In this document: piece by piece, positions 1 to 64,000 of the stretch
Numbering within the stretch: position 1 is the stretch's first letter
How the letters are laid out: each line of letters starts with the position of its first letter
NCBI RefSeq assembly: GCF_001294455.1
Contig: NZ_LIKT01000002.1
Location: forward strand, 62,001-126,000
DNA length: 64,000 bases
Origin: Phaeobacter sp. 11ANDIMAR09
GTDB taxonomy: Bacteria; Pseudomonadota; Alphaproteobacteria; Rhodobacterales; Rhodobacteraceae
Direction: 5' to 3'
Program-made: the position numbers and the translations under genes
Notes under the pieces: generated by a model
Told to the model about the DNA's origin: nothing
The model's database searches: none
The model's input: the letters and a program-made list of their open reading frames with translations, nothing else

Positions 1-147
1 GCTGAAGGCCACGAGAAAGGCCTCGGCCACTGGCCCGGTGCCCAGAAAACTGGCGATCATGATATCGCGGGCAAAGCCCAAGATACGGCTGGCCAGGGTC
101 CAGAACCCGACGGTCATAAAACCCGATAGCAATTTTACCGGTTTCAT
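1..147 (-). CDS. murJ: MurJ lipid II flippase, N-terminal fragment
   Basis: Only the first 49 codons lie in the window; the gene runs off the left edge. They begin MKPVKLLSGFMTVG and include SRILGFARDIMIASFLG, the N-terminal helix and conserved arginine region of MurJ/MviN. MurJ moves lipid II across the inner membrane for peptidoglycan synthesis. Its ATG overlaps the glnD stop in an ATGA, so it is probably translated from the same message. The glnD-murJ order is common in alphaproteobacteria. The family call rests on a short stretch. Confidence 0.8.
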   Translation of the reverse strand, partial: MKPVKLLSGFMTVGFWTLASRILGFARDIMIASFLGTGPVAEAFLVAFS

Positions 148-2978
148 GAACGGGCCCGTTTTGACCCTTCGGAGATGGCGTCACGCAGTTTCCGCTCCAG
201 AAAGTCCTGTTTTGATTTTGCATGGTACTTCAAGCCGAACATATCCTTGACGTAGAAGGTATCGACCACCTGTTCGCCATAGGTCGCAATCACCGCATTG
301 GCGATATAGACATTGGCGCCGGCCAGGGTGCGGGCCAGATCATAGAGCAACCCGGTGCGATCGCGGGTGTCGACCTCGATGATTGTGTAGATCTCAGAGC
401 CTTCGTTATCAAAGGTGATATGGGTGGGCACCTTAAAGGCCTTTTCGCGCTTTTTGAATTTGTCGCGGGTTTCCAGCGCCTCCCCGGTGATCACCTCGCC
501 ATTGAGGGTCTTGAGGATCATCTGGTTCAACCTCGGCAGCCGTGAGGCCTCAAACGGGTGGCCATCGGCATCCTGAATCCAGAAGGCATCCGTCACATAG
601 CCATCCTTGGTGGTGTAGCTGCGGGCATCGACCACATTGGCACCAACCAGGGCCAGTGCTCCAGAGACGCGGGCAAAGATGCCAGGGTGATCGGCCATGA
701 CAAAACAGGCACGCGTCGCATCGCGGTCATCATCCGGGTAGAGCCGGATGACAATTCCTGCATCGTCGTTCTTAGCCTCAAGCTCTTTCAACATCTCGGC
801 AAAATCGACGTGGGCGGTGACGTGCAGGCCCTGCCAGTAGGGATCGTAATGCCGCCCGGTCTCGCGTTTGAGATCGGATTTGGACCAATCGGGCAGGGCG
901 GCACGCAACGCTTTTTTACCGGCGGCCCCGCGGTGCTCGCGGTTGAGCGCCTCCATGCCGTTGTCCAGCGCCTCGCGGGTTTGGTTATAGAGCGCCCGCA
1001 AAAGGGCCGCCTTCCAATTGTTCCAGGTATCTGGCCCTACGCCGCGAATATCGCAGACGGTCAGGACCAAAAGCAAATCCAGCCGTTTGACAGATTGCAC
1101 TGCCTTGGCAAAGCCCCGCACAGTGCGCGGATCAGCAATATCGCGCTTTTGCGCCATGTCCGACATCAGCAAATGGTTGCGCACCAGCCATTCGACGGTT
1201 TCGCTATCGGATTTGTTGAGCCCCAGACGCGGCGCCACCTTGCGGGCGATCTGGGCACCCAGGATGGAATGATCCAACTCGCGGCCCTTGCCGATGTCAT
1301 GCAACAACATGGCAACCAGCAAAACCTTGCGGTTGATCCCCTTGCGGATCACTTCCGACGACAGGGGCAGTTCGTCTTCCAGCTCGCCCTTCTCGATGGC
1401 GGTGAGGTTGGAGATCACCTGAATGGTGTGCTCGTCCACGGTGTAGGAGTGATACATGTTGAACTGCATCATCGCTACGATTGGCTCAAACTCAGGGATA
1501 AAGGCCGAGAGCACGCCCAGCTCGTTCATCCGGCGCAGGGCGCGTTCCGGGTTGCCATGTTTTAACAGCAGGTCGAGGAAAATTCGCCGGGCTTCCTTAT
1601 CGCCCCGCATCTCATCGTCGATCAGATCCAGATTGGCCGTGACCAGGCGCATGGCATCCGGATGGATCAACATGCCGGTACGCAGCGCCTCTTCAAAGAT
1701 TTTGAGCAGATTAAGCTTATTGTCGAGAAATGCCTCGGGGTCGGCCACATCCAGGCGGTTGTGAATGACTTTGTAGCCGGGCTTTACCCGGGGGCGGCGC
1801 CGGAAGATGCGCTCAAGCAGGGGGGCGCCTTTTTGCTGGCTTGCCTCCAGCTTTGTCAGCAGGATCCGGGTGAGATCGCCAACGGTTGTGGCATGGCGGA
1901 AATATTCCTGCATGAAGATTTCGACGCCGCGCCGCCCGGAGCGGTCCTTGTAACCCATGCGGCTGGCCACCTCGACCTGCAGATCAAAGCTGAGCTGCTC
2001 GGTGGCGCGCCGGGTGGCCAGATGCAGGTGGGCGCGTACCGCCCAGAGAAAATTGGCGGCGGTGGAAAAGGTGTCCAGCTCCTCTGGCGAGAACAGCCCG
2101 ATCGGGACCAGATCGGCCACGTCCTGCACCTGATAGACATATTTGGCGATCCAATAGAGCGATTGCAGATCACGCAGCCCGCCCTTGCCTTCTTTGACGT
2201 TGGGCTCAACCATGTAGCGCTGACCCTGCTTAAGATGACGCTCATCGCGTTCGGCCAGTTTGGCTTCGATGAAATCATGGGCATCCCGCGAAAACAGCTC
2301 AGCGCGCAGCCGGTCTTCCAGCTCCTCTGCGAGCTCTAGATCACCGGTCAGAAACCGCTGCTCCAGCATGGCGGTACGGATGGTGTAATCCTCGGCGCCC
2401 AGCCTGATGCAATCCTTGATGGTGCGGCTGGAATGGCCCACCTTGAGCCGCAGATCCCACAGGATATAGAGCATCGATTCAATGACGCTCTCGGCCCAAG
2501 CGGTGATCTTGTAAGGGGTGAGGAACATCAGATCGACGTCTGAAAACGGCGCCATCTCGCCACGGCCATAGCCGCCAACCGCGATCAGAGCGATCCGCTC
2601 TCCAGAGGTCGGTGTGCCAACCGGATGCAAATAAGTCGTCGCCACATGATAGGCTGTCAACACCAGACCATCGGTCAGGAAACTGTAGGATTTGGTCAGG
2701 GCGCGGGCTGAAAAAGGGGCCTGTGCATAGACCGCGGCGATGGCGTCGCGCCCCTGCTTGTTGGCATCGCGCAACAAAGCCACGGTCTGCGCACGCAGGG
2801 CATCGGGCTCTAGCTCTTCGGCCAGGGTGGCAATCCTGGCCTGCATTTCTGAGAGGTCAAAGATGGCCAGACCATCACAGATCAGCTCGGCAGCCGGAAG
2901 GGGGCCGAGCTGATCAGAGGAGGCTGTCCGGGCCGGATCAGAATCCTGCGCCGGAGAAGCTGCTGGGGGCTGCGTCAA
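144..2978 (-). CDS. glnD: [PII] uridylyltransferase / uridylyl-removing enzyme GlnD
   Basis: 944 residues, the usual length for GlnD. It uridylylates PII when glutamine is low and removes UMP when glutamine is high, so it is the nitrogen sensor of the cell. Visible parts are a nucleotidyltransferase motif GGYGRGEM...SDVDLM near residues 135-151, an HD phosphohydrolase motif LLHDIGKG in the middle, and two C-terminal ACT domains that bind glutamine. The chosen ATG overlaps the end of the upstream lipoprotein gene by 41 nt; no other methionine occurs before residue 45. It couples to murJ by a 4-nt overlap. Identity is secure; the exact start is less so. Confidence 0.95.
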   Translation of the reverse strand: MTQPPAASPAQDSDPARTASSDQLGPLPAAELICDGLAIFDLSEMQARIATLAEELEPDALRAQTVALLRDANKQGRDAIAAVYAQAPFSARALTKSYSFLTDGLVLTAYHVATTYLHPVGTPTSGERIALIAVGGYGRGEMAPFSDVDLMFLTPYKITAWAESVIESMLYILWDLRLKVGHSSRTIKDCIRLGAEDYTIRTAMLEQRFLTGDLELAEELEDRLRAELFSRDAHDFIEAKLAERDERHLKQGQRYMVEPNVKEGKGGLRDLQSLYWIAKYVYQVQDVADLVPIGLFSPEELDTFSTAANFLWAVRAHLHLATRRATEQLSFDLQVEVASRMGYKDRSGRRGVEIFMQEYFRHATTVGDLTRILLTKLEASQQKGAPLLERIFRRRPRVKPGYKVIHNRLDVADPEAFLDNKLNLLKIFEEALRTGMLIHPDAMRLVTANLDLIDDEMRGDKEARRIFLDLLLKHGNPERALRRMNELGVLSAFIPEFEPIVAMMQFNMYHSYTVDEHTIQVISNLTAIEKGELEDELPLSSEVIRKGINRKVLLVAMLLHDIGKGRELDHSILGAQIARKVAPRLGLNKSDSETVEWLVRNHLLMSDMAQKRDIADPRTVRGFAKAVQSVKRLDLLLVLTVCDIRGVGPDTWNNWKAALLRALYNQTREALDNGMEALNREHRGAAGKKALRAALPDWSKSDLKRETGRHYDPYWQGLHVTAHVDFAEMLKELEAKNDDAGIVIRLYPDDDRDATRACFVMADHPGIFARVSGALALVGANVVDARSYTTKDGYVTDAFWIQDADGHPFEASRLPRLNQMILKTLNGEVITGEALETRDKFKKREKAFKVPTHITFDNEGSEIYTIIEVDTRDRTGLLYDLARTLAGANVYIANAVIATYGEQVVDTFYVKDMFGLKYHAKSKQDFLERKLRDAISEGSKRARS

Positions 2979-4107
2979 GGATGACTACCTTCTGTTCTTG
3001 GATCGTTGCAATGGCCAGGCCACGGTCGTTGGTGCCATCCGCGCGCAGACGGAAGATGCCGCTGGTGCCCTGGAAACCTGCCCCCTGGGTCAGAGCAGCT
3101 GCCGTCAGAGCATCTGACTTACCTGCGCCGACCAGAGCGCCAATTGCGGCGATACCATCATAGGCCAGCCCACCAATGGAATGCGGCGCGTTGCCATAGG
3201 TTGCTTCATAGCGATCCCGGAAGCCGCGGGCCTTGCCGGGGTCGGGCATGGCAAACCAGCTGCCTTGGACGCCGGGCAGGGCCAGGGTTTGGGCGGGCAC
3301 ATCCCAACGGGTGAGGCCAATGTACTGAATGTCTTCAGGTTTGACACCGGCTTCGGGCAGCAGCTGAGTCAACAGGGGCAGAGCGCCCGCAGTGGTGGCT
3401 GTCAGGAACAGCGCATCTGCGCCGCCACTGGTGGCCGAACGAATTTGTGGAATGGCGTTGATCACGCCCTTTTGAGACAATTCATAGCCGACGCTGCCCG
3501 CAATGTTCACACCGGTCTGAGAGGCCGCATTGCGGATGGCAGCCTGACCAGCCTGACCAGCGGAATTGTTGCCGCCGGCAATCAGAATGTTGGTCTTGCC
3601 CTGGGATCTTGCATAGGCGGTCAGGCGGCGGGCCGTGTTGTCAAAAGTTGGCCCCAGGATAAAGACATTGCCCCCGGCAATCGAGGTGGTGTTGGAAAAG
3701 GACAGAACATTGACGCCCTTTTGCGCGGCGGCAATACCGGCGGCATTGGCGGCTTCGGCATATACCGGGCCCAGAATGATCCGTGCGCCAGCGTTTACGG
3801 CTTCGGTTGCGGCGGCTGCGGCGCGGGTGGGGTCGCCTGCGGTATCATAGATGCGCAGATCAATCTGCACGCCCTGCAGATCAGCAATTGCGAGACGCGC
3901 GGCGTTTTCCAGGCTCTGCGCCAGGACAGCGTCGCCGGATTGCGCCGAGCCACGTGGCACCAGCAGCGCTACGGGAACGGGCTTGGAGGTATTGATGGTG
4001 GGGCCCCCGCCAATCGCAATCGGATCACAGGCGGCCAGTGCAAATGTGGAAATCGCGGCCACGGCAGACAATGTTGCCTTGCGGGCCCGCTTGAAAACAG
4101 CAAACAT
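2938..4107 (-). CDS. LpoA-like penicillin-binding protein activator (lipoprotein)
   Basis: About 389 residues. A lipoprotein signal peptide starts at MFAVFKRARK and ends with lipobox LAAC, then CDPIAIGGG. The rest has a type I periplasmic-binding fold: VALLVPRGS, ILGPVYAE, NVLSFSN and YDGIAAIGALV are typical of LpoA/LppC (YraM). In gammaproteobacteria LpoA stimulates PBP1A from the outer membrane; here that role is inferred. The gene is divergent from rsmI with yraN after it, the same rsmI-lpoA-yraN neighbourhood as in E. coli, which supports the call. An in-frame ATG 57 nt upstream gives no signal peptide at the N-terminus, so the internal start was chosen. Confidence 0.8.
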   Translation of the reverse strand: MFAVFKRARKATLSAVAAISTFALAACDPIAIGGGPTINTSKPVPVALLVPRGSAQSGDAVLAQSLENAARLAIADLQGVQIDLRIYDTAGDPTRAAAAATEAVNAGARIILGPVYAEAANAAGIAAAQKGVNVLSFSNTTSIAGGNVFILGPTFDNTARRLTAYARSQGKTNILIAGGNNSAGQAGQAAIRNAASQTGVNIAGSVGYELSQKGVINAIPQIRSATSGGADALFLTATTAGALPLLTQLLPEAGVKPEDIQYIGLTRWDVPAQTLALPGVQGSWFAMPDPGKARGFRDRYEATYGNAPHSIGGLAYDGIAAIGALVGAGKSDALTAAALTQGAGFQGTSGIFRLRADGTNDRGLAIATIQEQKVVILDAAPSSFSGAGF

Positions 4108-4193
4108 AATGGACTTGTAACTCCCCTTGTCCGGCGCTTGTGCGCCGTGTTGGTTCTGGGGCAATCATAAACGACCAAAAAGGCGGGTCCAGC

Positions 4194-5051
4194 GTGAATC
4201 ATCAGATCGTCAATTTGTTGCCCGGACTGTATTTTGTGGCAACACCTCTGGGCACGGCGCGCGACATCACGCTGCGGGCGCTGGATGTGCTGGCCTCGGC
4301 AGATCTCATTGCCGCCGAAGACACCCGGTCGCTGCGTCGCCTGATGGAAATCCACGGTGTTCCGCTGGGCGAGCGGCAGGTGATTGCTTATCATGACCAT
4401 AGCGGAGTGGGTGCGCGCGGCAAATTGCTCTCAGCCTTGGAGGCTGGGAAATCTGTTGCCTATGCTTCCGAGGCGGGGATGCCATTGATCGCGGATCCCG
4501 GCTATGGCTTGTCCAAAGCCGCTTCTGAAGCTGGGTATCTGGTGACTTCTGCGCCCGGTGCCACGGCGGTGACCACGGCGCTGGCGCTGGCTGGGTTGCC
4601 AACGGATGCGTTCTTTTTTGCGGGTTTTTTGCCCAATGCGAGCGGTGCACGGCGCAAACGGCTGGAAGAGGTCGCGGCGATTCCCGGCACCCTGGCCTTT
4701 TACGAATCCCCCAAACGGATTGCCGCTTCGGTGGCCGATATGGCCGCAGTGTTGGGCAATCGCCCGGCGGCGCTCTGCCGTGAGCTGACTAAGAAATTCG
4801 AAGAGGTCCGCCGCCTGCCGCTGTCTGAGCTGGCCACCAGTCTGGAAGAGAACCCGGTGAAAGGCGAGATCGTCGTTCTAGTGGATCGTGTCTCAGAAGC
4901 GACAGCAAGTGATGGAGATATTGAGAGCGATCTGCGCGCAGCGCTGATCGACAACTCGGTCAAGGATGCTGCCGCAATCGTCTCGGAGGCCCATGAAATG
5001 CCGCGCCGCAAAGTCTACCAGATGGCGCTGAAGCTGGCGAAAGAGGGCTAA
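4194..5051 (+). CDS. rsmI: 16S rRNA (cytidine(1402)-2'-O)-methyltransferase RsmI
   Basis: RsmI methylates the ribose of C1402 in the 16S rRNA decoding centre using S-adenosylmethionine. The tetrapyrrole-methylase fold is recognisable: LYFVATPLGTARDITLRAL near the start, AAEDTRSLRRLM, GMPLIADPGYGL and PGATAVTTALALAGLP. The GTG at 4194 gives 285 residues, matching the family; an ATG 54 nt upstream adds an unsupported extension that runs into the divergent promoter region. The C-terminus carries the usual HTH-like tail (SEAHEMPRRKVYQMAL). It is followed after one base by yraN. Confidence 0.93.
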   Translation: MNHQIVNLLPGLYFVATPLGTARDITLRALDVLASADLIAAEDTRSLRRLMEIHGVPLGERQVIAYHDHSGVGARGKLLSALEAGKSVAYASEAGMPLIADPGYGLSKAASEAGYLVTSAPGATAVTTALALAGLPTDAFFFAGFLPNASGARRKRLEEVAAIPGTLAFYESPKRIAASVADMAAVLGNRPAALCRELTKKFEEVRRLPLSELATSLEENPVKGEIVVLVDRVSEATASDGDIESDLRAALIDNSVKDAAAIVSEAHEMPRRKVYQMALKLAKEG

Positions 5052-5052
5052 G

Positions 5053-5427
5053 ATGGCCAAGCCCCCTGCCTCAACCGGGTTGCGCGCGCATCTTGCGGGG
5101 GCCGCGGCTGAGGAGCAGGCGGCTAGGGCTTATGCGGCGCAGGGCTATGAGCTGGTGGAGCAGCGCTGGCGCGGGGCAGCCGGAGAGATCGACCTGATCC
5201 TGCGCAAAGGTACGCTGCTGGTCTTTGCCGAGGTCAAGACCGGCCCCAGCTATGAGGCGGCAATTGCGCGGATCAACCCGCGTCAAATGGGCCGGGTTCA
5301 GGCCTCTGCCGCCCTGTTTCTGGAGCAGCAACCAGAGGGGACTTTGAGCGAGGCGCGTATAGATGTGGTGCTGGTTTTTAGCACAGGCGAGGTCGAGATT
5401 ATCGAGAACGCCTATGGTCAGGGCTAG
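5053..5427 (+). CDS. yraN: UPF0102 family protein YraN
   Basis: 124 residues with the conserved endonuclease-like core of UPF0102: AAEEQAARAYAAQGYELVEQ, then GEIDLIL and LLVFAEVKTG (the E...D...EVK pattern of restriction-endonuclease-like folds). Its biological role is not established. It follows rsmI by one nucleotide, as in many proteobacteria, so the two are co-transcribed. Confidence 0.9.
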   Translation: MAKPPASTGLRAHLAGAAAEEQAARAYAAQGYELVEQRWRGAAGEIDLILRKGTLLVFAEVKTGPSYEAAIARINPRQMGRVQASAALFLEQQPEGTLSEARIDVVLVFSTGEVEIIENAYGQG

Positions 5428-5511
5428 CTCTGACCACGGCAATTTGAACAAGGCATATTGAACCTGACTGCTGCCTGCGCCATCTATTGCCAAAGCAAAA
5501 GGGAACCTGCC

Positions 5512-6447
5512 ATGAAAATTGCCTTCCAGATGGACCCGATCATGGGTGTGGACATCAACGCTGACAGCAGCTTTCGCCTGGCAGAAGAAGCGCAGGCGCG
5601 CGGCCATGAGCTGTTTTTCTACCTGCCCGATCAGCTGGCCTATCAGGAGGGACGCATCACTGCGCGTGGCCAGGACATGACCGTCCAGCGGGTGGCGGGA
5701 ACCCCGGCCATCCTGGGGGAGATTCGCGAAGTCGATCTGGCCGATTTTGATGTGATCTGGCTGCGTCAGGATCCGCCCTTTGATATGCATTACATCACCT
5801 CCACCCATCTGCTGGACCGGTTGAAGGATGACTGCCTGGTGGTGAACGACCCGTTCTGGGTGCGTAACTATCCGGAAAAATTGCTGGTTCTGGACTTCCC
5901 CGACCTGACTCCACCCACGGCCATTGCCCGCGATCTGGACACGATCAAGGCCTTCAAGGCCAAGCATGGTGATATCATCCTTAAGCCGCTTTATGGCAAT
6001 GGTGGCGCCGGGGTGTTCCGCCTGGACGCCAATGATCGTAACCTGACCTCCCTGCATGAGCTGTTCACCGGTTTCAGCCGCGAGCCACTGATCGTGCAGA
6101 AGTTCCTGCCGGATGTGAGCAATGGTGACAAGCGGGTGATCCTGGTGGACGGTGAACCAGTCGGGGCGATCAACCGGGTGCCCGCAGCGGGCGAGACTCG
6201 CTCGAACATGCATGTTGGCGGACGCCCTGAAAAGGTCGGCCTGACAGAGCGCGATCTGGAGATCTGCGCCGCCATCGGGCCTTTGCTGAAGGAAAAGGGC
6301 CAGATCTTTGTCGGCATCGACGTGATCGGCGACTACCTGACCGAAATCAACGTGACCTCGCCCACCGGTATTCAAGAGCTGGAGCGGTTTGACGGGGTGA
6401 ATATCGCTGAAAAGATCTGGGCGGCAATCGAGGCTAAGCTTGGATGA
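5512..6447 (+). CDS. gshB: Glutathione synthetase
   Basis: 311 residues from ATG 5512. GshB ligates gamma-glutamylcysteine and glycine with ATP to make glutathione. The N-terminal domain starts [15 protein letters not shown], the family signature. The ATP-grasp domain follows, with [15 protein letters not shown] and [16 protein letters not shown] as nucleotide and Mg-binding segments and [19 protein letters not shown] near the end. An upstream in-frame ATG at 5458 adds 18 residues unlike the family. The stop overlaps the next start in ATGA. Confidence 0.95.
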
Positions 6448-7355
6448 GCGTTCTGCGCCCATTACTGAATACATATCTTCGCCTGACTGAAAAGCGGTTC
6501 TTGAAGAATGCGAAGGGGCCAGAGGCCCTGCGCCGGAGCATCGAAACCAAGGCGCGCCTGCTGTTTCATGGGCCGTTGTCGATGCGTCTGCAGCCTGGCG
6601 CGTTGGCAGGACGTGAGGCCGTTTGGATATCACCGCGAAAAGGCCCCGAGCCGCAGGTGACGCTCTTGTACTTTCACGGGGGAGGATATGTTTTTGGGTC
6701 GCCCCAGACCCATGCTGCCATGGTTTCCTCCCTCGCTAAACGCGCCGGCGTAGGGGCAGTTTTGCCGCGCTACCCATTGGCACCGGAACATCCGTTTCCA
6801 GCGGCGTTTGATCACGCGCTCGCGGCCTATCGTGCCTGTCGGGAGCAGGGCGGTCAGGTGATCATCGGAGGCGACAGCGCCGGTGGCGGGCTTGCACTTG
6901 CGTTGCTTGGCCATTTGTTGGCCAGGGGCGAGCCGCTCCCAGAGGCTGTTTTTGCGTTTTCTCCGCTCACGGACCTGACTTTCTCCGGCATGAGTATTCG
7001 TGAGAACGCTGAAGCTGAAGTCGTTCTGCCTGCCGAACGGGCGCAAGACATGGTTCAGATGTATCTGAACGGAGAGGATCCAATGACCCCGTCGGCCAGC
7101 CCCTTGTTTGCCGACTTCACAGGCGGCCCGCCTGTGTGGATCACAGCTGGGGATACCGAAATTCTGTTGGGTGACAGCCGCCGCATCGTGGATCGGATGC
7201 AGGCGCAGGGCGTTGATGTCACCTATGTCGAAGAAGTTGATTTGCCGCATGTTTGGCCCCTGTTCCACAACATCTTGCCCGAGGCGCGTTCAACGCTGAA
7301 CAGCTTGGCTGCCTGGATCGGGGTTCAGGCTGGGACCAGGGCAGGGACCCGGTAG
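6444..7355 (+). CDS. Alpha/beta hydrolase, HSL-type esterase
   Basis: 303 residues of the hormone-sensitive-lipase family. The oxyanion-hole motif HGGG is at residues 78-81, the nucleophile Ser145 sits in GDSAGG, and the catalytic His is probably H269 in [10 protein letters not shown]. An aspartate in AGDTEIL near 237 may complete the triad. Substrate cannot be told; this family cleaves short-chain esters. It overlaps gshB by 4 nt and is translationally coupled. Its last 31 nt overlap the 3' end of comM tail to tail. Confidence 0.87.
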
Positions 7356-8845
7356 CTGACCGCTTCGGCGACATGGGGTTTGAGCACATATTCTGAACGG
7401 TCGAGGTCTGCAATCGTACGCGCCACCCGCATCACCCGGTGATAGCCCCGCGCCGAGAGGCCAAACTGCTCCGCTGCGCGCTGCAAAAATTCGCGGCTCT
7501 GAGGTTTTAGCGCTGTAGCCTGTTCCAGCACCGCGCCTTCGGCATCTGCATTTTGCCAGACCTGCGGGAGATCGCCATAGCGCGCGGTCTGGATCTCGCG
7601 GGCGATCGCGACCCGTTGCGCCACTTCCGTAGAGCCTTCACTGGCGGCGGGCAGGTCCAGGTCCTTATAGGCGACGGGCGGTACTTCGATCCGTAGGTCA
7701 AACCGATCCAGCATCGGGCCGGAAATGCGCCCCAGATAATCCTCGCCACAATTTGGGGCACGAGAACAGGCGCGGGCGGCATCGGCGAGGTAGCCGCATT
7801 TGCAGGGGTTGGCCGCCGCCACCAACATAAACCGGCTGGGGTAGCGGATATGGGCATTGGCGCGCGCTATCATCACTTCGCCGGCCTCCAGCGGCTGGCG
7901 CAGGGTTTCCAGCACCGCGCGATTGAATTCGGGCAGCTCATCCAGGAACAACACCCCGTTATGGGCCAGGCTGATTTCGCCGGGCTGCGCCCGCCTGCCG
8001 CCGCCAACAATGGCCGCCATCGAGGCCGTGTGATGGGGCTCGCGAAAGGGGCGGTTGCGGTCGATGCCGCCCTGGTCGATGAGGCCGCATAGCGACTGAA
8101 TCATTGCGGTTTCCAGCGCCTCTGCCGGGGTGAGCGTTGGCAGGATCGAGGGCAGGCGCGCCGCTAGCATCGATTTGCCCGAGCCGGGTGGGCCAACCAG
8201 CAGCAGGTGATGACGCCCGGCGGCGGCGATCTCTAGGGCGCGTTTGGCCTGTTCCTGGCCTTTGATGTCGCGTAGATCCCGTTGAACTGAATCGCTGCGC
8301 ATTTCGCCAGGGCGGGCGGGGGCAAGGGGCATTTCACCGGTGAAATGGCGCACCACTTCGGTCAGGCTGGACGCGCCAATAACCAAGGCATCCCCTGCCC
8401 AGGCGGCTTCGGCGGCAGAGGCCTTGGGGCACAGAAGCTGCCGCTCGGTGGCGGCGGCCCCCATGGCTGCAGGCAGGGCGCCGGTGACGGGCATCAGCAG
8501 CCCATCCAGCGATAGCTCTCCCAGCGCAACGGTTTGTTCAACCGCATCCGGCGGGATGAGCCCAATGGCGGCCAGCAGGGCCAAAGCAATGGGTAGGTCG
8601 AAATGGCTGCCTTCCTTTGGCAGATCCGCGGGCGAGAGATTGACGGTGATCCGCTTTGCCGGCAGGGCAATCGACATAGAGGCAAAGGCCGCGCGCACCC
8701 GCTCGCGCGCTTCTGACACGGACTTGTCCGGCAGGCCAACAATGGCAAAGGCAGGCAGCCCCGCGACAAGCGAGCACTGCACCTCGACAAGGCGCGCGTC
8801 AATGCCGTGAAAGGCCACAGTCTGTGCACGGCTGATCATGTCCAT
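7325..8845 (-). CDS. comM: YifB/ComM family Mg-chelatase-like AAA+ ATPase
   Basis: 506 residues. ComM is a hexameric helicase that promotes branch migration when transformed DNA is integrated. The N-terminal Lon-like (ChlI) domain starts ISRAQTVAFHGIDARLVEV. The AAA+ domain has Walker A GPPGSGKS, Walker B GVLFLDELPEF and a cysteine cluster (NPCKCGY...CSRAPNC). The C-terminal domain has SARGYHRVMRVARTIADL. Two ATGs lie close together at the start (8845 and 8839); the first has AAGGG five bases upstream. It stands alone, convergent with the esterase gene. Natural competence is a possible context, but no other com gene is present here. Confidence 0.93.
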   Translation of the reverse strand: MDMISRAQTVAFHGIDARLVEVQCSLVAGLPAFAIVGLPDKSVSEARERVRAAFASMSIALPAKRITVNLSPADLPKEGSHFDLPIALALLAAIGLIPPDAVEQTVALGELSLDGLLMPVTGALPAAMGAAATERQLLCPKASAAEAAWAGDALVIGASSLTEVVRHFTGEMPLAPARPGEMRSDSVQRDLRDIKGQEQAKRALEIAAAGRHHLLLVGPPGSGKSMLAARLPSILPTLTPAEALETAMIQSLCGLIDQGGIDRNRPFREPHHTASMAAIVGGGRRAQPGEISLAHNGVLFLDELPEFNRAVLETLRQPLEAGEVMIARANAHIRYPSRFMLVAAANPCKCGYLADAARACSRAPNCGEDYLGRISGPMLDRFDLRIEVPPVAYKDLDLPAASEGSTEVAQRVAIAREIQTARYGDLPQVWQNADAEGAVLEQATALKPQSREFLQRAAEQFGLSARGYHRVMRVARTIADLDRSEYVLKPHVAEAVSYRVPALVPA

Positions 8846-8959
8846 TCATTCCCTTGATCCAACACCGAAAAACCATAGGCACCGTGGTATTGGAGTCAGC
8901 AGGGAGTTGGCTGGCGACAGCGCTTTTTTGCGCTGATTTCCCGCAGGCCGGCAGCTTTT

Positions 8960-8990
8960 GGCCTCCTGGGGTGAAACCAGGCAGGAGGCC
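8960..8990. terminator. Perfect 9-bp hairpin between comM and the GST gene
   Basis: GGCCTCCTG at 8960-8968 pairs exactly with CAGGAGGCC at 8982-8990. It lies 20 nt past the GST stop. There is no run of U on either strand after the stem, so it may slow RNA decay rather than terminate transcription. Confidence 0.4.
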
Positions 8991-9010
8991 AGCGGGGGCT
9001 GTTTGTCTTC

Positions 9011-9694
9011 CTAGCCGAAGGGCCAGGGCGCACGATCGAGATCCAGGAGGTAGGGCTCGGGGTCATAGGTGACCGTGCGCGCCTGGCTCTGCCACCTCTG
9101 CACCGCAGGGTCAGAGAGCAGCAGCTCGCAGTAGCTGCGCGTCGCCTCCGAGACTGGCAGATCATAGCCAATGATCCGTGCCGCCACCGGTGTGTAAAAC
9201 ACCTCTGCCAGCGAATAGTGACCAAAGAGATAGCCATCGCTGCTGCCAGAGATTTTACGGGCATGGGCAAAGAGTGTCTCGATCCGGGCGAGATCGGTGA
9301 GCACCGCTTCTGACGGGATAAACCCCTGCCAGACATGGGACAGTTGCATCGGGCAATCGCCGCGCAGGGCGGAAAAACCAGCGACCATTTCCGTCACCAG
9401 CCAGCGGGCCGTGGCGCGCTGATCCGCTGCTTTTGGCCAGAGCCCGGCCGTGGGAAAATCCTCGGCAAGTGTCTCGGCCATGGCCAGGCTTTCGCCGATC
9501 ACCAAACCCTGTTCGGTCCGGAGCGCAGGCACAAGCCGTGCCGGGGCCAAATGGGCCATGTCCTGTGCCATCGAGCCGGAATAGAGCCCTACCAGATGGG
9601 TGTCATGCGGGATTGCGAATTTTTCGAGCATGAGCCAGCCGCGCAACGACCAACTGGAATACATGCGATCACCAATATAAAGTTCATAAGCCAT
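9011..9694 (-). CDS. Glutathione S-transferase family protein
   Basis: 227 residues. The thioredoxin-like N-terminal domain reads YELYIGDRMYSSWSLRGWLML, where the SSWS serines are likely to activate glutathione. GLVIGESLAMAETLAE is the glutathione-binding ES motif. An all-helical C-terminal domain follows. The substrate is unknown. The 82-nt upstream gap is AT-rich and could carry its promoter. It is encoded near gshB, but no operon links the two. Confidence 0.9.
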   Translation of the reverse strand: MAYELYIGDRMYSSWSLRGWLMLEKFAIPHDTHLVGLYSGSMAQDMAHLAPARLVPALRTEQGLVIGESLAMAETLAEDFPTAGLWPKAADQRATARWLVTEMVAGFSALRGDCPMQLSHVWQGFIPSEAVLTDLARIETLFAHARKISGSSDGYLFGHYSLAEVFYTPVAARIIGYDLPVSEATRSYCELLLSDPAVQRWQSQARTVTYDPEPYLLDLDRAPWPFG

Positions 9695-9776
9695 GGGGGA
9701 AGGCTAGCAGCAGAAAATTCATTCTTAAATCGAATATTTGTGCGGTAATTCATCACATATTTTGATTATTTCCGAC

Positions 9777-10358
9777 TTAGATTAGCTGATTAAGCGCTCC
9801 GCTGCGCCAGCCCTCTGGTCCGTAGAACAGCTCAGTAAGCGACAGGTTGTCAATCCGGTGCGAAAAAGCCACCTCCGGGCTGAGCCCCTGAGCCCGCTGG
9901 ATCTGGGTCAGGATTTGGCCAAAGTGACCGACAATCACCAGATCGCGCCCGGCATGGGTGGTGAGCAGCTTATCCACCGCGTCATTGACACGGGCGCAGA
10001 CCTGATTCCAGCTTTCGCCGCCTGGCGGCGTGGTGTCACCAGGGGTCTCCCAATAGGCGCGAATGCGGGTGGGGTCTTCGGCGTCGATTTCTTTCCAGCT
10101 GCGCAACTCCCAGTCGCCAAAGTGGATTTCACGCAGGGCAGGCATATGGGGCAGACGTTGGCGGCCGCCCTGAATCGCCGTCGCAGTCTCCACCGCGCGG
10201 ATCAGATCGGAAGAGACGACCAGGGCTTCGGGTGGCAAGGCGGCCTCAAGCCGGGTCAGCGCCGCTACGTCCGACAGATCGGCGGGCAAATCGGACCAGC
10301 CCACCATAGTTTTGGCATGGGTCGGGCCGTGGCGAACCAAAAACAGACGTGCGTTCAT
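9777..10358 (-). CDS. Histidine phosphatase, probable alpha-ribazole phosphatase CobC
   Basis: 193 residues. FLVRHGPTHAKT near the start is the phospho-histidine RHG motif, EIHFGDWE is the second conserved arm, and IVGHFG holds the second histidine. Its ATG overlaps the cobU stop by 4 nt (ATGA), so it is translated from the same mRNA. That coupling suggests it removes phosphate from alpha-ribazole 5'-phosphate late in cobalamin assembly. A general phosphoglycerate-mutase-like role cannot be excluded. Confidence 0.8.
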   Translation of the reverse strand: MNARLFLVRHGPTHAKTMVGWSDLPADLSDVAALTRLEAALPPEALVVSSDLIRAVETATAIQGGRQRLPHMPALREIHFGDWELRSWKEIDAEDPTRIRAYWETPGDTTPPGGESWNQVCARVNDAVDKLLTTHAGRDLVIVGHFGQILTQIQRAQGLSPEVAFSHRIDNLSLTELFYGPEGWRSGALNQLI

Positions 10359-10873
10359 AGCTGACCTTTCAAAACCAGGGGCAGCCCGGCGGTGACCTTG
10401 ACCACGGTATCCGCGCTGGCCGCCAATGCGATGTTGAGCCGCCCCTGCGCCTCCCGAAACCGTCGGGCCAGCGCATTTTCCGGTACAATGCCCTGGCCTA
10501 CCTCATTGGAGACCACCACCAGCTCGGCCGGGCAGGTGGTGATAGCGGCCAAGAGCTCAGCCTGTGCGGCCTGCAGATCATGTTCGGCCAGCAGGTGATT
10601 GGTCAACCACATGGTTGCGCAGTCCAGCAGGCAGATCTGCTCTGGGGGCAGTTGGCGTAATACAGCCGCCGCTGCCAAAGGCTCTTCATAGGTTGTCCAG
10701 TCCGAGCCGCGCTGCCGTAAATGGGTCGCGACCTTGGTTTTCATTTCGTCATCAAATACTTGTGATGTGGCGAGGTAACTCTTTGGCTTTGCAGATTTAA
10801 AGCACAAATCTTCCGCAAATTTGGACTTGCCCGAAGCCGCGCCGCCCAGAATGAATGTGACAGGTGCCGACAA
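10355..10873 (-). CDS. cobU: Adenosylcobinamide kinase / cobinamide-phosphate guanylyltransferase
   Basis: 172 residues, the length of CobU/CobP. It phosphorylates adenosylcobinamide and then transfers GMP from GTP to make adenosyl-GDP-cobinamide, activating the nucleotide-loop end of B12. The P-loop GGAASGKS is at residues 10-17; SYLATSQVFDDEMKTKVATH and LLDCATMWLTNHL are further family signatures, as is VVVSNEVGQGIVP. It is first in a two-gene unit with the phosphatase. I see no B12 riboswitch in the 268 nt upstream. Confidence 0.93.
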   Translation of the reverse strand: MSAPVTFILGGAASGKSKFAEDLCFKSAKPKSYLATSQVFDDEMKTKVATHLRQRGSDWTTYEEPLAAAAVLRQLPPEQICLLDCATMWLTNHLLAEHDLQAAQAELLAAITTCPAELVVVSNEVGQGIVPENALARRFREAQGRLNIALAASADTVVKVTAGLPLVLKGQL

Positions 10874-11141
10874 GTTCTTTACCCTTGGAAATGAACGGTT
10901 TCGCGTTTTGCGTACCTGCTGGAGCGGCCCAAAACAAGGGCGAAGACAGCACCGTCCGCAATGCTGGTCTGCTGCAACAAGTATGGGCCAGAGTTCTGAC
11001 GATAGATCAGAAGCATATTATCCCGAGACTGTGCCGTGGCATCGCGCTGCGGGGATTTGGACAGCCGGCCCGCCCTGACGACCCCAAATAGAACTTCGCC
11101 GAACTGTCCCGTTGCAAGACGATCTGACTGTGGGAGGTAGA

Positions 11142-12020
11142 ATGGCGCGCGACGATAGAACCCATAACCCATTGCCCAAGACGGCGATGAAAGCAGAGCT
11201 GCTGGATGCAGAAACAGAGAAAATGCTGGCCTATGCCTGGCGTGACCACCGGGATGTGGCGGCGCTGCACCGGCTGACCAATGCCTATATGCGGCTGGCG
11301 ATCTCCATGGCGGTAAAATTCAAACGCTACGGCGCCCCGATGAATGACCTGATCCAGGAGGCTGGGTTGGGATTGATGAAGGCTGCCGATAAATTTGACC
11401 CGGATCGGGGAGTGCGATTTTCCACCTATGCGATCTGGTGGATCAAGGCCTCGGTGCAGGACTATGTGATGCGCAACTGGTCCATGGTGCGCACGGGGTC
11501 GACCTCGGCGCAGAAATCTCTGTTCTTCAATATGCGCCGTGTTCAGGCCCAGCTTGAGCGCGAGGCTGCCGCCGAGGGGCAGCAACTGGACAGGCACCAG
11601 CTCCTACAAAAAATTGCCTCTGAAATCGGGGTGCCCTTGCGTGATGTCGAAATGATGGATGGGCGGCTCTCTGGCGCGGATTTTTCGCTGAATGCGGTGC
11701 AGAGCAGCGAAGAGGAGGGGCGGGAATGGATCGATATTCTGGAAGATGACAGTGCCCAGGCGGCGGAACTGGTCGAGGGCAGCCATGATCGGCGCAAACT
11801 CCGCGGCTGGCTGGTTGAGGCCATGCAGAGTTTGAGCGGTCGCGAACAAAGGATCGTGGTGGCGCGCAAATTGAAAACCCCGCCGCGCACGCTGGAGGAT
11901 CTGGGCCGCGAGTTGAGCCTGTCGAAGGAGCGGGTGCGTCAGCTGGAGGCCGGGGCCTTTCAGAAAATGAGAAAAACGCTTGATACAAGGTCTCGGGAAG
12001 TGCACAAACTGCTTTCATGA
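11142..12020 (+). CDS. rpoH2: RNA polymerase sigma factor RpoH, type II (sigma-32 family)
   Basis: 292 residues. Region 2 is clear: NDLIQEAGLGLMKAADKFDP, then RFSTYAIWWIKASVQDYVMRNWS, which contacts the -10 element. The RpoH box region around TGSTSAQKSLFFNMRR follows, and region 4 ends with LSKERVRQLEAGAFQKMRK. The shorter, divergent form resembles RpoHII of Rhodobacter, which serves the singlet-oxygen and heat response under RpoE; that link is from family knowledge. The strong ribosome site GGGAGGT three bases before 11142 fixes this start over an ATG 30 nt earlier. The 268-nt upstream gap leaves room for a long leader. It couples by ATGA to the ChaN gene. Confidence 0.9.
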   Translation: MARDDRTHNPLPKTAMKAELLDAETEKMLAYAWRDHRDVAALHRLTNAYMRLAISMAVKFKRYGAPMNDLIQEAGLGLMKAADKFDPDRGVRFSTYAIWWIKASVQDYVMRNWSMVRTGSTSAQKSLFFNMRRVQAQLEREAAAEGQQLDRHQLLQKIASEIGVPLRDVEMMDGRLSGADFSLNAVQSSEEEGREWIDILEDDSAQAAELVEGSHDRRKLRGWLVEAMQSLSGREQRIVVARKLKTPPRTLEDLGRELSLSKERVRQLEAGAFQKMRKTLDTRSREVHKLLS

Positions 12021-12919
12021 AAAAGCATAGTTTTTTAGTCAGATATATTCTAAGCGCGATTTTTGAACCTAAAAGACCCTTTGTGGTCCTGGGTGCGGTC
12101 GCAGTTCTGTTCACCGGGACAGTTGTAGAATCCAGGGCCGATGGCCTTGATACACCGCCGCAGGCGCAAACCGTTGCGGAGGCGGCAGTGGTTCTGTCCG
12201 AGGCGGATGTGATCATCTTGGGAGAGGTGCATGACAATTTTCGCCATCACCAAGTGCAGGCGGAGCTGGTCACCGCGCTTCAGCCTAGCGCTTTGGTCTG
12301 GGAAATGGTCACCCAGCCACAGGCTGAGCTGTTGACCCCCCAGATCCTGCAGAACCCGGGCGAGACGGCCCGTATCTTGGACTGGGAGGCCTCAGGCTGG
12401 CCCGCATTTTCTCTGTATGCGCCGGTGTTTGCAGCGGGGCAGGGCATGGCTCAGTTTGGCGCCCATGTGCCGCGTTCTGAATCGCAGGCGGCGCTGAAAT
12501 CCGGTGTCGCCAGCTATTTTGGCGCTGACGCTCAGCGGTTCGGGCTGGATCACCCCCTACCGGAGGCGGAGCAGCAGATTCGCGAAGCAGAGCAGATGAT
12601 CAATCATTGCAATGCCTTGCCGGATCATATCCTGCCTATGCTGGTGGATGTCCAGCGGCTGCGCGATGCCAGCTTGGCGGCAGCGGTGGAGCGGGCTTGG
12701 TTACAGACAGGGGGGCCGGTTGTGGTGATCACCGGCAATGGGCACGCCCGGCTGGATCGTGGGCTTGCCATCTATCTGCAACGTGCCCTGCCGACGATCA
12801 AAATCCTGGCGCTTGGGCAGATGGAAGGTGATGCCACAGGGGGGACATTTGACCTTGTGCTTTCGACCCCCTCCGTCTCGCGCCCCGATCCCTGTCTGGC
12901 CTTTGCCAAACCCGACTAG
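12017..12919 (+). CDS. ChaN-family protein, possible haem-binding exported protein
   Basis: 300 residues. After an N-terminal hydrophobic segment (FVVLGAVAVLFTG, possible cleavage after SRA) the PF04187-type core starts with DVIILGEVHDNFRHH and closes with VVVITGNGHARLDRGLAIYL. These GE-H and GNGHAR motifs mark the ChaN family, of which one member binds haem cofacially at the outer membrane and others may act in iron handling. There is no lipobox here, so it is more likely secreted or membrane-anchored. The 4-nt overlap with rpoH2 puts it in that operon and suggests a stress-linked role. Confidence 0.78.
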   Translation: MKKHSFLVRYILSAIFEPKRPFVVLGAVAVLFTGTVVESRADGLDTPPQAQTVAEAAVVLSEADVIILGEVHDNFRHHQVQAELVTALQPSALVWEMVTQPQAELLTPQILQNPGETARILDWEASGWPAFSLYAPVFAAGQGMAQFGAHVPRSESQAALKSGVASYFGADAQRFGLDHPLPEAEQQIREAEQMINHCNALPDHILPMLVDVQRLRDASLAAAVERAWLQTGGPVVVITGNGHARLDRGLAIYLQRALPTIKILALGQMEGDATGGTFDLVLSTPSVSRPDPCLAFAKPD

Positions 12920-13040
12920 GGCTTTGCTCTTCCCTGAGGCATCACGGGGATAGGGCAAAACCGTTTCCCTCTTTGCGGATCAAGAGCTAGTGTTGCCGGG
13001 GGCTTGTGGCCAAGCCCGTGGCAAACAAAGGGCAGGCGAG

Positions 13041-14270
13041 ATGCTGGCAGGAAAGAAAATTCTTCTGATCATTGGCGGCGGTATCGCGGCCTATAAATCG
13101 TTGGAGCTGATCCGCCGATTGCAGGACCAGGGGGCCTCTGTCACGCCGGTCCTGTCCCGCGCGGGTGAAGAATTTGTCACGCCCCTGTCGGTCTCGGCGC
13201 TGGCGGGTGCGGCGGTGCACCGGGACCTGTTTGATCTGACGGCGGAGGCCGAAATGGGCCATATTCAGCTGTCGCGCAGCGCGGATTTGGTGGTTGTGGC
13301 CCCGGCGACCGCCGATTTGATGGCCAAGATGGCGCAGGGACTGGCCAATGACCTGGCCTCAACCCTGCTATTGGCTACGGATACAAAGGTGCTGCTGGCG
13401 CCTGCGATGAATGTGCGCATGTGGGAACACCCGGCAACCCAGCGCAATATAAAGGCCTTGCGCGGAGATGGCGTGGGGTTTGTTGGCCCCAATGAGGGCG
13501 GCATGGCCTGTGGTGAATTTGGCCCCGGACGTTTGGCTGAACCGGCAGAGATCCTGGCGGCGATCACGGCTGAGCTGAGCCAGCAGCCCGAAGCGGGGCG
13601 TCTGGCTGGGCGGCGTATTCTGGTTACCTCTGGCCCGACGCATGAGCCTATAGACCCTGTCCGCTATATCGCCAATCGTTCGTCCGGGGCACAGGGGACG
13701 GCGCTGGCCCGTGCTCTGCGCGATCAGGGAGCGGAGGTGGTGTTCATCACGGGCCCGGCAGAGGTCCGCCCCCCCGAGGGGGTGGAGGTCGTTGCGGTGC
13801 AAAGCGCGCTTGAGATGGAGGCGGCGGTGCAGGCCTCCTTGCCGGTGGATGCCGGTGTCTTTGCGGCGGCGGTGGCCGATTGGCGGGTTGCCAGCGCCTC
13901 GGACCGTAAGTTGAAGAAATCTAAAGATGGGCTGCCTGTGCTGGAGTTTGCCGAAAACCCGGATATCCTGAAAACCGTGTCTCGAATGGTGGAGGGGCGT
14001 CCCCCCCTGGTGGTCGGCTTTGCGGCCGAGACCAATGATGTGGTGGAAAACGCCACGGCCAAACGTTTGCGCAAGGGCTGCGACTGGATCGTTGCCAATG
14101 ATGTCTCGCCCGCAACCGGCATCATGGGCGGGCAGGAGAATGCGGTGATCCTGATTTCGGATCACGGCGCTGAAGAATGGCCGCGTATGGACAAGGCAGA
14201 GGTTGCCACCCGGCTTGCGATCCGTATCGCCCAGGACCTGCAGGGTAAGAGCGACACGCAGCCAGACTGA
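13041..14270 (+). CDS. coaBC: Bifunctional phosphopantothenoylcysteine decarboxylase/synthetase
   Basis: 409 residues from ATG 13041, which follows a GGCAG ribosome site; a start 51 nt upstream adds an atypical tail. CoaB joins cysteine to 4'-phosphopantothenate using CTP and CoaC decarboxylates the product. The CoaC half shows [16 protein letters not shown], the active-site His in [12 protein letters not shown], the [12 protein letters not shown] substrate clamp and [13 protein letters not shown] with its cysteine. The CoaB half begins [19 protein letters not shown] and has [19 protein letters not shown]. It precedes dut, a common alphaproteobacterial order. Confidence 0.95.
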
Positions 14271-14343
14271 GCGCAGGGCCGGCCTGCGACCCGGGGCGGC
14301 GCGCTGCGATCCACAAAATTCCAATGCAAAGAAAGAAGCACCT

Positions 14344-14799
14344 ATGGTTGAGATCAGAATGATCCAAGATGCGGGCGCAGACCCAAGCCTGCCCTTGCCA
14401 GCCTATGAAACCGCCGGGGCTGCCGGAGCAGATCTGCGGGCCAATCTGCCGGATCGCGGCGCTCTGACCCTGGCGCCTGGAACGCGCGCCCTGGTGCCAA
14501 CGGGGCTGCGGTTGGAGATCCCAGAGGGCTATGAGGTGCAGATCCGCCCACGCTCCGGACTGGCATTGAAACACGGGATCACCCTGCCAAACAGCCCCGG
14601 CACTATCGACAGCGATTACCGCGGTCCGCTTGGGGTGATCGTGATGAATGCCGGAGAGGTTGATTTTACCATTACCCATGGCGACCGGATCGCGCAGATG
14701 GTGGTGGCTCCGGTGCTGCAGGCGCAGTTCACTTTGGTCGACGCCCTGTCTGGTTCTGATCGTGGTGACGGCGGCTTTGGCTCCACCGGGGTTGGCTGA
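14344..14799 (+). CDS. dut: dUTP diphosphatase
   Basis: 151 residues, normal for a trimeric dUTPase, which hydrolyses dUTP to dUMP and limits uracil in DNA. All five motifs are seen: [33 protein letters not shown] with the catalytic aspartate, GDRIAQMVV, and the C-terminal arm [10 protein letters not shown]. It starts 73 nt after coaBC and its TGA overlaps the next ATG by one base. Confidence 0.96.
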
Positions 14800-15839
14800 T
14801 GCTTCGGGTTCTGTTCATCGCTGGGCTCATCTGGTGGGGGGGGCGCTTTGTCCAGCTGCCACGATCCCTGCGTTTGGTGCTCCTGGGGCTTTTGTTTCTG
14901 GCGGTTCTAACCCTGCATCTGACCCTGCCTGAGGGTCATGGCTTGCGCGAGGCCACCGGCGGCTCGCCGGCGTTCTGGCTGATGCTTGGCGGTTTTGGCC
15001 TCTTGGCGACGGGCTATGGCTGGATTATCTCTCGGCTCAAGTCCCGCGCTCAAGCCCAAGGCAGCCCCATGTCACAACCTCCGGCCCTGTTTACCGACAC
15101 CGAGTTAAACCGATACGCCCGCCATATCGTCCTGCGCGAATTGGGCGGGCCAGGGCAAAAGAAGCTCAAGCAGGCCAAGGTTCTGGTCGTTGGCGCAGGT
15201 GGGCTGGGCGCGCCGGTGCTGCAATATCTGGCGGCGGCTGGGGTTGGCACCATTGGGGTGATTGATGACGACGCGGTCGAAAATGCCAATCTGCAGCGCC
15301 AGGTGATCCACCGCGACCAGGATATCGGCATGCCAAAAGTCTTCTCTGCGGAGGCCGCGATGCGGGCGCAAAACCCCTATGTCGAGGTGCGCCCCTACCA
15401 GCGGCGCCTGACCCAGGAGATGGCGCAGGAACTGTTTGCAGACTATGATCTGATCCTGGATGGGACCGACAATTTTGACACCCGCTATCTGGTGAATGAA
15501 ACGGCGGTTGCTCTGGGCAAGCCGTTGATTTCGGGCGCTCTGTCGCAATGGGAGGGCCAGCTGAGCCTGTTTCACCCCAAATCCGGTGGACCCTGCTATC
15601 AATGCATTTTCCCCGAGGCGCCAGCTGCGGGCCTGGCGCCCTCTTGTTCCGAGGCCGGGGTGATCGGCCCCTTGCCCGGCGTTGTCGGCACGATGATGGC
15701 GGTGGAGGCGGTGAAGCAAATCACTGGAGCTGGCACGACCCTGCAGGGCGAGATGCTGATCTACGACGCGCTTTATGGCGAAAGCCGCAAGATCCGCCTA
15801 TCCTCACGAAAGGATTGTCCGATCTGCGGCGCAGGCTGA
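14799..15839 (+). CDS. MoeB/ThiF-type adenylating enzyme with an N-terminal membrane extension
   Basis: 346 residues. From residue 91 it is a normal E1-like enzyme: TDTELNRYARHIVLRELGG, the ATP loop GAGGLGAP at 132-139, DNFDTRYLVNE, and two zinc cysteine pairs, CYQC and CPIC. Such proteins adenylate the C-terminal glycine of MoaD or ThiS. Residues 1-90 hold two predicted membrane helices (LRLVLLGLLFLAVLTLHL; FWLMLGGFGLLATGYGWII). An internal ATG at 15069 with AAGGCAG upstream could start the soluble enzyme alone. So this is either one membrane-tethered protein or a small membrane protein in frame with moeB. Confidence 0.82.
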   Translation: MLRVLFIAGLIWWGGRFVQLPRSLRLVLLGLLFLAVLTLHLTLPEGHGLREATGGSPAFWLMLGGFGLLATGYGWIISRLKSRAQAQGSPMSQPPALFTDTELNRYARHIVLRELGGPGQKKLKQAKVLVVGAGGLGAPVLQYLAAAGVGTIGVIDDDAVENANLQRQVIHRDQDIGMPKVFSAEAAMRAQNPYVEVRPYQRRLTQEMAQELFADYDLILDGTDNFDTRYLVNETAVALGKPLISGALSQWEGQLSLFHPKSGGPCYQCIFPEAPAAGLAPSCSEAGVIGPLPGVVGTMMAVEAVKQITGAGTTLQGEMLIYDALYGESRKIRLSSRKDCPICGAG

Positions 15840-15909
15840 CCCTTTGGCCCGCTGCACCTTCTGATCCGGAGGGTCCTTGCCCTGTCGGCGCAATTGAGGC
15901 CGCGCCATA

Positions 15910-15999
15910 GGGCGGCGACCGCCGCGCGCCAAAGGCGCGCGGCCGGGCCCAACAGCAAGGTGGCATCTCTGGATGCCGCTGGCGCTGGCGGGAGCCCCC
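15910..15999. repeat. GC-rich dispersed intergenic element, copy A
   Basis: A perfect 10-bp stem (15921-15930 with 15934-15943, loop AAA) is followed by CGGGCCCAAC, a second hairpin (GGCATC at 15962-15967 with GATGCC at 15972-15977) and GGCGGGAGCCCCCCC. The last block and the CCCAAC block recur, inverted, at 38.6 kb with different hairpin sequences. It ends the dut-moeB message and may double as a terminator, since TCTTTTTT follows. Confidence 0.65.
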
Positions 16000-16118
16000 C
16001 CTCTTTTTTCAGAGAAACGACCTGTGCTTAAAAGGCTGGTGCAGCGCAGAGCCGGGGTGTTGTCTGATTGCGGCTGCTGCGCATCACCGCTACCCTTTCC
16101 TCAAAGGAGACCACTGTG

Positions 16119-18134
16119 ATGACAAACCCCCTCTTGGCCCGCTGGGACACCGCTTTTGAAATTGCCCCTTTTGATCAGATCAAGGATGACGATTTTGCGC
16201 CCGCCCTCGATCATGCGCTGGCGCAGCATCAGGCCTGGATTGCACAGATCGCGCAAAATCAGGAACCGGCAGATTTTGCCAATGTGATCGAAGCGCTGGA
16301 AACGCCGGTTCCTGCGCTTGAGCAGGTGCTGTCAGTGTTCTTTACCGTAGCCGGCGCCGACAGTAATCCGGCGCGCGAGGCTTTGCAGCGTGAGTTCTCC
16401 CCAAAACTGGCGGCACATTTTTCGACCATCACCGCCAATAAGGCGCTTTACGCCCGGGTCAAAGCCGTCTGGGATCAACGCGATAGTCTGGATCTGACAG
16501 AGGAGCAGGCTCGGGTTTTGATGCTGACCCACCGGGGCTTTGTACGCGGTGGCGCAGCCCTGGAGGGCGAGGCCGATCTCCGGATGCAGGAGATCAAAGG
16601 GCGTCTGGCAGTTCTGGGCACCGATTTTACCCAGAATCTGTTGGCGGATGAGCGCGATTGGTACATGGAACTGGCGGAAAAAGATCTCGAGGGATTGCCG
16701 GAGTTTGTGATTGATGCCGCCCGCGCCGCCGGGGTGGAAAAAGGCAGCGCCGGCCCGGTGGTGACTCTGTCGCGGTCTCTGATCACGCCTTTCCTGCAGT
16801 TTTCTCCGCGCCGGGATCTGCGTCAGAAAGCCTTTGCCGCCTTTGCGGCGCGCGGCGCCAATGGTGGTGCCAGTGACAACCGGGAGATTGCCGCTGAGAT
16901 CCTGGCCTTGCGGGCCGAACGGGCGGCGCTGTTGGGCTATGACAGCTTTGCCGATTACAAGCTGGAAACCGAGATGGCCAAGACCCCGGCGGCGGTGCGT
17001 GCGCTGTTGATGGAGGTCTGGCAGCCAGCCGTGGCCCAGGCCAACCGTGATGCGGAACACCTGGCACAGATGATGCATGAGGAGGGTATCAACGGCGATC
17101 TCGAACCTTGGGACTGGCGCTACTACGCGGAAAAACGCCGCAAGGCGGAACATGATCTCGATGAGGCCGAGCTGAAGCCCTATCTGCAGCTGGACCGCAT
17201 GATCGAGGCCAGCTTTGCCTGCGCCAATCGCTTGTTTGGGCTGGAGTTCAAACCGCTGGATGTGCCGCTTTATCATGCGGATTGCCGCGCCTGGGAGGTG
17301 ACCCGCGCGGGTAAGCATCTGGCCGTTTTTATCGGCGATTACTTTGCCCGTGGCTCCAAACGCTCAGGCGCCTGGTGTTCGGCGATGCGGTCACAGGCCA
17401 ATTTCCCCAAACCAACCAGCCCGGTGGTGATCAATGTCTGCAATTTTGCCAAGAGCGATCCGGCACTCCTGTCCTGGGATGATGCCCGCACTCTGTTCCA
17501 TGAATTTGGCCATGCGCTGCACCAGATGCTGTCAAATGTCAGCTACGAGAGCATCTCAGGCACCTCCGTGGCGCGGGATTTTGTGGAACTGCCAAGCCAG
17601 CTTTATGAGCATTGGTTGGAAGTGCCTGAAGTTTTGAGCGAATTTGCCATCCATGCGGAAACTGGCGCGCCGATGCCTGCGGATCTGTTGAAAAAGGTGC
17701 TGGGAGCCGCAACCTTTGATATGGGCTTTCAGACAGTGGAATATGTCGCCTCGGCTTTGGTGGATCTCGCCTTTCACGAAGGTTCGGCGCCGACGGATGT
17801 GATGGCAAAACAGGCTGAGGTTCTGGCCGAGATCGGCATGCCGCAGGCGATTGTCATGCGCCATGCGACGCCGCAGTTTGCCCATGTGTTCTCGGGCGAT
17901 GGCTATTCTTCAGGTTACTATAGCTACATGTGGTCTGAAGTTATGGATGCAGATGCCTTTGCCGCCTTTGAAGAGGCGGGAGGCGCCTTTGATCCAGAAC
18001 GGGCCAAAGCGCTGGAGGCGCATATTCTGTCCACCGGTGGCTCAAAGGATCCTGCAGAGCTCTACACGGCGTTCCGGGGGCGTTTGCCGGGGGTTGAGGC
18101 CCTGTTGAAAGGGCGCGGATTGGCTGCTGAATAG
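16119..18134 (+). CDS. M3 family oligopeptidase (oligopeptidase A / Dcp type)
   Basis: 671 residues from ATG 16119, set by AAGGAGA eight bases upstream. It is a cytoplasmic zinc metallopeptidase that trims peptides. The zinc site is LFHEFGHALHQML, with the third ligand in the ELPSQLYEHW segment. WSAMRSQANFPKPTSPVV is typical of the PrlC/Dcp branch, and GYSSGYYSYMWSEVMDADAF closes the active site. No signal peptide is present. It stands alone between two intergenic repeat elements. Confidence 0.92.
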   Translation: MTNPLLARWDTAFEIAPFDQIKDDDFAPALDHALAQHQAWIAQIAQNQEPADFANVIEALETPVPALEQVLSVFFTVAGADSNPAREALQREFSPKLAAHFSTITANKALYARVKAVWDQRDSLDLTEEQARVLMLTHRGFVRGGAALEGEADLRMQEIKGRLAVLGTDFTQNLLADERDWYMELAEKDLEGLPEFVIDAARAAGVEKGSAGPVVTLSRSLITPFLQFSPRRDLRQKAFAAFAARGANGGASDNREIAAEILALRAERAALLGYDSFADYKLETEMAKTPAAVRALLMEVWQPAVAQANRDAEHLAQMMHEEGINGDLEPWDWRYYAEKRRKAEHDLDEAELKPYLQLDRMIEASFACANRLFGLEFKPLDVPLYHADCRAWEVTRAGKHLAVFIGDYFARGSKRSGAWCSAMRSQANFPKPTSPVVINVCNFAKSDPALLSWDDARTLFHEFGHALHQMLSNVSYESISGTSVARDFVELPSQLYEHWLEVPEVLSEFAIHAETGAPMPADLLKKVLGAATFDMGFQTVEYVASALVDLAFHEGSAPTDVMAKQAEVLAEIGMPQAIVMRHATPQFAHVFSGDGYSSGYYSYMWSEVMDADAFAAFEEAGGAFDPERAKALEAHILSTGGSKDPAELYTAFRGRLPGVEALLKGRGLAAE

Positions 18135-18147
18135 GGTCTCGAACAGC

Positions 18148-18213
18148 ACCGGGGGAGGGGCGCTGCCCCCGGTCTGTGACCTCCCCCGGAATATTTTTGG
18201 AAAGATGATAAAG
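18148..18213. repeat. Intergenic repeat with alternative hairpins, copy 1 of the GAATATTTT element
   Basis: ACCGGGGG at 18148-18155 pairs with CCCCCGGT at 18166-18173. The same G-run can instead pair with CCTCCCCC at 18182-18189. GAATATTTTTGGAAAGATGA follows at 18189-18208 and matches 18 of 20 bases at 46684-46703. It lies between the convergent M3 peptidase and ghrA genes and could terminate both. Confidence 0.55.
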
Positions 18214-18233
18214 AGTAGCTGGGGAATTGGGGG

Positions 18234-19160
18234 TCAGTACCCGAGATCCCGGTTGACTTGATTGAGTAGGGGCAAGCCTGTTTCGCCGCGCTGAATGTTT
18301 TGGACAATCATCTGTGATGCTGTCAGCGGCCGGGTTTCGGCGGCGATATGTGGTGTCACTGTGATCTGCGGGTGTGCCCAGAAGGGATGCTCTTGTGGCA
18401 GTGGTTCCTGGCGGAAGACATCCAGGGTGGCATGGGCGAGATGGCTGCTGTCCAGGGCTGCCAATAGGGCCGCGTCCTCTATCAAAGGGCCGCGGCCGGG
18501 ATTGATGATGCGGGCCCCTTTGGGCAGCAGGGACAGGGTTTTGGCATCAAGAGTGTTATGTGTAGCCGGGGTGTCCGGCAGCAGCAGGATCAGGATTTGG
18601 GCCTGTTGCAGGGCTCGTGCAAAGCCCGCGTCACCGTATTCGCAGGTGATGCCGGGGATGCATTTGGCGGAGCGGGACCAGCCGGTGACCGGGAAGCCAA
18701 GCTGTGCCAGGGCGGTGGCGCAGGCAGCGCCCAGAGCGCCGAGCCCCAGCACGGTGACAGGGCGTTCCTGAGCAAGGGGAGGCACGACCGGATCCCAGCG
18801 GTCCTGGGTTTTGAGGCTGCGGTCAATGTCCAGGTGATAGCGCAGGACATGGCCCGTGACCCATTCCACCATGCCCGCGGTCAGACCGGGATCCACCATT
18901 CGACACAGTGGTTGAGTGAGGGTCGTATTGCCGGTGATTTTCTCCACCCCGGCCCAGAGGCTGAGGACCGCTTTGCAGGCCGTATAGCCCGTAAAATCCT
19001 GCAGGTCGGAATTGGGCGCATAGATCACATAATCCACCTCTGCCGGAGCGTGGTCCTGGCGCAGATCTACCTGGAGCCCAGCCTTGGCAAAGGCTTCCCG
19101 CAGCGGGGCCTGGTAGGTGTCCCAGCGCTCGGGGCGGGCGGCAAACTGAACCTTGATCAT
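18234..19160 (-). CDS. ghrA: Glyoxylate/hydroxypyruvate reductase A (D-2-hydroxyacid dehydrogenase)
   Basis: 308 residues, as for GhrA, which reduces glyoxylate and hydroxypyruvate with NADPH. The Rossmann loop is VLGLGALGAACATALAQLGF, followed by TGWSRSAK, a pattern that suits NADPH. The catalytic set is an arginine in INPGRGPLIED, a glutamate in VFRQEPLP and a histidine in TPHIAAETRP. The start overlaps the upstream VOC stop in ATGA, so the two are one unit. Confidence 0.9.
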   Translation of the reverse strand: MIKVQFAARPERWDTYQAPLREAFAKAGLQVDLRQDHAPAEVDYVIYAPNSDLQDFTGYTACKAVLSLWAGVEKITGNTTLTQPLCRMVDPGLTAGMVEWVTGHVLRYHLDIDRSLKTQDRWDPVVPPLAQERPVTVLGLGALGAACATALAQLGFPVTGWSRSAKCIPGITCEYGDAGFARALQQAQILILLLPDTPATHNTLDAKTLSLLPKGARIINPGRGPLIEDAALLAALDSSHLAHATLDVFRQEPLPQEHPFWAHPQITVTPHIAAETRPLTASQMIVQNIQRGETGLPLLNQVNRDLGY

Positions 19161-19567
19161 GTGGCAAATACTCCGGACATGTCTTTGAAGCCTTTGATTT
19201 CAATTGGGTTGCCGGCGGGGTCATGGAAAAACATGGTGCTTTGCTCACCGGGCTCATTGGCAAAACGTGTCACTGGCGCCAGGGTGAAGTCAAGACCGGC
19301 AGCGGTCAGCTGGTCGGCGAGCAATTGCCACTCCTCCTGCGGTAGGATCACCCCGAGATGGGGCATGGGAACCAGATGATCACCGACCTTGCCGGTCTTG
19401 GCGGTGGCAAAGACCGGTCCCAGGTGCAGGGAGATCTGGTGGCCAAAAAAGTTGAAGTCGACCCAGGTCTCGGTGCTGCGCCCCTCCGTGCAGCCCAACA
19501 GGCCGCCGTAAAAGGCGCGGGCCTTGTCCAGGTCATCTACATGGTAAGCGAGGTGAAAGATGCTCAT
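19157..19567 (-). CDS. VOC (glyoxalase/bleomycin-resistance) family protein
   Basis: 136 residues with the paired beta-alpha-beta-beta-beta units of the vicinal oxygen chelate fold: FHLAYHVDDLDKARAFYGGLLGC at the start, HQISLHLGP in the middle, MFFHDPAGNPIEIKGFKD at the end. The likely metal ligands are the first and middle histidines and the last glutamate. The substrate is unknown. It is cotranscribed with ghrA, which suggests a role near 2-oxo-aldehyde or hydroxy-acid metabolism. It diverges from the LysR gene. Confidence 0.88.
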   Translation of the reverse strand: MSIFHLAYHVDDLDKARAFYGGLLGCTEGRSTETWVDFNFFGHQISLHLGPVFATAKTGKVGDHLVPMPHLGVILPQEEWQLLADQLTAAGLDFTLAPVTRFANEPGEQSTMFFHDPAGNPIEIKGFKDMSGVFAT

Positions 19568-19658
19568 GTCGCGTTCTCCTGTTTGTGTGCCCTTGATTTA
19601 CGCGAAGACAAAAGAAAGCCCTAGCTTGCTTTGCTGTGTTCAGACATAAGTTTTTCTC

Positions 19659-20543
19659 ATGGATCTAAGATTTGTCAGCAGCCTCATTTTGGTTATCGAC
19701 GCGGGCTCTTTGGCGGCGGCAGCCCGGATGGGAGGTATCACGCCTTCGGCGGTGGCGCAGCGGATTGCCACATTGGAAGCCCTGTTGGGGGTGTCGCTAT
19801 TGGTGCGTGCGGGGCGGGTGATGCAGCCGACGCCCGAGTGCCGCCGCCTGTTGCCGGGGTTGCGGCAATTGCTGCGCGACGAGGCGGCGCTAAAGGGGCT
19901 GTTGCAGGCCGACGGGCTGCAAGGTCAGTTGCGATTGGGAGCCATTTCCACGGTGATCAGCGATCATGCCAAGGATCTGGTTGCCGGGCTGCGGAGCGCG
20001 GCGCCACAGGTCGAGCTACAATTGATCCCGGGGGCGTCCAGTGCCCTGTTTGCTGAGTTCGAAGCAGAAGGTTTGGACGCAGCATTGATCGTACAGCCGG
20101 AGTTTACGCTGCCCAAGACCATGCAGTTTACGCCGATATCACGACAACAGATCGGTTGGCTGCTGCCCGAAGCCGGAGGGGGCGCTGTGCCGGAAGGGGA
20201 GTTGCCTTGCATTCTTTATAGTCGCGAGGCCTGGGGCGGTGTTGCCTGCTGGCAGGCCCTGCAGGTGCAGGAGAGCAGCCCCAAGGTTCTGGCGGAGATG
20301 GACGCGCTAGAGAGTATTGCAATGTTGGTGCAGGATGGGTTGGGCCGGTCGGTTCTGCCCAGGTGGGCCACGCTTGATCGCTATGCTCCAAACGCGCGAT
20401 TTGTGCCAATTGCCGGGCTCTACCGCGAATTTGGCCTGCTGAGCTGGAGCCGGGATCGCAGCAGGCCAGTGCTCAAGTTACTGCTGGAGATCCTACAAGG
20501 CAGCAGCAGGTCAGATCCAGGGTCGGATCATCGCGGGCGATGA
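19659..20543 (+). CDS. LysR-family transcriptional regulator
   Basis: 294 residues. The winged-helix domain (MDLRFVSSLILVIDAGSLAAAARMGGITPSAV...) is clear, followed by an effector-binding domain. It is divergent from the VOC-ghrA unit across 91 nt, so it may regulate that pair; this is inferred from position only. Its last 16 nt overlap the 3' end of mrdB on the other strand. Confidence 0.88.
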   Translation: MDLRFVSSLILVIDAGSLAAAARMGGITPSAVAQRIATLEALLGVSLLVRAGRVMQPTPECRRLLPGLRQLLRDEAALKGLLQADGLQGQLRLGAISTVISDHAKDLVAGLRSAAPQVELQLIPGASSALFAEFEAEGLDAALIVQPEFTLPKTMQFTPISRQQIGWLLPEAGGGAVPEGELPCILYSREAWGGVACWQALQVQESSPKVLAEMDALESIAMLVQDGLGRSVLPRWATLDRYAPNARFVPIAGLYREFGLLSWSRDRSRPVLKLLLEILQGSSRSDPGSDHRGR

Positions 20544-21667
20544 ATATTGGCGCTTTGGACCAGGCCAAAGGCGGCCAAGAGCACCAGCATCGCAGAGCCG
20601 CCATAAGAAACCAATGGCAGGGGCACGCCGACCACGGGGGCAAGCCCCATGACCATCGACATGTTCACGGCAAAGAACAAAAAGAAGGTGATGGCCACGC
20701 CGAGGCTAACCAAAGAGGAAAAGCGATCCTTAGCCGCCAGCGCGGTGACAACGCAGAATACGATGATCAGCACATAGAGGCTGAGCAGGGTAAGCCCGCC
20801 GATGAATCCGAACTCCTCGGCCAGGGTGGTAAAGATGAAATCGGTGTGTTTTTCCGGCAGAAAGTTCAGCCGGGATTGTGTGCCCTGCATGTAGCCGCGC
20901 CCGGACCAGCCACCGGATCCCAGTGCGATTTTCGACTGGGTGATGTGATAGCCTGCACCTAGGGGGTCTTGCGAGGGGTCAAGGAAGGTATCAATACGCA
21001 GATACTGGTAGTTCTTTAGCAGTTGCCATTCGGTGCCTCGGCTTTGAAAGACGGCGGCCACCAGGCCCAGGCCCGAGGCAATGACGGCAGCAAAATAGGC
21101 CCAGTGAACCCCGGCCAAAAACATCACGCCGCCACCTGCTGCCATCAGCAGGATCGAGGTGCCGAGATCAGGTTGGCGCAGCACCAGAAAGGTTGGCAGC
21201 AGGATCATCATCACCGGGATAAAGACCCAGATCGGGCGCGAGCTGCGCTCAGGCGGCAACCAGTCGTAATAGGCGGCCAGCAGCATCACCGAGGTGATTT
21301 TCATCAGCTCGGAAGGCTGCAGGCGCATAAAGCCAAGGTCGATCCAGCGCTGGGCACCCATGCCGACGGTGCCAAAGAACTCAACGGCCAAAAGCAGGAC
21401 GACGGAGACCAGATAGGCCAGAATAGACATGTTGCGCCAGAACCAGATCGGGATCAGCGCCACCACCAACATCACGCCCATGCCAAGCAGAAAGCGTTTG
21501 AATTGAGGTTCCGCCCAGGGGGAGAAGGATCCGCCCGCAACCGAATAGAGCATCAAAAACCCAACTGCCGCCACCGAGGCCAGCAGGAGGGTCAGGGGCC
21601 AGTTCAGATAGAGGATCTTGCGCAGGCCCGTGGGAGTCGATTTGGCGTTATACTCAAGATAGCTCAT
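20528..21667 (-). CDS. mrdB: Peptidoglycan glycosyltransferase RodA (SEDS family)
   Basis: 379 residues with about ten membrane helices. RodA polymerises lipid II during side-wall growth, together with PBP2. Family motifs are LYSVAGGSFSPWAEPQ, IALGSGGWSGRGYMQGTQS, LPEKHTDFIFTTLAEEFGF with the catalytic aspartate, and VPLPLVSYGGSAML near the end. Its ATG overlaps the mrdA stop by 4 nt. It is the last gene of the mreB-mreC-mreD-mrdA-mrdB unit. Confidence 0.96.
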   Translation of the reverse strand: MSYLEYNAKSTPTGLRKILYLNWPLTLLLASVAAVGFLMLYSVAGGSFSPWAEPQFKRFLLGMGVMLVVALIPIWFWRNMSILAYLVSVVLLLAVEFFGTVGMGAQRWIDLGFMRLQPSELMKITSVMLLAAYYDWLPPERSSRPIWVFIPVMMILLPTFLVLRQPDLGTSILLMAAGGGVMFLAGVHWAYFAAVIASGLGLVAAVFQSRGTEWQLLKNYQYLRIDTFLDPSQDPLGAGYHITQSKIALGSGGWSGRGYMQGTQSRLNFLPEKHTDFIFTTLAEEFGFIGGLTLLSLYVLIIVFCVVTALAAKDRFSSLVSLGVAITFFLFFAVNMSMVMGLAPVVGVPLPLVSYGGSAMLVLLAAFGLVQSANIHRPR

Positions 21668-23610
21668 GCGCGGTCACTGTCCGGGTTTTCAGCACGTTTG
21701 AGCCGCTCTCGTTCCAGCCGCTCCTGCTGTGCCTTGATACGGCTGCGGTCGCCTTTGGGGTAGGCTTCCAGCGGCGGGGTGCCATTGTAGAGCGCCTGCA
21801 GCATGACATCGCGGGCAATCGGCGCGGCAGCCTTGGAGCCGCCACCACCATGTTCGACAATTACCGAGATCGCAAATTTGGGGTCGTCAAAGGGGGCAAA
21901 ACAGACATAGAGCGCATGATCGCGGCGCTCCCAGGGCAGGTCCTTGTTGCTGATCACCCCGGCGGCGCGTTCGGCGGCGGTGATGTTGCGCACCTGGCTG
22001 GTGCCGCTTTTGCCAGCCATGCGCATGCCTTCGGCGATGATGCGCGAGCGATAGCCGGTGCCGCGGCGGTCATTGCTGACCGAATACATGCCGCGCCGGA
22101 TCATGCGCAGATTGTTCTCATTCAACCCCAGCATTTCACCGGCACCAGAGGGCTGTTCCACCCCGTCGATGGATTTGATCAGACGCGGGGACAGGTCCCG
22201 TCCGGTGGCCAGTCTGGCGGTCATCACAGCCAGTTGCAGTGGGGAGGCCAGCATGAACCCCTGTCCGATCGAGGCATTGACGGTATCGCCAACCAGCCAA
22301 TCCTGCCCTTTCACCCGGGACTTCCATTCGCGGTTGGGGGCCAAGCCACTGGCCACCGCAGACATTGGCAGATCGTGGCGAATGCCCAGTCCCAGCCGCT
22401 TGGCCATGGCAGAGATCTTGTCGATGCCTACCTTGATGGCGAGGTCGTAATAATAGACATCGCAGGATTGTTTGAGAGAGGTGTTGAGATCGACATGGCC
22501 GTGGCCGCCGCGTTTCCAGCAGTGAAATTTGCGGCCCGAAACCTCCAGGTGGCCTGGGCAATAGACCGTATCTTCGGGCCCGATCAGCCCCTCTTCGAGG
22601 GCTGCGAGGGAGGCGACCATCTTGAAGGTGGAACCGGGGGGGTAGGTGCCTTGAACGGTTTTGTTGGCGAGCGGACGATAGGGGTCTTCGGTCAGCATCC
22701 GGTAGTCTGCGACAGAGATGCCCCGTACAAATTGGTTGGGGTCAAAGCTCGGCGCCGAGGCAATCGCTCGCAAATCACCATTTTCGCAGTCCATCACCAC
22801 CACGGCGGCGCTTTCGCCACCTAGCCTGGCCTGAGCGTAGTTTTGCAGATCGGCATCGACAGCAAGCTGCATATCGGCGCCCGCCTGACCTTCCTTGCGG
22901 TCCAGCTCGCGCATAACGCGCCCGCCGGCGTTGACTTCGATCCGTTTGGCCCCGGCGGTGCCGCGCAGGGTATCTTCGCGCTTGGCCTCAAAGCCAACCT
23001 TGCCAATCTGAAAGCGCGGGATGCGCAGGATCGGATCCGGTGCCTCCAGCTTGCTCAGGTCGTAGTCCGACACCGGACCGACATAGCCAACCACATGGGC
23101 AAAATCATCCAGCTGCGGATAGATTCGGGTCAGGCCGACTTCGGGGGTGATGCCCGGCAGGGCCGGGGCATTGACCGCCACCTTCGAGATATCCTCCCAG
23201 TTCAGCTGATCCGCCAGGGTGATAGGCAGAAAGGGCCGGTTGCGGCTGATCTCAGTGCGGGCGCGCTCAATATCTTCGGGCGGCAGGGGGATCAACTCTG
23301 ACAGCTTGGCGATTACTTGCTCCACATCCCCGGCATCCTCGGGGACCAGAATGATCCGGTAGGAGGGCGAGTTATGCGCCAGGGTGCGGCCATTGCGATC
23401 AAAGATCTCGCCGCGGGCCGGGGCCAGCAGGCGGATATTGATGCGGTTTTCTTCGGCCAGCAGGCGAAACTGATCCGCCTGATCAATCTGCAAATAGCGC
23501 ATGCGCGCGGCAAGCCCCCCGACAAACCCCAGTTGCAAGCCCCCCAATAGCAAAGCACGGCGGCTCAGCTTGCGGTGGGCACCTTCCAGATCTTTGGGGG
23601 ATCGGCTCAT
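21664..23610 (-). CDS. mrdA: Penicillin-binding protein 2
   Basis: 648 residues from ATG 23610, which overlaps the mreD stop in ATGA. A single membrane anchor (ALLLGGLQLGFVGGLAARM) is followed by the pedestal domain (RLLAPARGEIFDRNGRTLA) and the transpeptidase. Active-site motifs are STFK in PPGSTFKMVASLA, SCD in LKQSCDVYYY, and KSG in MAGKSGTSQVRN. PBP2 cross-links new glycan made by RodA in the elongasome. An open frame extends 213 nt upstream, but that part overlaps mreD in another frame and is not coding. Confidence 0.96.
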   Translation of the reverse strand: MSRSPKDLEGAHRKLSRRALLLGGLQLGFVGGLAARMRYLQIDQADQFRLLAEENRINIRLLAPARGEIFDRNGRTLAHNSPSYRIILVPEDAGDVEQVIAKLSELIPLPPEDIERARTEISRNRPFLPITLADQLNWEDISKVAVNAPALPGITPEVGLTRIYPQLDDFAHVVGYVGPVSDYDLSKLEAPDPILRIPRFQIGKVGFEAKREDTLRGTAGAKRIEVNAGGRVMRELDRKEGQAGADMQLAVDADLQNYAQARLGGESAAVVVMDCENGDLRAIASAPSFDPNQFVRGISVADYRMLTEDPYRPLANKTVQGTYPPGSTFKMVASLAALEEGLIGPEDTVYCPGHLEVSGRKFHCWKRGGHGHVDLNTSLKQSCDVYYYDLAIKVGIDKISAMAKRLGLGIRHDLPMSAVASGLAPNREWKSRVKGQDWLVGDTVNASIGQGFMLASPLQLAVMTARLATGRDLSPRLIKSIDGVEQPSGAGEMLGLNENNLRMIRRGMYSVSNDRRGTGYRSRIIAEGMRMAGKSGTSQVRNITAAERAAGVISNKDLPWERRDHALYVCFAPFDDPKFAISVIVEHGGGGSKAAAPIARDVMLQALYNGTPPLEAYPKGDRSRIKAQQERLERERLKRAENPDSDRA

Positions 23611-24146
23611 TTGCGGGCTTCCAGAATTTCGGCTTCGGCAGCTGTGAGTTTGCGGACGCCCAAAAGGCTTTGGCTGAACAGCGCCACCAGGGGGTAGGCG
23701 GCAATAGTTGCAAAGATCTCGACCATCGACAAGCTCAAGGGCGCGCGGGGGATTGCAAGGATGGAGAGGGTGAAGCGGTTCAAGATGGCGATGATGAGGA
23801 TCACCAGAGCAACCGATAGCCATTCGGCAGCAAAGGTTGTTTCGTGCTGTGGCTGGGTGCGGGCGCGCAGGAATTCACAACCCAGCACCACCAGCAGCGT
23901 GAGCAGACCGGGCGGGCGATGAAACAGCAGATCGGCCATCAGCATGACCGCGATCAACAGCAGCACAGGCACATAGTCCGGTCGGCGCAGCGACCAGGCC
24001 ATGGCCAGGCAGATGATCAGATCCGGCGGGGCCCAGGTGCGCGCCTGCGTATCCAAAGGCAGCAGATGAAAAAAGATCACCAGAAAGGTCAGCGCCGCAA
24101 AAGTGAGCCGCATGAGTTGGATTTTGCCGGGGGTGACCTCAGCCAT
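23607..24146 (-). CDS. mreD: Rod shape-determining protein MreD
   Basis: 179 residues from ATG 24146. Several membrane helices are visible (LTFAALTFLVIFFHLLPL, VPVLLLIAVMLMADLLF, VALVILIIAILNRFTLSIL). The motif DLIICLAMAWSLRRPDYVP is typical of alphaproteobacterial MreD. MreD is a membrane part of the elongasome scaffold. It overlaps the end of mreC by 8 nt and couples to mrdA by ATGA; a start 45 nt further upstream would overlap mreC more and is less likely. Confidence 0.9.
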   Translation of the reverse strand: MAEVTPGKIQLMRLTFAALTFLVIFFHLLPLDTQARTWAPPDLIICLAMAWSLRRPDYVPVLLLIAVMLMADLLFHRPPGLLTLLVVLGCEFLRARTQPQHETTFAAEWLSVALVILIIAILNRFTLSILAIPRAPLSLSMVEIFATIAAYPLVALFSQSLLGVRKLTAAEAEILEARK

Positions 24147-25083
24147 TTCCAGCTCCGCCACTGTCGGCCCCCGCGGATCCGGCGGCGCCATTGGCCGGGC
24201 GGGATCTGGGGGTATTGGCGCCGGGCGCAGGCACGATCAGCCCACCGGGGTCTTGGATCACTTGGGTGCCATGATGGCGCAGCACCCTCAAAAACTCGAG
24301 GCGTTCATAGTCTGCCGACAGGCGCACCCGCATGCGGCCGCTGCGATCCTGGGTCGCCTGTCCCACCAGTAGTCCGGCCGGAAAGACATCGCCATCCCCC
24401 GAGGTCACCACGCGGTCGCCAGGGCGCACCAGATCGGCGTTTTCCAAAAAGGTGAGCAGCGGCACGGTACTGTTGTCGCCGGTCACCAGTGCCGTCTGGC
24501 CCGAGGGCTGGATGGTCACCGGAACCGCGCTGGCGGCATCGGTCAGCAGCACCACGCGGGCGGTATTGCGACCGGTGCCAGAGATGCGGCCGACCAGCCC
24601 AATGCCATCCATGGTGGCCCATCCATCCTGAATGCCATCGCGGGCGCCGACGTTCAGGATGACCGATTGACGAAAGGGCGAGCCGCTGTCGGCCATGACC
24701 ACGCCAGTGATAAAGGTGAGCTTGGGGTCCAGCCGCACGTTGTTGAGGTCCAACAACCGGGCGTTTTCCTGTTCCAACTGCAGGGCGGCCTCTTTCCAGG
24801 CGCGCATCTGGCGCAGCTCGGACCGCAGTTCGCGGTTTTGCTCGGCCAGACGTTGGTAACTTTGGAAGTCTCGAAACAGATTGACCACACCGGTCACGGG
24901 GACCATGGCCCAGTCCATATTGGGGACCACCGCGTCGATCAGCTGAGCGCGAAATCGTTCCACCCGGGGGCTGTCGATCCGCCAGACCAGAAACAGCGCA
25001 GCCAAACAAAGACAGGCCACGACCACCAGAAGGCGGCGCAGTGGCGTTGCATAGTCTTCGCGCTGGGAGCGGTCTTTGGCCAA
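24139..25083 (-). CDS. mreC: Cell shape-determining protein MreC
   Basis: 314 residues: one membrane helix (LVVVACLCLAALFLVWRI), a coiled coil around RDFQSYQRLAEQNRELRSELRQ, and the beta-rich MreC core (DPKLTFITGVVMAD, GLVGRISGTGRNTARVVLLTD, VVTSGDGDVFPAGLLVG). MreC is thought to activate PBP2-RodA from the periplasmic side. The glycine/alanine/proline-rich tail is probably disordered. It follows mreB by 60 nt. Confidence 0.95.
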   Translation of the reverse strand: MAKDRSQREDYATPLRRLLVVVACLCLAALFLVWRIDSPRVERFRAQLIDAVVPNMDWAMVPVTGVVNLFRDFQSYQRLAEQNRELRSELRQMRAWKEAALQLEQENARLLDLNNVRLDPKLTFITGVVMADSGSPFRQSVILNVGARDGIQDGWATMDGIGLVGRISGTGRNTARVVLLTDAASAVPVTIQPSGQTALVTGDNSTVPLLTFLENADLVRPGDRVVTSGDGDVFPAGLLVGQATQDRSGRMRVRLSADYERLEFLRVLRHHGTQVIQDPGGLIVPAPGANTPRSRPANGAAGSAGADSGGAGNG

Positions 25084-25143
25084 GGGGCTCCTTTCCGACG
25101 CCAGTCAAAGCCGCCTTTGCAAAGGCAGGGCGGCCTGGCAGGC

Positions 25144-26256
<1,113 letters not shown>

Positions 26257-26278
26257 TTATACCAGCGAAGCGCTGCCG

Positions 26279-26330
26279 CGAAAGGGCGTTTTCGGCTCAA
26301 CTAGCGCCTTTTCGCCGGCGAGGGCGAAAA
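26279..26330. repeat. Hairpin cluster in the mreB 5' leader
   Basis: TTTTCGCC at 26309-26316 pairs exactly with GGCGAAAA at 26323-26330. The overlapping block GCGCCTTTTCG (26304-26314) can instead pair with CGAAAGGGCG at 26279-26288. The cluster is 86-137 nt upstream of the mreB start. The two foldings exclude each other; whether they affect mreB or the divergent rlmJ is unknown. Confidence 0.5.
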
Positions 26331-26474
26331 TCTGGGCAGACGGGTTGTACTTTCGCTGTCGCACCGTCAGGTGATCGCTAAAGGCAGGCGCGATGGGCTG
26401 GGCACAAGCAAGGCTGGTTTCGACGTGATTTCTTTGGGTTCCGTGCAGGGCCAATTCGCGCTAAAGCCAGTGAC

Positions 26475-27263
26475 ATGCTTTCCTATCAACATATCTATCA
26501 CGCCGGAAATCTGGCCGATGTGCAGAAACATGCGCTGTTGGCAGTGATTCTGTCCTACCTCACCCGTAAGGATAAACCGGTCAGCTATATCGAGACCCAT
26601 GCCGGGCGCGGGCTCTATCATCTGGACGCGCCGGAAGCGGTGAAAACCGGTGAAGCCGCCGCAGGGATTGATCGGGTTCTGAGCGAGGACATGCTGCCCG
26701 AGCAGCACCCCCTGCGGCAGGCGCTTGCTGCCTGTCAGGCCGCGCATGGGGAGGCCGCCTATCCGGGCTCGCCGTTGATTGCCTCGACCCTGCTGCGGCC
26801 CCAGGACAGCCTGCATTTTGCCGAGTTGCACCCTGGCGAACATGAGGGGCTGCGGCAGGCACTGCCACGGGGGCGGGCCAAGGTGCATTTGCAGGATGGG
26901 TTCGAGCTGGCGCAATCGCTGGCGCCGCCAACACCGCGGCGCGGGGTGTTGCTGATTGACCCGAGCTATGAAGTCAAAAGCGACTATGGCCGCATTCCCG
27001 GCATCATCGCCAATCTGCATCGCAAATGGAACGTCGGCGTGATTGCCCTATGGTATCCGATCCTCAAGGATGGTGCCCACGGCTCAATGCTGCGGGCGCT
27101 TGAAAACCAGAACCTCCCCGGTGCGCTGCGCCATGAGGTGCGGTTTCCGCCCGCGCGCGAAGGTCATCGGATGATTGGGTCCGGCATGTTTGTGATCAAT
27201 ACACCCTTTGGCACCGAGGCAGAATGCGCGCGGTTAGATAAGAATTTTGCCACATTAATTTGA
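26475..27263 (+). CDS. rlmJ: 23S rRNA (adenine(2030)-N6)-methyltransferase RlmJ
   Basis: 262 residues. RlmJ methylates A2030 of 23S rRNA. The family start MLSYQHIYHAGNLADVQKH is exact; YIETHAGRGLYHLD is the S-adenosylmethionine loop and LLIDPSYEVKSDY carries the DPPY-like catalytic tetrad in the form DPSY. It stands alone, divergent from mreB and convergent with the sulfotransferase gene. Confidence 0.95.
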   Translation: MLSYQHIYHAGNLADVQKHALLAVILSYLTRKDKPVSYIETHAGRGLYHLDAPEAVKTGEAAAGIDRVLSEDMLPEQHPLRQALAACQAAHGEAAYPGSPLIASTLLRPQDSLHFAELHPGEHEGLRQALPRGRAKVHLQDGFELAQSLAPPTPRRGVLLIDPSYEVKSDYGRIPGIIANLHRKWNVGVIALWYPILKDGAHGSMLRALENQNLPGALRHEVRFPPAREGHRMIGSGMFVINTPFGTEAECARLDKNFATLI

Positions 27264-27301
27264 CCCGCTGCAGACCTTGGGAAGCCACGGAAAGTCTGGC
27301 C

Positions 27302-28762
27302 TCAAAGAGCGGCATCGCGGGCTTCCCACTTTTTGATCCAGTCCCAACCTCCCAGGGACTCGATCAGTGGCTCTAGCTGGGTTTCAAATTGCTTCCATTT
27401 GCCCAGGCCAGACGTGTTGAGACCTGCGCGCACTTGCCGCAATGAAGCTGTTTTGACCAAGCCCTTGCTGTTTTGCGGTGTCAGGCAGTTTGGATCCCAC
27501 TCAAGTCCGACATGCTTCAGCAACGCCTTCATCTGCGGTTCGGGGGCTTCTACCAGTTGACGATAGGATTGCAGGTGCAAGCGACTGCCCAGTTTGGGAA
27601 TGTAGTCATCCAAAGATTCATAGCTGGCACGGATGTAATGGCCGATCCAGGCCAGCTTCTTGGAATAGAAATGCCCTGCGTGGAAGTTAGTGCAAAACAA
27701 TGAGAGGCCAACATCCAGCGGATGGCGCATCATAAAGATAAACCGCGCGTCGGGGAGGATCATCCGCGCAAAGCCCATCTCAAAATGGTTTTGAGGTAAT
27801 TTGTTGATAATGATCTCAGGCTTGGACGTACCGTTCTGAAGCGGGTGATGTGCCAGATAAGCCTTGCGACCGGCCATGGCCTGTTCTGGGGATGTGTTTC
27901 GACACCAGTGCCAGTCCTTTTCCTGATGCTGGCCAAAAGGGAGCGCCTCGTCTTGGTGCTGCGTGATTTCTTGTGAACGATGGTCTGTTAAAATAAAACG
28001 AACCTGCATTAAGGCCGGACTTTCGCCAATTGTACCGACCCCCTGATGCGCATTCAGCATGTTTTCTATCAGGGTGGTCCCCGAGCGGGGTGGTCCGACG
28101 ATAAACACTGGTTTTGCGGTGTTGATGTCACATTCTAAATGGGGCAGATGGCTGGGATCAAAGTGTTGGCGCTGGCCAGTCACAGACGCAGTTACGGCCT
28201 CAGCATTGTATCTGCCGGGGGTCTCGTCCTTGGCGGCTTTGAAATAGGAAAAGGCGATGTTAGTCCGGCCTTCCGTAGAGGAAATTTTTCCTAAAGCACT
28301 GAAAATATTTCTCTTTTCAGATTGTGAAACTCTGCCCTTCGCGAGCAACTTACGTAGCCGTTTGGCGTAGCGGCTATTCCAGTCGTATGGTGATGCGACG
28401 TAAAGTGCGGTCAGGGCCATGACTGAGTTGGGTTGGAAAGAAAGTATCTGTTCAAAGGCTTCAGCGGCTTCAGCTATATTGCCGTTTTGCAGGCGCCTTG
28501 CCCCCAACTTACCCCAGGCAGAGATATTATCCGGCCAGGTTGTGACGATGGCCTCGAGGACTTCAATGCCGCGTTCAGGCCTTTCAAGTCCAAAATAGCA
28601 TTGGGAAATCAGATCCAGCATTGCGCAGTCAGCGAGACCTGCTGCGACCTGGGGGTGTAGGATCGTGAGAACGTTTTGAAACTGACCCTGCTGCATCAAC
28701 TGCAGGTAGGGACGGGGATCAAACCCCGACGCCGCCGGTTTGATGATTGCCTGTTCAGTCAT
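27302..28762 (-). CDS. TPR-sulfotransferase family protein
   Basis: 486 residues. The N-terminal third is made of tetratricopeptide-like helices (ISQCYFGLERPERGIEVLEA, LGARRLQNGNIAEAAEAFEQ). The C-terminal part is a PAPS-dependent sulfotransferase: FIVGPPRSGTTLIENMLN is the 5'-phosphosulfate loop and RFIFMMRHPLDVGLSLF holds the 3'-phosphate-binding arginine and serine. The substrate is unknown; related proteins modify surface sugars or proteins. Lower GC than its neighbours (AT-rich flanks and more lysine codons) may hint at later acquisition. It has its own upstream region. Confidence 0.85.
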   Translation of the reverse strand: MTEQAIIKPAASGFDPRPYLQLMQQGQFQNVLTILHPQVAAGLADCAMLDLISQCYFGLERPERGIEVLEAIVTTWPDNISAWGKLGARRLQNGNIAEAAEAFEQILSFQPNSVMALTALYVASPYDWNSRYAKRLRKLLAKGRVSQSEKRNIFSALGKISSTEGRTNIAFSYFKAAKDETPGRYNAEAVTASVTGQRQHFDPSHLPHLECDINTAKPVFIVGPPRSGTTLIENMLNAHQGVGTIGESPALMQVRFILTDHRSQEITQHQDEALPFGQHQEKDWHWCRNTSPEQAMAGRKAYLAHHPLQNGTSKPEIIINKLPQNHFEMGFARMILPDARFIFMMRHPLDVGLSLFCTNFHAGHFYSKKLAWIGHYIRASYESLDDYIPKLGSRLHLQSYRQLVEAPEPQMKALLKHVGLEWDPNCLTPQNSKGLVKTASLRQVRAGLNTSGLGKWKQFETQLEPLIESLGGWDWIKKWEARDAAL

Positions 28763-28865
28763 GCAACTGCCTTTTACCTAAAGATAGAACACAGTTTTAG
28801 CGACATTTCCTTTCGTGATTGATAATTTGAACGCAACCACGCATCAAAATTTTGCCTTCTCAAAT

Positions 28866-28921
28866 CAGCGAGCTTATCCCCCCCCTTTATTCGCTGGTCA
28901 GGAAAGGGGAAGAGCTCGCTG
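28866..28921 (-). terminator. Large hairpin downstream of leuA
   Basis: CAGCGAGCT at 28866-28874 pairs perfectly with AGCTCGCTG at 28913-28921, and inside it CCCCTTT pairs with AAAGGGG. It starts 12 nt after the leuA stop. No long U-run follows, so it may act as a terminator or as a 3' stabiliser. Confidence 0.5.
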
Positions 28922-28932
28922 AGATTTCTGGG

Positions 28933-30507
28933 TCAGGTCACGTCTTTATACGAGATCTCGCGGGTATCAGCGCCTTCACCAACCCGGTCGCGCCGCACAA
29001 TCACTCGGTTCAGCGCGTTGATATAGGCCTTGGCCGAGGCCACAACCGTATCGGTATTGGCGCTTTCGCCGGTGGCAATGATGCCATCTTCTTCGAGCCG
29101 TACAGAAACCGTGGCCTGAGCATCGGTGCCTTCGGTCACAGCATTCACCTGATAGAGCTGCAGACGGGCGGTGTTTGGATAGAGCTTGCGGATCGCCTTG
29201 AAGGTGGCATCCACGGGGCCGTCGCCGTTCTCCACCGCCGTCAGGTCTTCGCCGTCGATCTCCATTTCAACGGTGGCCTCAGCCGGGCCGCCGGTGCCGC
29301 AGACAACCTTCATCGAAACCAGCTGCAGATGATCGTTTTCGGCATCCTCGCCCGAACGCATCAGGGCGAGGATGTCGTCATCAAAGACCTCTTTCTTGCG
29401 GTCGGCCAGCTCCTTGAAGCGCACAAAGAGATCTTTGAGCTGGTTGTCGCCAACCTCAAAACCCAGGGTGGTGAGCTTGTCGCGCAGTGCGGCGCGGCCC
29501 GAGTGTTTGCCCAGGGGCAGCGAGGTGCCGGACAGGCCCACGTCTTCGGGGCGCATGATCTCAAAGGTTTCTTTGTTCTTGAGCATGCCATCCTGGTGGA
29601 TGCCGCTTTCATGAGCAAAGGCGTTTTTGCCGACGATGGCCTTGTTGGGCTGCACCGAGAAGCCGGAAACGGTCGAGACCCGGCGGGAGATATGCATGAT
29701 CTTCTGAGTGTCGATGCCGGTCTTCCAGGGCATGATATCATTGCGCACCTTCAGCGCCATGACAACCTCTTCGAGCGCGGTATTACCGGCCCGTTCGCCC
29801 AAACCATTGATGGTGCATTCGATCTGACGCGCCCCGCCAGCCACAGCCGCCAGCGAGTTTGCCGTCGCCATCCCGAGGTCATTGTGGCAATGGGTGGCAA
29901 AGATCACCTCATCGGCACCGGGGACGGTCTCGATCAGGCGTTTGATCAGATCGGCGCTCTCAACCGGGGCGGTGTAGCCGACTGTATCGGGGATGTTGAT
30001 GGTGGTCGCGCCAGCCTTGATGGCGATTTCGATCACCCGGCACAGATACTCCCATTCGGTGCGGGTGGCATCCATCGGCGACCATTGCACATTGTCCACC
30101 AGATTGCGGGCATGGGTCACGGTCTCGTGGATCTTGTCGGCCATCTCATCCATCGAGAGATTGGGAATGGCGCGGTGCAGCGGCGAGGTGCCGATAAAGG
30201 TGTGGATGCGAGGGCGGGCCGATTTGCGCACGGCCTCGGCGCAGCGGTCGATATCTTTGAAATTGGCGCGGGCCAGACCACAGATCACCGAATTCTTGGA
30301 ACGCTCGGCAATCTCGCTGACCGCCTTGAAATCGCCCTCGGAGGCGATTGGGAAACCGGCTTCGATAATGTCGACGCCCATGTCGTCCAAGAGCTCGGCA
30401 ATCTCGAGCTTTTCGTCATGGGTCATGGTGGCGCCGGGGCTTTGCTCGCCGTCGCGCAGGGTGGTGTCGAAGATCAATACGCGATCTTTGTCAATCGAGT
30501 TGGTCAT
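28933..30507 (-). CDS. leuA: 2-isopropylmalate synthase
   Basis: 524 residues. LeuA condenses acetyl-CoA with 2-oxoisovalerate, the first step committed to leucine. The DRE-TIM barrel starts with VLIFDTTLRDGEQSPG; the metal-binding HxH is in FATHCHNDLGMATANSLA, and GLGERAGNTALEEVVMALK follows. The C-terminal regulatory domain (from about residue 390) would bind leucine for feedback control. Expression is probably also set by the leader peptide and hairpin described next. The ribosome site is weak (AGAAAG). Confidence 0.97.
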   Translation of the reverse strand: MTNSIDKDRVLIFDTTLRDGEQSPGATMTHDEKLEIAELLDDMGVDIIEAGFPIASEGDFKAVSEIAERSKNSVICGLARANFKDIDRCAEAVRKSARPRIHTFIGTSPLHRAIPNLSMDEMADKIHETVTHARNLVDNVQWSPMDATRTEWEYLCRVIEIAIKAGATTINIPDTVGYTAPVESADLIKRLIETVPGADEVIFATHCHNDLGMATANSLAAVAGGARQIECTINGLGERAGNTALEEVVMALKVRNDIMPWKTGIDTQKIMHISRRVSTVSGFSVQPNKAIVGKNAFAHESGIHQDGMLKNKETFEIMRPEDVGLSGTSLPLGKHSGRAALRDKLTTLGFEVGDNQLKDLFVRFKELADRKKEVFDDDILALMRSGEDAENDHLQLVSMKVVCGTGGPAEATVEMEIDGEDLTAVENGDGPVDATFKAIRKLYPNTARLQLYQVNAVTEGTDAQATVSVRLEEDGIIATGESANTDTVVASAKAYINALNRVIVRRDRVGEGADTREISYKDVT

Positions 30508-30559
30508 ATCTGTAGCTTTCTGAAGTCTGTCCTAGGTGCATTCTCGTGGCGCGCAAGCC

Positions 30560-30600
30560 AAAATCCTCTGAGCGGACGCGCCGAATGGCACGCTCAGAGG
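30560..30600 (-). terminator. Candidate attenuator hairpin of leuA
   Basis: CCTCTGAGCG (minus-strand reading, 30600-30591) pairs perfectly over 10 bp with CGCTCAGAGG (30574-30565), with a smaller GCC/GGC stem inside. A short U-run (UUUU, 30563-30560) follows almost at once. The 5' arm contains the leader-peptide stop codon, so a ribosome stalled on the leucine codons would cover it and block the hairpin. That mechanism is inferred. Confidence 0.6.
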
Positions 30601-30656
30601 CGGGCTAGGAGCAGTAGGGCGCGCAGTGACGCACCGCGAAGGGCGGTGTCGATCAT
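30594..30656 (-). CDS. leuL: leuA leader peptide
   Basis: A 20-codon open frame ending ...RALLLLARL then TGA, with seven leucines in twenty residues and four in a row (CTA CTG CTC CTA) just before the stop. It lies 86 nt upstream of leuA on the same strand, and its stop sits inside the 5' arm of a perfect 10-bp hairpin. This is the classic layout of a leucine attenuator. There is no good ribosome site, so it may be translated from a short leader. Called from arrangement and codon content, not from homology. Confidence 0.75.
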   Translation of the reverse strand: MIDTALRGASLRALLLLARL

Positions 30657-30687
30657 GGGGATATCTGCGCAAACTGTCATAGGCCGA

Positions 30688-30715
30688 TTTATACAGAGCA
30701 AAATACGAATGGAAA
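30688..30715 (-). promoter_or_regulatory. Candidate promoter of the leuA leader
   Basis: On the minus strand TTTCCA and TATAAA are separated by 16 bases. TATAAA matches five of six bases of the -10 consensus. Transcription would start about 25 bases before the leader-peptide ATG. Confidence 0.4.
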
Positions 30716-30751
30716 GAGGGAATTTCGCGGCGCGCGGTGAGGTTTTAGCAC

Positions 30752-30952
30752 TCAATAGTGCGGTGGGGTGACAGCCGAGAGCAGCCGGGTCAGGCCGGGA
30801 CCGGGGTTGCGATAGCCGTGGGGCTGATCCGAAGCGAATTGGATTGTGTCGCCTACACCCGACAAAAACACTTGATCCTTGATGGTCACTTCCAACTGTC
30901 CTGCGCTACGCAGGGGCAATGGGTGTTGCGGGTTTGCTACATTCTGGAGCCG
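30752..30952 (-). pseudogene. Remnant of a cupin-domain (XRE-cupin type) regulator
   Basis: A 66-codon stretch with no start codon ATG. Read on the minus strand it gives QLEVTIKDQVFLSGVGDTIQ and then FASDQPHGYRNPGPG, the closing half of a cupin beta-barrel as found at the C-terminus of HTH-cupin regulators (GD...F....PHGYRN). An in-frame TAG precedes it at 30953-30955, and the DNA-binding half is absent. It lies just after the MORN gene, which may have replaced or displaced the missing part. Confidence 0.65.
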
Positions 30953-31048
30953 CTACTGCGGCGACAGCTCACCTAGATAGAGATGGCCTGAAGAACTTCA
31001 GCCAGCCCCGAGGCTGCCTGGCCGGGGCTTGCGGTGGCACCTATTACG

Positions 31049-32524
31049 TTAGTTGTCTGCGCTACTGGTCTCTTCTGCGGGGCTGTCACTGTTACTTTGC
31101 GTGGCAGCTTCTTCTGAGCCGGGTGGCGCCCCATTGGTCCACTCGCCGCTGACCTCCTCACCACCGCTATAGGTCATGGTGCCGGGGCCCTGGCGTTTGC
31201 CGTTCAAAAAGCTGCCGACATAGATGTCGCCATTGTGATAGGTGGCGGTGCCTGCACCAGTGATCTTTCCTTCGGTCCAATCGCCTTCATAGGTGAAGCC
31301 GTTGGGCACTTCGAGCCTGCCCTGTCCGTGGCGCTGACCGTTGACAAAGCTGCCCGTGTAGACCGAACCATCCGCATAGGTCACGCGGGCCTCGCCGTGG
31401 CGTTTTCCGTTCTGCCAGCCCCCGTCGTAGCGATAGCCATTGGTGTCGCTCATCACGCCCTGACCGTGGATTTGGGCGTTGAGAAAACTGCCAGTATAGG
31501 TCACATTATTGGTATAGGTGGCGGTGCCTGTGCCCTCGATCACCCCAGCGATCCAATCGCCCTCATAGGTGGAACCATCACTATAGGTGATCTTGCCGGT
31601 GCCATGGGAGAGATCATCCTGAAACTGGCCCACATAGACTGACCCATCCGGGTAGGTCACGCGGCCGTTGCCCTCGATCTGGCCCGCCAGCCAATCACCA
31701 GTATATGTATAGCCATCGGTCTCGGTAAAGGTGCCGGTGCCATGGCGCAGGTCATCCTCAAACATGCCTTCATATCGGTCGCCATTGGCGTAGATCTGCG
31801 TGCCGATCCCCTGGCGACGTCCCTGGTCCAGAGGGCCGCTGTAGACATCGCCGTTGGGCTGGGTCAGCGTGCCGATGCCATGCATCTGGTTGTTGGCCCA
31901 GTCCCCTTCGTAATGAACCCCGTCCGACATCTGCAGCGTGCCTTTGCCATGGAGCAGCCCATCGGCAATGTCGCCCTGATAGATGTCGCCATCCGGGTAG
32001 GTGATTGTGGCCGCGCCCTCCTTGCGGCCCTCGACCCAATCGCCATTATATTCATAGCCGCCGGGAATCTGTAGCACGCCTTTACCCTGGTGCTGGCCCT
32101 GAACAAAACTGCCCTCGTAGCGTACCCCATTGGCATAGACGGCAACCCCCTGGCCATTGATGACGCCCGCCATCCATTCGCCCTCATAGGTGCCCCCATC
32201 CGAGAGAGTGATTTTCCCCAGGCCCTCGGGTTTGCCCTTGACGAACTCGCCCTCATAGACCGAGCCATTGGGAAAACGCGCCACGCCACGACCCAGGATT
32301 TCGCCCTCGACCCATTGGCCGGAGTATTCATACCCATTGGGCAGGCGATAGGTGCCGGTGCCATGTTGCAGCCCCCCTTTAAAGGTGCCCTCATAGACAC
32401 CTCCGATTTCATCTTGGCTGGTGATGATCGTGCCGTCCTGGGCCTGGGCCTGGGCTTGGCCTGCGGCGGTGGCGGCCAGGGTCAGGAGAGAGAGTATCGC
32501 AAGCGTTCTGCTGAAACCGGTCAT
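31049..32524 (-). CDS. Secreted MORN-repeat protein
   Basis: 491 residues from ATG 32524 (ribosome site AGAGG five bases upstream). A signal peptide (LAILSLLTLAATAAGQAQA) is followed by about 19 MORN repeats of some 23 residues, each of the form YxGxWxxGxxxGxGxxxxxNG, then an acidic Ser/Glu-rich tail. MORN repeats form extended beta-hairpin sheets that bind lipids or proteins. The function in bacteria is largely unknown. The predicted location is periplasmic or surface. An upstream frame extension is not supported by a ribosome site. Confidence 0.9.
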   Translation of the reverse strand: MTGFSRTLAILSLLTLAATAAGQAQAQAQDGTIITSQDEIGGVYEGTFKGGLQHGTGTYRLPNGYEYSGQWVEGEILGRGVARFPNGSVYEGEFVKGKPEGLGKITLSDGGTYEGEWMAGVINGQGVAVYANGVRYEGSFVQGQHQGKGVLQIPGGYEYNGDWVEGRKEGAATITYPDGDIYQGDIADGLLHGKGTLQMSDGVHYEGDWANNQMHGIGTLTQPNGDVYSGPLDQGRRQGIGTQIYANGDRYEGMFEDDLRHGTGTFTETDGYTYTGDWLAGQIEGNGRVTYPDGSVYVGQFQDDLSHGTGKITYSDGSTYEGDWIAGVIEGTGTATYTNNVTYTGSFLNAQIHGQGVMSDTNGYRYDGGWQNGKRHGEARVTYADGSVYTGSFVNGQRHGQGRLEVPNGFTYEGDWTEGKITGAGTATYHNGDIYVGSFLNGKRQGPGTMTYSGGEEVSGEWTNGAPPGSEEAATQSNSDSPAEETSSADN

Positions 32525-32717
32525 AAAAACCTCTGTCTTACCCGTGCTGGTCTGAGCCCGCGCAGGAATTGCTTTTGCCAATGGGTTACTTCGGGCGACT
32601 TGCTGGGAAACTAAGCGAGCAAACAGCTTGTCGCAATGTCTTTTGCGCTCGCCCCTTTTCCTTGGCTGCTGATCTGATAAACGACTAGCAACATGTTTTG
32701 CAAAGGGCTTGTGCAAG

Positions 32718-34379
32718 ATGGCTGATCGTTTTCGGGTGACACTGGCGCAATTGAACCCCACCGTCGGGGATATTGCGGGCAATGCTGCAAAGGCCCGCGC
32801 GGCCTGGGCCGAAGGCCGCGCCGCAAACGCGGATCTGGTGGCGCTGCCAGAGATGTTCCTGACGGGCTACAATACTCAGGATCTGGTGATGAAGCCGGTG
32901 TTTCAGCAGGCTGCAATGGCCGCGGCTGAGCAATTGGCGCAGGACTGCGCCGATGGGCCGACGCTCGCAATCGGCTGTCCTTGGGTCGAAGGCGGCAAGC
33001 TCTACAATGCCTATCTGATCCTCAAGGACGGCAAGATCGCCTCGCGCTGTCTGAAACACCATCTGCCTAATGAAACCGTCTTTGATGAGGTGCGCATCTT
33101 TGATGTGGGGCCTCTGGGTGGTCCCTATGCGGTGGGCGATACCCGTATTGGCTCGCCCATTTGCGAAGATGGCTGGCACGAGGATGTGGCTGAAACCCTG
33201 GAAGAAACCGGTGCCGAATTCCTGCTGATTCCCAATGGCTCGCCCTATTATCGCAACAAGATGGAAGTGCGGCAGAATCACATGGTGTCCCGTGCGGTGG
33301 AGACCGGCCTGCCGGTGATCTATCTCAACCTGGTGGGTGGTCAGGACGATCAGGTCTTTGATGGCGGCACCTTTGTGTTGAACCCCAATGGCGCCTTGGC
33401 GCTGCAGATGCCGGTCTTTGATGAGGCGCTTGCCCAGTTGGATCTGGAGCGCACTCCCGAAGGCTGGCGCGCTGTTGAGGGCGACAAGGCGCATCTGCCG
33501 GATGAATGGGAGCAGGACTACCGGACCATGGTCGAATCCCTGCGCGACTATATGGGCAAGACGGGATTCAAAAAGGTGCTGCTAGGGCTATCCGGTGGGG
33601 TGGATTCAGCCATTGTTGCGGCCATCGCCGTCGATGCCATCGGGGCCGAGAATGTGCGCTGTGTCATGCTGCCTTCGGAATACACCAGCCGGGAATCGCT
33701 GGACGATGCCGAAGCCGTGGCCGAGGCGCTGGGCGTGCATTACGACTATGTGCCAATTGCCGAAGGCCGTGATGCCATCACCAATACCCTGGCACCGCTG
33801 TTTGCCGGGCGCGACGAGGACCTTACTGAGGAAAACATCCAGTCCCGCCTGCGCGGGCTGTTGCTAATGGCAATGTCGAACAAATTTGGCGAGATGCTGC
33901 TGACCACCGGCAATAAATCCGAAGTGGCTGTGGGATATGCGACGATCTATGGCGACATGAATGGCGGCTACAACCCGATCAAGGATCTCTATAAGACACG
34001 GGTGTTCGAGACCTGCCGCTGGCGCAATGCAAACCATCGCCCCTCCTGGATGATGGGGCCGGCCGGAGAGGTCATTCGCCCCAATGTCATCGACAAGCCG
34101 CCCACGGCAGAACTGCGAGATGATCAAAAAGACAGCGACAGCCTGCCGGATTACCCGGAGCTGGATGCGATTCTGGAGATCTTGGTCGATCAGGACGGCT
34201 CGATTGCCGATTGCGTGGCAAAAGGTTTCGCGCGCGAAACAGCCAAACGGGTGGAGCATCTGATCTACATCAGCGAATACAAACGCTTTCAATCCGCCCC
34301 CGGTGCGCGGCTGTCACCGCGGGCATTCTGGCTTGATCGTCGCTACCCTATTGTCAATCGTTTTCGTGACTCATCTTGA
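32718..34379 (+). CDS. nadE: Glutamine-dependent NAD+ synthetase
   Basis: 553 residues from ATG 32718. The N-terminal nitrilase-type domain supplies ammonia from glutamine; its triad is probably Glu in ALPEMFLTGY, Lys in LKHHLPN and Cys in SPICEDGWHED. The C-terminal synthetase domain has the ATP-pyrophosphatase loop LSGGVDSAIVAAIA and TTGNKSEVAVGYATIYGDMN. It makes NAD from deamido-NAD, the step after NadD, whose gene lies at 49 kb. Confidence 0.96.
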   Translation: MADRFRVTLAQLNPTVGDIAGNAAKARAAWAEGRAANADLVALPEMFLTGYNTQDLVMKPVFQQAAMAAAEQLAQDCADGPTLAIGCPWVEGGKLYNAYLILKDGKIASRCLKHHLPNETVFDEVRIFDVGPLGGPYAVGDTRIGSPICEDGWHEDVAETLEETGAEFLLIPNGSPYYRNKMEVRQNHMVSRAVETGLPVIYLNLVGGQDDQVFDGGTFVLNPNGALALQMPVFDEALAQLDLERTPEGWRAVEGDKAHLPDEWEQDYRTMVESLRDYMGKTGFKKVLLGLSGGVDSAIVAAIAVDAIGAENVRCVMLPSEYTSRESLDDAEAVAEALGVHYDYVPIAEGRDAITNTLAPLFAGRDEDLTEENIQSRLRGLLLMAMSNKFGEMLLTTGNKSEVAVGYATIYGDMNGGYNPIKDLYKTRVFETCRWRNANHRPSWMMGPAGEVIRPNVIDKPPTAELRDDQKDSDSLPDYPELDAILEILVDQDGSIADCVAKGFARETAKRVEHLIYISEYKRFQSAPGARLSPRAFWLDRRYPIVNRFRDSS

Positions 34380-34574
34380 CTATTAAATTGAGACCGAAAA
34401 CCGGCCAGTCTGGCTTTGGGTTCATAAATGCCACCTGTTTGCAATGATTTATGTGGTAAATTCCGTGCTGAGAGACCCGGCGATGCGTCCGAAAAATCAC
34501 ATTTTGTTCCCACTGGGCAAAAGGGCTATTTTGTCCCCTAGACCCAAAGCCAACAGCGCGGCATAGACCTCATC

Positions 34575-35885
34575 ATGCCTGGACCTAAGCTGCCCCATTT
34601 CCAAGCCGATCTTGCCCTGCCCAAACGTGTCGATGCGGTTGTTGTTGGCGGCGGGATCATTGGTGCCTCGACGGCCCTTGAACTTGCCGAGCGCGGGTTC
34701 TCTGTCCTGTTGTGCGAAAAGGGCCAGATCGCGGGCGAGCAAAGCTCGCGCAATTGGGGCTGGGTGCGGATTTCGCAGCGTGACCCCCGTGAGCTGCCGC
34801 TGATGGCCGAGGCGATGAAACTCTGGCAGGGGCTGGAGGCGCGCACTGGTCATCCCACAGGCTATCAGCGCTCTGGCATTCTTTATACCGCCGAACGCGG
34901 CCGCGAAGAGGCCAAGCTCGAAACCTGGGCGCCGCATCTGGCGGCGATGGACATGCCGGGGCAGATGCTGCGTGGTGAGCTGTTGCAACAGCTGATGCCT
35001 GGTTTCCAGGGTAAGGTGATTTCCGGCTATTACACGCCATTGGACGGACGGGCGGAACCGCAACTGGCGACACATGCCATCGCCTGGGCCGCACAGGCGG
35101 CGGGCGCCAAAGTGATGACAGAATGCGCGGTACGTTCGGTTGAAACCGAAGCCGGGCGGGTGAGCAGCGTGATGACGGAACGTGGCCGCGTGGCCTGCTC
35201 GGCCGTGGTGGTTGCGGGGGGCGCCTGGTCGCGGCTGTTCCTGGGCAATGCGGGGGTTGCACTGCCTCAGCTCAAAGTGCTGAACTCGGTGCTGCGTACA
35301 TCCGCAGTTCAGGACGGGCCAGAGGTCGCTCTTTGGAGCGGAAATTTCTCGCTGCGCAAACGTCTGGATGGTGGCTATACCATCGCCAACGGAACCGAAA
35401 ACCTGGTCGATATCGTGCCTGACACCCTGCGGCTGGGGCTGAAGTTTCTGCCCAGCTACTTGCAGGAGTGGCGTTCATTGCAACTGCGTCTCACTGGGTC
35501 GGGTCGGTGGCGGGAAGAAGCTGCACAGGCCCGTCGTTGGGTGCCACAGCAGACCACCCCGTTTGAAAACACCCGGGTGCTGGACCCCGCGCCCTCGCAA
35601 AAGGCGATCAAACAGGGTTGGGAGGCCGCGCAAAAGGCCTTCCCGGTGCTGCAAGGCGCCGACGTGGTGCAGAGCTGGGGGGGGATGATTGATGTTACCC
35701 CGGACGGGGTGCCAGTGATCTCGCAGGTGGATGATCTGCCGGGGCTGTTTGTTTCTACCGGTTTCAGCGGGCATGGCTTTGGCATCGGTCCGGCGGCAGG
35801 CCGTCTGACAGCGGATCTGGTGACGGGTGACACACCTGTGGTGGATCCCCATGAATTCCGCCTGTCGCGGTTCTGGAAAAAGTAA
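34575..35885 (+). CDS. FAD-dependent oxidoreductase (DadA / glycine oxidase type)
   Basis: 436 residues. The dinucleotide-binding motif VVVGGGIIGASTALELAERGF is at the start, with GEQSSRNWGWVRISQRDPRE after it and the C-terminal FAD contact VSTGFSGHGFGIGPAAGRLTADLV. This is the D-amino-acid dehydrogenase/sarcosine-glycine oxidase group. The substrate cannot be told; a D-amino acid or N-methyl glycine is usual. It stands alone after a 195-nt gap that contains no gene. Confidence 0.87.
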   Translation: MPGPKLPHFQADLALPKRVDAVVVGGGIIGASTALELAERGFSVLLCEKGQIAGEQSSRNWGWVRISQRDPRELPLMAEAMKLWQGLEARTGHPTGYQRSGILYTAERGREEAKLETWAPHLAAMDMPGQMLRGELLQQLMPGFQGKVISGYYTPLDGRAEPQLATHAIAWAAQAAGAKVMTECAVRSVETEAGRVSSVMTERGRVACSAVVVAGGAWSRLFLGNAGVALPQLKVLNSVLRTSAVQDGPEVALWSGNFSLRKRLDGGYTIANGTENLVDIVPDTLRLGLKFLPSYLQEWRSLQLRLTGSGRWREEAAQARRWVPQQTTPFENTRVLDPAPSQKAIKQGWEAAQKAFPVLQGADVVQSWGGMIDVTPDGVPVISQVDDLPGLFVSTGFSGHGFGIGPAAGRLTADLVTGDTPVVDPHEFRLSRFWKK

Positions 35886-36002
35886 CCCGCCAGACAGACC
35901 AGCCCCCAGACTCTAGGTGCAGGGGGGACAGGTCCCGCGTTGCTGGGCAGCTGCCAATATGTCGTGCAGTCAAGTCGACCTGACTGCACAGTGCTGCGCT
36001 CT

Positions 36003-36944
36003 TTAGCCCATCATTTGATAGCTGACCGGGACAAAACGAAAGCCGGACCCACGTGTTTCCACATAGCCAGCCGCCGGGAAGGGCATGTGATAGCCAATCA
36101 TCGGCGTGCGGGTGCTGGCCAACATGTCGAGCGTGGCCCGCCGCGCGGCGGTGGCGGCCTCTTTGTTCATGTCGAATTTGACCTCCCAATCCGGATGGGC
36201 AAAGGACCAGACATAGTGATTGGCCAGATCCGCGGTCAGCATCAGCTGCTGCCCGCCACTGTCGAGCAGATAGCCCATGTGACCGGGGGTATGGCCAAAG
36301 CTGGCAGCGGCGCTGATACCTGAAGCAACCGATCCGCCATCCTCCAGAAACGCGAGCTTTTCGGCAAAGGGAGTCAGCTTTTGGGCCATCAGCGCGCCAA
36401 TTCCACCGCTCTTGTCCTGGGCGGACCAGAAATCATATTCCAGACGACCTGTGACATAGCGGGCCTTGGAAAAGGTTTCAGCCCCTTCGGTTGTCAGGCC
36501 GCCGATGTGGTCTGGGTGCATATGGGTGAGCACGACCACATCGATATCCTGCGGCGTCAGCCCAACCTCTGCCAGGGCCATCTGAATGCCTCCCTTGCCC
36601 AGGCCCGTGTCAAACAGGATTTTCTCTTGGCCCGTGTCAACAAGTGTGGGGGTAAAGAAAAACTGCGCCATATCAGCGGGGATAAAATTCGCAGCCGAGG
36701 TCGCAGCAAAGTCGTCGTCACTGGCGCCACCGCCAAATATGGCCTTGGCATCGCCAACGGGCCGACTGCCATCGAGGAGCGTGGTTACCGTAAAATCGCC
36801 AAGTTTGAACTGTCGTGTATACGCGGCGGGGGCCGGGCGAGGCGGGGCGGTTTGCGTTGTTGCGCTGGCGCTGCGGGCAGTCGCCGCCAGGGGCAGGGCT
36901 GCAGCGGCGGCGAGGGCGGAACGACGGGAGAATGTAGCAGTCAT
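36003..36944 (-). CDS. Tat-exported MBL-fold metallo-hydrolase
   Basis: 313 residues from ATG 36944 with GAGGA upstream. FSRRSALAAAAALPLAATA is a twin-arginine signal peptide. The metallo-beta-lactamase motif LTHMHPDHIGGL is followed by FGHTPGHMGYLL and further histidines, so two zinc ions are likely bound in the periplasm. The substrate is unknown; quorum-signal lactonases and other hydrolases share this layout. It is convergent with the oxidoreductase gene. Confidence 0.88.
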   Translation of the reverse strand: MTATFSRRSALAAAAALPLAATARSASATTQTAPPRPAPAAYTRQFKLGDFTVTTLLDGSRPVGDAKAIFGGGASDDDFAATSAANFIPADMAQFFFTPTLVDTGQEKILFDTGLGKGGIQMALAEVGLTPQDIDVVVLTHMHPDHIGGLTTEGAETFSKARYVTGRLEYDFWSAQDKSGGIGALMAQKLTPFAEKLAFLEDGGSVASGISAAASFGHTPGHMGYLLDSGGQQLMLTADLANHYVWSFAHPDWEVKFDMNKEAATAARRATLDMLASTRTPMIGYHMPFPAAGYVETRGSGFRFVPVSYQMMG

Positions 36945-37171
36945 GAAGGGTCCTCTTTGCAGGGTGACCGGCATGGGGTCCGGTTTTGGGTGCCGAAATC
37001 GATTGGGCCTGGGGGAATCTGCTGGAAGTCGTTCCAGCATGACACAAAGCGGCTGCCTAGGGCATGGCCCTCACGCAACTGTGTGCGGGGGTGTCGGCGG
37101 TAGGACGCGGGTGGCTAAAACTGGACAAAGTCGGCGTCATGTGAGATGGGCAAGGCAACAGGAGATATCTG

Positions 37172-38497
37172 ATGACAACCACTCGTTTTGCCCCGTCGCC
37201 CACTGGATATATCCATGTCGGCAACCTGCGCACCGCGCTGATGAACTTCTTGATCGCCCGCAAGGCAGGCGGTGAATTTATTCTGCGCATTGATGACACC
37301 GACCCTGAGCGCTCGAAAGAAGAATATGTCGATGCGATCAAACAGGATCTGGACTGGCTAGGCCTGACCTGGGACCGGGTTGAGCGCCAGTCAAGCCGGT
37401 TGGAGCGCTATGTTGCTGCTGCCGATGAACTGCGCCGCATTGACCGGTTCTACGAGGCCTTTGAAACTCCGACGGAGCTGGATCTCAAACGCAAGAAACA
37501 GCTCAATATGGGCAAGCCACCGGTCTATGACCGTGCAGCTCTGGCCCTGTCGGAGGATGAAAAAGCTGCCCTGCGCGCCGAGCGCGGCGATGGTGTCTGG
37601 CGGTTCAAGCTGGATCAAGAGCGCATCGAGTGGAAAGATGGCGTGCTGGGCGATATCTCGATTGATGCGGCTTCGGTCTCTGACCCGGTGCTGATCCGTG
37701 GTGATGGGCAGTTTCTTTATACGCTGGCCTCTGTGGTGGATGACACCGAGATGGGCGTCACCCATGTGGTGCGGGGCTCTGACCATGTGACCAATACCGC
37801 GACCCAGATCCAGATCATCAAGGCGCTGGGCGGCACGGTGCCGGAATTTGCCCATCACTCACTGCTGACCGGCCCGCAGGGCGAAGCCCTGTCAAAGCGG
37901 CTGGGCACCCTGGCGCTGCGCGATCTGCGCGAAGCTGGCGTACAGCCCATGGCGCTGCTGAGCCTGATGGCGCGTTTGGGGTCTTCTGATCCGGTGGAAG
38001 TGCGCAGCGAGATGGCGGAGCTGATCGAGGGGTTTGACATCAACCGTTTTGGCGCGGCGCCAACCAAGTTTGACGTTGAGGATCTTTATCCGCTGACAGC
38101 ACGCTACCTGCAATCGCTGACTCTGGAAGAGGTGAAGCCCCATGTGGAGGCCCTTGGCGTGCCTGCGGACAAACAGGAGGCCTTTTGGGCCATGGCGAAA
38201 GAAAACATCACCACGCTGAAGGATCTGCAGGGGTGGTGGGATCTGTGCCAGAATGGCGCTGCGCCGCTGATTGCCGATGAGGACGCGGAGTTCATTGCTG
38301 AGGCGATGAAACTGCTGCCCGAAGGCCCCTATGATAGCGACAGCTGGAAGAGCTGGACCACTGCGGTCAAGGAGGCCACAGGCCGCAAGGGCAAGGGATT
38401 GTTCATGCCGCTGCGCAAGGCCGTCACGGGGCGCGAACGCGGGCCCGATATGAGCGCGCTTTTGGCACTGATGTCCGTGGTGCAAGCGCGCGGCTAG
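37172..38497 (+). CDS. gltX: Glutamyl-tRNA synthetase
   Basis: 441 residues, class I. The ATP motif is PSPTGYIHVGNLRTALMN (HIGH as HVGN) and the KMSKS loop reads ALSKRLGTL. RIDDTDPERSKEEYVDAI is the glutamate-binding strand. It is shorter than the 465-residue form; Rhodobacterales often carry two GltX paralogues, one of which may charge tRNA-Gln. Only one is visible here. A strong terminator follows 26 nt after the stop. Confidence 0.94.
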   Translation: MTTTRFAPSPTGYIHVGNLRTALMNFLIARKAGGEFILRIDDTDPERSKEEYVDAIKQDLDWLGLTWDRVERQSSRLERYVAAADELRRIDRFYEAFETPTELDLKRKKQLNMGKPPVYDRAALALSEDEKAALRAERGDGVWRFKLDQERIEWKDGVLGDISIDAASVSDPVLIRGDGQFLYTLASVVDDTEMGVTHVVRGSDHVTNTATQIQIIKALGGTVPEFAHHSLLTGPQGEALSKRLGTLALRDLREAGVQPMALLSLMARLGSSDPVEVRSEMAELIEGFDINRFGAAPTKFDVEDLYPLTARYLQSLTLEEVKPHVEALGVPADKQEAFWAMAKENITTLKDLQGWWDLCQNGAAPLIADEDAEFIAEAMKLLPEGPYDSDSWKSWTTAVKEATGRKGKGLFMPLRKAVTGRERGPDMSALLALMSVVQARG

Positions 38498-38522
38498 CGG
38501 ACGGATCACATCCGAAGACAAT

Positions 38523-38551
38523 AAGGGCGGTCCTGAAAGGGGCCGCCTTTT
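38523..38551 (+). terminator. Rho-independent terminator of gltX
   Basis: AAGGGCGGTCC and GGGGCCGCCTT form a GC stem (one G-U pair) around TGAAA, followed by TTTT. Confidence 0.8.
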
Positions 38552-38572
38552 GTGGTTTAAGCGCAGTGTTGG

Positions 38573-38655
38573 TAACGGGGGGGGCTCCCGCCTGCTCAGC
38601 CCCATTCGCAGAATGGGACGACACAGTTGGGCCGGGCGCCGGGCGAGGCCCGGCG
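38573..38655. repeat. GC-rich dispersed intergenic element, copy B (inverted)
   Basis: Reads in reverse: a perfect 8-bp stem (38637-38644 with 38648-38655), CCGGCCCAAC, a 7-bp stem CCCATTC/GAATGGG (38601-38607 with 38611-38617) and GGCGGGAGCCCCCCC. The order and the two unpaired blocks match copy A at 15.9 kb, while the stems differ in sequence. Confidence 0.65.
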
Positions 38656-38704
38656 CGAGCGCGGGGCAGGCCACATCTTTACCCTCTGAGCCGGGCGATT
38701 GCGG

Positions 38705-39274
38705 CTAGCTCAGAATTTGCGCTTTGAGCTGGTTCAGATGGTGGTCAACCAGTTGCTGCTCTGCCGCTGACAGGATTTGGTGACGGGGGTAGCGGGGGGC
38801 TTGGCGGTCATTCAGGATTGGGGCGTCCCAGCCCCGGGTGCTGGCAAAAAAATCGGCAACCCCGGCTTCGCCAAAGACCTGAAGATGGCCCTGCACCACC
38901 ACATCAAGATAGCTGAGCAGGATGGGGTGAAGCCGACTGCCCTGGTTCTGCGCTTTGGCGGGCACAGCATAGAATGAAATCTCGGTCTGATCCGGCAGCC
39001 CGTGACGGATCTGTTGCTCTGCGGTCAGGCGATCGTAGGCGAATTCGCGCGCGTCCAGAGCCTGCCAATCGGCTCCGGGCACCGCAGCGATAAGCCCGTC
39101 GATCTGGACCTGCGGGGCAGGCTCCACCGTCAGGAATGCCACATCCCGCAGAGCCGTGTGGCACCAGCGGCGGCGCCACCCCATGAGCTGCGCTGGCTGG
39201 GCGTCAAGATAATCATGAGTGGCTGTGTTCACCAGGCTGCCATAGCCGAAGAAATAGGGGGGAAGAGGCGTCAT
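38705..39274 (-). CDS. Gamma-glutamylcyclotransferase-fold (AIG2-like) protein
   Basis: 189 residues. PYFFGYGSLVNTATHDYL is the YGSL substrate loop of the family, and WRRRWCHTALRDVAFLTVEP follows. A glutamate in DAREFAYDRL could be catalytic. Members release 5-oxoproline from gamma-glutamyl amines or peptides; a precise reaction is not shown. It diverges from nsrR with 107 nt between them. Confidence 0.8.
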   Translation of the reverse strand: MTPLPPYFFGYGSLVNTATHDYLDAQPAQLMGWRRRWCHTALRDVAFLTVEPAPQVQIDGLIAAVPGADWQALDAREFAYDRLTAEQQIRHGLPDQTEISFYAVPAKAQNQGSRLHPILLSYLDVVVQGHLQVFGEAGVADFFASTRGWDAPILNDRQAPRYPRHQILSAAEQQLVDHHLNQLKAQILS

Positions 39275-39381
39275 TTGATCGTTGTTCCGTTTTTTGAGAC
39301 CGGGTCAATTGATGTATGTCAAACCGCTTTTTGCCGGGCCGTGCAATATAGCCAGAGCCTAAAGTAGCGGGAGCCAGGAAG

Positions 39382-39849
39382 ATGCGCATCACAAAAAGGA
39401 CCAACATTGCCGTCCGGCTGTTGATGTATTGCGCTGCAAATGCGGATCGTCTGGTGACCAAGGCTGAAATTGCCGAATGCTGCAATATCTCGGAGAACCA
39501 TTTGGCGCAGGTGATCAACCAGCTGAGCCAGCTGGGCTATCTGCATACCCAACGTGGGCGCAATGGGGGCATGGCCCTGGGGCGGCAACCAGAAGCGATC
39601 CAGATTGGCAATGTCTTTCGTGACGTCGAAGGTGCATTGCCGATGGTGGAGTGTTTTGCCGATGCGGATAACACCTGCCCGCTCTCCAATGCCTGCCGCC
39701 TGAAGGTGGCGCTTTCAGAAGCCGCGCAGGCGTTTTATGCCTCGCTGGATGATATCACTTTGGAAGCGCTGATCTGTGACAATCACGATCTAATGCGCAT
39801 TCTGCAACCGGTGGCCTGTGCTGGAGCTGCGACGGCGGAGGCAAGCTGA
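39382..39849 (+). CDS. nsrR: Nitric-oxide-sensing repressor NsrR (Rrf2 family)
   Basis: 155 residues. The winged helix-turn-helix starts RITKRTNIAVRLLMYCAAN, with CCNISENHLAQVINQLSQLG as the recognition part. Three cysteines, C91, C99 and C105 (VECFADADNTCPLSNAC), hold the [Fe-S] cluster, the arrangement that marks NsrR rather than IscR. NO destroys the cluster and relieves repression of NO-detoxifying genes, none of which is in this window. A strong terminator follows. Confidence 0.92.
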   Translation: MRITKRTNIAVRLLMYCAANADRLVTKAEIAECCNISENHLAQVINQLSQLGYLHTQRGRNGGMALGRQPEAIQIGNVFRDVEGALPMVECFADADNTCPLSNACRLKVALSEAAQAFYASLDDITLEALICDNHDLMRILQPVACAGAATAEAS

Positions 39850-39910
39850 GTTCGGCAGGCCCTTTTGCGCGCTGACTGCAGGCCGATCTGTAGAGAAGAG
39901 ATTGCAAACT

Positions 39911-39945
39911 AAACCCCAGGTCCGCTCCGGCCTGGGGTTTGGTTG
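39911..39945 (+). terminator. Rho-independent terminator of nsrR
   Basis: AAACCCCAGG and CCTGGGGTTT form a perfect 10-bp stem with a ten-base loop, followed by GGTTGTT. The A-U flanks also make it usable from the opposite strand. Confidence 0.75.
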
Positions 39946-39985
39946 TTCTGTGCTGTGAGGCAAGACCTGTTATCAGCTGTTGAGC

Positions 39986-42532
39986 CTATTCACGGGCGCG
40001 CAGGATTCGGGCCGGGCGGGCCGCCAGCGGGCGCCAGGCAAAGATCAATCCCGCCAGCAAAGTGGTTGCAATGCCGCCGGTGATCACTGCCAGGGCATTG
40101 GGCCAGATCACTACATAGGCGGTCTCAAAGACAAAGACATTCACCGCCCAGGCGCCCGCAATCCCGGCCAGGAGCGCAACACCGCCCGCTCCGGCACCCA
40201 GAATGATCGAGCGTAGCGCGAAGCTTAGCAGGATTTTTGCGCGGGTAGCGCCAAGGGTTTTCAGCAGGGCGGCCTCGTAGCGCCGTGCGGGCTCTCCGGC
40301 GGCGGCTGTTCCAAGCAACACCAGAAAACCGGTCAGCAGCGTGGCCGCCGCGCCATAGCTGGTGGCCGCGGCCAGTTGGCGCAGAATATCCGAGACCCGG
40401 TCAATGGCATCGCGGACCCGGATGGCGGTGATATTGGGCATCGCCTGCGCTAAATCCCTCAGGATCTGCGCTTCTGAGCTGGCTTCGGCGTAGACCGTGG
40501 CGATAAAGCTATGGGGCGCACCGGCCAGGGCGGCCTCGTTGAGGGTCAGCACAAACCCCATGCCCGCAGTGGAGAAGTCGACATTGCGAAAGCTGGTGAT
40601 CTCAGCCTGGATATCGCGCCCCAGAACGTTGAGCGTGATGGTGTCGCCAAGGCTCAGTCCCAGCTCGTCGGCCTCTTCGGCGGCAAAGCTGACCTGGGGC
40701 GGGCCGGTATAATCATCGGGCCACCAGCTGCCAGCCACGACCTCGGTGCCTTTTGGCTGGGCCGCGGCATAGGTGACGCCACGATCACCGCGCACGACCC
40801 AGTGATCGCCGGCTACCTCTTGTGCCGGCACGTTGTTGATTTTGGTAATCACGGCGCGCAGCATTGGAGCGCTTTCGACCTTGCTGACCGCCGGATCCCC
40901 GTCGACGCGCTCCAGAAAGGCGGGCATCTGATCACGTTGGATATCGACAAAGAAATAGGAGGGCGCAACATCCGGCAGATTGCCCGCGATTGCGCGGCGC
41001 ATATTGCCGTCGATCTGACCAATTGCAGCGAGAACCGTGAGCCCCAGCCCCAGCGCCAGAACCGCAGGCACGGCCCCATCGCGCGAGGTGCCAATGGTAG
41101 CCAAGGCCCACCGCAATGCGGGGCGCCCGCGGGTGATGTGGGATCCGCGCCGTGCCAGCCAGCCAAGACCAAGCGCGGCAATCAGCAACACCAAGAGCGC
41201 CCCCATCAACCCGCCAGCCGTCCAGAGTGTCAGCTCAGCCGCGCCCGAGAACCAGGCGGCAGAGCCCACAAGCAGAGCCAGGGCCAGAGCCGTGGCCAGA
41301 ATGTAGCGCAGGGCGGGCAGGCGACTGACTTCACCCAAAGCGCCACGAAACAACGAGGCGGCGCGGATACGCTCGGCCCGCGCCAGAGGCCAGAGGGCAA
41401 AGATAAAGGCGGTGAGAAAGCCATAGAGCGCGGCCTCCACCAAAGTGGCGGGATAGATGGCGAACAAGGCCGGGAAGGGCAATTGCGCTGCAATCATCGG
41501 CCCCAGCAGGATCGGCCCAAGCCCGCCCAGGAGCAAGCCAATGCTGACCCCCAGTAGGGTCAGCGCGCCAATCTGCAAGAAATAAGTGAGAAAGATCACC
41601 TGCCGTTCAGCCCCAAGCGTGCGCAGGGTGGCGATGGTTTCGGTCTTGGTGGCCAGGTAAGCGCGCACAGCGGCAGAGACACCCACGCCCCCCACCGCGA
41701 GGCCCGAAAGCCCCACCAACACCAGGAAGCCGCCCAAGCGTTCCACAAAGGTGGCAATGCCGGGAGCGCCATTGCGGGCATCACGCCAGCGCATGCCATT
41801 GTCTTCGAACTGGGCCCGGGCCTCTGCCTGAAGCGCGTCCAGATCGGTCTCGGGCGGCAAGGTCAGGCGGTATTTTGTGGAAAACAACGAGCCGGGAGCC
41901 AAAAGGCCGGACCCTTCCAGCGCGGGCAGGGAGACCAGCGTGCGCGGCCCCAGGGCAAAGCCGGAGGCGGCGGCGTCTGGCTCGGCCTTGATGGTGGCCA
42001 TGAGCACAAAGTCACGGGTGCCAAAGCGCACCGGGTCGCCGGGCTTTAGCCCCAAACGATCGGCCAGAACCGGCATCATGGCGACACCGGGCAGATCTCC
42101 GTCGCCCGCAAGCGCGTTCTCCAAGGGGATATCTGGCTGCAACCTCAGGGTCCCAGCCAACGGATAGGCGGTATCAACCGCCTTGACCTGGGTCAGCGCG
42201 CGTTCGTCGCCGAGTGTCGCCATCGAGCGGAACTCGACCACTTCCGAGACAGCCTGGGCTTGTTCGGCCATCCAGGCGCGTTCTTCGTCATTGGCAAAAC
42301 GATAGGTGAAGGTCATCTCGGCATCGCCGCCCAAGAGGCTGGCGCCTTCCTGGGTCAACCCGGCTTCGATTGAGGCTCGGATAGAGCCAATGGCGGCGAT
42401 CACGGCAACGCCAAGCGCAAGACAGGCCAGAAAGATACGAAAGCCTTTGACGCCGCTGCGCAGCTCCCGCAGGGCAAAGCGCCAGGCCAGAGATATGGAT
42501 GAGGCGGGACCGCTTGGGGTCATGGCCGTCAT
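39986..42532 (-). CDS. ABC transporter permease, FtsX/YbbP type
   Basis: 848 residues with two FtsX domains and about ten membrane helices. The N-terminal helix RIFLACLALGVAVIAAIGSIRASI, an external MacB-like domain, then GLSGLAVGGVGVSAAVRAYLATKTETIATLRTLGAERQ are typical of YbbP. Its start overlaps the ATP-binding gene by 4 nt. In proteobacteria YbbA-YbbP is beside the TesA gene, as here, but the exported substrate is unknown; lipids or lipoprotein-like molecules have been suggested. Confidence 0.9.
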   Translation of the reverse strand: MTAMTPSGPASSISLAWRFALRELRSGVKGFRIFLACLALGVAVIAAIGSIRASIEAGLTQEGASLLGGDAEMTFTYRFANDEERAWMAEQAQAVSEVVEFRSMATLGDERALTQVKAVDTAYPLAGTLRLQPDIPLENALAGDGDLPGVAMMPVLADRLGLKPGDPVRFGTRDFVLMATIKAEPDAAASGFALGPRTLVSLPALEGSGLLAPGSLFSTKYRLTLPPETDLDALQAEARAQFEDNGMRWRDARNGAPGIATFVERLGGFLVLVGLSGLAVGGVGVSAAVRAYLATKTETIATLRTLGAERQVIFLTYFLQIGALTLLGVSIGLLLGGLGPILLGPMIAAQLPFPALFAIYPATLVEAALYGFLTAFIFALWPLARAERIRAASLFRGALGEVSRLPALRYILATALALALLVGSAAWFSGAAELTLWTAGGLMGALLVLLIAALGLGWLARRGSHITRGRPALRWALATIGTSRDGAVPAVLALGLGLTVLAAIGQIDGNMRRAIAGNLPDVAPSYFFVDIQRDQMPAFLERVDGDPAVSKVESAPMLRAVITKINNVPAQEVAGDHWVVRGDRGVTYAAAQPKGTEVVAGSWWPDDYTGPPQVSFAAEEADELGLSLGDTITLNVLGRDIQAEITSFRNVDFSTAGMGFVLTLNEAALAGAPHSFIATVYAEASSEAQILRDLAQAMPNITAIRVRDAIDRVSDILRQLAAATSYGAAATLLTGFLVLLGTAAAGEPARRYEAALLKTLGATRAKILLSFALRSIILGAGAGGVALLAGIAGAWAVNVFVFETAYVVIWPNALAVITGGIATTLLAGLIFAWRPLAARPARILRARE

Positions 42533-43248
42533 TCCGCAGCCTCAGGCGCCGCAGCGGTTCTGCCCTCGGTCTCGGCCAGACGGCCGTCGCGGAGACGGAT
42601 CACCCGGTCACAGCGAGCGGCCAGCTCGGGTGCATGGGTGACCATGATGAGCGTGGCGCCCGAGCGGTCGCGCAGACCAAAGAGCAGGTCCATCACCGCC
42701 GCGCCATTGGCCTCGTCCAAATTGCCGGTGGGCTCATCCGCCAGTAGGATTTCCGGGCGCGGGGCCAGGGCGCGGGCCAGCGCCACACGCTGTTGTTCAC
42801 CACCGGATAGCTGCGCCGGGAAATGACCCGCACGATGCCCCAGACCCACGGCTTCCAGCTCGGCCTGAGCGACCTCAAAGGCATCGCGGCGTCCGGCCAG
42901 CTCCAGCGGAGTGGCGACATTTTCCAGCGCCGTCATGGTGGGGATCAAATGGAAGCTTTGGAACACCACCCCCATGTGGTTGCGGCGAAACCGAGCCAGG
43001 GCGTCTTCATCCATGGCGGTGAGATCCTGCCCGAGGGCCGAAATATGTCCGCCTGTGGCCAGTTCGAGCCCGCCCATCAACATCAGCAGCGAGGACTTAC
43101 CCGACCCGGAGGGGCCGATCAGGCCCAGGGTCTCTCCCTTTGTGACATCCAGAGAAATATCCTGCAGAATTCGCACCGGTCCGGTATTGCCATTCAGCGT
43201 TAATGACGCATCTTTAAGGTGAAGAACGGGTCTGTCTGTTTCTGTCAT
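42529..43248 (-). CDS. ABC transporter ATP-binding protein, YbbA type
   Basis: 239 residues from ATG 43248. Walker A GPSGSGKSSLL, Q-loop VFQSFHLIPTMTALENV, signature LSGGEQQRVALARALA and Walker B ILLADEPTGNLDEANG make it a MacB/LolD-class ATPase. It pairs with the FtsX permease downstream. It is divergent from the esterase gene across about 50 nt, so the two probably share regulatory DNA. Confidence 0.93.
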   Translation of the reverse strand: MTETDRPVLHLKDASLTLNGNTGPVRILQDISLDVTKGETLGLIGPSGSGKSSLLMLMGGLELATGGHISALGQDLTAMDEDALARFRRNHMGVVFQSFHLIPTMTALENVATPLELAGRRDAFEVAQAELEAVGLGHRAGHFPAQLSGGEQQRVALARALAPRPEILLADEPTGNLDEANGAAVMDLLFGLRDRSGATLIMVTHAPELAARCDRVIRLRDGRLAETEGRTAAAPEAAE

Positions 43249-43298
43249 GAAGCTGCGCCTGTTAAATGGATTGTATCGGATATGGAGCATTTGCCACG

Positions 43299-43964
43299 AT
43301 GCGCAAGGTTTTGGCCCTGTTTGGGATTATTATTTTTGCCTCCCTTGCCTCTGGCGGGCGGGCAGAAGAGCTGCGGATCACTGCCTTTGGCGACAGTCTG
43401 GTGCAGGGCTACGGGCTGACCCAGGGCGAGGGACTGGTGCCGCAGTTGCAACATTGGTTGCAAGAACAAGGTGTTGCGGTTCGTCTGAGCAATGCCGGTG
43501 TGTCGGGGGATACCACCGCTGGTGGCGCCGCGCGGATCGACTGGACCCTGGCCGATCAGCCACAGGGGCTGATTGTGCTGTTGGGAGGGAATGATCTGCT
43601 GCGCGGGCTGTCGCCCAAGCAGGCCCGGGCCAATCTGCGCCAGATCCTGCAGGCGGCGCAGGCCAGCCGGGTTGAGGTGCTCCTGATTGGCATGCAGGCA
43701 CCGGGAAATTTTGGTCCCGAATACAAGGCAAGCTTTGACAGCATCTATGCGGATCTGGCGCAGGAGTTCGACGCCCTGCTGCACCCGGATGCCTTTGCCG
43801 GCATTCGGGCCGTGGTCGGTGCTGATCCGGCGGCAGCGCAGGACTATATGCAGAGCGACAATATTCATCCCAACGCCCAAGGCGTCGCGCTGAATGTCGC
43901 CGCTTTGGGGCCAGTGGTGCAGGAATTGGCAAAACGCATTGAGGCCTCCGCAGCGGATAGCTAG
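43299..43964 (+). CDS. tesA: Periplasmic arylesterase / lysophospholipase (TesA family)
   Basis: 221 residues from ATG 43299. The signal peptide VLALFGIIIFASLASGGRA precedes the SGNH hydrolase core: ITAFGDSLVQGYG (block I, nucleophile Ser), GVSGDTTAGG (II), LLGGNDLLRG (III) and DNIHPNAQG (V, catalytic Asp and His). TesA hydrolyses acyl-CoA, lysophospholipid and aryl esters in the periplasm. The neighbouring YbbA-YbbP pair suggests a linked lipid function. Confidence 0.92.
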   Translation: MRKVLALFGIIIFASLASGGRAEELRITAFGDSLVQGYGLTQGEGLVPQLQHWLQEQGVAVRLSNAGVSGDTTAGGAARIDWTLADQPQGLIVLLGGNDLLRGLSPKQARANLRQILQAAQASRVEVLLIGMQAPGNFGPEYKASFDSIYADLAQEFDALLHPDAFAGIRAVVGADPAAAQDYMQSDNIHPNAQGVALNVAALGPVVQELAKRIEASAADS

Positions 43965-43979
43965 GGGCCGGATAGAACA

Positions 43980-44001
43980 GCGGCCCCGAGGCAGGGGCCG
44001 C
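43980..44001. terminator. Hairpin between tesA and the cold-shock gene
   Basis: GCGGCCCC and GGGGCCGC form a perfect 8-bp stem with a six-base loop. It lies between two convergent genes and probably serves both, although a U-run is weak on either side. Confidence 0.5.
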
Positions 44002-44024
44002 AAAAATGGGTTTGCCTGGGTGGC

Positions 44025-44231
44025 TTAGAGCAGCGCGAGATCAACAGCAGATTCACGACCGTCCCGGCCAGGCTGCATCTCGTAGCTGACTTTCTGATTG
44101 TCAGCGAGGCCAGTCAGACCGGACCGCTCCACCGCAGAAATGTGAACAAATACATCGCTGCCGCCATTATCGGGGGCGATAAAGCCGTAGCCTTTGGTGG
44201 TGTTGAACCATTTGACGGTGCCAGTTGCCAT
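44025..44231 (-). CDS. Cold-shock domain protein, CspA family
   Basis: 68 residues from ATG 44231; GGAGAAGAG precedes it. The single-stranded nucleic-acid motifs KGYGFI (RNP1) and VFVHIS (RNP2) are both present, after the usual TGTVKWFN start. It acts as an RNA chaperone. An in-frame extension of 27 codons upstream lies in the leader and is unlike the family. Confidence 0.93.
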   Translation of the reverse strand: MATGTVKWFNTTKGYGFIAPDNGGSDVFVHISAVERSGLTGLADNQKVSYEMQPGRDGRESAVDLALL

Positions 44232-44518
44232 CGTCTCTTCTCCTAGTTTCTTCTCACGCGCACTGCCCGCAGCATGCGGCAGTATGGCTCGCTCATTCTG
44301 GGGAAAATTCACCCATCAGGGGTCAATTGCACCCCTTTTATGACCTCGCGATGACAGCATTGGACAGAAGCAGCGCCCGCGCAAGAAAAATTCGAGCCCT
44401 CGTAGGGGCAAGATGTCGGCCCTGCATCAATTGTGCGCATTCCGCCCATATGGGCTGGGCCGGTCTGCGAGATCGACAACCGCAAGGGGCGTTGGTGGGG
44501 CAGATCGCTCCAATCAGG

Positions 44519-45100
44519 CTAGAGGACTGTGACTTTGGTGCCGATGGGTACGCGGTTATACAGATCGCTGACATGTTCGTTCAGCATCCGGATGCAGCCA
44601 TTGGAGGCCGATGAGCCAATTGTTTCGGGCTGGGTGGTGCCATGGATGCGGAAATAGGTATCCACCCCATTCTGATAGAGATAGAGCGCCCGCGCACCTA
44701 ACGGGTTGTCTGGACCGCCGGGCTGCACATAGCTGTTGCCGGCAAAACGCGCATAGCTGCGGGGGCTGCGTTCGATCATCTCTGGGGTTGGGCGCCAGCT
44801 GGGCCATTCTGCCTTGCGCTGGATGATGGCGCTGCCGGTGAACTCCAAGCCGGCCTTGCCCACTCCAACGCCGTAGCGGATGGCCTTACGCTGTTCGGTG
44901 ACGAAGTACAGATAATAGGAGCGGGTCAGGATCAGGATCTCACCGGGCAGAAACTGCTTTTTGATCCGCACAAACTGTGGGGTTGGATCATAGACGGGCG
45001 GCTCTTTGGCGAGGGCAGGGCTGGGCAGGGCCAGATTGGCGAGGGAAGCAGCGGAAAAAGCTGCCAGAGCGGAACTGGTAAAGCTGCGGCGAGAAACCAT
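44519..45100 (-). CDS. L,D-transpeptidase (YkuD domain) with Tat-like signal
   Basis: 193 residues. The N-terminus VSRRSFTSSALAAFSAA has a twin-arginine motif. The YkuD catalytic site has His153 in RIHGTTQPE and Cys169 in SASNGCIRML. Such enzymes make 3-3 cross-links in peptidoglycan or attach lipoproteins to it. Tat export is suggested by sequence only. Divergent from trxC with 153 nt between. Confidence 0.9.
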   Translation of the reverse strand: MVSRRSFTSSALAAFSAASLANLALPSPALAKEPPVYDPTPQFVRIKKQFLPGEILILTRSYYLYFVTEQRKAIRYGVGVGKAGLEFTGSAIIQRKAEWPSWRPTPEMIERSPRSYARFAGNSYVQPGGPDNPLGARALYLYQNGVDTYFRIHGTTQPETIGSSASNGCIRMLNEHVSDLYNRVPIGTKVTVL

Positions 45101-45253
45101 TTGGGCCTCAGATTTTGGAACAGGTTGCAGCCAGTCTGCGTTTCGCCTTTGGCCGGGTCAAGCCTGCAGAGCGCGAGATCGACTTGTAGACTGCAGATCA
45201 GGGCCTATATCTGGTGGCGATACCGGACTGAGAAACGCACTGGAGCACCTGTG

Positions 45254-45694
45254 ATGGCAGATCAGAAAGCCATGAAAACACTCACCTGCCTTGCCTGTGG
45301 GCAGTTGAACCGCGTGCCGGAAGCCAAACTGATGGCTGGCGCAAAATGTGGCAGTTGTAGTGCGGCTCTGGTGCCAAAACAGCCGGTGGATGTTGACCCG
45401 GCCGTGCTGCAAAAGGCGGCACAGAATGACGATCTGCCTTTGGTGGTGGACTTCTGGGCGCCCTGGTGCGGGCCCTGCAAGATGATGGGGCCGGAATTTG
45501 CCAAAGCGTCAAAAAAGCTGGCAGGGCAGGCGCGTCTGGTTAAGCTCGACACCCAACGTCATCAATCGACGGGCGGGCGCTATCGGATCAAAGGTATCCC
45601 AACCCTGGTGGCTTTTGAGCGGGGCAAGGAGAAAAAGCGCCAGTCCGGCGCGCTGCGCGAAGGCCAGATTGTCAGCTGGGTCAAGGCGGGCTAG
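45254..45694 (+). CDS. trxC: Thioredoxin 2 (TrxC)
   Basis: 146 residues from ATG 45254, preceded by GGAG at eight bases. An N-terminal zinc finger (C12, C15, C32, C35) marks TrxC. The active site WCGPC is at 71-75 and the cis-proline in GIPTLVAF. It reduces disulphides in the cytoplasm and is often induced by oxidative stress. An alternative ATG six codons later lacks a better ribosome site. Confidence 0.94.
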   Translation: MADQKAMKTLTCLACGQLNRVPEAKLMAGAKCGSCSAALVPKQPVDVDPAVLQKAAQNDDLPLVVDFWAPWCGPCKMMGPEFAKASKKLAGQARLVKLDTQRHQSTGGRYRIKGIPTLVAFERGKEKKRQSGALREGQIVSWVKAG

Positions 45695-45799
45695 CCAGCT
45701 CTCTCCCTAAAGAGTTGCTCACTAGAAGCGGGTGATCCGGTGCAGTTTTTTGCTGTCGGCAAACCGGTGTAGGGTCAATCGTGCATAACGCGGTAGCAG

Positions 45800-46015
45800 T
45801 TATGCGCTGGCTGTGGGGTGCTTGTCCATGGTCAGCGACTGGGTGGCGAAGCCCCCGCGCACAAACAGCAGGGTGAGAGACAGGGCGGAGATCAGAATGC
45901 CGGAACCGGTATAAAGCAGCAGGCTTTGCCAGATGTGCAAATCGAACAATGCAAAGCCAGTAATGGCAGACAACAGTCCAAAGACTGATCCAAACATGAC
46001 ACTCACTAAAGCCAT
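45800..46015 (-). CDS. Small two-helix membrane protein, unknown
   Basis: 71 residues from ATG 46015, with GGGAGAAA upstream. Two membrane helices are likely (VMFGSVFGLLSAITGFALF; SLLLYTGSGILISALSLTLLF), then a short polar tail ending MDKHPTASA. No family is recognised. It lies alone between trxC and the DUF4157 gene. A good ribosome site and hydrophobic pattern favour a real gene. Confidence 0.6.
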   Translation of the reverse strand: MALVSVMFGSVFGLLSAITGFALFDLHIWQSLLLYTGSGILISALSLTLLFVRGGFATQSLTMDKHPTASA

Positions 46016-46173
46016 AAGATTTCTCCCTGATCGAGATCGCATAAAGATCCTAGCGCAGCTCGGTCATCCCAATACAGAAGCAAATAGTTAAGATTTTGTT
46101 TAAACTGTGTGCACAGGATGGCAAACGCGCTGGTTTTGCTTGACAGCTGCGCGTCCCGGGGGCTTTGGCAGGG

Positions 46174-46545
46174 TCACTTTGAAACCAGCGCCTGACCCGC
46201 GCGCGGTTTTGGCATCTTGCCTCGCCCCTGTTGCAGCACATGGGCGAGCTCATGCACCAAAAGGTCGGTGTTCTTGGCGCTGGCGGGGCGGGCAAAATAG
46301 ACATCATTGCCGATGGTAAAGGCCTTGGCCCGCAGCTCCTTGCACAGGTCTTTGGCATTGCCACCGATATGCACCTTTACCTTAGAGAGCTTGCTGCCAA
46401 AATGCGCCTCCAGCCCCTTGCGCAGATCGCTGGGCAGTTTCTTGCCCTTGGTGCCCTCTGGCTCGGTGGTGAATTTGCGGCGCTTGGCCTTGCGGCCCTT
46501 GGTGGCCTCAATCTTGGCGGTGATTTCTTCGGGTGAGATCGGCAT
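46174..46545 (-). CDS. DUF4157 domain protein with zinc-protease-like motif
   Basis: 123 residues from ATG 46545 (AAGGGG six bases upstream). A lysine-rich N-terminus (TKGRKAKRRKFTTEPEGTKG) is followed by the DUF4157 core: LPSDLRKGLEAHFG, VKVHIGGNAKDL, AFTIGNDVYFA, and LLVHELAHVLQQG, a HExxH metal site. In other bacteria DUF4157 heads many toxins delivered by extracellular contractile injection systems. Here it is a short, stand-alone protein and no injection genes are nearby, so its role is open. Confidence 0.85.
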   Translation of the reverse strand: MPISPEEITAKIEATKGRKAKRRKFTTEPEGTKGKKLPSDLRKGLEAHFGSKLSKVKVHIGGNAKDLCKELRAKAFTIGNDVYFARPASAKNTDLLVHELAHVLQQGRGKMPKPRAGQALVSK

Positions 46546-46683
46546 GGAAAACCCCTTTCTAACAATTGGCACGGAAACAACAGGTGTGAGGCCCAGCCAA
46601 CCTAGCGCAGTGCGGCAAAAAGGCAAAATGCACGGGGAAAGTGGGGGGAGAGAGCGCGCGCCATCCTGCTTTGCCTTCGGCGA

Positions 46684-46703
46684 GAATATTTTGGGAAAGG
46701 TGA
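46684..46703. repeat. GAATATTTT element, copy 2
   Basis: GAATATTTTGGGAAAGGTGA matches 18189-18208 in 18 of 20 bases. Both copies follow a GC-rich segment in intergenic DNA. Confidence 0.5.
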
Positions 46704-46830
46704 AAGGCGGGTCGCCTCGTGCCTTCGCCAATGTGTTCACCCGCGTAGGGCGATGATGCGTCGTGCGAGTGCAGTTGCAGAAGGCCCTGTTAAGATCATG
46801 TTGAATTTTGGACGTAGCCGCTAGGCCCGC

Positions 46831-46909
46831 GCCTGACCTACTCCCCGGGAAGGCGCTTCGTCTCTCCTCTAGGTCAGGCTCAGCTCCTAGGGTTTGAGCA
46901 ACTGACCCC
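46831..46909. repeat. Two mutually exclusive inverted repeats
   Basis: GCCTGACCTA (46831-46840) pairs over 10 bp with TAGGTCAGGC (46870-46879). The GGTCAG of the latter can instead pair with CTGACC just downstream, with GCTCA/TGAGC as an inner stem. It lies beyond the ettA terminator and has no coding potential. Confidence 0.5.
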
Positions 46910-46921
46910 AAAATGTAGGAA

Positions 46922-46940
46922 GGGCGGCCAAGGGCCGCCC
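46922..46940 (-). terminator. Terminator hairpin of ettA
   Basis: GGGCGGCC and GGCCGCCC form a perfect 8-bp stem with a three-base loop, 24 nt after the ettA stop. On the minus strand TTCCTACATTTT follows. Confidence 0.65.
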
Positions 46941-46963
46941 AACGTAATCCTAGATCAACAAAG

Positions 46964-48631
46964 TCACCGCACAAACTTCTTGTGCTTCAGGCGCTTGGGC
47001 TCCAGCGCGTCGGCACCGAGGCGGCGCTTCTTGTCTTCCTCGTAGTCTTCAAAGTTGCCCTCAAACCACTCCACATGGGCGTCGCCCTCAAAGGCCAGGA
47101 TATGGGTACAGATCCGGTCGAGGAAGAAGCGATCGTGCGAGATTACCACGGCGCAGCCGGCAAAATCGACCAGCGCGTCTTCGAGCGCCCGCAGGGTTTC
47201 CACGTCCAGATCGTTGGTTGGTTCATCAAGCAAGAGAACATTGCCGCCCTCTTTCAACAGACGCGCCATATGCACGCGGTTGCGCTCCCCACCCGACAGC
47301 AGGTTCAGCGGCTTTTGCTGATCGCCGCCCTTGAAGTTGAACGAGGAGCAATAGGCGCGGGAGTTCACCTGGGCGTCGCCCAGCTCGATGATTTCAGCGC
47401 CACCCGAAATCGCCTCCCAGACGGTCTCGTTGTCCTTCAGGTCATCACGGGACTGATCGACATAGGAGAGCTTGACCGTGTCCCCGTAGGAAACGCTGCC
47501 TTCATCGGGCTGTTCCTGACCGGTCAGCATCTTGAACAGGGTCGATTTGCCGGCGCCGTTGGGGCCGATGACGCCAACAATGCCGCCGGGGGGCAGATCA
47601 AAGGACAGACCTTCGACCAGCTGCTTGTCGCCATAATGTTTCGAGATGCCTTCGACCTCGATCACCTTGTTGCCCAGACGCGGGCCATTGGGGATGACGA
47701 TCTGCGCCCGGGTGAGCTTTTCGCGTTCGGACTGGGCGGCCAGATCGTTATAGGCGTTGATCCGGGCCTTGCTTTTGGCCTGACGGGCCTTGGCGCCCTG
47801 GCGCATCCACTCCAGCTCGCGCTGCAGGGTCTGCTGCTTGGACTTGTCTTCGCGGGCTTCCTGCTCCAGGCGCTTGGCCTTTTGCTCCAGCCAGGCGGAG
47901 TAGTTGCCCTCATAGGGGATGCCCTTGCCACGGTCGAGCTCGAGGATCCAGCCGGTGATGTCATCCAGGAAATAGCGGTCGTGGGTGACGCAGAGGATGG
48001 TGCCTTTGTAGTCGATCAGGTGCTGTTGCAGCCAGGCGATGGTTTCCGCATCCAGGTGGTTGGTCGGCTCATCGAGCAGCAACATGTCAGGGGCTTCGAG
48101 CAGCAGCTTGCACAGGGCCACGCGGCGCTTTTCACCGCCCGAGAGATTGGCGATTTCCGCATCATCAGGCGGGCAGCGCAGGGCCTCCATCGAGATGTCG
48201 ATCTGGCTGTCCAGATCCCAAAGGTTTTCCGCGTCGATGGCGTCTTGCAACGCGGTCATCTCTTCCATCAGCTCGTCAGTGTAGTTCTCGGCCATCTCGA
48301 CCGCGATCTGATTGAAGCGATCAACCTTGCCCTTCTTTTCCTTGACGCCAAGCATGACGTTTTCGCGCACAGTAAGGCTATCGTCGAGCTTGGGTTCCTG
48401 CGGCAGATAGCCAACTTTGGCGCCCTCGGCGGACCAGGCCTCGCCGGTGAAGTCCTTATCGAGGCCAGCCATGATCTTCATCAGGGTGGATTTACCGGCA
48501 CCGTTGACGCCGACGACACCGATTTTCACGCCAGGCAGGAAGGACAGGTGAATGTTTTCAAAGCATTTCTTGCCACCGGGGTAGGTCTTGGAGACACCCT
48601 GCATGTGGTAGACGTATTGATAGGCGGCCAT
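46964..48631 (-). CDS. ettA: Energy-dependent translational throttle protein EttA (ABC-F)
   Basis: 555 residues from ATG 48631, exactly EttA length. Two ABC cassettes carry Walker A GVNGAGKST and GPNGAGKST, signatures LSGGEKRRVALC and LSGGERNRVHMA, and Walker B MLLLDEPTNHLD and VLLLDEPTNDLD. The interdomain arm and linker lie between. EttA binds the ribosomal E site and gates the first elongation step by ATP/ADP ratio. An upstream frame extension of 70 codons has no family match. Confidence 0.95.
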   Translation of the reverse strand: MAAYQYVYHMQGVSKTYPGGKKCFENIHLSFLPGVKIGVVGVNGAGKSTLMKIMAGLDKDFTGEAWSAEGAKVGYLPQEPKLDDSLTVRENVMLGVKEKKGKVDRFNQIAVEMAENYTDELMEEMTALQDAIDAENLWDLDSQIDISMEALRCPPDDAEIANLSGGEKRRVALCKLLLEAPDMLLLDEPTNHLDAETIAWLQQHLIDYKGTILCVTHDRYFLDDITGWILELDRGKGIPYEGNYSAWLEQKAKRLEQEAREDKSKQQTLQRELEWMRQGAKARQAKSKARINAYNDLAAQSEREKLTRAQIVIPNGPRLGNKVIEVEGISKHYGDKQLVEGLSFDLPPGGIVGVIGPNGAGKSTLFKMLTGQEQPDEGSVSYGDTVKLSYVDQSRDDLKDNETVWEAISGGAEIIELGDAQVNSRAYCSSFNFKGGDQQKPLNLLSGGERNRVHMARLLKEGGNVLLLDEPTNDLDVETLRALEDALVDFAGCAVVISHDRFFLDRICTHILAFEGDAHVEWFEGNFEDYEEDKKRRLGADALEPKRLKHKKFVR

Positions 48632-49116
48632 GTGACTGCTCCATGATGGGGGAATTTCTGCTGGCTGGTGTGATAGCGGATGGAAGGCAAAGGGGCAATG
48701 CGGGATGCGCTGGCAGCTAGGGCGTGTTCGCCCATATGCATCGCTCCTGCACGGCCCGGCGTACTTTGGACTGTATCCGCCCCGATGAATGCACCGGCAA
48801 TGGCGTCGCGACGTGATGAAGGCGCAGGCGCCAAATCTCAAAAATAATTCGGAAGAACAAAGGTGTCAGGGCAATAAGCGGAGACACCAGGGGGGGATTT
48901 AACTACGACTTGGGATTTCAGGTCGCTGAGCATCCATTTGTGGCTTTGCTTCCCACAGGCGCAGATGTCGCCTCCGATACACCAAAAAATCGCGCAGCTT
49001 ACAAGGGGGAGGGCTGTATAAAGTCGCTGGCCGCGCCGATGTGAGCCCTGGGTGAGGCATCGACCTGGGCTTGGGGCTTGGCATCCCGTTGATTTATGTG
49101 CATCAACCGTTGGATG
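48632..49116. other. 485-nt intergenic region, nothing recognised
   Basis: It should carry the promoter of ettA (minus) and of nadD (plus). A small GGGCG/CGCCC hairpin is near 48718. Open frames in it lack ribosome sites and known families. Confidence 0.5.
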
Positions 49117-49749
49117 AAGCAAGGGTTTCCATATCTGCGTCCCGGTATGACCGTGGGACTTTTGGGCGGATCGTTTGATCCGGCGCATCTGGGCCATGTC
49201 CAGATCAGCCGGGCTGCCTTGCAGCGGTTCAACCTGGATTGCCTTTGGTGGCTGGTCTCGCCGGGCAATCCGCTGAAAAGTCGCGCGCCCGCCAGTATGG
49301 AGCGGCGCATTGCGGCGGCGCAAAGGTTGATGGATCATCCGAGGGTGCGGATCAGCGATATCGAGGCTCGCCTGGGCACGCGCTACACGGCTGAAACCCT
49401 GCGGGGCCTGCGGCGCATCTATCCGCATGTGCGGTTCACCTGGTTGATGGGGGCAGATAATCTGGCGCATTTCCATCTCTGGAAGGATTGGCAGCAAATC
49501 ATCGAAACCGTTCCGGTGGGGGTGCTGGCTCGCCCTGGAGACCGGATTTCTGCGCGGCTTTCGCCTGCTGCAAAAATCTACCGAAGTCGGATGCTCAAGG
49601 ATGACCAAAGCCAAGCTCTGGCGCGCTCCGCAGCCCCGGCCTGGTGCTTTGTCAATGTTCCGATGATTTCCGCCAGCTCAACCAAGATCCGGGCAGCAGG
49701 GAAATGGTCCGCGATGCCTGAGCAAGATCCAGATCAAAGCCGGGATTGA
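49117..49749 (+). CDS. nadD: Nicotinate-nucleotide adenylyltransferase
   Basis: 210 residues from ATG 49117. NadD makes deamido-NAD from nicotinate mononucleotide and ATP. The nucleotidyltransferase motif [18 protein letters not shown] and the C-terminal ISASSTKIR are diagnostic, with [17 protein letters not shown] between. A start 21 nt earlier is possible; [11 protein letters not shown] fits the usual N-terminus better. The rsfS and rlmH genes that often follow nadD are absent here. Confidence 0.92.
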
Positions 49750-49973
49750 CCTCTCGGAGCTAGGCTGACCTGAAAAGAGCCCATTGCTGCCTTTTTCACG
49801 ACCCTTTGCCGGGTCACACTGCCTGTACCTGTGGGGTCTTTTGTCGCTGGGGCCTTATGGGAGGGACGTTTTTTCAGGCGATTTTGGTGCAGATAGGGTA
49901 TGAGCTATGGCGCAAACAGTAGGTATGGTCTTCATTTGCCGTTTAGTAGCAATTTTATTAGATATTGACTGAC

Positions 49974-51476
49974 ATGTATTCGAGACGCTTTTTCCTTTCA
50001 GCCGCGGCAGCGGCCCTGGCCGCGCCGGCAGCCTTGGCAAATGCGCCCAAAACCTCTCTGCGGCCTCAGGCCCGCGCCGCCGCCGGATCTGTCACAGCTG
50101 TGCCTCAGGCGGGGGCGAGTTCCAGCCTCAAGGCGCTATTGGCCCGTTCCGGCTTGTCCGGTCAGGTCGCCTGCGCCGTAGCTGAAGTGCAAACCGGCAA
50201 CGAGTTGGAAGCCCATTCGGGTGAAGAAGCCTTGCCGCCTGCAAGTGTCGCCAAGGCGTTGACGGCGCTTTATGCGCTGGACACATTGGGAGCCAATCAC
50301 CGATTTGCCACCCGGGTTCTGGCGACGGGAACAGTGACGGGTGGGGTGCTGAAGGGGGATCTGATTCTGGCGGGGGGCGGAGACCCGATGCTGAACTCTG
50401 ATCACCTGGCGCAACTGGCCTCTGCTCTGAAAAAGGCAGGCATCCGCGAGGTGCGCGGCGCCTTCAAAGTCTGGGATGGTGCGCTTCCGCGGGTGCGTTC
50501 AATTGATGCCGGGCAACCGGATCATGTGGGGTACAGCCCCGCAGTCGCGGGTATAGCGCTCAATTTCAACCGGGTGCATTTTGAATGGAAGCGGGCGGGG
50601 AGCAGCTGGAACGTCAGCATGGATGCCCGCACGGAAAAATACCGCCCCGAGGTCAGCATGGCGCGGATGAAGGTCGCCCGCCGCGCACTGCCTGTCTATA
50701 CCTATGCGGATCGCAACGGGGTGGACAGCTGGACCGTTGCCTCGCAGGCGCTGGGCAAGGGTGGGTCGCGCTGGTTGCCGGTGCGTCGCCCGGCGGAATA
50801 TGCCGCCGATGTGTTTCGCACCATGGTCCGGGCGCATGGCATCAAGCTTAAGTCCGCCAAGCGGATCTCCTCCTTGCCGACGGCCACTTTGCTGGCGCAG
50901 CACCACAGTCCACCGCTGGATATGATGCTCAAGGCGATGTTGAAATATTCCAACAATCTGATGGCGGAAATGATCGGCATGATGGCCACGGCCAAACGCG
51001 GCAAGACCCCCAAGGGGTTGAAGGATTCCGCTGCCGAGATGTCGCGCTGGGTCCGTGCCAAATATGGGGTGACAGCGATCCGGATGGTGGATCATTCGGG
51101 CCTGGGAGAGGCCTCCCGGGTTGCTCCAAATGCGATGCTCAAGGTTTTGGTCGCGGCCTATAAGGCCGGTCGGCTGAAACCGCTGCTCAAGAGCTTTCCA
51201 ATGCGCGACGCCAATGGGCGGGTGAACAAAAACCACCCGATCAAGGTGGCTGCCAAAACCGGGACCCTGAATTTTGTATCGGGGCTCGGGGGCTTTTTGA
51301 CCACCTCCAGCGGCACGGTTCTGGCCTTTGCGATCTTTGCCGCCGATACCAAGGCGCGATCGCGCATCAGCCGGGCAGAACGCGAACGCCCCAAGGGCGC
51401 CAAGAGCTGGAACAAAAAGGCCAAGCGCTTACAGCAGCAACTGATCGAGCGCTGGGGCCAGAGCTACGGCACCTGA
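49974..51476 (+). CDS. dacB: D-alanyl-D-alanine carboxypeptidase/endopeptidase PBP4 with Tat-like signal
   Basis: 500 residues from ATG 49974. The signal SRRFFLSAAAAALAAPAALA fits the twin-arginine pattern well. Penicillin-binding motifs are SVAK at 91-94, SNN in LKYSNNLMAEM and KTG in VAAKTGTLNF; the large insert between the first two is typical of class C PBP4. It trims pentapeptides and cleaves cross-links in the periplasm. A TTG three codons upstream is unlikely as the start. Confidence 0.93.
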   Translation: MYSRRFFLSAAAAALAAPAALANAPKTSLRPQARAAAGSVTAVPQAGASSSLKALLARSGLSGQVACAVAEVQTGNELEAHSGEEALPPASVAKALTALYALDTLGANHRFATRVLATGTVTGGVLKGDLILAGGGDPMLNSDHLAQLASALKKAGIREVRGAFKVWDGALPRVRSIDAGQPDHVGYSPAVAGIALNFNRVHFEWKRAGSSWNVSMDARTEKYRPEVSMARMKVARRALPVYTYADRNGVDSWTVASQALGKGGSRWLPVRRPAEYAADVFRTMVRAHGIKLKSAKRISSLPTATLLAQHHSPPLDMMLKAMLKYSNNLMAEMIGMMATAKRGKTPKGLKDSAAEMSRWVRAKYGVTAIRMVDHSGLGEASRVAPNAMLKVLVAAYKAGRLKPLLKSFPMRDANGRVNKNHPIKVAAKTGTLNFVSGLGGFLTTSSGTVLAFAIFAADTKARSRISRAERERPKGAKSWNKKAKRLQQQLIERWGQSYGT

Positions 51477-51520
51477 GCCCAGCCGCAAGGTGATGCACGG
51501 CAGGGCCCTGAGGGCGAACC

Positions 51521-53572
51521 TCAGGTCGCGGGTCTCACCTCGACAAAGGTCTCGTGGTAGCAGGCGCCATCCTCGATATCGGTGCGAATATCCGCTGGGA
51601 TCAGCGCATTGACGGTATATCCCGTTTGCGAGCTGCCGCGCCAGGTGCCCTTGGGCGAGTAGAGCACGCCGGGGCGGGTGGCCTGGGTGATCTTCAGCTC
51701 TAACGTGACCGCGCCGCGCGCATTCCAGACCGAGACGAGGCAGCCCTCCGTCAGGCCGCGATCCTGGGCATCCTTGGGGTGCATTTCCAGCACTTCTGGC
51801 CCGGCAGAGGCTGGATCGCTGCCAAAGGTGGCATTGGTCCGTTTGGCGGAGCTGGGGGTGATCAACGTCAGAGGTAGGTCCGGCGACACCGGATCATAGC
51901 GTGGTACGCCAAAGCCATAGCGCCTCTCATACGCCGCGCTGAACAGTTCGATCCGTCCCGAAGCTGTGGCGGGGCGGATGTTCTTGCACATGACCAGCGG
52001 TTCGCCATCCGGGGCCATCATTTCGATGGCGCTGTCCAGCGGGATCTGGCTGGGGCGTTTGCCTGCCAGCTGCGGATGGCTGGCGTCAATGGCCTCATCC
52101 ATCAGCTGGGCATCGCTGGCCCGAAACAGCGGATCCGTATAGCCAAAGCGGGCTGCAAGACGGCGGAAGATCTCGGTATTGGGCAGGCTTTCGCCGACAT
52201 GAGGGATCACCGGGGCCGCCCGTTGCAGGTAGTTCTGACCGTAGGCGCCGTAGATATCGTCGAACTCAAAATGCGAGGCTGCCGGCAGGATCACGTCGCA
52301 ATAGGCCATGCTGTCGGTCATCACCACATCGCAGCCGGCGATGAACAGATCATCGCGCATCAGCGCCCGCATCAGATTGGCCTGATCCGGATGCGTGGCC
52401 ACGGGGTTGTGGTTGTAAATCATCGTGGCCTTGATTGGGATCTCCAGGCTATCATCCTGCAGCACATTGGCCAGATCGACGATGTTGAAGGTCCGGGTGC
52501 CGGGCTTGATCAGGTGATCGCCCTGCAGGCGGGCTTGGGTTTTTGGTGTTGCGCCGCCGGATTTTGCCATGACACCAGCGCCCAGACGCCCGTGGTGACC
52601 CAACAGAGCTGGCAGCGCCATGCCGGCCCGCAGCGCCGAGCCGCCGGAGCGTCCGCGCTCAATCCCGTTGCCAAAGGCGCAGGTCATGTTCTTGGCGGCG
52701 ATCATCATATCGGCGAGGGCGTGAAAATCGGCAGCTGAAACCCCGCAGGTCTCGACAACCTGATCCAGCCCATAGTGCCGGGCCTGTTCCATATAGGGCT
52801 CAAAGCCCGCGACCCACTGCGCGATGAAGCCCTCATCCAGCGCGCCCCGGCGCTCCAGCTCGGCTGCCAATCCCATGGCCAGCACCACATCGGTGCCAGG
52901 TTTGATCTGCAGGTACAGGTCGCATTGCTCGGCAATCTTGATCCGCTTGGGGTCTACCACCACCAATTTGCCCCCACGCGCCCGCAGCTTTTTCAGCAGC
53001 GGCGCCAGATGCAGGTTGGAGACGGTGACATTATTGCCCCAGATCAGCGCCAGATCGGAGTATTCGAGCTGCGCTGGCGGCATGCCGGGGGCGGCGCCAA
53101 ACAGACTGGCATAGGCACCACCCCGCACCCCGCCGCAGAGGGGGCCGCGGTCGAGCATGCTGGCTCCCATCTGGTAAAAGAACCGCCGATCCATTGAGCC
53201 CCCAGCCAGCTCCCCATGGGGGCCGGCATAGTTGAAGGGCAACACGGATTGGGGGCCGTGGGACTCAATCGCCTGGGTGAAGCCCGCGTGGACCATGTCC
53301 AAAGCATCGTCCCAGCTGATCTGTTCAAACTGGCCAGAACCGCGCGGGCCGACCCGTTTGAGCGGATGGGTCAGGCGGGCCTTGCCATGTACAAACTCCG
53401 GATAATAGCGTGCCACCTTGTTGCAGATGACATTGGCCGTATAGGGATTGGCAGTGGAGCCTTTGACCTCTAGCACCGTGCCGCCCTGTACCTTGACGCT
53501 GAGGCTGCAGGTGTCAGGGCAGTCCAATGGGCAGACTGAGGGGAGGGTGGTTATGTCGAGGGGCTGGTTCAT
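51521..53572 (-). CDS. Molybdopterin-dependent oxidoreductase, [4Fe-4S] type
   Basis: 683 residues from ATG 53572 with GGAG upstream. VCPLDCPDTCSL and a fourth cysteine in VICNKVARYYPE bind an N-terminal iron-sulfur cluster. The bis-MGD protein follows: ISWDDALDMV, ALIWGNNVTVSN, VVVDPKRIKIAEQCDLYLQIKPGTD, and a C-terminal binding domain with LTLITPSSAKRTNATFG. It is of the formate-dehydrogenase/polysulfide-reductase superfamily but has no Tat signal, so it is cytoplasmic. The electron donor is unknown, and no partner subunit is adjacent. Confidence 0.88.
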   Translation of the reverse strand: MNQPLDITTLPSVCPLDCPDTCSLSVKVQGGTVLEVKGSTANPYTANVICNKVARYYPEFVHGKARLTHPLKRVGPRGSGQFEQISWDDALDMVHAGFTQAIESHGPQSVLPFNYAGPHGELAGGSMDRRFFYQMGASMLDRGPLCGGVRGGAYASLFGAAPGMPPAQLEYSDLALIWGNNVTVSNLHLAPLLKKLRARGGKLVVVDPKRIKIAEQCDLYLQIKPGTDVVLAMGLAAELERRGALDEGFIAQWVAGFEPYMEQARHYGLDQVVETCGVSAADFHALADMMIAAKNMTCAFGNGIERGRSGGSALRAGMALPALLGHHGRLGAGVMAKSGGATPKTQARLQGDHLIKPGTRTFNIVDLANVLQDDSLEIPIKATMIYNHNPVATHPDQANLMRALMRDDLFIAGCDVVMTDSMAYCDVILPAASHFEFDDIYGAYGQNYLQRAAPVIPHVGESLPNTEIFRRLAARFGYTDPLFRASDAQLMDEAIDASHPQLAGKRPSQIPLDSAIEMMAPDGEPLVMCKNIRPATASGRIELFSAAYERRYGFGVPRYDPVSPDLPLTLITPSSAKRTNATFGSDPASAGPEVLEMHPKDAQDRGLTEGCLVSVWNARGAVTLELKITQATRPGVLYSPKGTWRGSSQTGYTVNALIPADIRTDIEDGACYHETFVEVRPAT

Positions 53573-53735
53573 GATCTGGCTCCAAAGGCGATGTTGATGC
53601 CAGTCTATCGCCCAGAAGGTCATGCCATTAAGTGCCAAAAATAGGGAAATTGACCAGACCAATTGGTCGCGGTAGCGTTGGTCATGCTCAATTCAGCTGT
53701 GGCGCACTCCCGGCAACCCCAATGAGGAATTCCCA

Positions 53736-54215
53736 ATGAAACTTCCCAGACTTCCACTAAAGGGGTCCTGCCTTTGTGGTTCGGTGCATGTCAGTCTGTC
53801 TGCCTTGCCTCTTTTGACTTTGGCCTGTCACTGTCGTGATTGCCAAAAACTATGCGCCAGCGCCTATTCCCTGACCGCAATGTTCCCGGCGGACAGTTTT
53901 TCTGTCACTGGAGACCTGATGAGAGGTGGGCTGCGCAGCAAAGGTCGAGAACACCACTACTGCCGCTCCTGTCTGACCTTTGTCTATTCCCGTATCACTG
54001 GAGCAGATGAGCGGGTGAACCTGCGGATTCCCGTACTCGAGGATGCCGCTGCGCTGCCGCCCTATGTTGAGGTGATGACAGATGAAAAACAGGACTGGGC
54101 TGAGGTTTCTGCCGCCTACAGCTATTCTCGGTTTCCTGAGGGCGCCGATGAGCTAAGGGGATTGATGGAGAGCTATTCCAAGGGCTGGTCGGAGCCTGTC
54201 CAGCCAAAAGACTAA
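53736..54215 (+). CDS. GFA/CENP-V family zinc protein
   Basis: 159 residues. The zinc cysteines are in GSCLCGSVHVSL, CHCRDCQKLCAS and HHYCRSCLTFVYS, the pattern of the glutathione-dependent formaldehyde-activating (Gfa) fold. Most members have no known reaction. It diverges from the oxidoreductase gene. Confidence 0.88.
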   Translation: MKLPRLPLKGSCLCGSVHVSLSALPLLTLACHCRDCQKLCASAYSLTAMFPADSFSVTGDLMRGGLRSKGREHHYCRSCLTFVYSRITGADERVNLRIPVLEDAAALPPYVEVMTDEKQDWAEVSAAYSYSRFPEGADELRGLMESYSKGWSEPVQPKD

Positions 54216-54238
54216 AGGGGGCAGGCTCCGAGGGCGCA

Positions 54239-54661
54239 TTAGACCATGTGACGAGCCCGGGCGCCGCGCTCAATAGCGGCAGCATGCAGGCGGTCGATGT
54301 TGAGCTCATAGCGCACCTCGGCGAGGAACTCGAGCTCGGTTTCAGCCAGTTTGCCATCGGCAGCGGCCACGTCGCAGGCCAGGGCATAGGCGGTTTCATA
54401 CAGGCGCTCTGGCAGATCATCGCGGATCAGGCCAAACAGGGCTTCCAGCCCGTCTTCCTGCTCAAACAGGTCCAGCACCGTGTTGGAAATCCGCGTCATG
54501 CGGTCGATGTCGTAATCGGCAAAGACTGGCAGCATGTTGACGGCGGATTGAATCTTGATCAGCTCGGCGGTGCGGATGTTTTCGTCCGAGGCAGAGACCG
54601 CCACCATCAGGGCCACAAGGCAGTCCTGCTGGGACATGGATTGGGCGTTTTGCTCGGGCAT
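54239..54661 (-). CDS. TerB-like (tellurite resistance) family protein
   Basis: 140 residues from ATG 54661 with AAGGA upstream. All-helical, with acidic repeats: MVAVSASDENIRTAELIKIQ and ACDVAAADGKLAETELEFLAEV, the paired DG.....E motifs of TerB. These may bind metal. No other ter genes are near, so a tellurite role is not implied. It follows dddW by 140 nt on the same strand. Confidence 0.82.
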   Translation of the reverse strand: MPEQNAQSMSQQDCLVALMVAVSASDENIRTAELIKIQSAVNMLPVFADYDIDRMTRISNTVLDLFEQEDGLEALFGLIRDDLPERLYETAYALACDVAAADGKLAETELEFLAEVRYELNIDRLHAAAIERGARARHMV

Positions 54662-54801
54662 GTGAGATCCTTTTTGCACGATTTTTCAAGCCCAAGGATA
54701 GGCATGGCCAGGGCAGGGTTCAACTGCTGCCTCTGGCCCATCGTTGGGAAACCGGCACAAACTTGCGCTGAGCGGCGGGAAACAGCCAGTTCTCGAGGCT
54801 T

Positions 54802-55308
54802 TTAGCCCTGGGCCTCTTCAGCGGCGGTAAAGCGATAGGTGATCTGCTCGAAACTGGCCTCAGCAAAGCCATAGGTGAACCGCAGCCCATCAGGGCCGGC
54901 CTGGGTGCCATGTTCTGCATTGGCGGGGACATAGATCGCGACGCCCGGACGGATTTCATGCGGGGTGCCATCAATGGTGACCACGCCCGAGCCTTCGAGG
55001 CCAAGATAGAATTCCGGCGGATCGTGGCGGTGGGGCAGCAGACGACCATGGGGTTCGAACTCGGCAATGCCCAGCACCATATCGCGCGACTTTTCCGAGC
55101 AGCTGTTGATCAGGGTGCGCCAGCGCACTTCGCCATAGGCGGCATCAGTGCCACCTGACAGCGGAACCTGCGCTGCATCCACCACCAGCAGGGTGTCCTG
55201 GGGGGCGTGCGGCAGGTTGGAAGCCTGGTGAAACTGCTCTGTCTCGCCAAGATCAGTGGCAAGTGTTGTCATATCGGGTGCAAAATCCAGGGTTGTTTCC
55301 TGCTGCAT
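54802..55308 (-). CDS. dddW: Cupin protein, probable DMSP lyase DddW
   Basis: 168 residues. AAGGAGG eight bases before ATG 55308 fixes the start. A single cupin barrel holds H93, H95, E99 and Y101 in PHRHDPPEFYLGLEGSG, and H133 in PANAEHG. The offsets (+2, +6, +8, +40) equal those I recall for the metal and catalytic residues of Ruegeria pomeroyi DddW (H81, H83, E87, Y89, H121). DddW splits DMSP into DMS and acrylate with a divalent metal. R. pomeroyi dddW also has a divergent LysR gene, as here. An unrelated cupin with the same ligand set is the main alternative. Confidence 0.72.
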   Translation of the reverse strand: MQQETTLDFAPDMTTLATDLGETEQFHQASNLPHAPQDTLLVVDAAQVPLSGGTDAAYGEVRWRTLINSCSEKSRDMVLGIAEFEPHGRLLPHRHDPPEFYLGLEGSGVVTIDGTPHEIRPGVAIYVPANAEHGTQAGPDGLRFTYGFAEASFEQITYRFTAAEEAQG

Positions 55309-55383
55309 GGTCTGGGCCTCCTTGAGGTCGGTGTGAGTGGATCGCGGGGCTGCGGCTCAATCTCAGATAAGGGGCTTTTTGTG

Positions 55384-55402
55384 TTTCGCTCAATGCGCTA
55401 AA
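55384..55402. promoter_or_regulatory. Candidate LysR operator in the dddW-lysR gap
   Basis: TTTCGCTCAATGCGCTAAA is a 19-nt imperfect dyad with seven of nine pairs matching about a central A. It is 76 nt upstream of the dddW ATG and 34 nt upstream of the LysR ATG. Size and place fit a LysR-type activator site. Confidence 0.4.
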
Positions 55403-55435
55403 ACTGCATCCTAATATACGATGAGGTTATGTTAC

Positions 55436-56329
55436 ATGGAGCGTCTTCCTAGCTTTTCGGGGCTCACAGCCTTCTATGCGGCGGCACGCCATGGTACACT
55501 GACGGCGGCCGCCGAAGAGCTGAATGTTTCGCAACCGGCAGTTTCCCGTCGGATCGCGACTCTGGAGGCAGATCTGGGCTGTAATTTGTTTGATCGCAGC
55601 CACAAGCCTGCCCGGATGACCCAAGCAGGTAAGGATCTATTGCAGGCTTTACACAGTGGCTTTGGCCAAATCGAAGACGCGGTGTCGCAAATCAGAAAAG
55701 CGGCTCAAACGCGGATTGTGACGGTGACGGCCCCCTCTGGGTTCGTCGGATTCTGGCTCATCCCCCGACTGGGAGAGCTGGAGCAGAGCTTTCCGGAGAT
55801 GACGATTCGGATCATAAGCCAAGAGTATGGAGAGGCAGTGCGCCCTGGAGATCTGGTGATCCGCTTTGGCCTGCCCGGTGGGGGGGGCGAGACCGAGACC
55901 CGACTGCTGAGCGATGAGGTCTATGTCGCCGCCAGCCCGCTCTATCTGACGCGCTTGGGGATGACGGCGCAGGACTATGATTTTTCCCGTATGACCCTGC
56001 TGACGATGGAGGCCGCCCGCAGCCAGTGGCATGATTGGCCCAGCTGGTTCAAATCCGCCCATCAGGTGATGCCGCAGGGCGCGCGGGTGCTGGATTTCAA
56101 TTCCTATGCGATGCTGGTGAATGCTGGCCTGGCAGGGCAGGGGATTTTTCTGGCCTGGGGCGGGATTCTGGACAGTTTCATCGAAACCGGGGCCCTGTTG
56201 CGGCTGCAGGCGCCAACCACAACATCGGCGCGGGGCTACTTTGCTGGGCTGAGAGACGGGGCGGCTGCCCACCAGGATGTCCGCCAGATTCTGGACTGGA
56301 TCGTCGAAAAGGCGCATTTTCCCGGCTGA
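55436..56329 (+). CDS. LysR-family regulator, probably of dddW
   Basis: 297 residues from ATG 55436 (GAGG nine bases upstream). The helix-turn-helix part is GTLTAAAEELNVSQPAVSRR, then LEADLGCNLFDRSHKPARMT. The effector domain resembles GcvA-type regulators (GFWLIPRLGELEQSFPEM). It diverges from dddW across 127 nt. In R. pomeroyi the LysR gene beside dddW mediates its induction by DMSP; the same is inferred here. An upstream ATG at 55421 has no ribosome site. Confidence 0.88.
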   Translation: MERLPSFSGLTAFYAAARHGTLTAAAEELNVSQPAVSRRIATLEADLGCNLFDRSHKPARMTQAGKDLLQALHSGFGQIEDAVSQIRKAAQTRIVTVTAPSGFVGFWLIPRLGELEQSFPEMTIRIISQEYGEAVRPGDLVIRFGLPGGGGETETRLLSDEVYVAASPLYLTRLGMTAQDYDFSRMTLLTMEAARSQWHDWPSWFKSAHQVMPQGARVLDFNSYAMLVNAGLAGQGIFLAWGGILDSFIETGALLRLQAPTTTSARGYFAGLRDGAAAHQDVRQILDWIVEKAHFPG

Positions 56330-56456
56330 AACCTCTGTGTGGGGGGCTCTCTTCATTGACTCATGCTGCATCTGCGCAATAGACCGGGCCGACCTGCTGC
56401 ATGGGGCAGTGGGACAGGAATGAGGCGGCCACCGGGGCCGCTATTGGAGAACAGCA

Positions 56457-58091
56457 ATGTCTGATTTGCGCGACACCGCTCTCACGAGCAAGGCCTGGCC
56501 GTTTGAAGAAGCCCGTCGGGTGCTCAAACGTTATGCCAAGGGCGCGCCGGAGAAGGGCTATGTGCTGTTCGAGACCGGCTACGGACCCTCAGGCCTGCCT
56601 CATATCGGCACCTTTGGTGAGGTGGCCCGCACCACCATGATCAAAAATGCCTTTGAGGTGATCAGCGATATCCCGACCAAGCTCATCTGTTTTTCCGATG
56701 ATCTGGATGGGATGCGCAAGGTGCCGGGCAATGTGCCCGATGCCGATAGCCTGACGCCCCATCTGCAAAAGCCGCTGACCTCGGTGCCGGATCCCTTTGG
56801 CACCCACGAGAGCTTTGGCCATCACAACAACGCCATGCTGCGCCGGTTCCTCGATACCTTTGGCTTCGAGTATGATTTTTACTCAGCCAAGGAATTCTAT
56901 GAGAGCGGCGCGTTTGACGAGGTGCTGAAACGCGCCGTTGATAAATACGATGATGTCATGGCGATCATGCTGAAGTCTCTGCGCGAAGAGCGCCGCCAGA
57001 CCTATTCGATCTTTTTGCCGATCCACCCGGAAACCGGCCGGGTGCTCTATGTGCCGATGAAAAAGGTCTGCGCCGAAACCTATACGGTGACTTTTGACGA
57101 CGAAGACGGCAAGGAATGGACCCTGCCCGTCACCGGCGGCAATGTGAAGCTGCAGTGGAAGCCGGACTTTGGCGCCCGGTGGGCGGCGCTGGGCGTTGAT
57201 TTTGAGATGTACGGCAAGGATCATAGCACCAATACGCCGATCTATGATGGCATCTGCCGGGTGCTGGGCCAGCGGGCGCCGGAGCATTTCACCTATGAAT
57301 TGTTCCTGGATGCCAATGGGCAGAAGATCTCCAAAACCTCTGGGAACGGCATTTCGATTGACGAGTGGTTGAGCTATGCCAGCGCCGAAAGCCTGTCCTA
57401 TTTCATGTATCAAAAGCCCAAGACCGCCAAGCGGATGCATTTTGACGTGATCCCCAAGGCGGTGGATGAGTACCACCAGCAGCTGCGGGCCTATGCAACC
57501 CAGGACCAGAAGGCGCAGCTCAACAACCCGGTCTGGCATATCCATGCAGGCGATGTGCCGCAGTCGGATATGGTGGTCTCTTTCTCGATGCTGCTCAATC
57601 TGGCCTCGGCCTCCAGCGCTGAAGACAAGCAAACCATGTGGGGCTTTATCAATAAATATGCCCCTGATGCCACGCCCGAAACCCACCCCGGCATGGATCA
57701 GGCCGCAGGTTTTGCGGTGGCCTATTTCAACGACAAGGTAAAACCAACCAAGGTCTTCCGTGCGCCCAGTGACCAAGAGCGTGTGGCGCTGCAGGATCTG
57801 GCCGATGCGTTGAAATCTGCGGATGCGGCCCTGGCGGCGATTGCCAAGAAGAATGACATTGTCGGCAAGGATGATGCGCTGCCAGCGGCGGATTTCGCCG
57901 ATGAGGAATTCCTGCAATCGGTGGTCTTTGCCATTGGCAAGATCCATGGTTTCGAGCCGCTGCGCGATTGGTTCACCGCGATCTACGAAGTCCTATTGGG
58001 CGCCTCACAAGGCCCGCGTTTTGGTGGCTTTATCGCGCTGTATGGCGTCAGCGAGACGATTGACCTGATCGAGAAAGCTCTGGCGGACTGA
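56457..58091 (+). CDS. lysK: Lysyl-tRNA synthetase, class I
   Basis: 544 residues. Class I LysRS replaces the common class II enzyme in many alphaproteobacteria and archaea. The HIGH motif is [16 protein letters not shown] and the KMSKS motif [16 protein letters not shown] eight bases before ATG 56457 fixes the start. The cysteine-rich zinc module of some members is not obvious. A strong terminator follows 30 nt after the stop. Confidence 0.95.
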
Positions 58092-58121
58092 CCGAGAACC
58101 CCGGCAGGTTTAATGAATTGG

Positions 58122-58151
58122 GAGCGCCCTTTGGGCGCTCTCTCTTTTTTT
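58122..58151 (+). terminator. Rho-independent terminator of lysK
   Basis: GAGCGCCC and GGGCGCTC form a perfect 8-bp stem with loop TTT, followed by TCTCTTTTTTT. Confidence 0.9.
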
Positions 58152-58180
58152 GTGAAGGCGTTTTCCGCTCAGGATCCCAC

Positions 58181-58367
58181 CAAAGCAAAGCTTTGAAGAC
58201 CTAGACCCCTCGCCTGATCTGAGGTCCTGGCAGGGGGCGGCTGCGGCTTTCCAAACAAAATCGCCGCATCCCCACCCTGAGGGCGGGGCCCCTCGGTGAT
58301 TTGATTTGGGCCGCTGCCTTTCCCTGCCGGGCGGTCCTCAGGCGAGGGGCAGGCTCCAAAGCAAAGC
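58181..58367. repeat. 144-nt imperfect palindrome flanked by an 11-bp direct repeat
   Basis: CCCCTCGCCTGA at 58206-58217 and TCAGGCGAGGGG at 58338-58349 pair perfectly, and homology continues inward through GGCAGGG, GGC(T/A)GCGGC and an AAATC.CCG block almost to the centre. CAAAGCAAAGC occurs at 58181-58191 and 58357-58367, once on each side. There is no gene inside. It may be a miniature inverted-repeat element or a structured RNA. Confidence 0.7.
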
Positions 58368-58476
58368 CGATAGGGGGGGGTGCGGGGGCGGCGCGCGCCC
58401 TACTGGGAAAGTTTTCAGCTCGGGCCTCTAGCTCTTGGCGGCGTTGTGCATGGGCGCTGTTGGAAAGGGTTTTGGG

Positions 58477-60762
58477 ATGAACAAGGTGATTACGGCGGGT
58501 CTGGAGTTGATGCCACCAGAGTTCGAGGCGGGGCTGGATGTCTGGTCGAGCGGAGATGGCACGCCTGGGTCCGACACATATGACGGCGCGGCCAATGCGG
58601 CCATCGTGGTGGCGGATGCAGATTTTGCGGGCTGTCTGGAACTGCAGAAGCTGGAGGCGACCCAGCGGCTGCGCTACATGGGGAAGACGCCGCTTTTGCC
58701 GGGGTGTTATCTGCAGGTGAAGGCCCGGATCAAGGCGGTGAGCGGCGCCCTGCCGACAGTGCGGATCGCGGCCTGGGCCGGGGATAGCAGTGAGTCTCAT
58801 CTTTCAGGGGTCACCGAGGTGGGGAGCAGTACGACGCTGACCTCCTATGGATCTGTGGTCGAGGTCAGCGCCATCATTGGCATTGGCGATCGAACGGGTG
58901 TGGACATGGCCTGGGGCTTGGCGGCGCGATATGGTCATTTTGGACTGGACCTGATTGGCCCCAATGGGGGGGTGGTTCGGATTGACGATATTGAGATCAC
59001 GGATCTGACCAGCGCCTTTCTGCGGGACATGGTTTCGGTTGTGGATGTCGTGGATTTTGGTGCTGTCGGGGATAATGTCACCGATAACACTGCTGCCTTT
59101 GAAGCGGCGGATGCGGCGGCTGCGGGGCGACAGATCCTGGTGCCTGCCGGGCAGTTCTTTTTGGCGCAGACGGTTTCATTGAACAATCCGGTGCATTTTC
59201 AGGGCAGCCTGCGGATGCCGGTGGACCGGATGCTCTTGCTGCGCAAAAACTTTGATTTCGCGACCTACGCCGCTGCCTTTGGCAATGAAGAGGCAGGGTT
59301 CAAGAAAGCCTTTCAGGCGCTGTTGAATTCATCGGATCACGAATCCCTGGATCTGGGAGGGCGCATGGTGACGGTGACTTCGCCGATCGACATGCAGGCA
59401 GCGGTGCCCAATCGCAGCTCCTATTCGACACGGCGGGTGATCCGCAACGGGCAGTTTTCGGCCTCGGGCGGGGCGGCCTGGGATACGCAGGTCTGGAGCG
59501 AGCAGGCCACCTATGATCCCAATGATCCGCGCAAGTTGAAGGCGGTCAGCAATATCGCCAATATCCCCGTTGGGGCCTTGGTCGAGGGCAGCGGCGTTGG
59601 GCGCGAGATCTATGTCCGCAGCAAGAATACCGGCGCCGGTGAGCTGACCCTGAATGCGCCGCTCTATGATGCGTCTGGCACCCAGGTGTTTACCTTCAAG
59701 GATTTTAAATATCTGCTGGATTTCAGTGGCTTTAGCGCGTTGAGCAAATTTGGCATGACCGAGGTCGAGATCCAGTGCAACTCGCATTGCTCAGCTCTAC
59801 GGCTGCCTTCGGCGGGGACGGTGTTCAGTCTGGACCATTGTTTCGTCTCGCGCCCCAAGGATCGCGGGATCACTTCGATCGGTTCGGGGTGTCAGGGCAT
59901 TCTGGTGGACAATTGCCAGTTCCTGTCGGCGGAGGAGGCCGAAACCGTGCCCAACCGCAGCAGCGTTGGGATCAACGTCAATGCCAATGATGCCAAGCTG
60001 CGCAATAACCGGGTGACCAAGTTCCGCCATTTTGCCCTGCTGGCCGGGGCCAACAATACGATCACCGGTAATCACTTTTTCCAAGGAGATGGGGTGGCCG
60101 ACGGGGTGCGGACGGCAGGGCTGGTCATGGCCTCGACCTATTGTGCTTCGACGATCTCGGACAACTATGTTGATAATTGCTTTATTGAGTGGACCAATGA
60201 GCAGGATCCAACCCCGAATTTCACCACCGGGTTTTCGTTTTCGGCGCTGTCAATTACCGACAATGTGTTCTTGTCCAGCGATGTCGCCCCCTGGTTCAGC
60301 TATGTGGTGATTAAGCCCTATGGCAATGGGCATTTCCTAAATGGGGTCAGCATTTCAGGCAACAAGTTCCGTTCGATCAATGGCAATATCGACCGGGCGG
60401 ATCGGGTGGATACAAGTTTCTCTGACCTGGACTTTAGCCGCAGCAAATCGGTGTTCTTTGAAGGCAATACCTTTCATGGGATCACCACTCCGGTTGCCAG
60501 CCCTATGCGGATTCGCCATGAACAGGCAACGGTTGCCAGTAGCTGGACGGTTTCGACCGCCGGTGCGATGCCGTTTCTGGGACGCGCGCGGGCGGTGGAT
60601 GCGGTGGTGGCCATTGGTCCAATGCGCAACTCCAGCGGCACCTATAGATATCCGCGCCCCTGGGTGCAGCTGGAACAGGGCAGCAACAAGGATGAGATCC
60701 GGTTGAACTGGGGGGAAAGCCTGCGCGGCGAAGTGCAGGTGGTAGTGCGGGTCGACAAATAG
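58477..60762 (+). CDS. Right-handed beta-helix (pectate-lyase-like) protein, possible GTA head-spike
   Basis: 761 residues from ATG 58477. No signal peptide. The N-terminal 180 residues form a beta-rich module (AAIVVADADFAGCLELQK, LRYMGKTPLLPGCYLQVKAR). VDFGAVGDNVTDNTAAFEAA, near residue 195, is the entry of pectate-lyase-3/GH28-like helices, and a beta-helix with NxF/NxI turns fills the rest. Such trimeric helices are usual in phage tail spikes. From memory, this family in Rhodobacterales includes GhsB, the capsule-binding head spike of the gene transfer agent; that match is inferred. It stands alone. Confidence 0.65.
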   Translation: MNKVITAGLELMPPEFEAGLDVWSSGDGTPGSDTYDGAANAAIVVADADFAGCLELQKLEATQRLRYMGKTPLLPGCYLQVKARIKAVSGALPTVRIAAWAGDSSESHLSGVTEVGSSTTLTSYGSVVEVSAIIGIGDRTGVDMAWGLAARYGHFGLDLIGPNGGVVRIDDIEITDLTSAFLRDMVSVVDVVDFGAVGDNVTDNTAAFEAADAAAAGRQILVPAGQFFLAQTVSLNNPVHFQGSLRMPVDRMLLLRKNFDFATYAAAFGNEEAGFKKAFQALLNSSDHESLDLGGRMVTVTSPIDMQAAVPNRSSYSTRRVIRNGQFSASGGAAWDTQVWSEQATYDPNDPRKLKAVSNIANIPVGALVEGSGVGREIYVRSKNTGAGELTLNAPLYDASGTQVFTFKDFKYLLDFSGFSALSKFGMTEVEIQCNSHCSALRLPSAGTVFSLDHCFVSRPKDRGITSIGSGCQGILVDNCQFLSAEEAETVPNRSSVGINVNANDAKLRNNRVTKFRHFALLAGANNTITGNHFFQGDGVADGVRTAGLVMASTYCASTISDNYVDNCFIEWTNEQDPTPNFTTGFSFSALSITDNVFLSSDVAPWFSYVVIKPYGNGHFLNGVSISGNKFRSINGNIDRADRVDTSFSDLDFSRSKSVFFEGNTFHGITTPVASPMRIRHEQATVASSWTVSTAGAMPFLGRARAVDAVVAIGPMRNSSGTYRYPRPWVQLEQGSNKDEIRLNWGESLRGEVQVVVRVDK

Positions 60763-60772
60763 GCCGGCGGCC

Positions 60773-61288
60773 CTAGCCGGGCTGGGCCATATCGTCAGGG
60801 CTGAGAGTGAAAGCCTTGCCAAAGCCGCCGTTCAAATTGCCCAGGCGCAGGTCAAAGCGCACAAAAGAGAAATCGGCAAACCCGATATAGAGTTTGGATT
60901 TGGGATGGCCGCGCAGGTAATGCGCGGCCAATTCCGTGTGTTGGCTGCTTTGATTGTCAACGAACCTTGCCGTGCCGACCAGGCTCAAGCGCGGATGGGT
61001 GAGCGGATCCCCCTTGGGGCCGGGTTCGCCGACCAGCAGGGAGCAGGCTGGATTGGCGCGCAGATACTGGCCATGCAGGGCAAGGCTGGAGATCAGGCTG
61101 ATGGGCTGACCTAGCGGGCAAAGCCCAAAGGCAACCCGGGTGACAAGCGGGCAGCCTGTGCTGTCCAGCGTCGCCAGAGCAGCAAAGCGGGCCGTCTCCA
61201 TCAGGCTTTGTGCGAGGGTGCGGGCGGCGTCATCGGTGGGTCGGATCGGGGAAGGTTTGGGGGCTGGTTGCGAGGGGGGCTGTGTCAT
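60773..61288 (-). CDS. Pyridoxamine 5'-phosphate oxidase-like (HugZ-type) protein
   Basis: 171 residues. The split-barrel flavin fold begins at TARFAALATLDSTGCPLVTRVAF and continues with PISLISSLALHGQYLRANPACSLLVGEPGPKGDPLTHPRLSLVG. This version resembles the N-terminal domain of HugZ-like haem-degrading or F420/FMN proteins, but no substrate is shown. It ends 10 nt after the spike-like gene, tail to tail. Confidence 0.8.
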   Translation of the reverse strand: MTQPPSQPAPKPSPIRPTDDAARTLAQSLMETARFAALATLDSTGCPLVTRVAFGLCPLGQPISLISSLALHGQYLRANPACSLLVGEPGPKGDPLTHPRLSLVGTARFVDNQSSQHTELAAHYLRGHPKSKLYIGFADFSFVRFDLRLGNLNGGFGKAFTLSPDDMAQPG

Positions 61289-61355
61289 TGGGATAGGTCT
61301 CTGAGCCAGTTGTTTGATCAGGGGAGCAGCGGAAGGTTCTGGCTAGAGCGCCGCG

Positions 61356-62093
61356 TTAGAAGCGATGCCACAGTGCGACCTTTAGGCCCAGACTTTGCGT
61401 TTTTGCGCGCCGGTATTCAAGCCCGATGGTCAGGTCACGGGGCTCAAAGCCCAGTTTGTCAGCCAAGGACAGATTGGCGAGCTTGATGCGCAGGGAAGGT
61501 GTAATTGCATAGGTGAAATCGTTGCCTCGGCTCAGAGATGTTTCGATCCGCAACAGCGGTGAGACCCGGCGATTGCTTTCTAGTCCAAAACTCCCGTCCA
61601 GTTTCCAAAGCGGATAATCGGCATCGCCACGCTGCTCGTAGGCCAGATCCACGCTGCCCCAGAAAAGCCCCTGTCGGGTCGCCCAGTTGCGTCCGGCGGA
61701 CAGGGTGAGGCGATACATCGGGTGCCAGGCGAATGCTGTGTGATTACCTCCCAGAGCCAGCTCGACCGCGACTTGGGTTCTGCGCGGGCCTTGGCGCAGA
61801 GGCAGCCGCGCAAAGACCAGCGCATGGCCGGATTGGTTGTCCTGCTGGTTCAGATCAATTCCAAGATCAAACCGGGGTGAAAGCCCAAAGTCACGATAGT
61901 AGCCAAACTCGCTGACCAGCCCCTGCTCGGATTTTCGCAGCGTTACACTGGTTGCGGAGAAGCCGGTATCAACCGGGCGCTTCCAGGCGCCTGCTTTGGC
62001 CATCAAGGGAAAGGCAGCAAGGCAGAGCGCCAGAACAAAAACACCAGGACGAGACGTGCGTGGTTGAGGGGAGGGGAGATCGAACATATGCAA
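61356..62093 (-). CDS. Putative outer-membrane beta-barrel protein
   Basis: 245 residues. A signal peptide (VFVLALCLAAFPLMAKAG) is followed by alternating strands rich in aromatics (GLVSEFGYYRDFGLSPRFDLGIDL, HALVFARLPLR, MYRLTLSAGRNWA). It ends LKVALWHRF, with a C-terminal phenylalanine, as do many barrel proteins recognised by BamA. No family is recognised. Start 62093 or 62087. Confidence 0.65.
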   Translation of the reverse strand: MHMFDLPSPQPRTSRPGVFVLALCLAAFPLMAKAGAWKRPVDTGFSATSVTLRKSEQGLVSEFGYYRDFGLSPRFDLGIDLNQQDNQSGHALVFARLPLRQGPRRTQVAVELALGGNHTAFAWHPMYRLTLSAGRNWATRQGLFWGSVDLAYEQRGDADYPLWKLDGSFGLESNRRVSPLLRIETSLSRGNDFTYAITPSLRIKLANLSLADKLGFEPRDLTIGLEYRRAKTQSLGLKVALWHRF

Positions 62094-62204
62094 TCCATAC
62101 GTGCGCTACCGCTGCTGACAAGCCCGTGGGGAAAAAACGAGTCATATTATTGGCGCAACCATCGTAGGCTGGTCACACTTAGCCAAACAGCCAGGGAGAA
62201 GCCT

Positions 62205-62531
62205 ATGCCAAAAATTACCGATGGTGCGGAGATCCAAACGGTCATTACGACCTTTGAAATGACACCAGGGACCTGTCAGGATCTGCTGGATGCGCTGCAG
62301 GATGCCTATGGTGCCTTTATCTCGAAACAGCCAGGATTTGTGGCGGCGGGGCTGCATGTGAATGATGCACAGACGCGGATTGCAAATTATTCACAATGGC
62401 GCAGCCGCGAAGATTTTATGGCGATGCTGCGCTCTGATGAGATGCGGGCACGCAACCGAAAAATCAACGAGCTCTGTCGCAGTTTTGAACCGGTGATGTA
62501 TGAGGTCTCTGCCACATTCGAGGCGTCCTGA
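62205..62531 (+). CDS. Antibiotic-biosynthesis-monooxygenase (ABM) fold protein
   Basis: 108 residues from ATG 62205 with GGGAGAA upstream. The ABM dimeric ferredoxin-like fold is suggested by TVITTFEMTPGTCQDLLDAL and QPGFVAAGLHVNDAQTRIANYSQWRSREDFMAML. Members act as cofactor-free oxygenases or as haem-handling proteins. It follows the divergent barrel gene. Confidence 0.8.
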   Translation: MPKITDGAEIQTVITTFEMTPGTCQDLLDALQDAYGAFISKQPGFVAAGLHVNDAQTRIANYSQWRSREDFMAMLRSDEMRARNRKINELCRSFEPVMYEVSATFEAS

Positions 62532-62638
62532 TCGCACAAGAGGTGAGGTCACAAAGGGCAAAGTCCCTGATTTGAATCAAGGTCCGTAGGATGATCTGGG
62601 TCCATGCTCCCCTTAGGCGAGTAGCCAAGGAGGCTTTC

Positions 62639-63049
62639 ATGTACCACAATATTCTCGTGCCAATTTCCTTTGACCCGGATCGGGATGTATCGGCGCCGCT
62701 CAAACTTGCGCAGCTCTTAGCCACACCAGAGGCTAAGATTACGCTGCTTCATGTGGTTGAACAGGTGCCGGCCTATGCGATCTCCTACATGTCTGCAGAC
62801 TATCTGGCCGACACACGCAAAGCGTTGGAATCTGAGCTGGCGGCCCTGGCCAAGACGCTGCCAAACACTGCCAACAGCCTTGTGATCGAAGGGCACTCGG
62901 GGCGGTCGATCCTTGACTGGGCGGAGGTCAACAAACCCGATCTGGTGATCATCTCATCTCACCGTCCAGGCATGCAGGATCTGCTGCTGGGATCGACCGC
63001 CAGCCAGGTGGTGCGTCATGCGGCCTGCGCCGTGCATGTGGTGCGGTAG
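62639..63049 (+). CDS. Universal stress protein, UspA family
   Basis: 136 residues from ATG 62639 with AAGGAGG upstream. The start MYHNILVPISFDPDRDVSAP and the ATP-binding end LLLGSTASQVVRHAACAVHVVR (G-2X-G-9X-G(S/T) pattern) are typical. It binds ATP and helps survival under stress. It lies 107 nt after the ABM gene and may be separate. Confidence 0.92.
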   Translation: MYHNILVPISFDPDRDVSAPLKLAQLLATPEAKITLLHVVEQVPAYAISYMSADYLADTRKALESELAALAKTLPNTANSLVIEGHSGRSILDWAEVNKPDLVIISSHRPGMQDLLLGSTASQVVRHAACAVHVVR

Positions 63050-63057
63050 ATCCCTGC

Positions 63058-63071
63058 GGCCCCATGGGGCC
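63058..63071 (+). terminator. Short hairpin after the USP gene
   Basis: GGCCCC/GGGGCC with a two-base loop, followed by ACAGTGGTTTTT. Confidence 0.45.
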
Positions 63072-63140
63072 ACAGTGGTTTTTCAGCCGGAAGGTTCAGC
63101 GAAGGCGGCCAGGCCCTAGGGCTCGGTCGTCTTCATGTCT

Positions 63141-63746
63141 TTAGGCGTGGCGCAGAAATCCGGTGATCAGGGTTTTGGCCAGGCGGATCATGCCACCGGG
63201 CAAGAGCGCGGATCGCAGCAGAATCTTGTTGGAATTCACTGCAGCAGCAATGCGTGTATAGTGTTCCTGCTTGTTTGCTGCAGAGCGCAGCAGGACGGTT
63301 TCTGCCTGGGCCATTGCCTGCACGGCGGCGCGGTTCACCCGTGGGATGGAGGCCGGCTTTACTGGAGTATAGGTTTCAAGGGCACGTCGGCGTTTGGGCT
63401 GGGTGGTGTCGCGGTTCTGCGCAACCACTGCTTCTAGTCGGCGTTCAACCTGTTGCAGGGCTTCTTTGGCCTCGGAATAGGCGCCATTTCCTTCCAGTTG
63501 GCTTGCGGCGCGCCGATAAACCCAACGATAGCAATCACATCGATACGCTGGCGGCTGATTGCTACAACGGTCGCCGCCCCGTGTCAGCGTCTTTACCACG
63601 GATCTGGTTGTTGCGTTGCTTAAGCCATAAGAGGCGGCGCCACCGCCGCCCGCATCTCCGCCCGCCTGCGCTGGGTTTGGGCTTTGCGTCAGGGCAAAGA
63701 GCGCAATCAAAGGAACAGAGGCTGCAATTCGTTTAATAATATTCAT
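63141..63746 (-). CDS. Secreted protein of unknown function
   Basis: 201 residues from ATG 63746; GAGGAGAG upstream. A signal peptide (ASVPLIALFALTQSPNPAQA) precedes a glycine-rich segment and a three-cysteine block (DRCSNQPPAYRCDCYRWVYR), then a helical region (SEAKEALQQVERRLEAVV) and a basic tail. I do not recognise the family. The cysteines could form a disulphide or bind metal in the periplasm. Confidence 0.7.
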   Translation of the reverse strand: MNIIKRIAASVPLIALFALTQSPNPAQAGGDAGGGGAASYGLSNATTRSVVKTLTRGGDRCSNQPPAYRCDCYRWVYRRAASQLEGNGAYSEAKEALQQVERRLEAVVAQNRDTTQPKRRRALETYTPVKPASIPRVNRAAVQAMAQAETVLLRSAANKQEHYTRIAAAVNSNKILLRSALLPGGMIRLAKTLITGFLRHA

Positions 63747-64000
63747 AAAAACTCTCCTCATTACCAGGGCAGGGTAGCATGAAGGAAGCATGAAGCAAGC
63801 CACCCGAGGCTTGGCATTCTTGGCCCCAGTTGAACCAAGTCTGGCAAAACCCAGGGCGTCGATCCTGGTCAGTCGCTTTAGGCCCACTGGAGGCAAAGGA
63901 CCAAAGGACCTTTGATCGGATGTTCAGCATCGCCATCGGCAATTGGCCGGGGACGCTCTTGGTGCCGAAGCCATCTTTGTTGTGACCACAGGTTCTTGCT
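63747..64000. other. Right-edge upstream region, nothing recognised
   Basis: 254 nt upstream of the secreted protein, expected to carry its promoter. Open frames here have no ribosome site or known family. Confidence 0.5.

Follow-up and report, generated by a model that had tools for sequence, protein, structure and literature searches.

A cupin gene of Phaeobacter sp. 11ANDIMAR09 is an orthologue of dddW beside its usual divergent LysR-type regulator

The question raised by this locus is whether a small cupin gene, transcribed divergently from a LysR-type regulator gene, encodes the DMSP lyase DddW, as a preliminary description had proposed. The locus lies in a window of 64,000 nucleotides, which is the whole stretch of DNA that was analysed, and its central features are the following.

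54802 to 55308, minus strand: dddW, predicted cupin DMSP lyase of 168 aa (open reading frame, identity, residues and tree)
55317 to 55322, minus strand: AGGAGG, ribosome-binding-like site (read from the sequence)
55436 to 56329, plus strand: predicted LysR-type regulator of dddW with 297 aa when read from the conserved ATG (HTH_1 and LysR_substrate; 72% identical to the R. pomeroyi LysR protein encoded beside dddW)

The start of dddW at 55308 is backed by the AGGAGG sequence, which sits 8 bases 5′ of the ATG. The LysR open reading frame covers 55421-56329 on the plus strand, and its start was put at the second ATG, 55436, because the alignment with the R. pomeroyi protein begins at residue 1.

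To describe the relationship of the window cupin to known DddW proteins, it was compared with DddW of R. pomeroyi SZCCDBG043 (locus L085), a strain other than the characterised DSS-3, and was found to be 66% identical to it (99 of 151 columns). The dddW gene of SZCCDBG043 has 1 and 2 mismatches to the published DSS-3 dddW primers. The window cupin is also 96% identical to a protein of Roseobacter sp. MED193 (locus L059), and MED193_09710 is named DddW in a figure legend of PMC4437653. The 152-aa protein of SZCCDBG043 has H81, H83, E87, Y89 and H121, which are the positions given as key residues of R. pomeroyi DddW in the excerpted text of PMC4437653. Residues H93, H95, E99, H133 and Y101 of the window cupin align with H81, H83, E87, H121 and Tyr89 at equal spacing. 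Hence, all five residues pointed out in the preliminary description are present, and the spacing which it had given for R. pomeroyi DddW (+2, +6, +8, +40) agrees both with that paper and with the R. pomeroyi protein. The likeness to DddW of R. pomeroyi (SPO0453) and of MED193 (MED193_09710) covers the spacing of ligands and tyrosine, the divergent LysR gene and the flanking genes, while the window protein differs from R. pomeroyi DddW by 8 additional residues at the N-terminus, 4 at the C-terminus and a 4-residue insertion near residue 37.

The gene order around the cupin was compared among related loci, with two syntenic flanks as landmarks.

54239 to 54661, minus strand: TerB-like gene (Pfam TerB, 4e-6)
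56457 to 58091, plus strand: lysK, lysine--tRNA ligase gene (NCBIfam equivalog above cut-off)

A contig scan for relatives returned 49 related loci, and in 37 of them a LysR homologue of at least 40% identity diverges from the cupin gene. Among loci L059-L093 the LysR gene is present in all 35, and in 34 of these lysK adjoins the LysR gene and TerB adjoins dddW, while L090 is without both. The order pectate-lyase-like, lysK, LysR, dddW, TerB, D-Ala-D-Ala-carboxypeptidase-like is common to the window and R. pomeroyi, which bears out the parallel that had been drawn between this divergent LysR gene and the one at the R. pomeroyi dddW locus. The window differs in that TerB is separated from the carboxypeptidase-like gene by two further genes, one for a molybdopterin oxidoreductase and one of GFA type. 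They lie at 51521-54215, neither was seen at the locus of R. pomeroyi, and only part of the genus has the GFA-type gene. The pectate-lyase-like protein of the window (58435-60762, 775 aa; PF12708, 6e-8) is encoded by a gene which adjoins lysK in most roseobacter dddW loci examined.

In a tree of 69 cupin rows, all 37 LysR-linked rows, the window included, fall on one side of a single branch with support of 100/98, which was recovered in 100% of 200 bootstrap trees. This group contains R. pomeroyi, MED193, Leisingera, Shimia and Nioella, and it can be called a clade provided that the root falls among the rows without a LysR gene, where midpoint rooting places it. Rows L098, L012 and L013 form long branches of unsure placement, and the tree leaves aside L095 (cut at a contig end), L107, L001-L010, L014 and L031-L039. 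Because sequence, tree, divergent LysR gene and gene order all agree, the cupin gene is considered orthologous to R. pomeroyi dddW. We estimate at roughly 0.93 the probability that the window cupin is a metal-dependent DMSP lyase orthologous to R. pomeroyi DddW, and that the LysR protein is likewise orthologous to the divergent regulator of R. pomeroyi dddW. The identification as dddW is thus upheld by the identity to R. pomeroyi, the 100/98 tree group and the shared locus. The gene is an ordinary roseobacter gene of a known enzyme family beside its usual regulator, and it is not new: DddW has been characterised (PMC4437653), and a Pseudophaeobacter dddW is already in print (PMC9327192). From its presence, release of the climate-active gas DMS from the algal compound DMSP is predicted for this marine bacterium.

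To obtain a picture of the predicted active site, an AlphaFold model of the window cupin was used (mean pLDDT 82.4), in which residues 41-160 lie in blocks of pLDDT 90 or more, while the first 40 residues are unreliable. The six best Foldseek matches to this model were all DddK, the best of them with an E-value of 2.3e-11, a TM-score of 0.88 by target length and an rmsd of 1.7. The best solved match by sequence was also DddK (1e-14, and 9.5e-26 with a 43-row profile), and R. pomeroyi DddW has no solved structure among the structure-database matches. Hence, both by sequence and by fold the best solved match was a lyase rather than a characterised non-lyase cupin, the outcome that would have spoken against the preliminary description. 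As closest homologue DddK was rejected, since R. pomeroyi DddW is far closer (66% versus about 30% identity). DddK of Pelagibacter (PDB 6a53, 5tfz) resembles the window cupin in fold, metal ligands, the equivalents of Tyr64 and Tyr122, and aromatic cage. According to the excerpts of PMC10686828, the metal ligands of DddK are His56, His58, Glu62 and His96, Tyr64 acts as the base, the carboxylate is bound by Tyr122, and a cage of Tyr21, Trp26, Phe108, Trp110 and Phe117 surrounds the sulfonium. The four ligands correspond to the candidate metal ligands H93, H95, E99 and H133 of the window cupin, the two tyrosines to Tyr101 and Tyr158, and the cage to Y58, W63, F144, Y146 and F153. Thus all substrate-pocket positions mapped from DddK are kept or aromatic in the window cupin, with the difference that Trp110 of DddK is replaced by Tyr146.

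The mechanism proposed here draws on published DddW and DddK work, from which we infer activity, metal, substrate and inducer; the lyase activity of the window cupin itself is thus a prediction from its orthologue. A metal ion, probably Fe(II), would be bound by H93, H95, E99 and H133. The carboxylate of DMSP would contact the metal and Tyr158, while its sulfonium would sit inside the cage of Y58, W63, F144, Y146 and F153. Removal of the alpha proton by Tyr101 would then lead to elimination, with dimethyl sulfide and acrylate as the products. The same elimination could act mainly on a different substrate in the cell, for example DMSOP, which would give DMSO and acrylate. Cloned DddW does cleave DMSOP as well, and a similar catalytic efficiency on DMSOP and DMSP is reported for DddW only (excerpts of PMC10686828). 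However, DMSP is both a substrate and an inducer of the characterised orthologue (PMC4437653, PMC9769926), and both compounds could be used, so that cleavage of DMSOP would be more an addition to the DMSP reaction than its rival. We therefore regard a main substrate other than DMSP as very unlikely.

The specificity of these residues was assessed against 14 other cupins from related genomes. Across the 38 DddW-group rows of the residue table there is no variation at W63, H93, H95, E99, Y101, H133, F144, Y146 or F153. Position 58 holds Y or F in 37 rows, and Y158 is found in 37, the remaining row ending at a contig end. This table leaves aside L001-L010, L014 and L031-L039, which are mostly copies of named loci, and keeps L095. 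In the 14 other cupins H93 is present in 12, H95 in 14 and H133 in 14, while E99 is found in just 3 and Y101 in just 2; these counts rest on the five commonest letters of each column, so that rare letters are partly absent. Since the ligand histidines are generic among cupins, their spacing alone is not diagnostic, and, as judged from these alignments, Tyr101 is the telling residue rather than the histidine spacing. The other pocket positions mostly differ in the 14 cupins, except that the position aligned with Y158 is Tyr in 8, so that Y158 is a weak mark of membership in DddW.

The database models were compared with these results. Above cut-off, Pfam assigned only Cupin_2 and AraC_binding to the window cupin, while NCBIfam gave nothing above cut-off either for it or for R. 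pomeroyi DddW; the best NCBIfam entry, (R)-mandelonitrile lyase, scored 22 bits where its cut-off demands 140 and was not a match. DddQ and DddL are cupin DMSP lyases with the same His/His/Glu/Tyr/His set as the window cupin. Compared with DddQ as described in literature excerpts, the window cupin has Leu90 at the place of the first DddQ tyrosine, Tyr120, 3 residues ahead of His123. Their family, PF16867 (DMSP_lyase), was considered and set aside, as the window cupin scored 22.7 bits against a gathering cut-off of 27. Because R. pomeroyi DddW itself is absent from the PF16867 matches at E 0.01, this model is uninformative for DddW. These generic annotations and the generic histidines are what a metal-binding, non-lyase cupin beside a LysR gene by happenstance would also give, but orthology, tree, LysR gene and gene order all link the cupin to R. 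pomeroyi dddW, the protein retains Tyr101 together with the aromatic cage, and the best solved match is DddK, which makes such a chance arrangement extremely improbable.

To understand how the regulator could act on dddW, the intergenic region was compared across 36 of 37 orthologous regions (the window and 35 loci); L078 was dropped because its start was overcalled, and L098, whose LysR protein is 40% identical, was left out. Two conserved blocks were found.

55416 to 55431, minus strand: most conserved intergenic block, CATAACCTCAnCGTAT (36 orthologous regions)
55391 to 55406, minus strand: second conserved intergenic block, CAnnTTTAnnnnATTG (36 orthologous regions)

In the first block 15 of the 16 columns are kept in 32-36 of the 36 regions. 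In the second, which overlaps a 19-nt dyad at 55384-55402, the same holds for 12 of 16 columns, including all 10 named ones. We suggest that at these two blocks the regulator and RNA polymerase could contact the DNA, and the CATAACCTCAnCGTAT block is the proposed contact of the LysR protein. The dyad had been mentioned in the preliminary description as a feature lying between the two genes. It is present as letters, with 7 of 9 arm positions complementary, but its degree of matching is within chance, and the nearby CATAACCTCAnCGTAT block is better conserved. Among 300 mononucleotide shuffles of the intergenic region, 9% match the dyad at that length, 18 lengths having been scanned, and an inverted-repeat search requiring an exact 6-base seed listed no inverted repeat. 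The dyad was therefore set aside as evidence. In the 36 aligned regions its arms keep a mean of 4.0 of 9 pairs, compared with 1.3 to 2.8 pairs at 32 of 33 other offsets, while one other offset ties with it. The dyad is thus weakly retained rather than a firm element, and the symmetry that persists comes largely from the conserved TTTA and ATTG. A scan of 55250-55480 for sigma-70 promoters and terminators found nothing. By analogy with R. pomeroyi, in which dddW shows the largest rise with DMSP of the cleavage genes and rises with H2O2 as well (excerpts of PMC9769926), the LysR protein, probably through the CATAACCTCAnCGTAT block, would raise dddW expression in the presence of DMSP or a breakdown product. 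The genomic signature of dddW proper that can be added to earlier work consists of the divergent LysR gene, the CATAACCTCAnCGTAT block and the lysK-TerB locus.

The occurrence of dddW was also considered. Of the 12 genomes in the genus set, among them that of the window, 10 carry a near-full-length dddW, while in genome G006 the only cupin match is weak and unrelated. In genome G010 a remnant of the dddW locus (L014, about 1267-1647) lies between lysK and TerB; its middle is missing, and the start of the LysR gene adjoins the end of the cupin gene. A search of plasmids returned 7 records, every one below 60% identity. DddW had been called the rarer enzyme beforehand, which is consistent with its report in less than 0.5% of bacteria in the seawater studied (PMC9327192), but not with its description as relatively common in marine bacteria (PMC5395565), both as given in excerpts, or with its presence in most of the genus set. 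Heavy-fraction dddW was assigned to Phaeobacter and Pseudophaeobacter (PMC9327192). According to excerpts of the same paper, a Pseudophaeobacter isolate released 558 +/- 260 nmol DMS per mg protein per hour, and for the reference strain P. arcticus DSM 23566 dddW is the only lyase listed; the lyase homologues of the isolate were taken from this reference strain rather than from the isolate itself.

The window's genome carries further genes related to DMSP. It contains acuI (450 bits, cut-off 297), and the best solved match of the gene adjoining it is 3tfh (9.2e-111), which we take to be the DMSP demethylase DmdA. This probable dmdA-acuI pair lies at 376-1479 and 1492-2487 of locus L122, and downstream of it a look-alike of BCCT-type transporters was noticed by eye. 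A separate DddQ-like gene elsewhere in the genome scores 66 bits with PF16867, above the cut-off, and its best solved match is 5cu1, named a DMSP lyase (5.8e-51), with DddQ entries below. With this gene present, DddW would not be the only possible source of DMS released by whole cells. The DddQ-like gene (L108, 1333-1941; near 227837-228202 of contig G000:C2, outside the window) is a second candidate for a cupin DMSP lyase, and its neighbours, judged only by eye, resemble FabA and Fur.

Matches at E 1e-10 or better were found in 59 of 394 genomes of the family, and these combine dddW with a second set of cupins, here called sister cupins, which fall outside the LysR-linked group in the tree. 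The set comprises 27 rows, which represent 26 distinct proteins because L042 and L094 are duplicates, and its members are 51-66% identical to R. pomeroyi DddW. All 27 rows keep W63, H93, H95, E99, Y101, H133, Y146, F153 and Y158, while F144 is kept in 22, and 24 have F or Y at position 58. The sister cupins thus have nearly all pocket residues of DddW in a locus which is usually different (YeeE/YedE, MFS, PrmA, RuvC), where the cupin gene is as a rule flanked by a YeeE/YedE sulfur-transporter gene on one side and the MFS gene on the other. Because this set keeps nearly the same pocket, the pocket alone is no proof of substrate. In the wide context of 18 sister loci, an MFS gene lies downstream of the cupin in 14, YeeE/YedE is present in 13 and prmA in 15, and three Loktanella loci are without any of these. 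The excerpts of PMC9327192 give a cut-off of 50% identity, 70% coverage and E 1e-30 for reference strains, and all 27 sister rows pass it against R. pomeroyi DddW, with E-values that are generous as they come from a small local search. In the same paper a Loktanella DddW-like protein (54%) clusters apart from ratified DddW, and excerpts of the literature on DddW, DddU and DddW-like proteins mention no activity for the sister set. These data add a caution, since proteins that pass the published cut-off for DddW nevertheless group outside it in the tree.

The sister cupins, which are found in many Rhodobacterales including Paracoccus, could tentatively be seen as an unrecognised family of lyases acting on DMSP or on a similar sulfonium or betaine compound, which the MFS protein would transport, although we consider this somewhat doubtful. 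If it were true, cupin DMSP lyases would be more widespread than currently counted; otherwise, a threshold of 50% identity for DddW would lead surveys to over-count it. No sister cupin was found in the window's genome at E 0.001, and this genome does carry the MFS gene of the sister locus (72%). In one example of a sister locus, L114, the cupin gene lies at about 5795-6163 and the MFS gene at 4438-5667.
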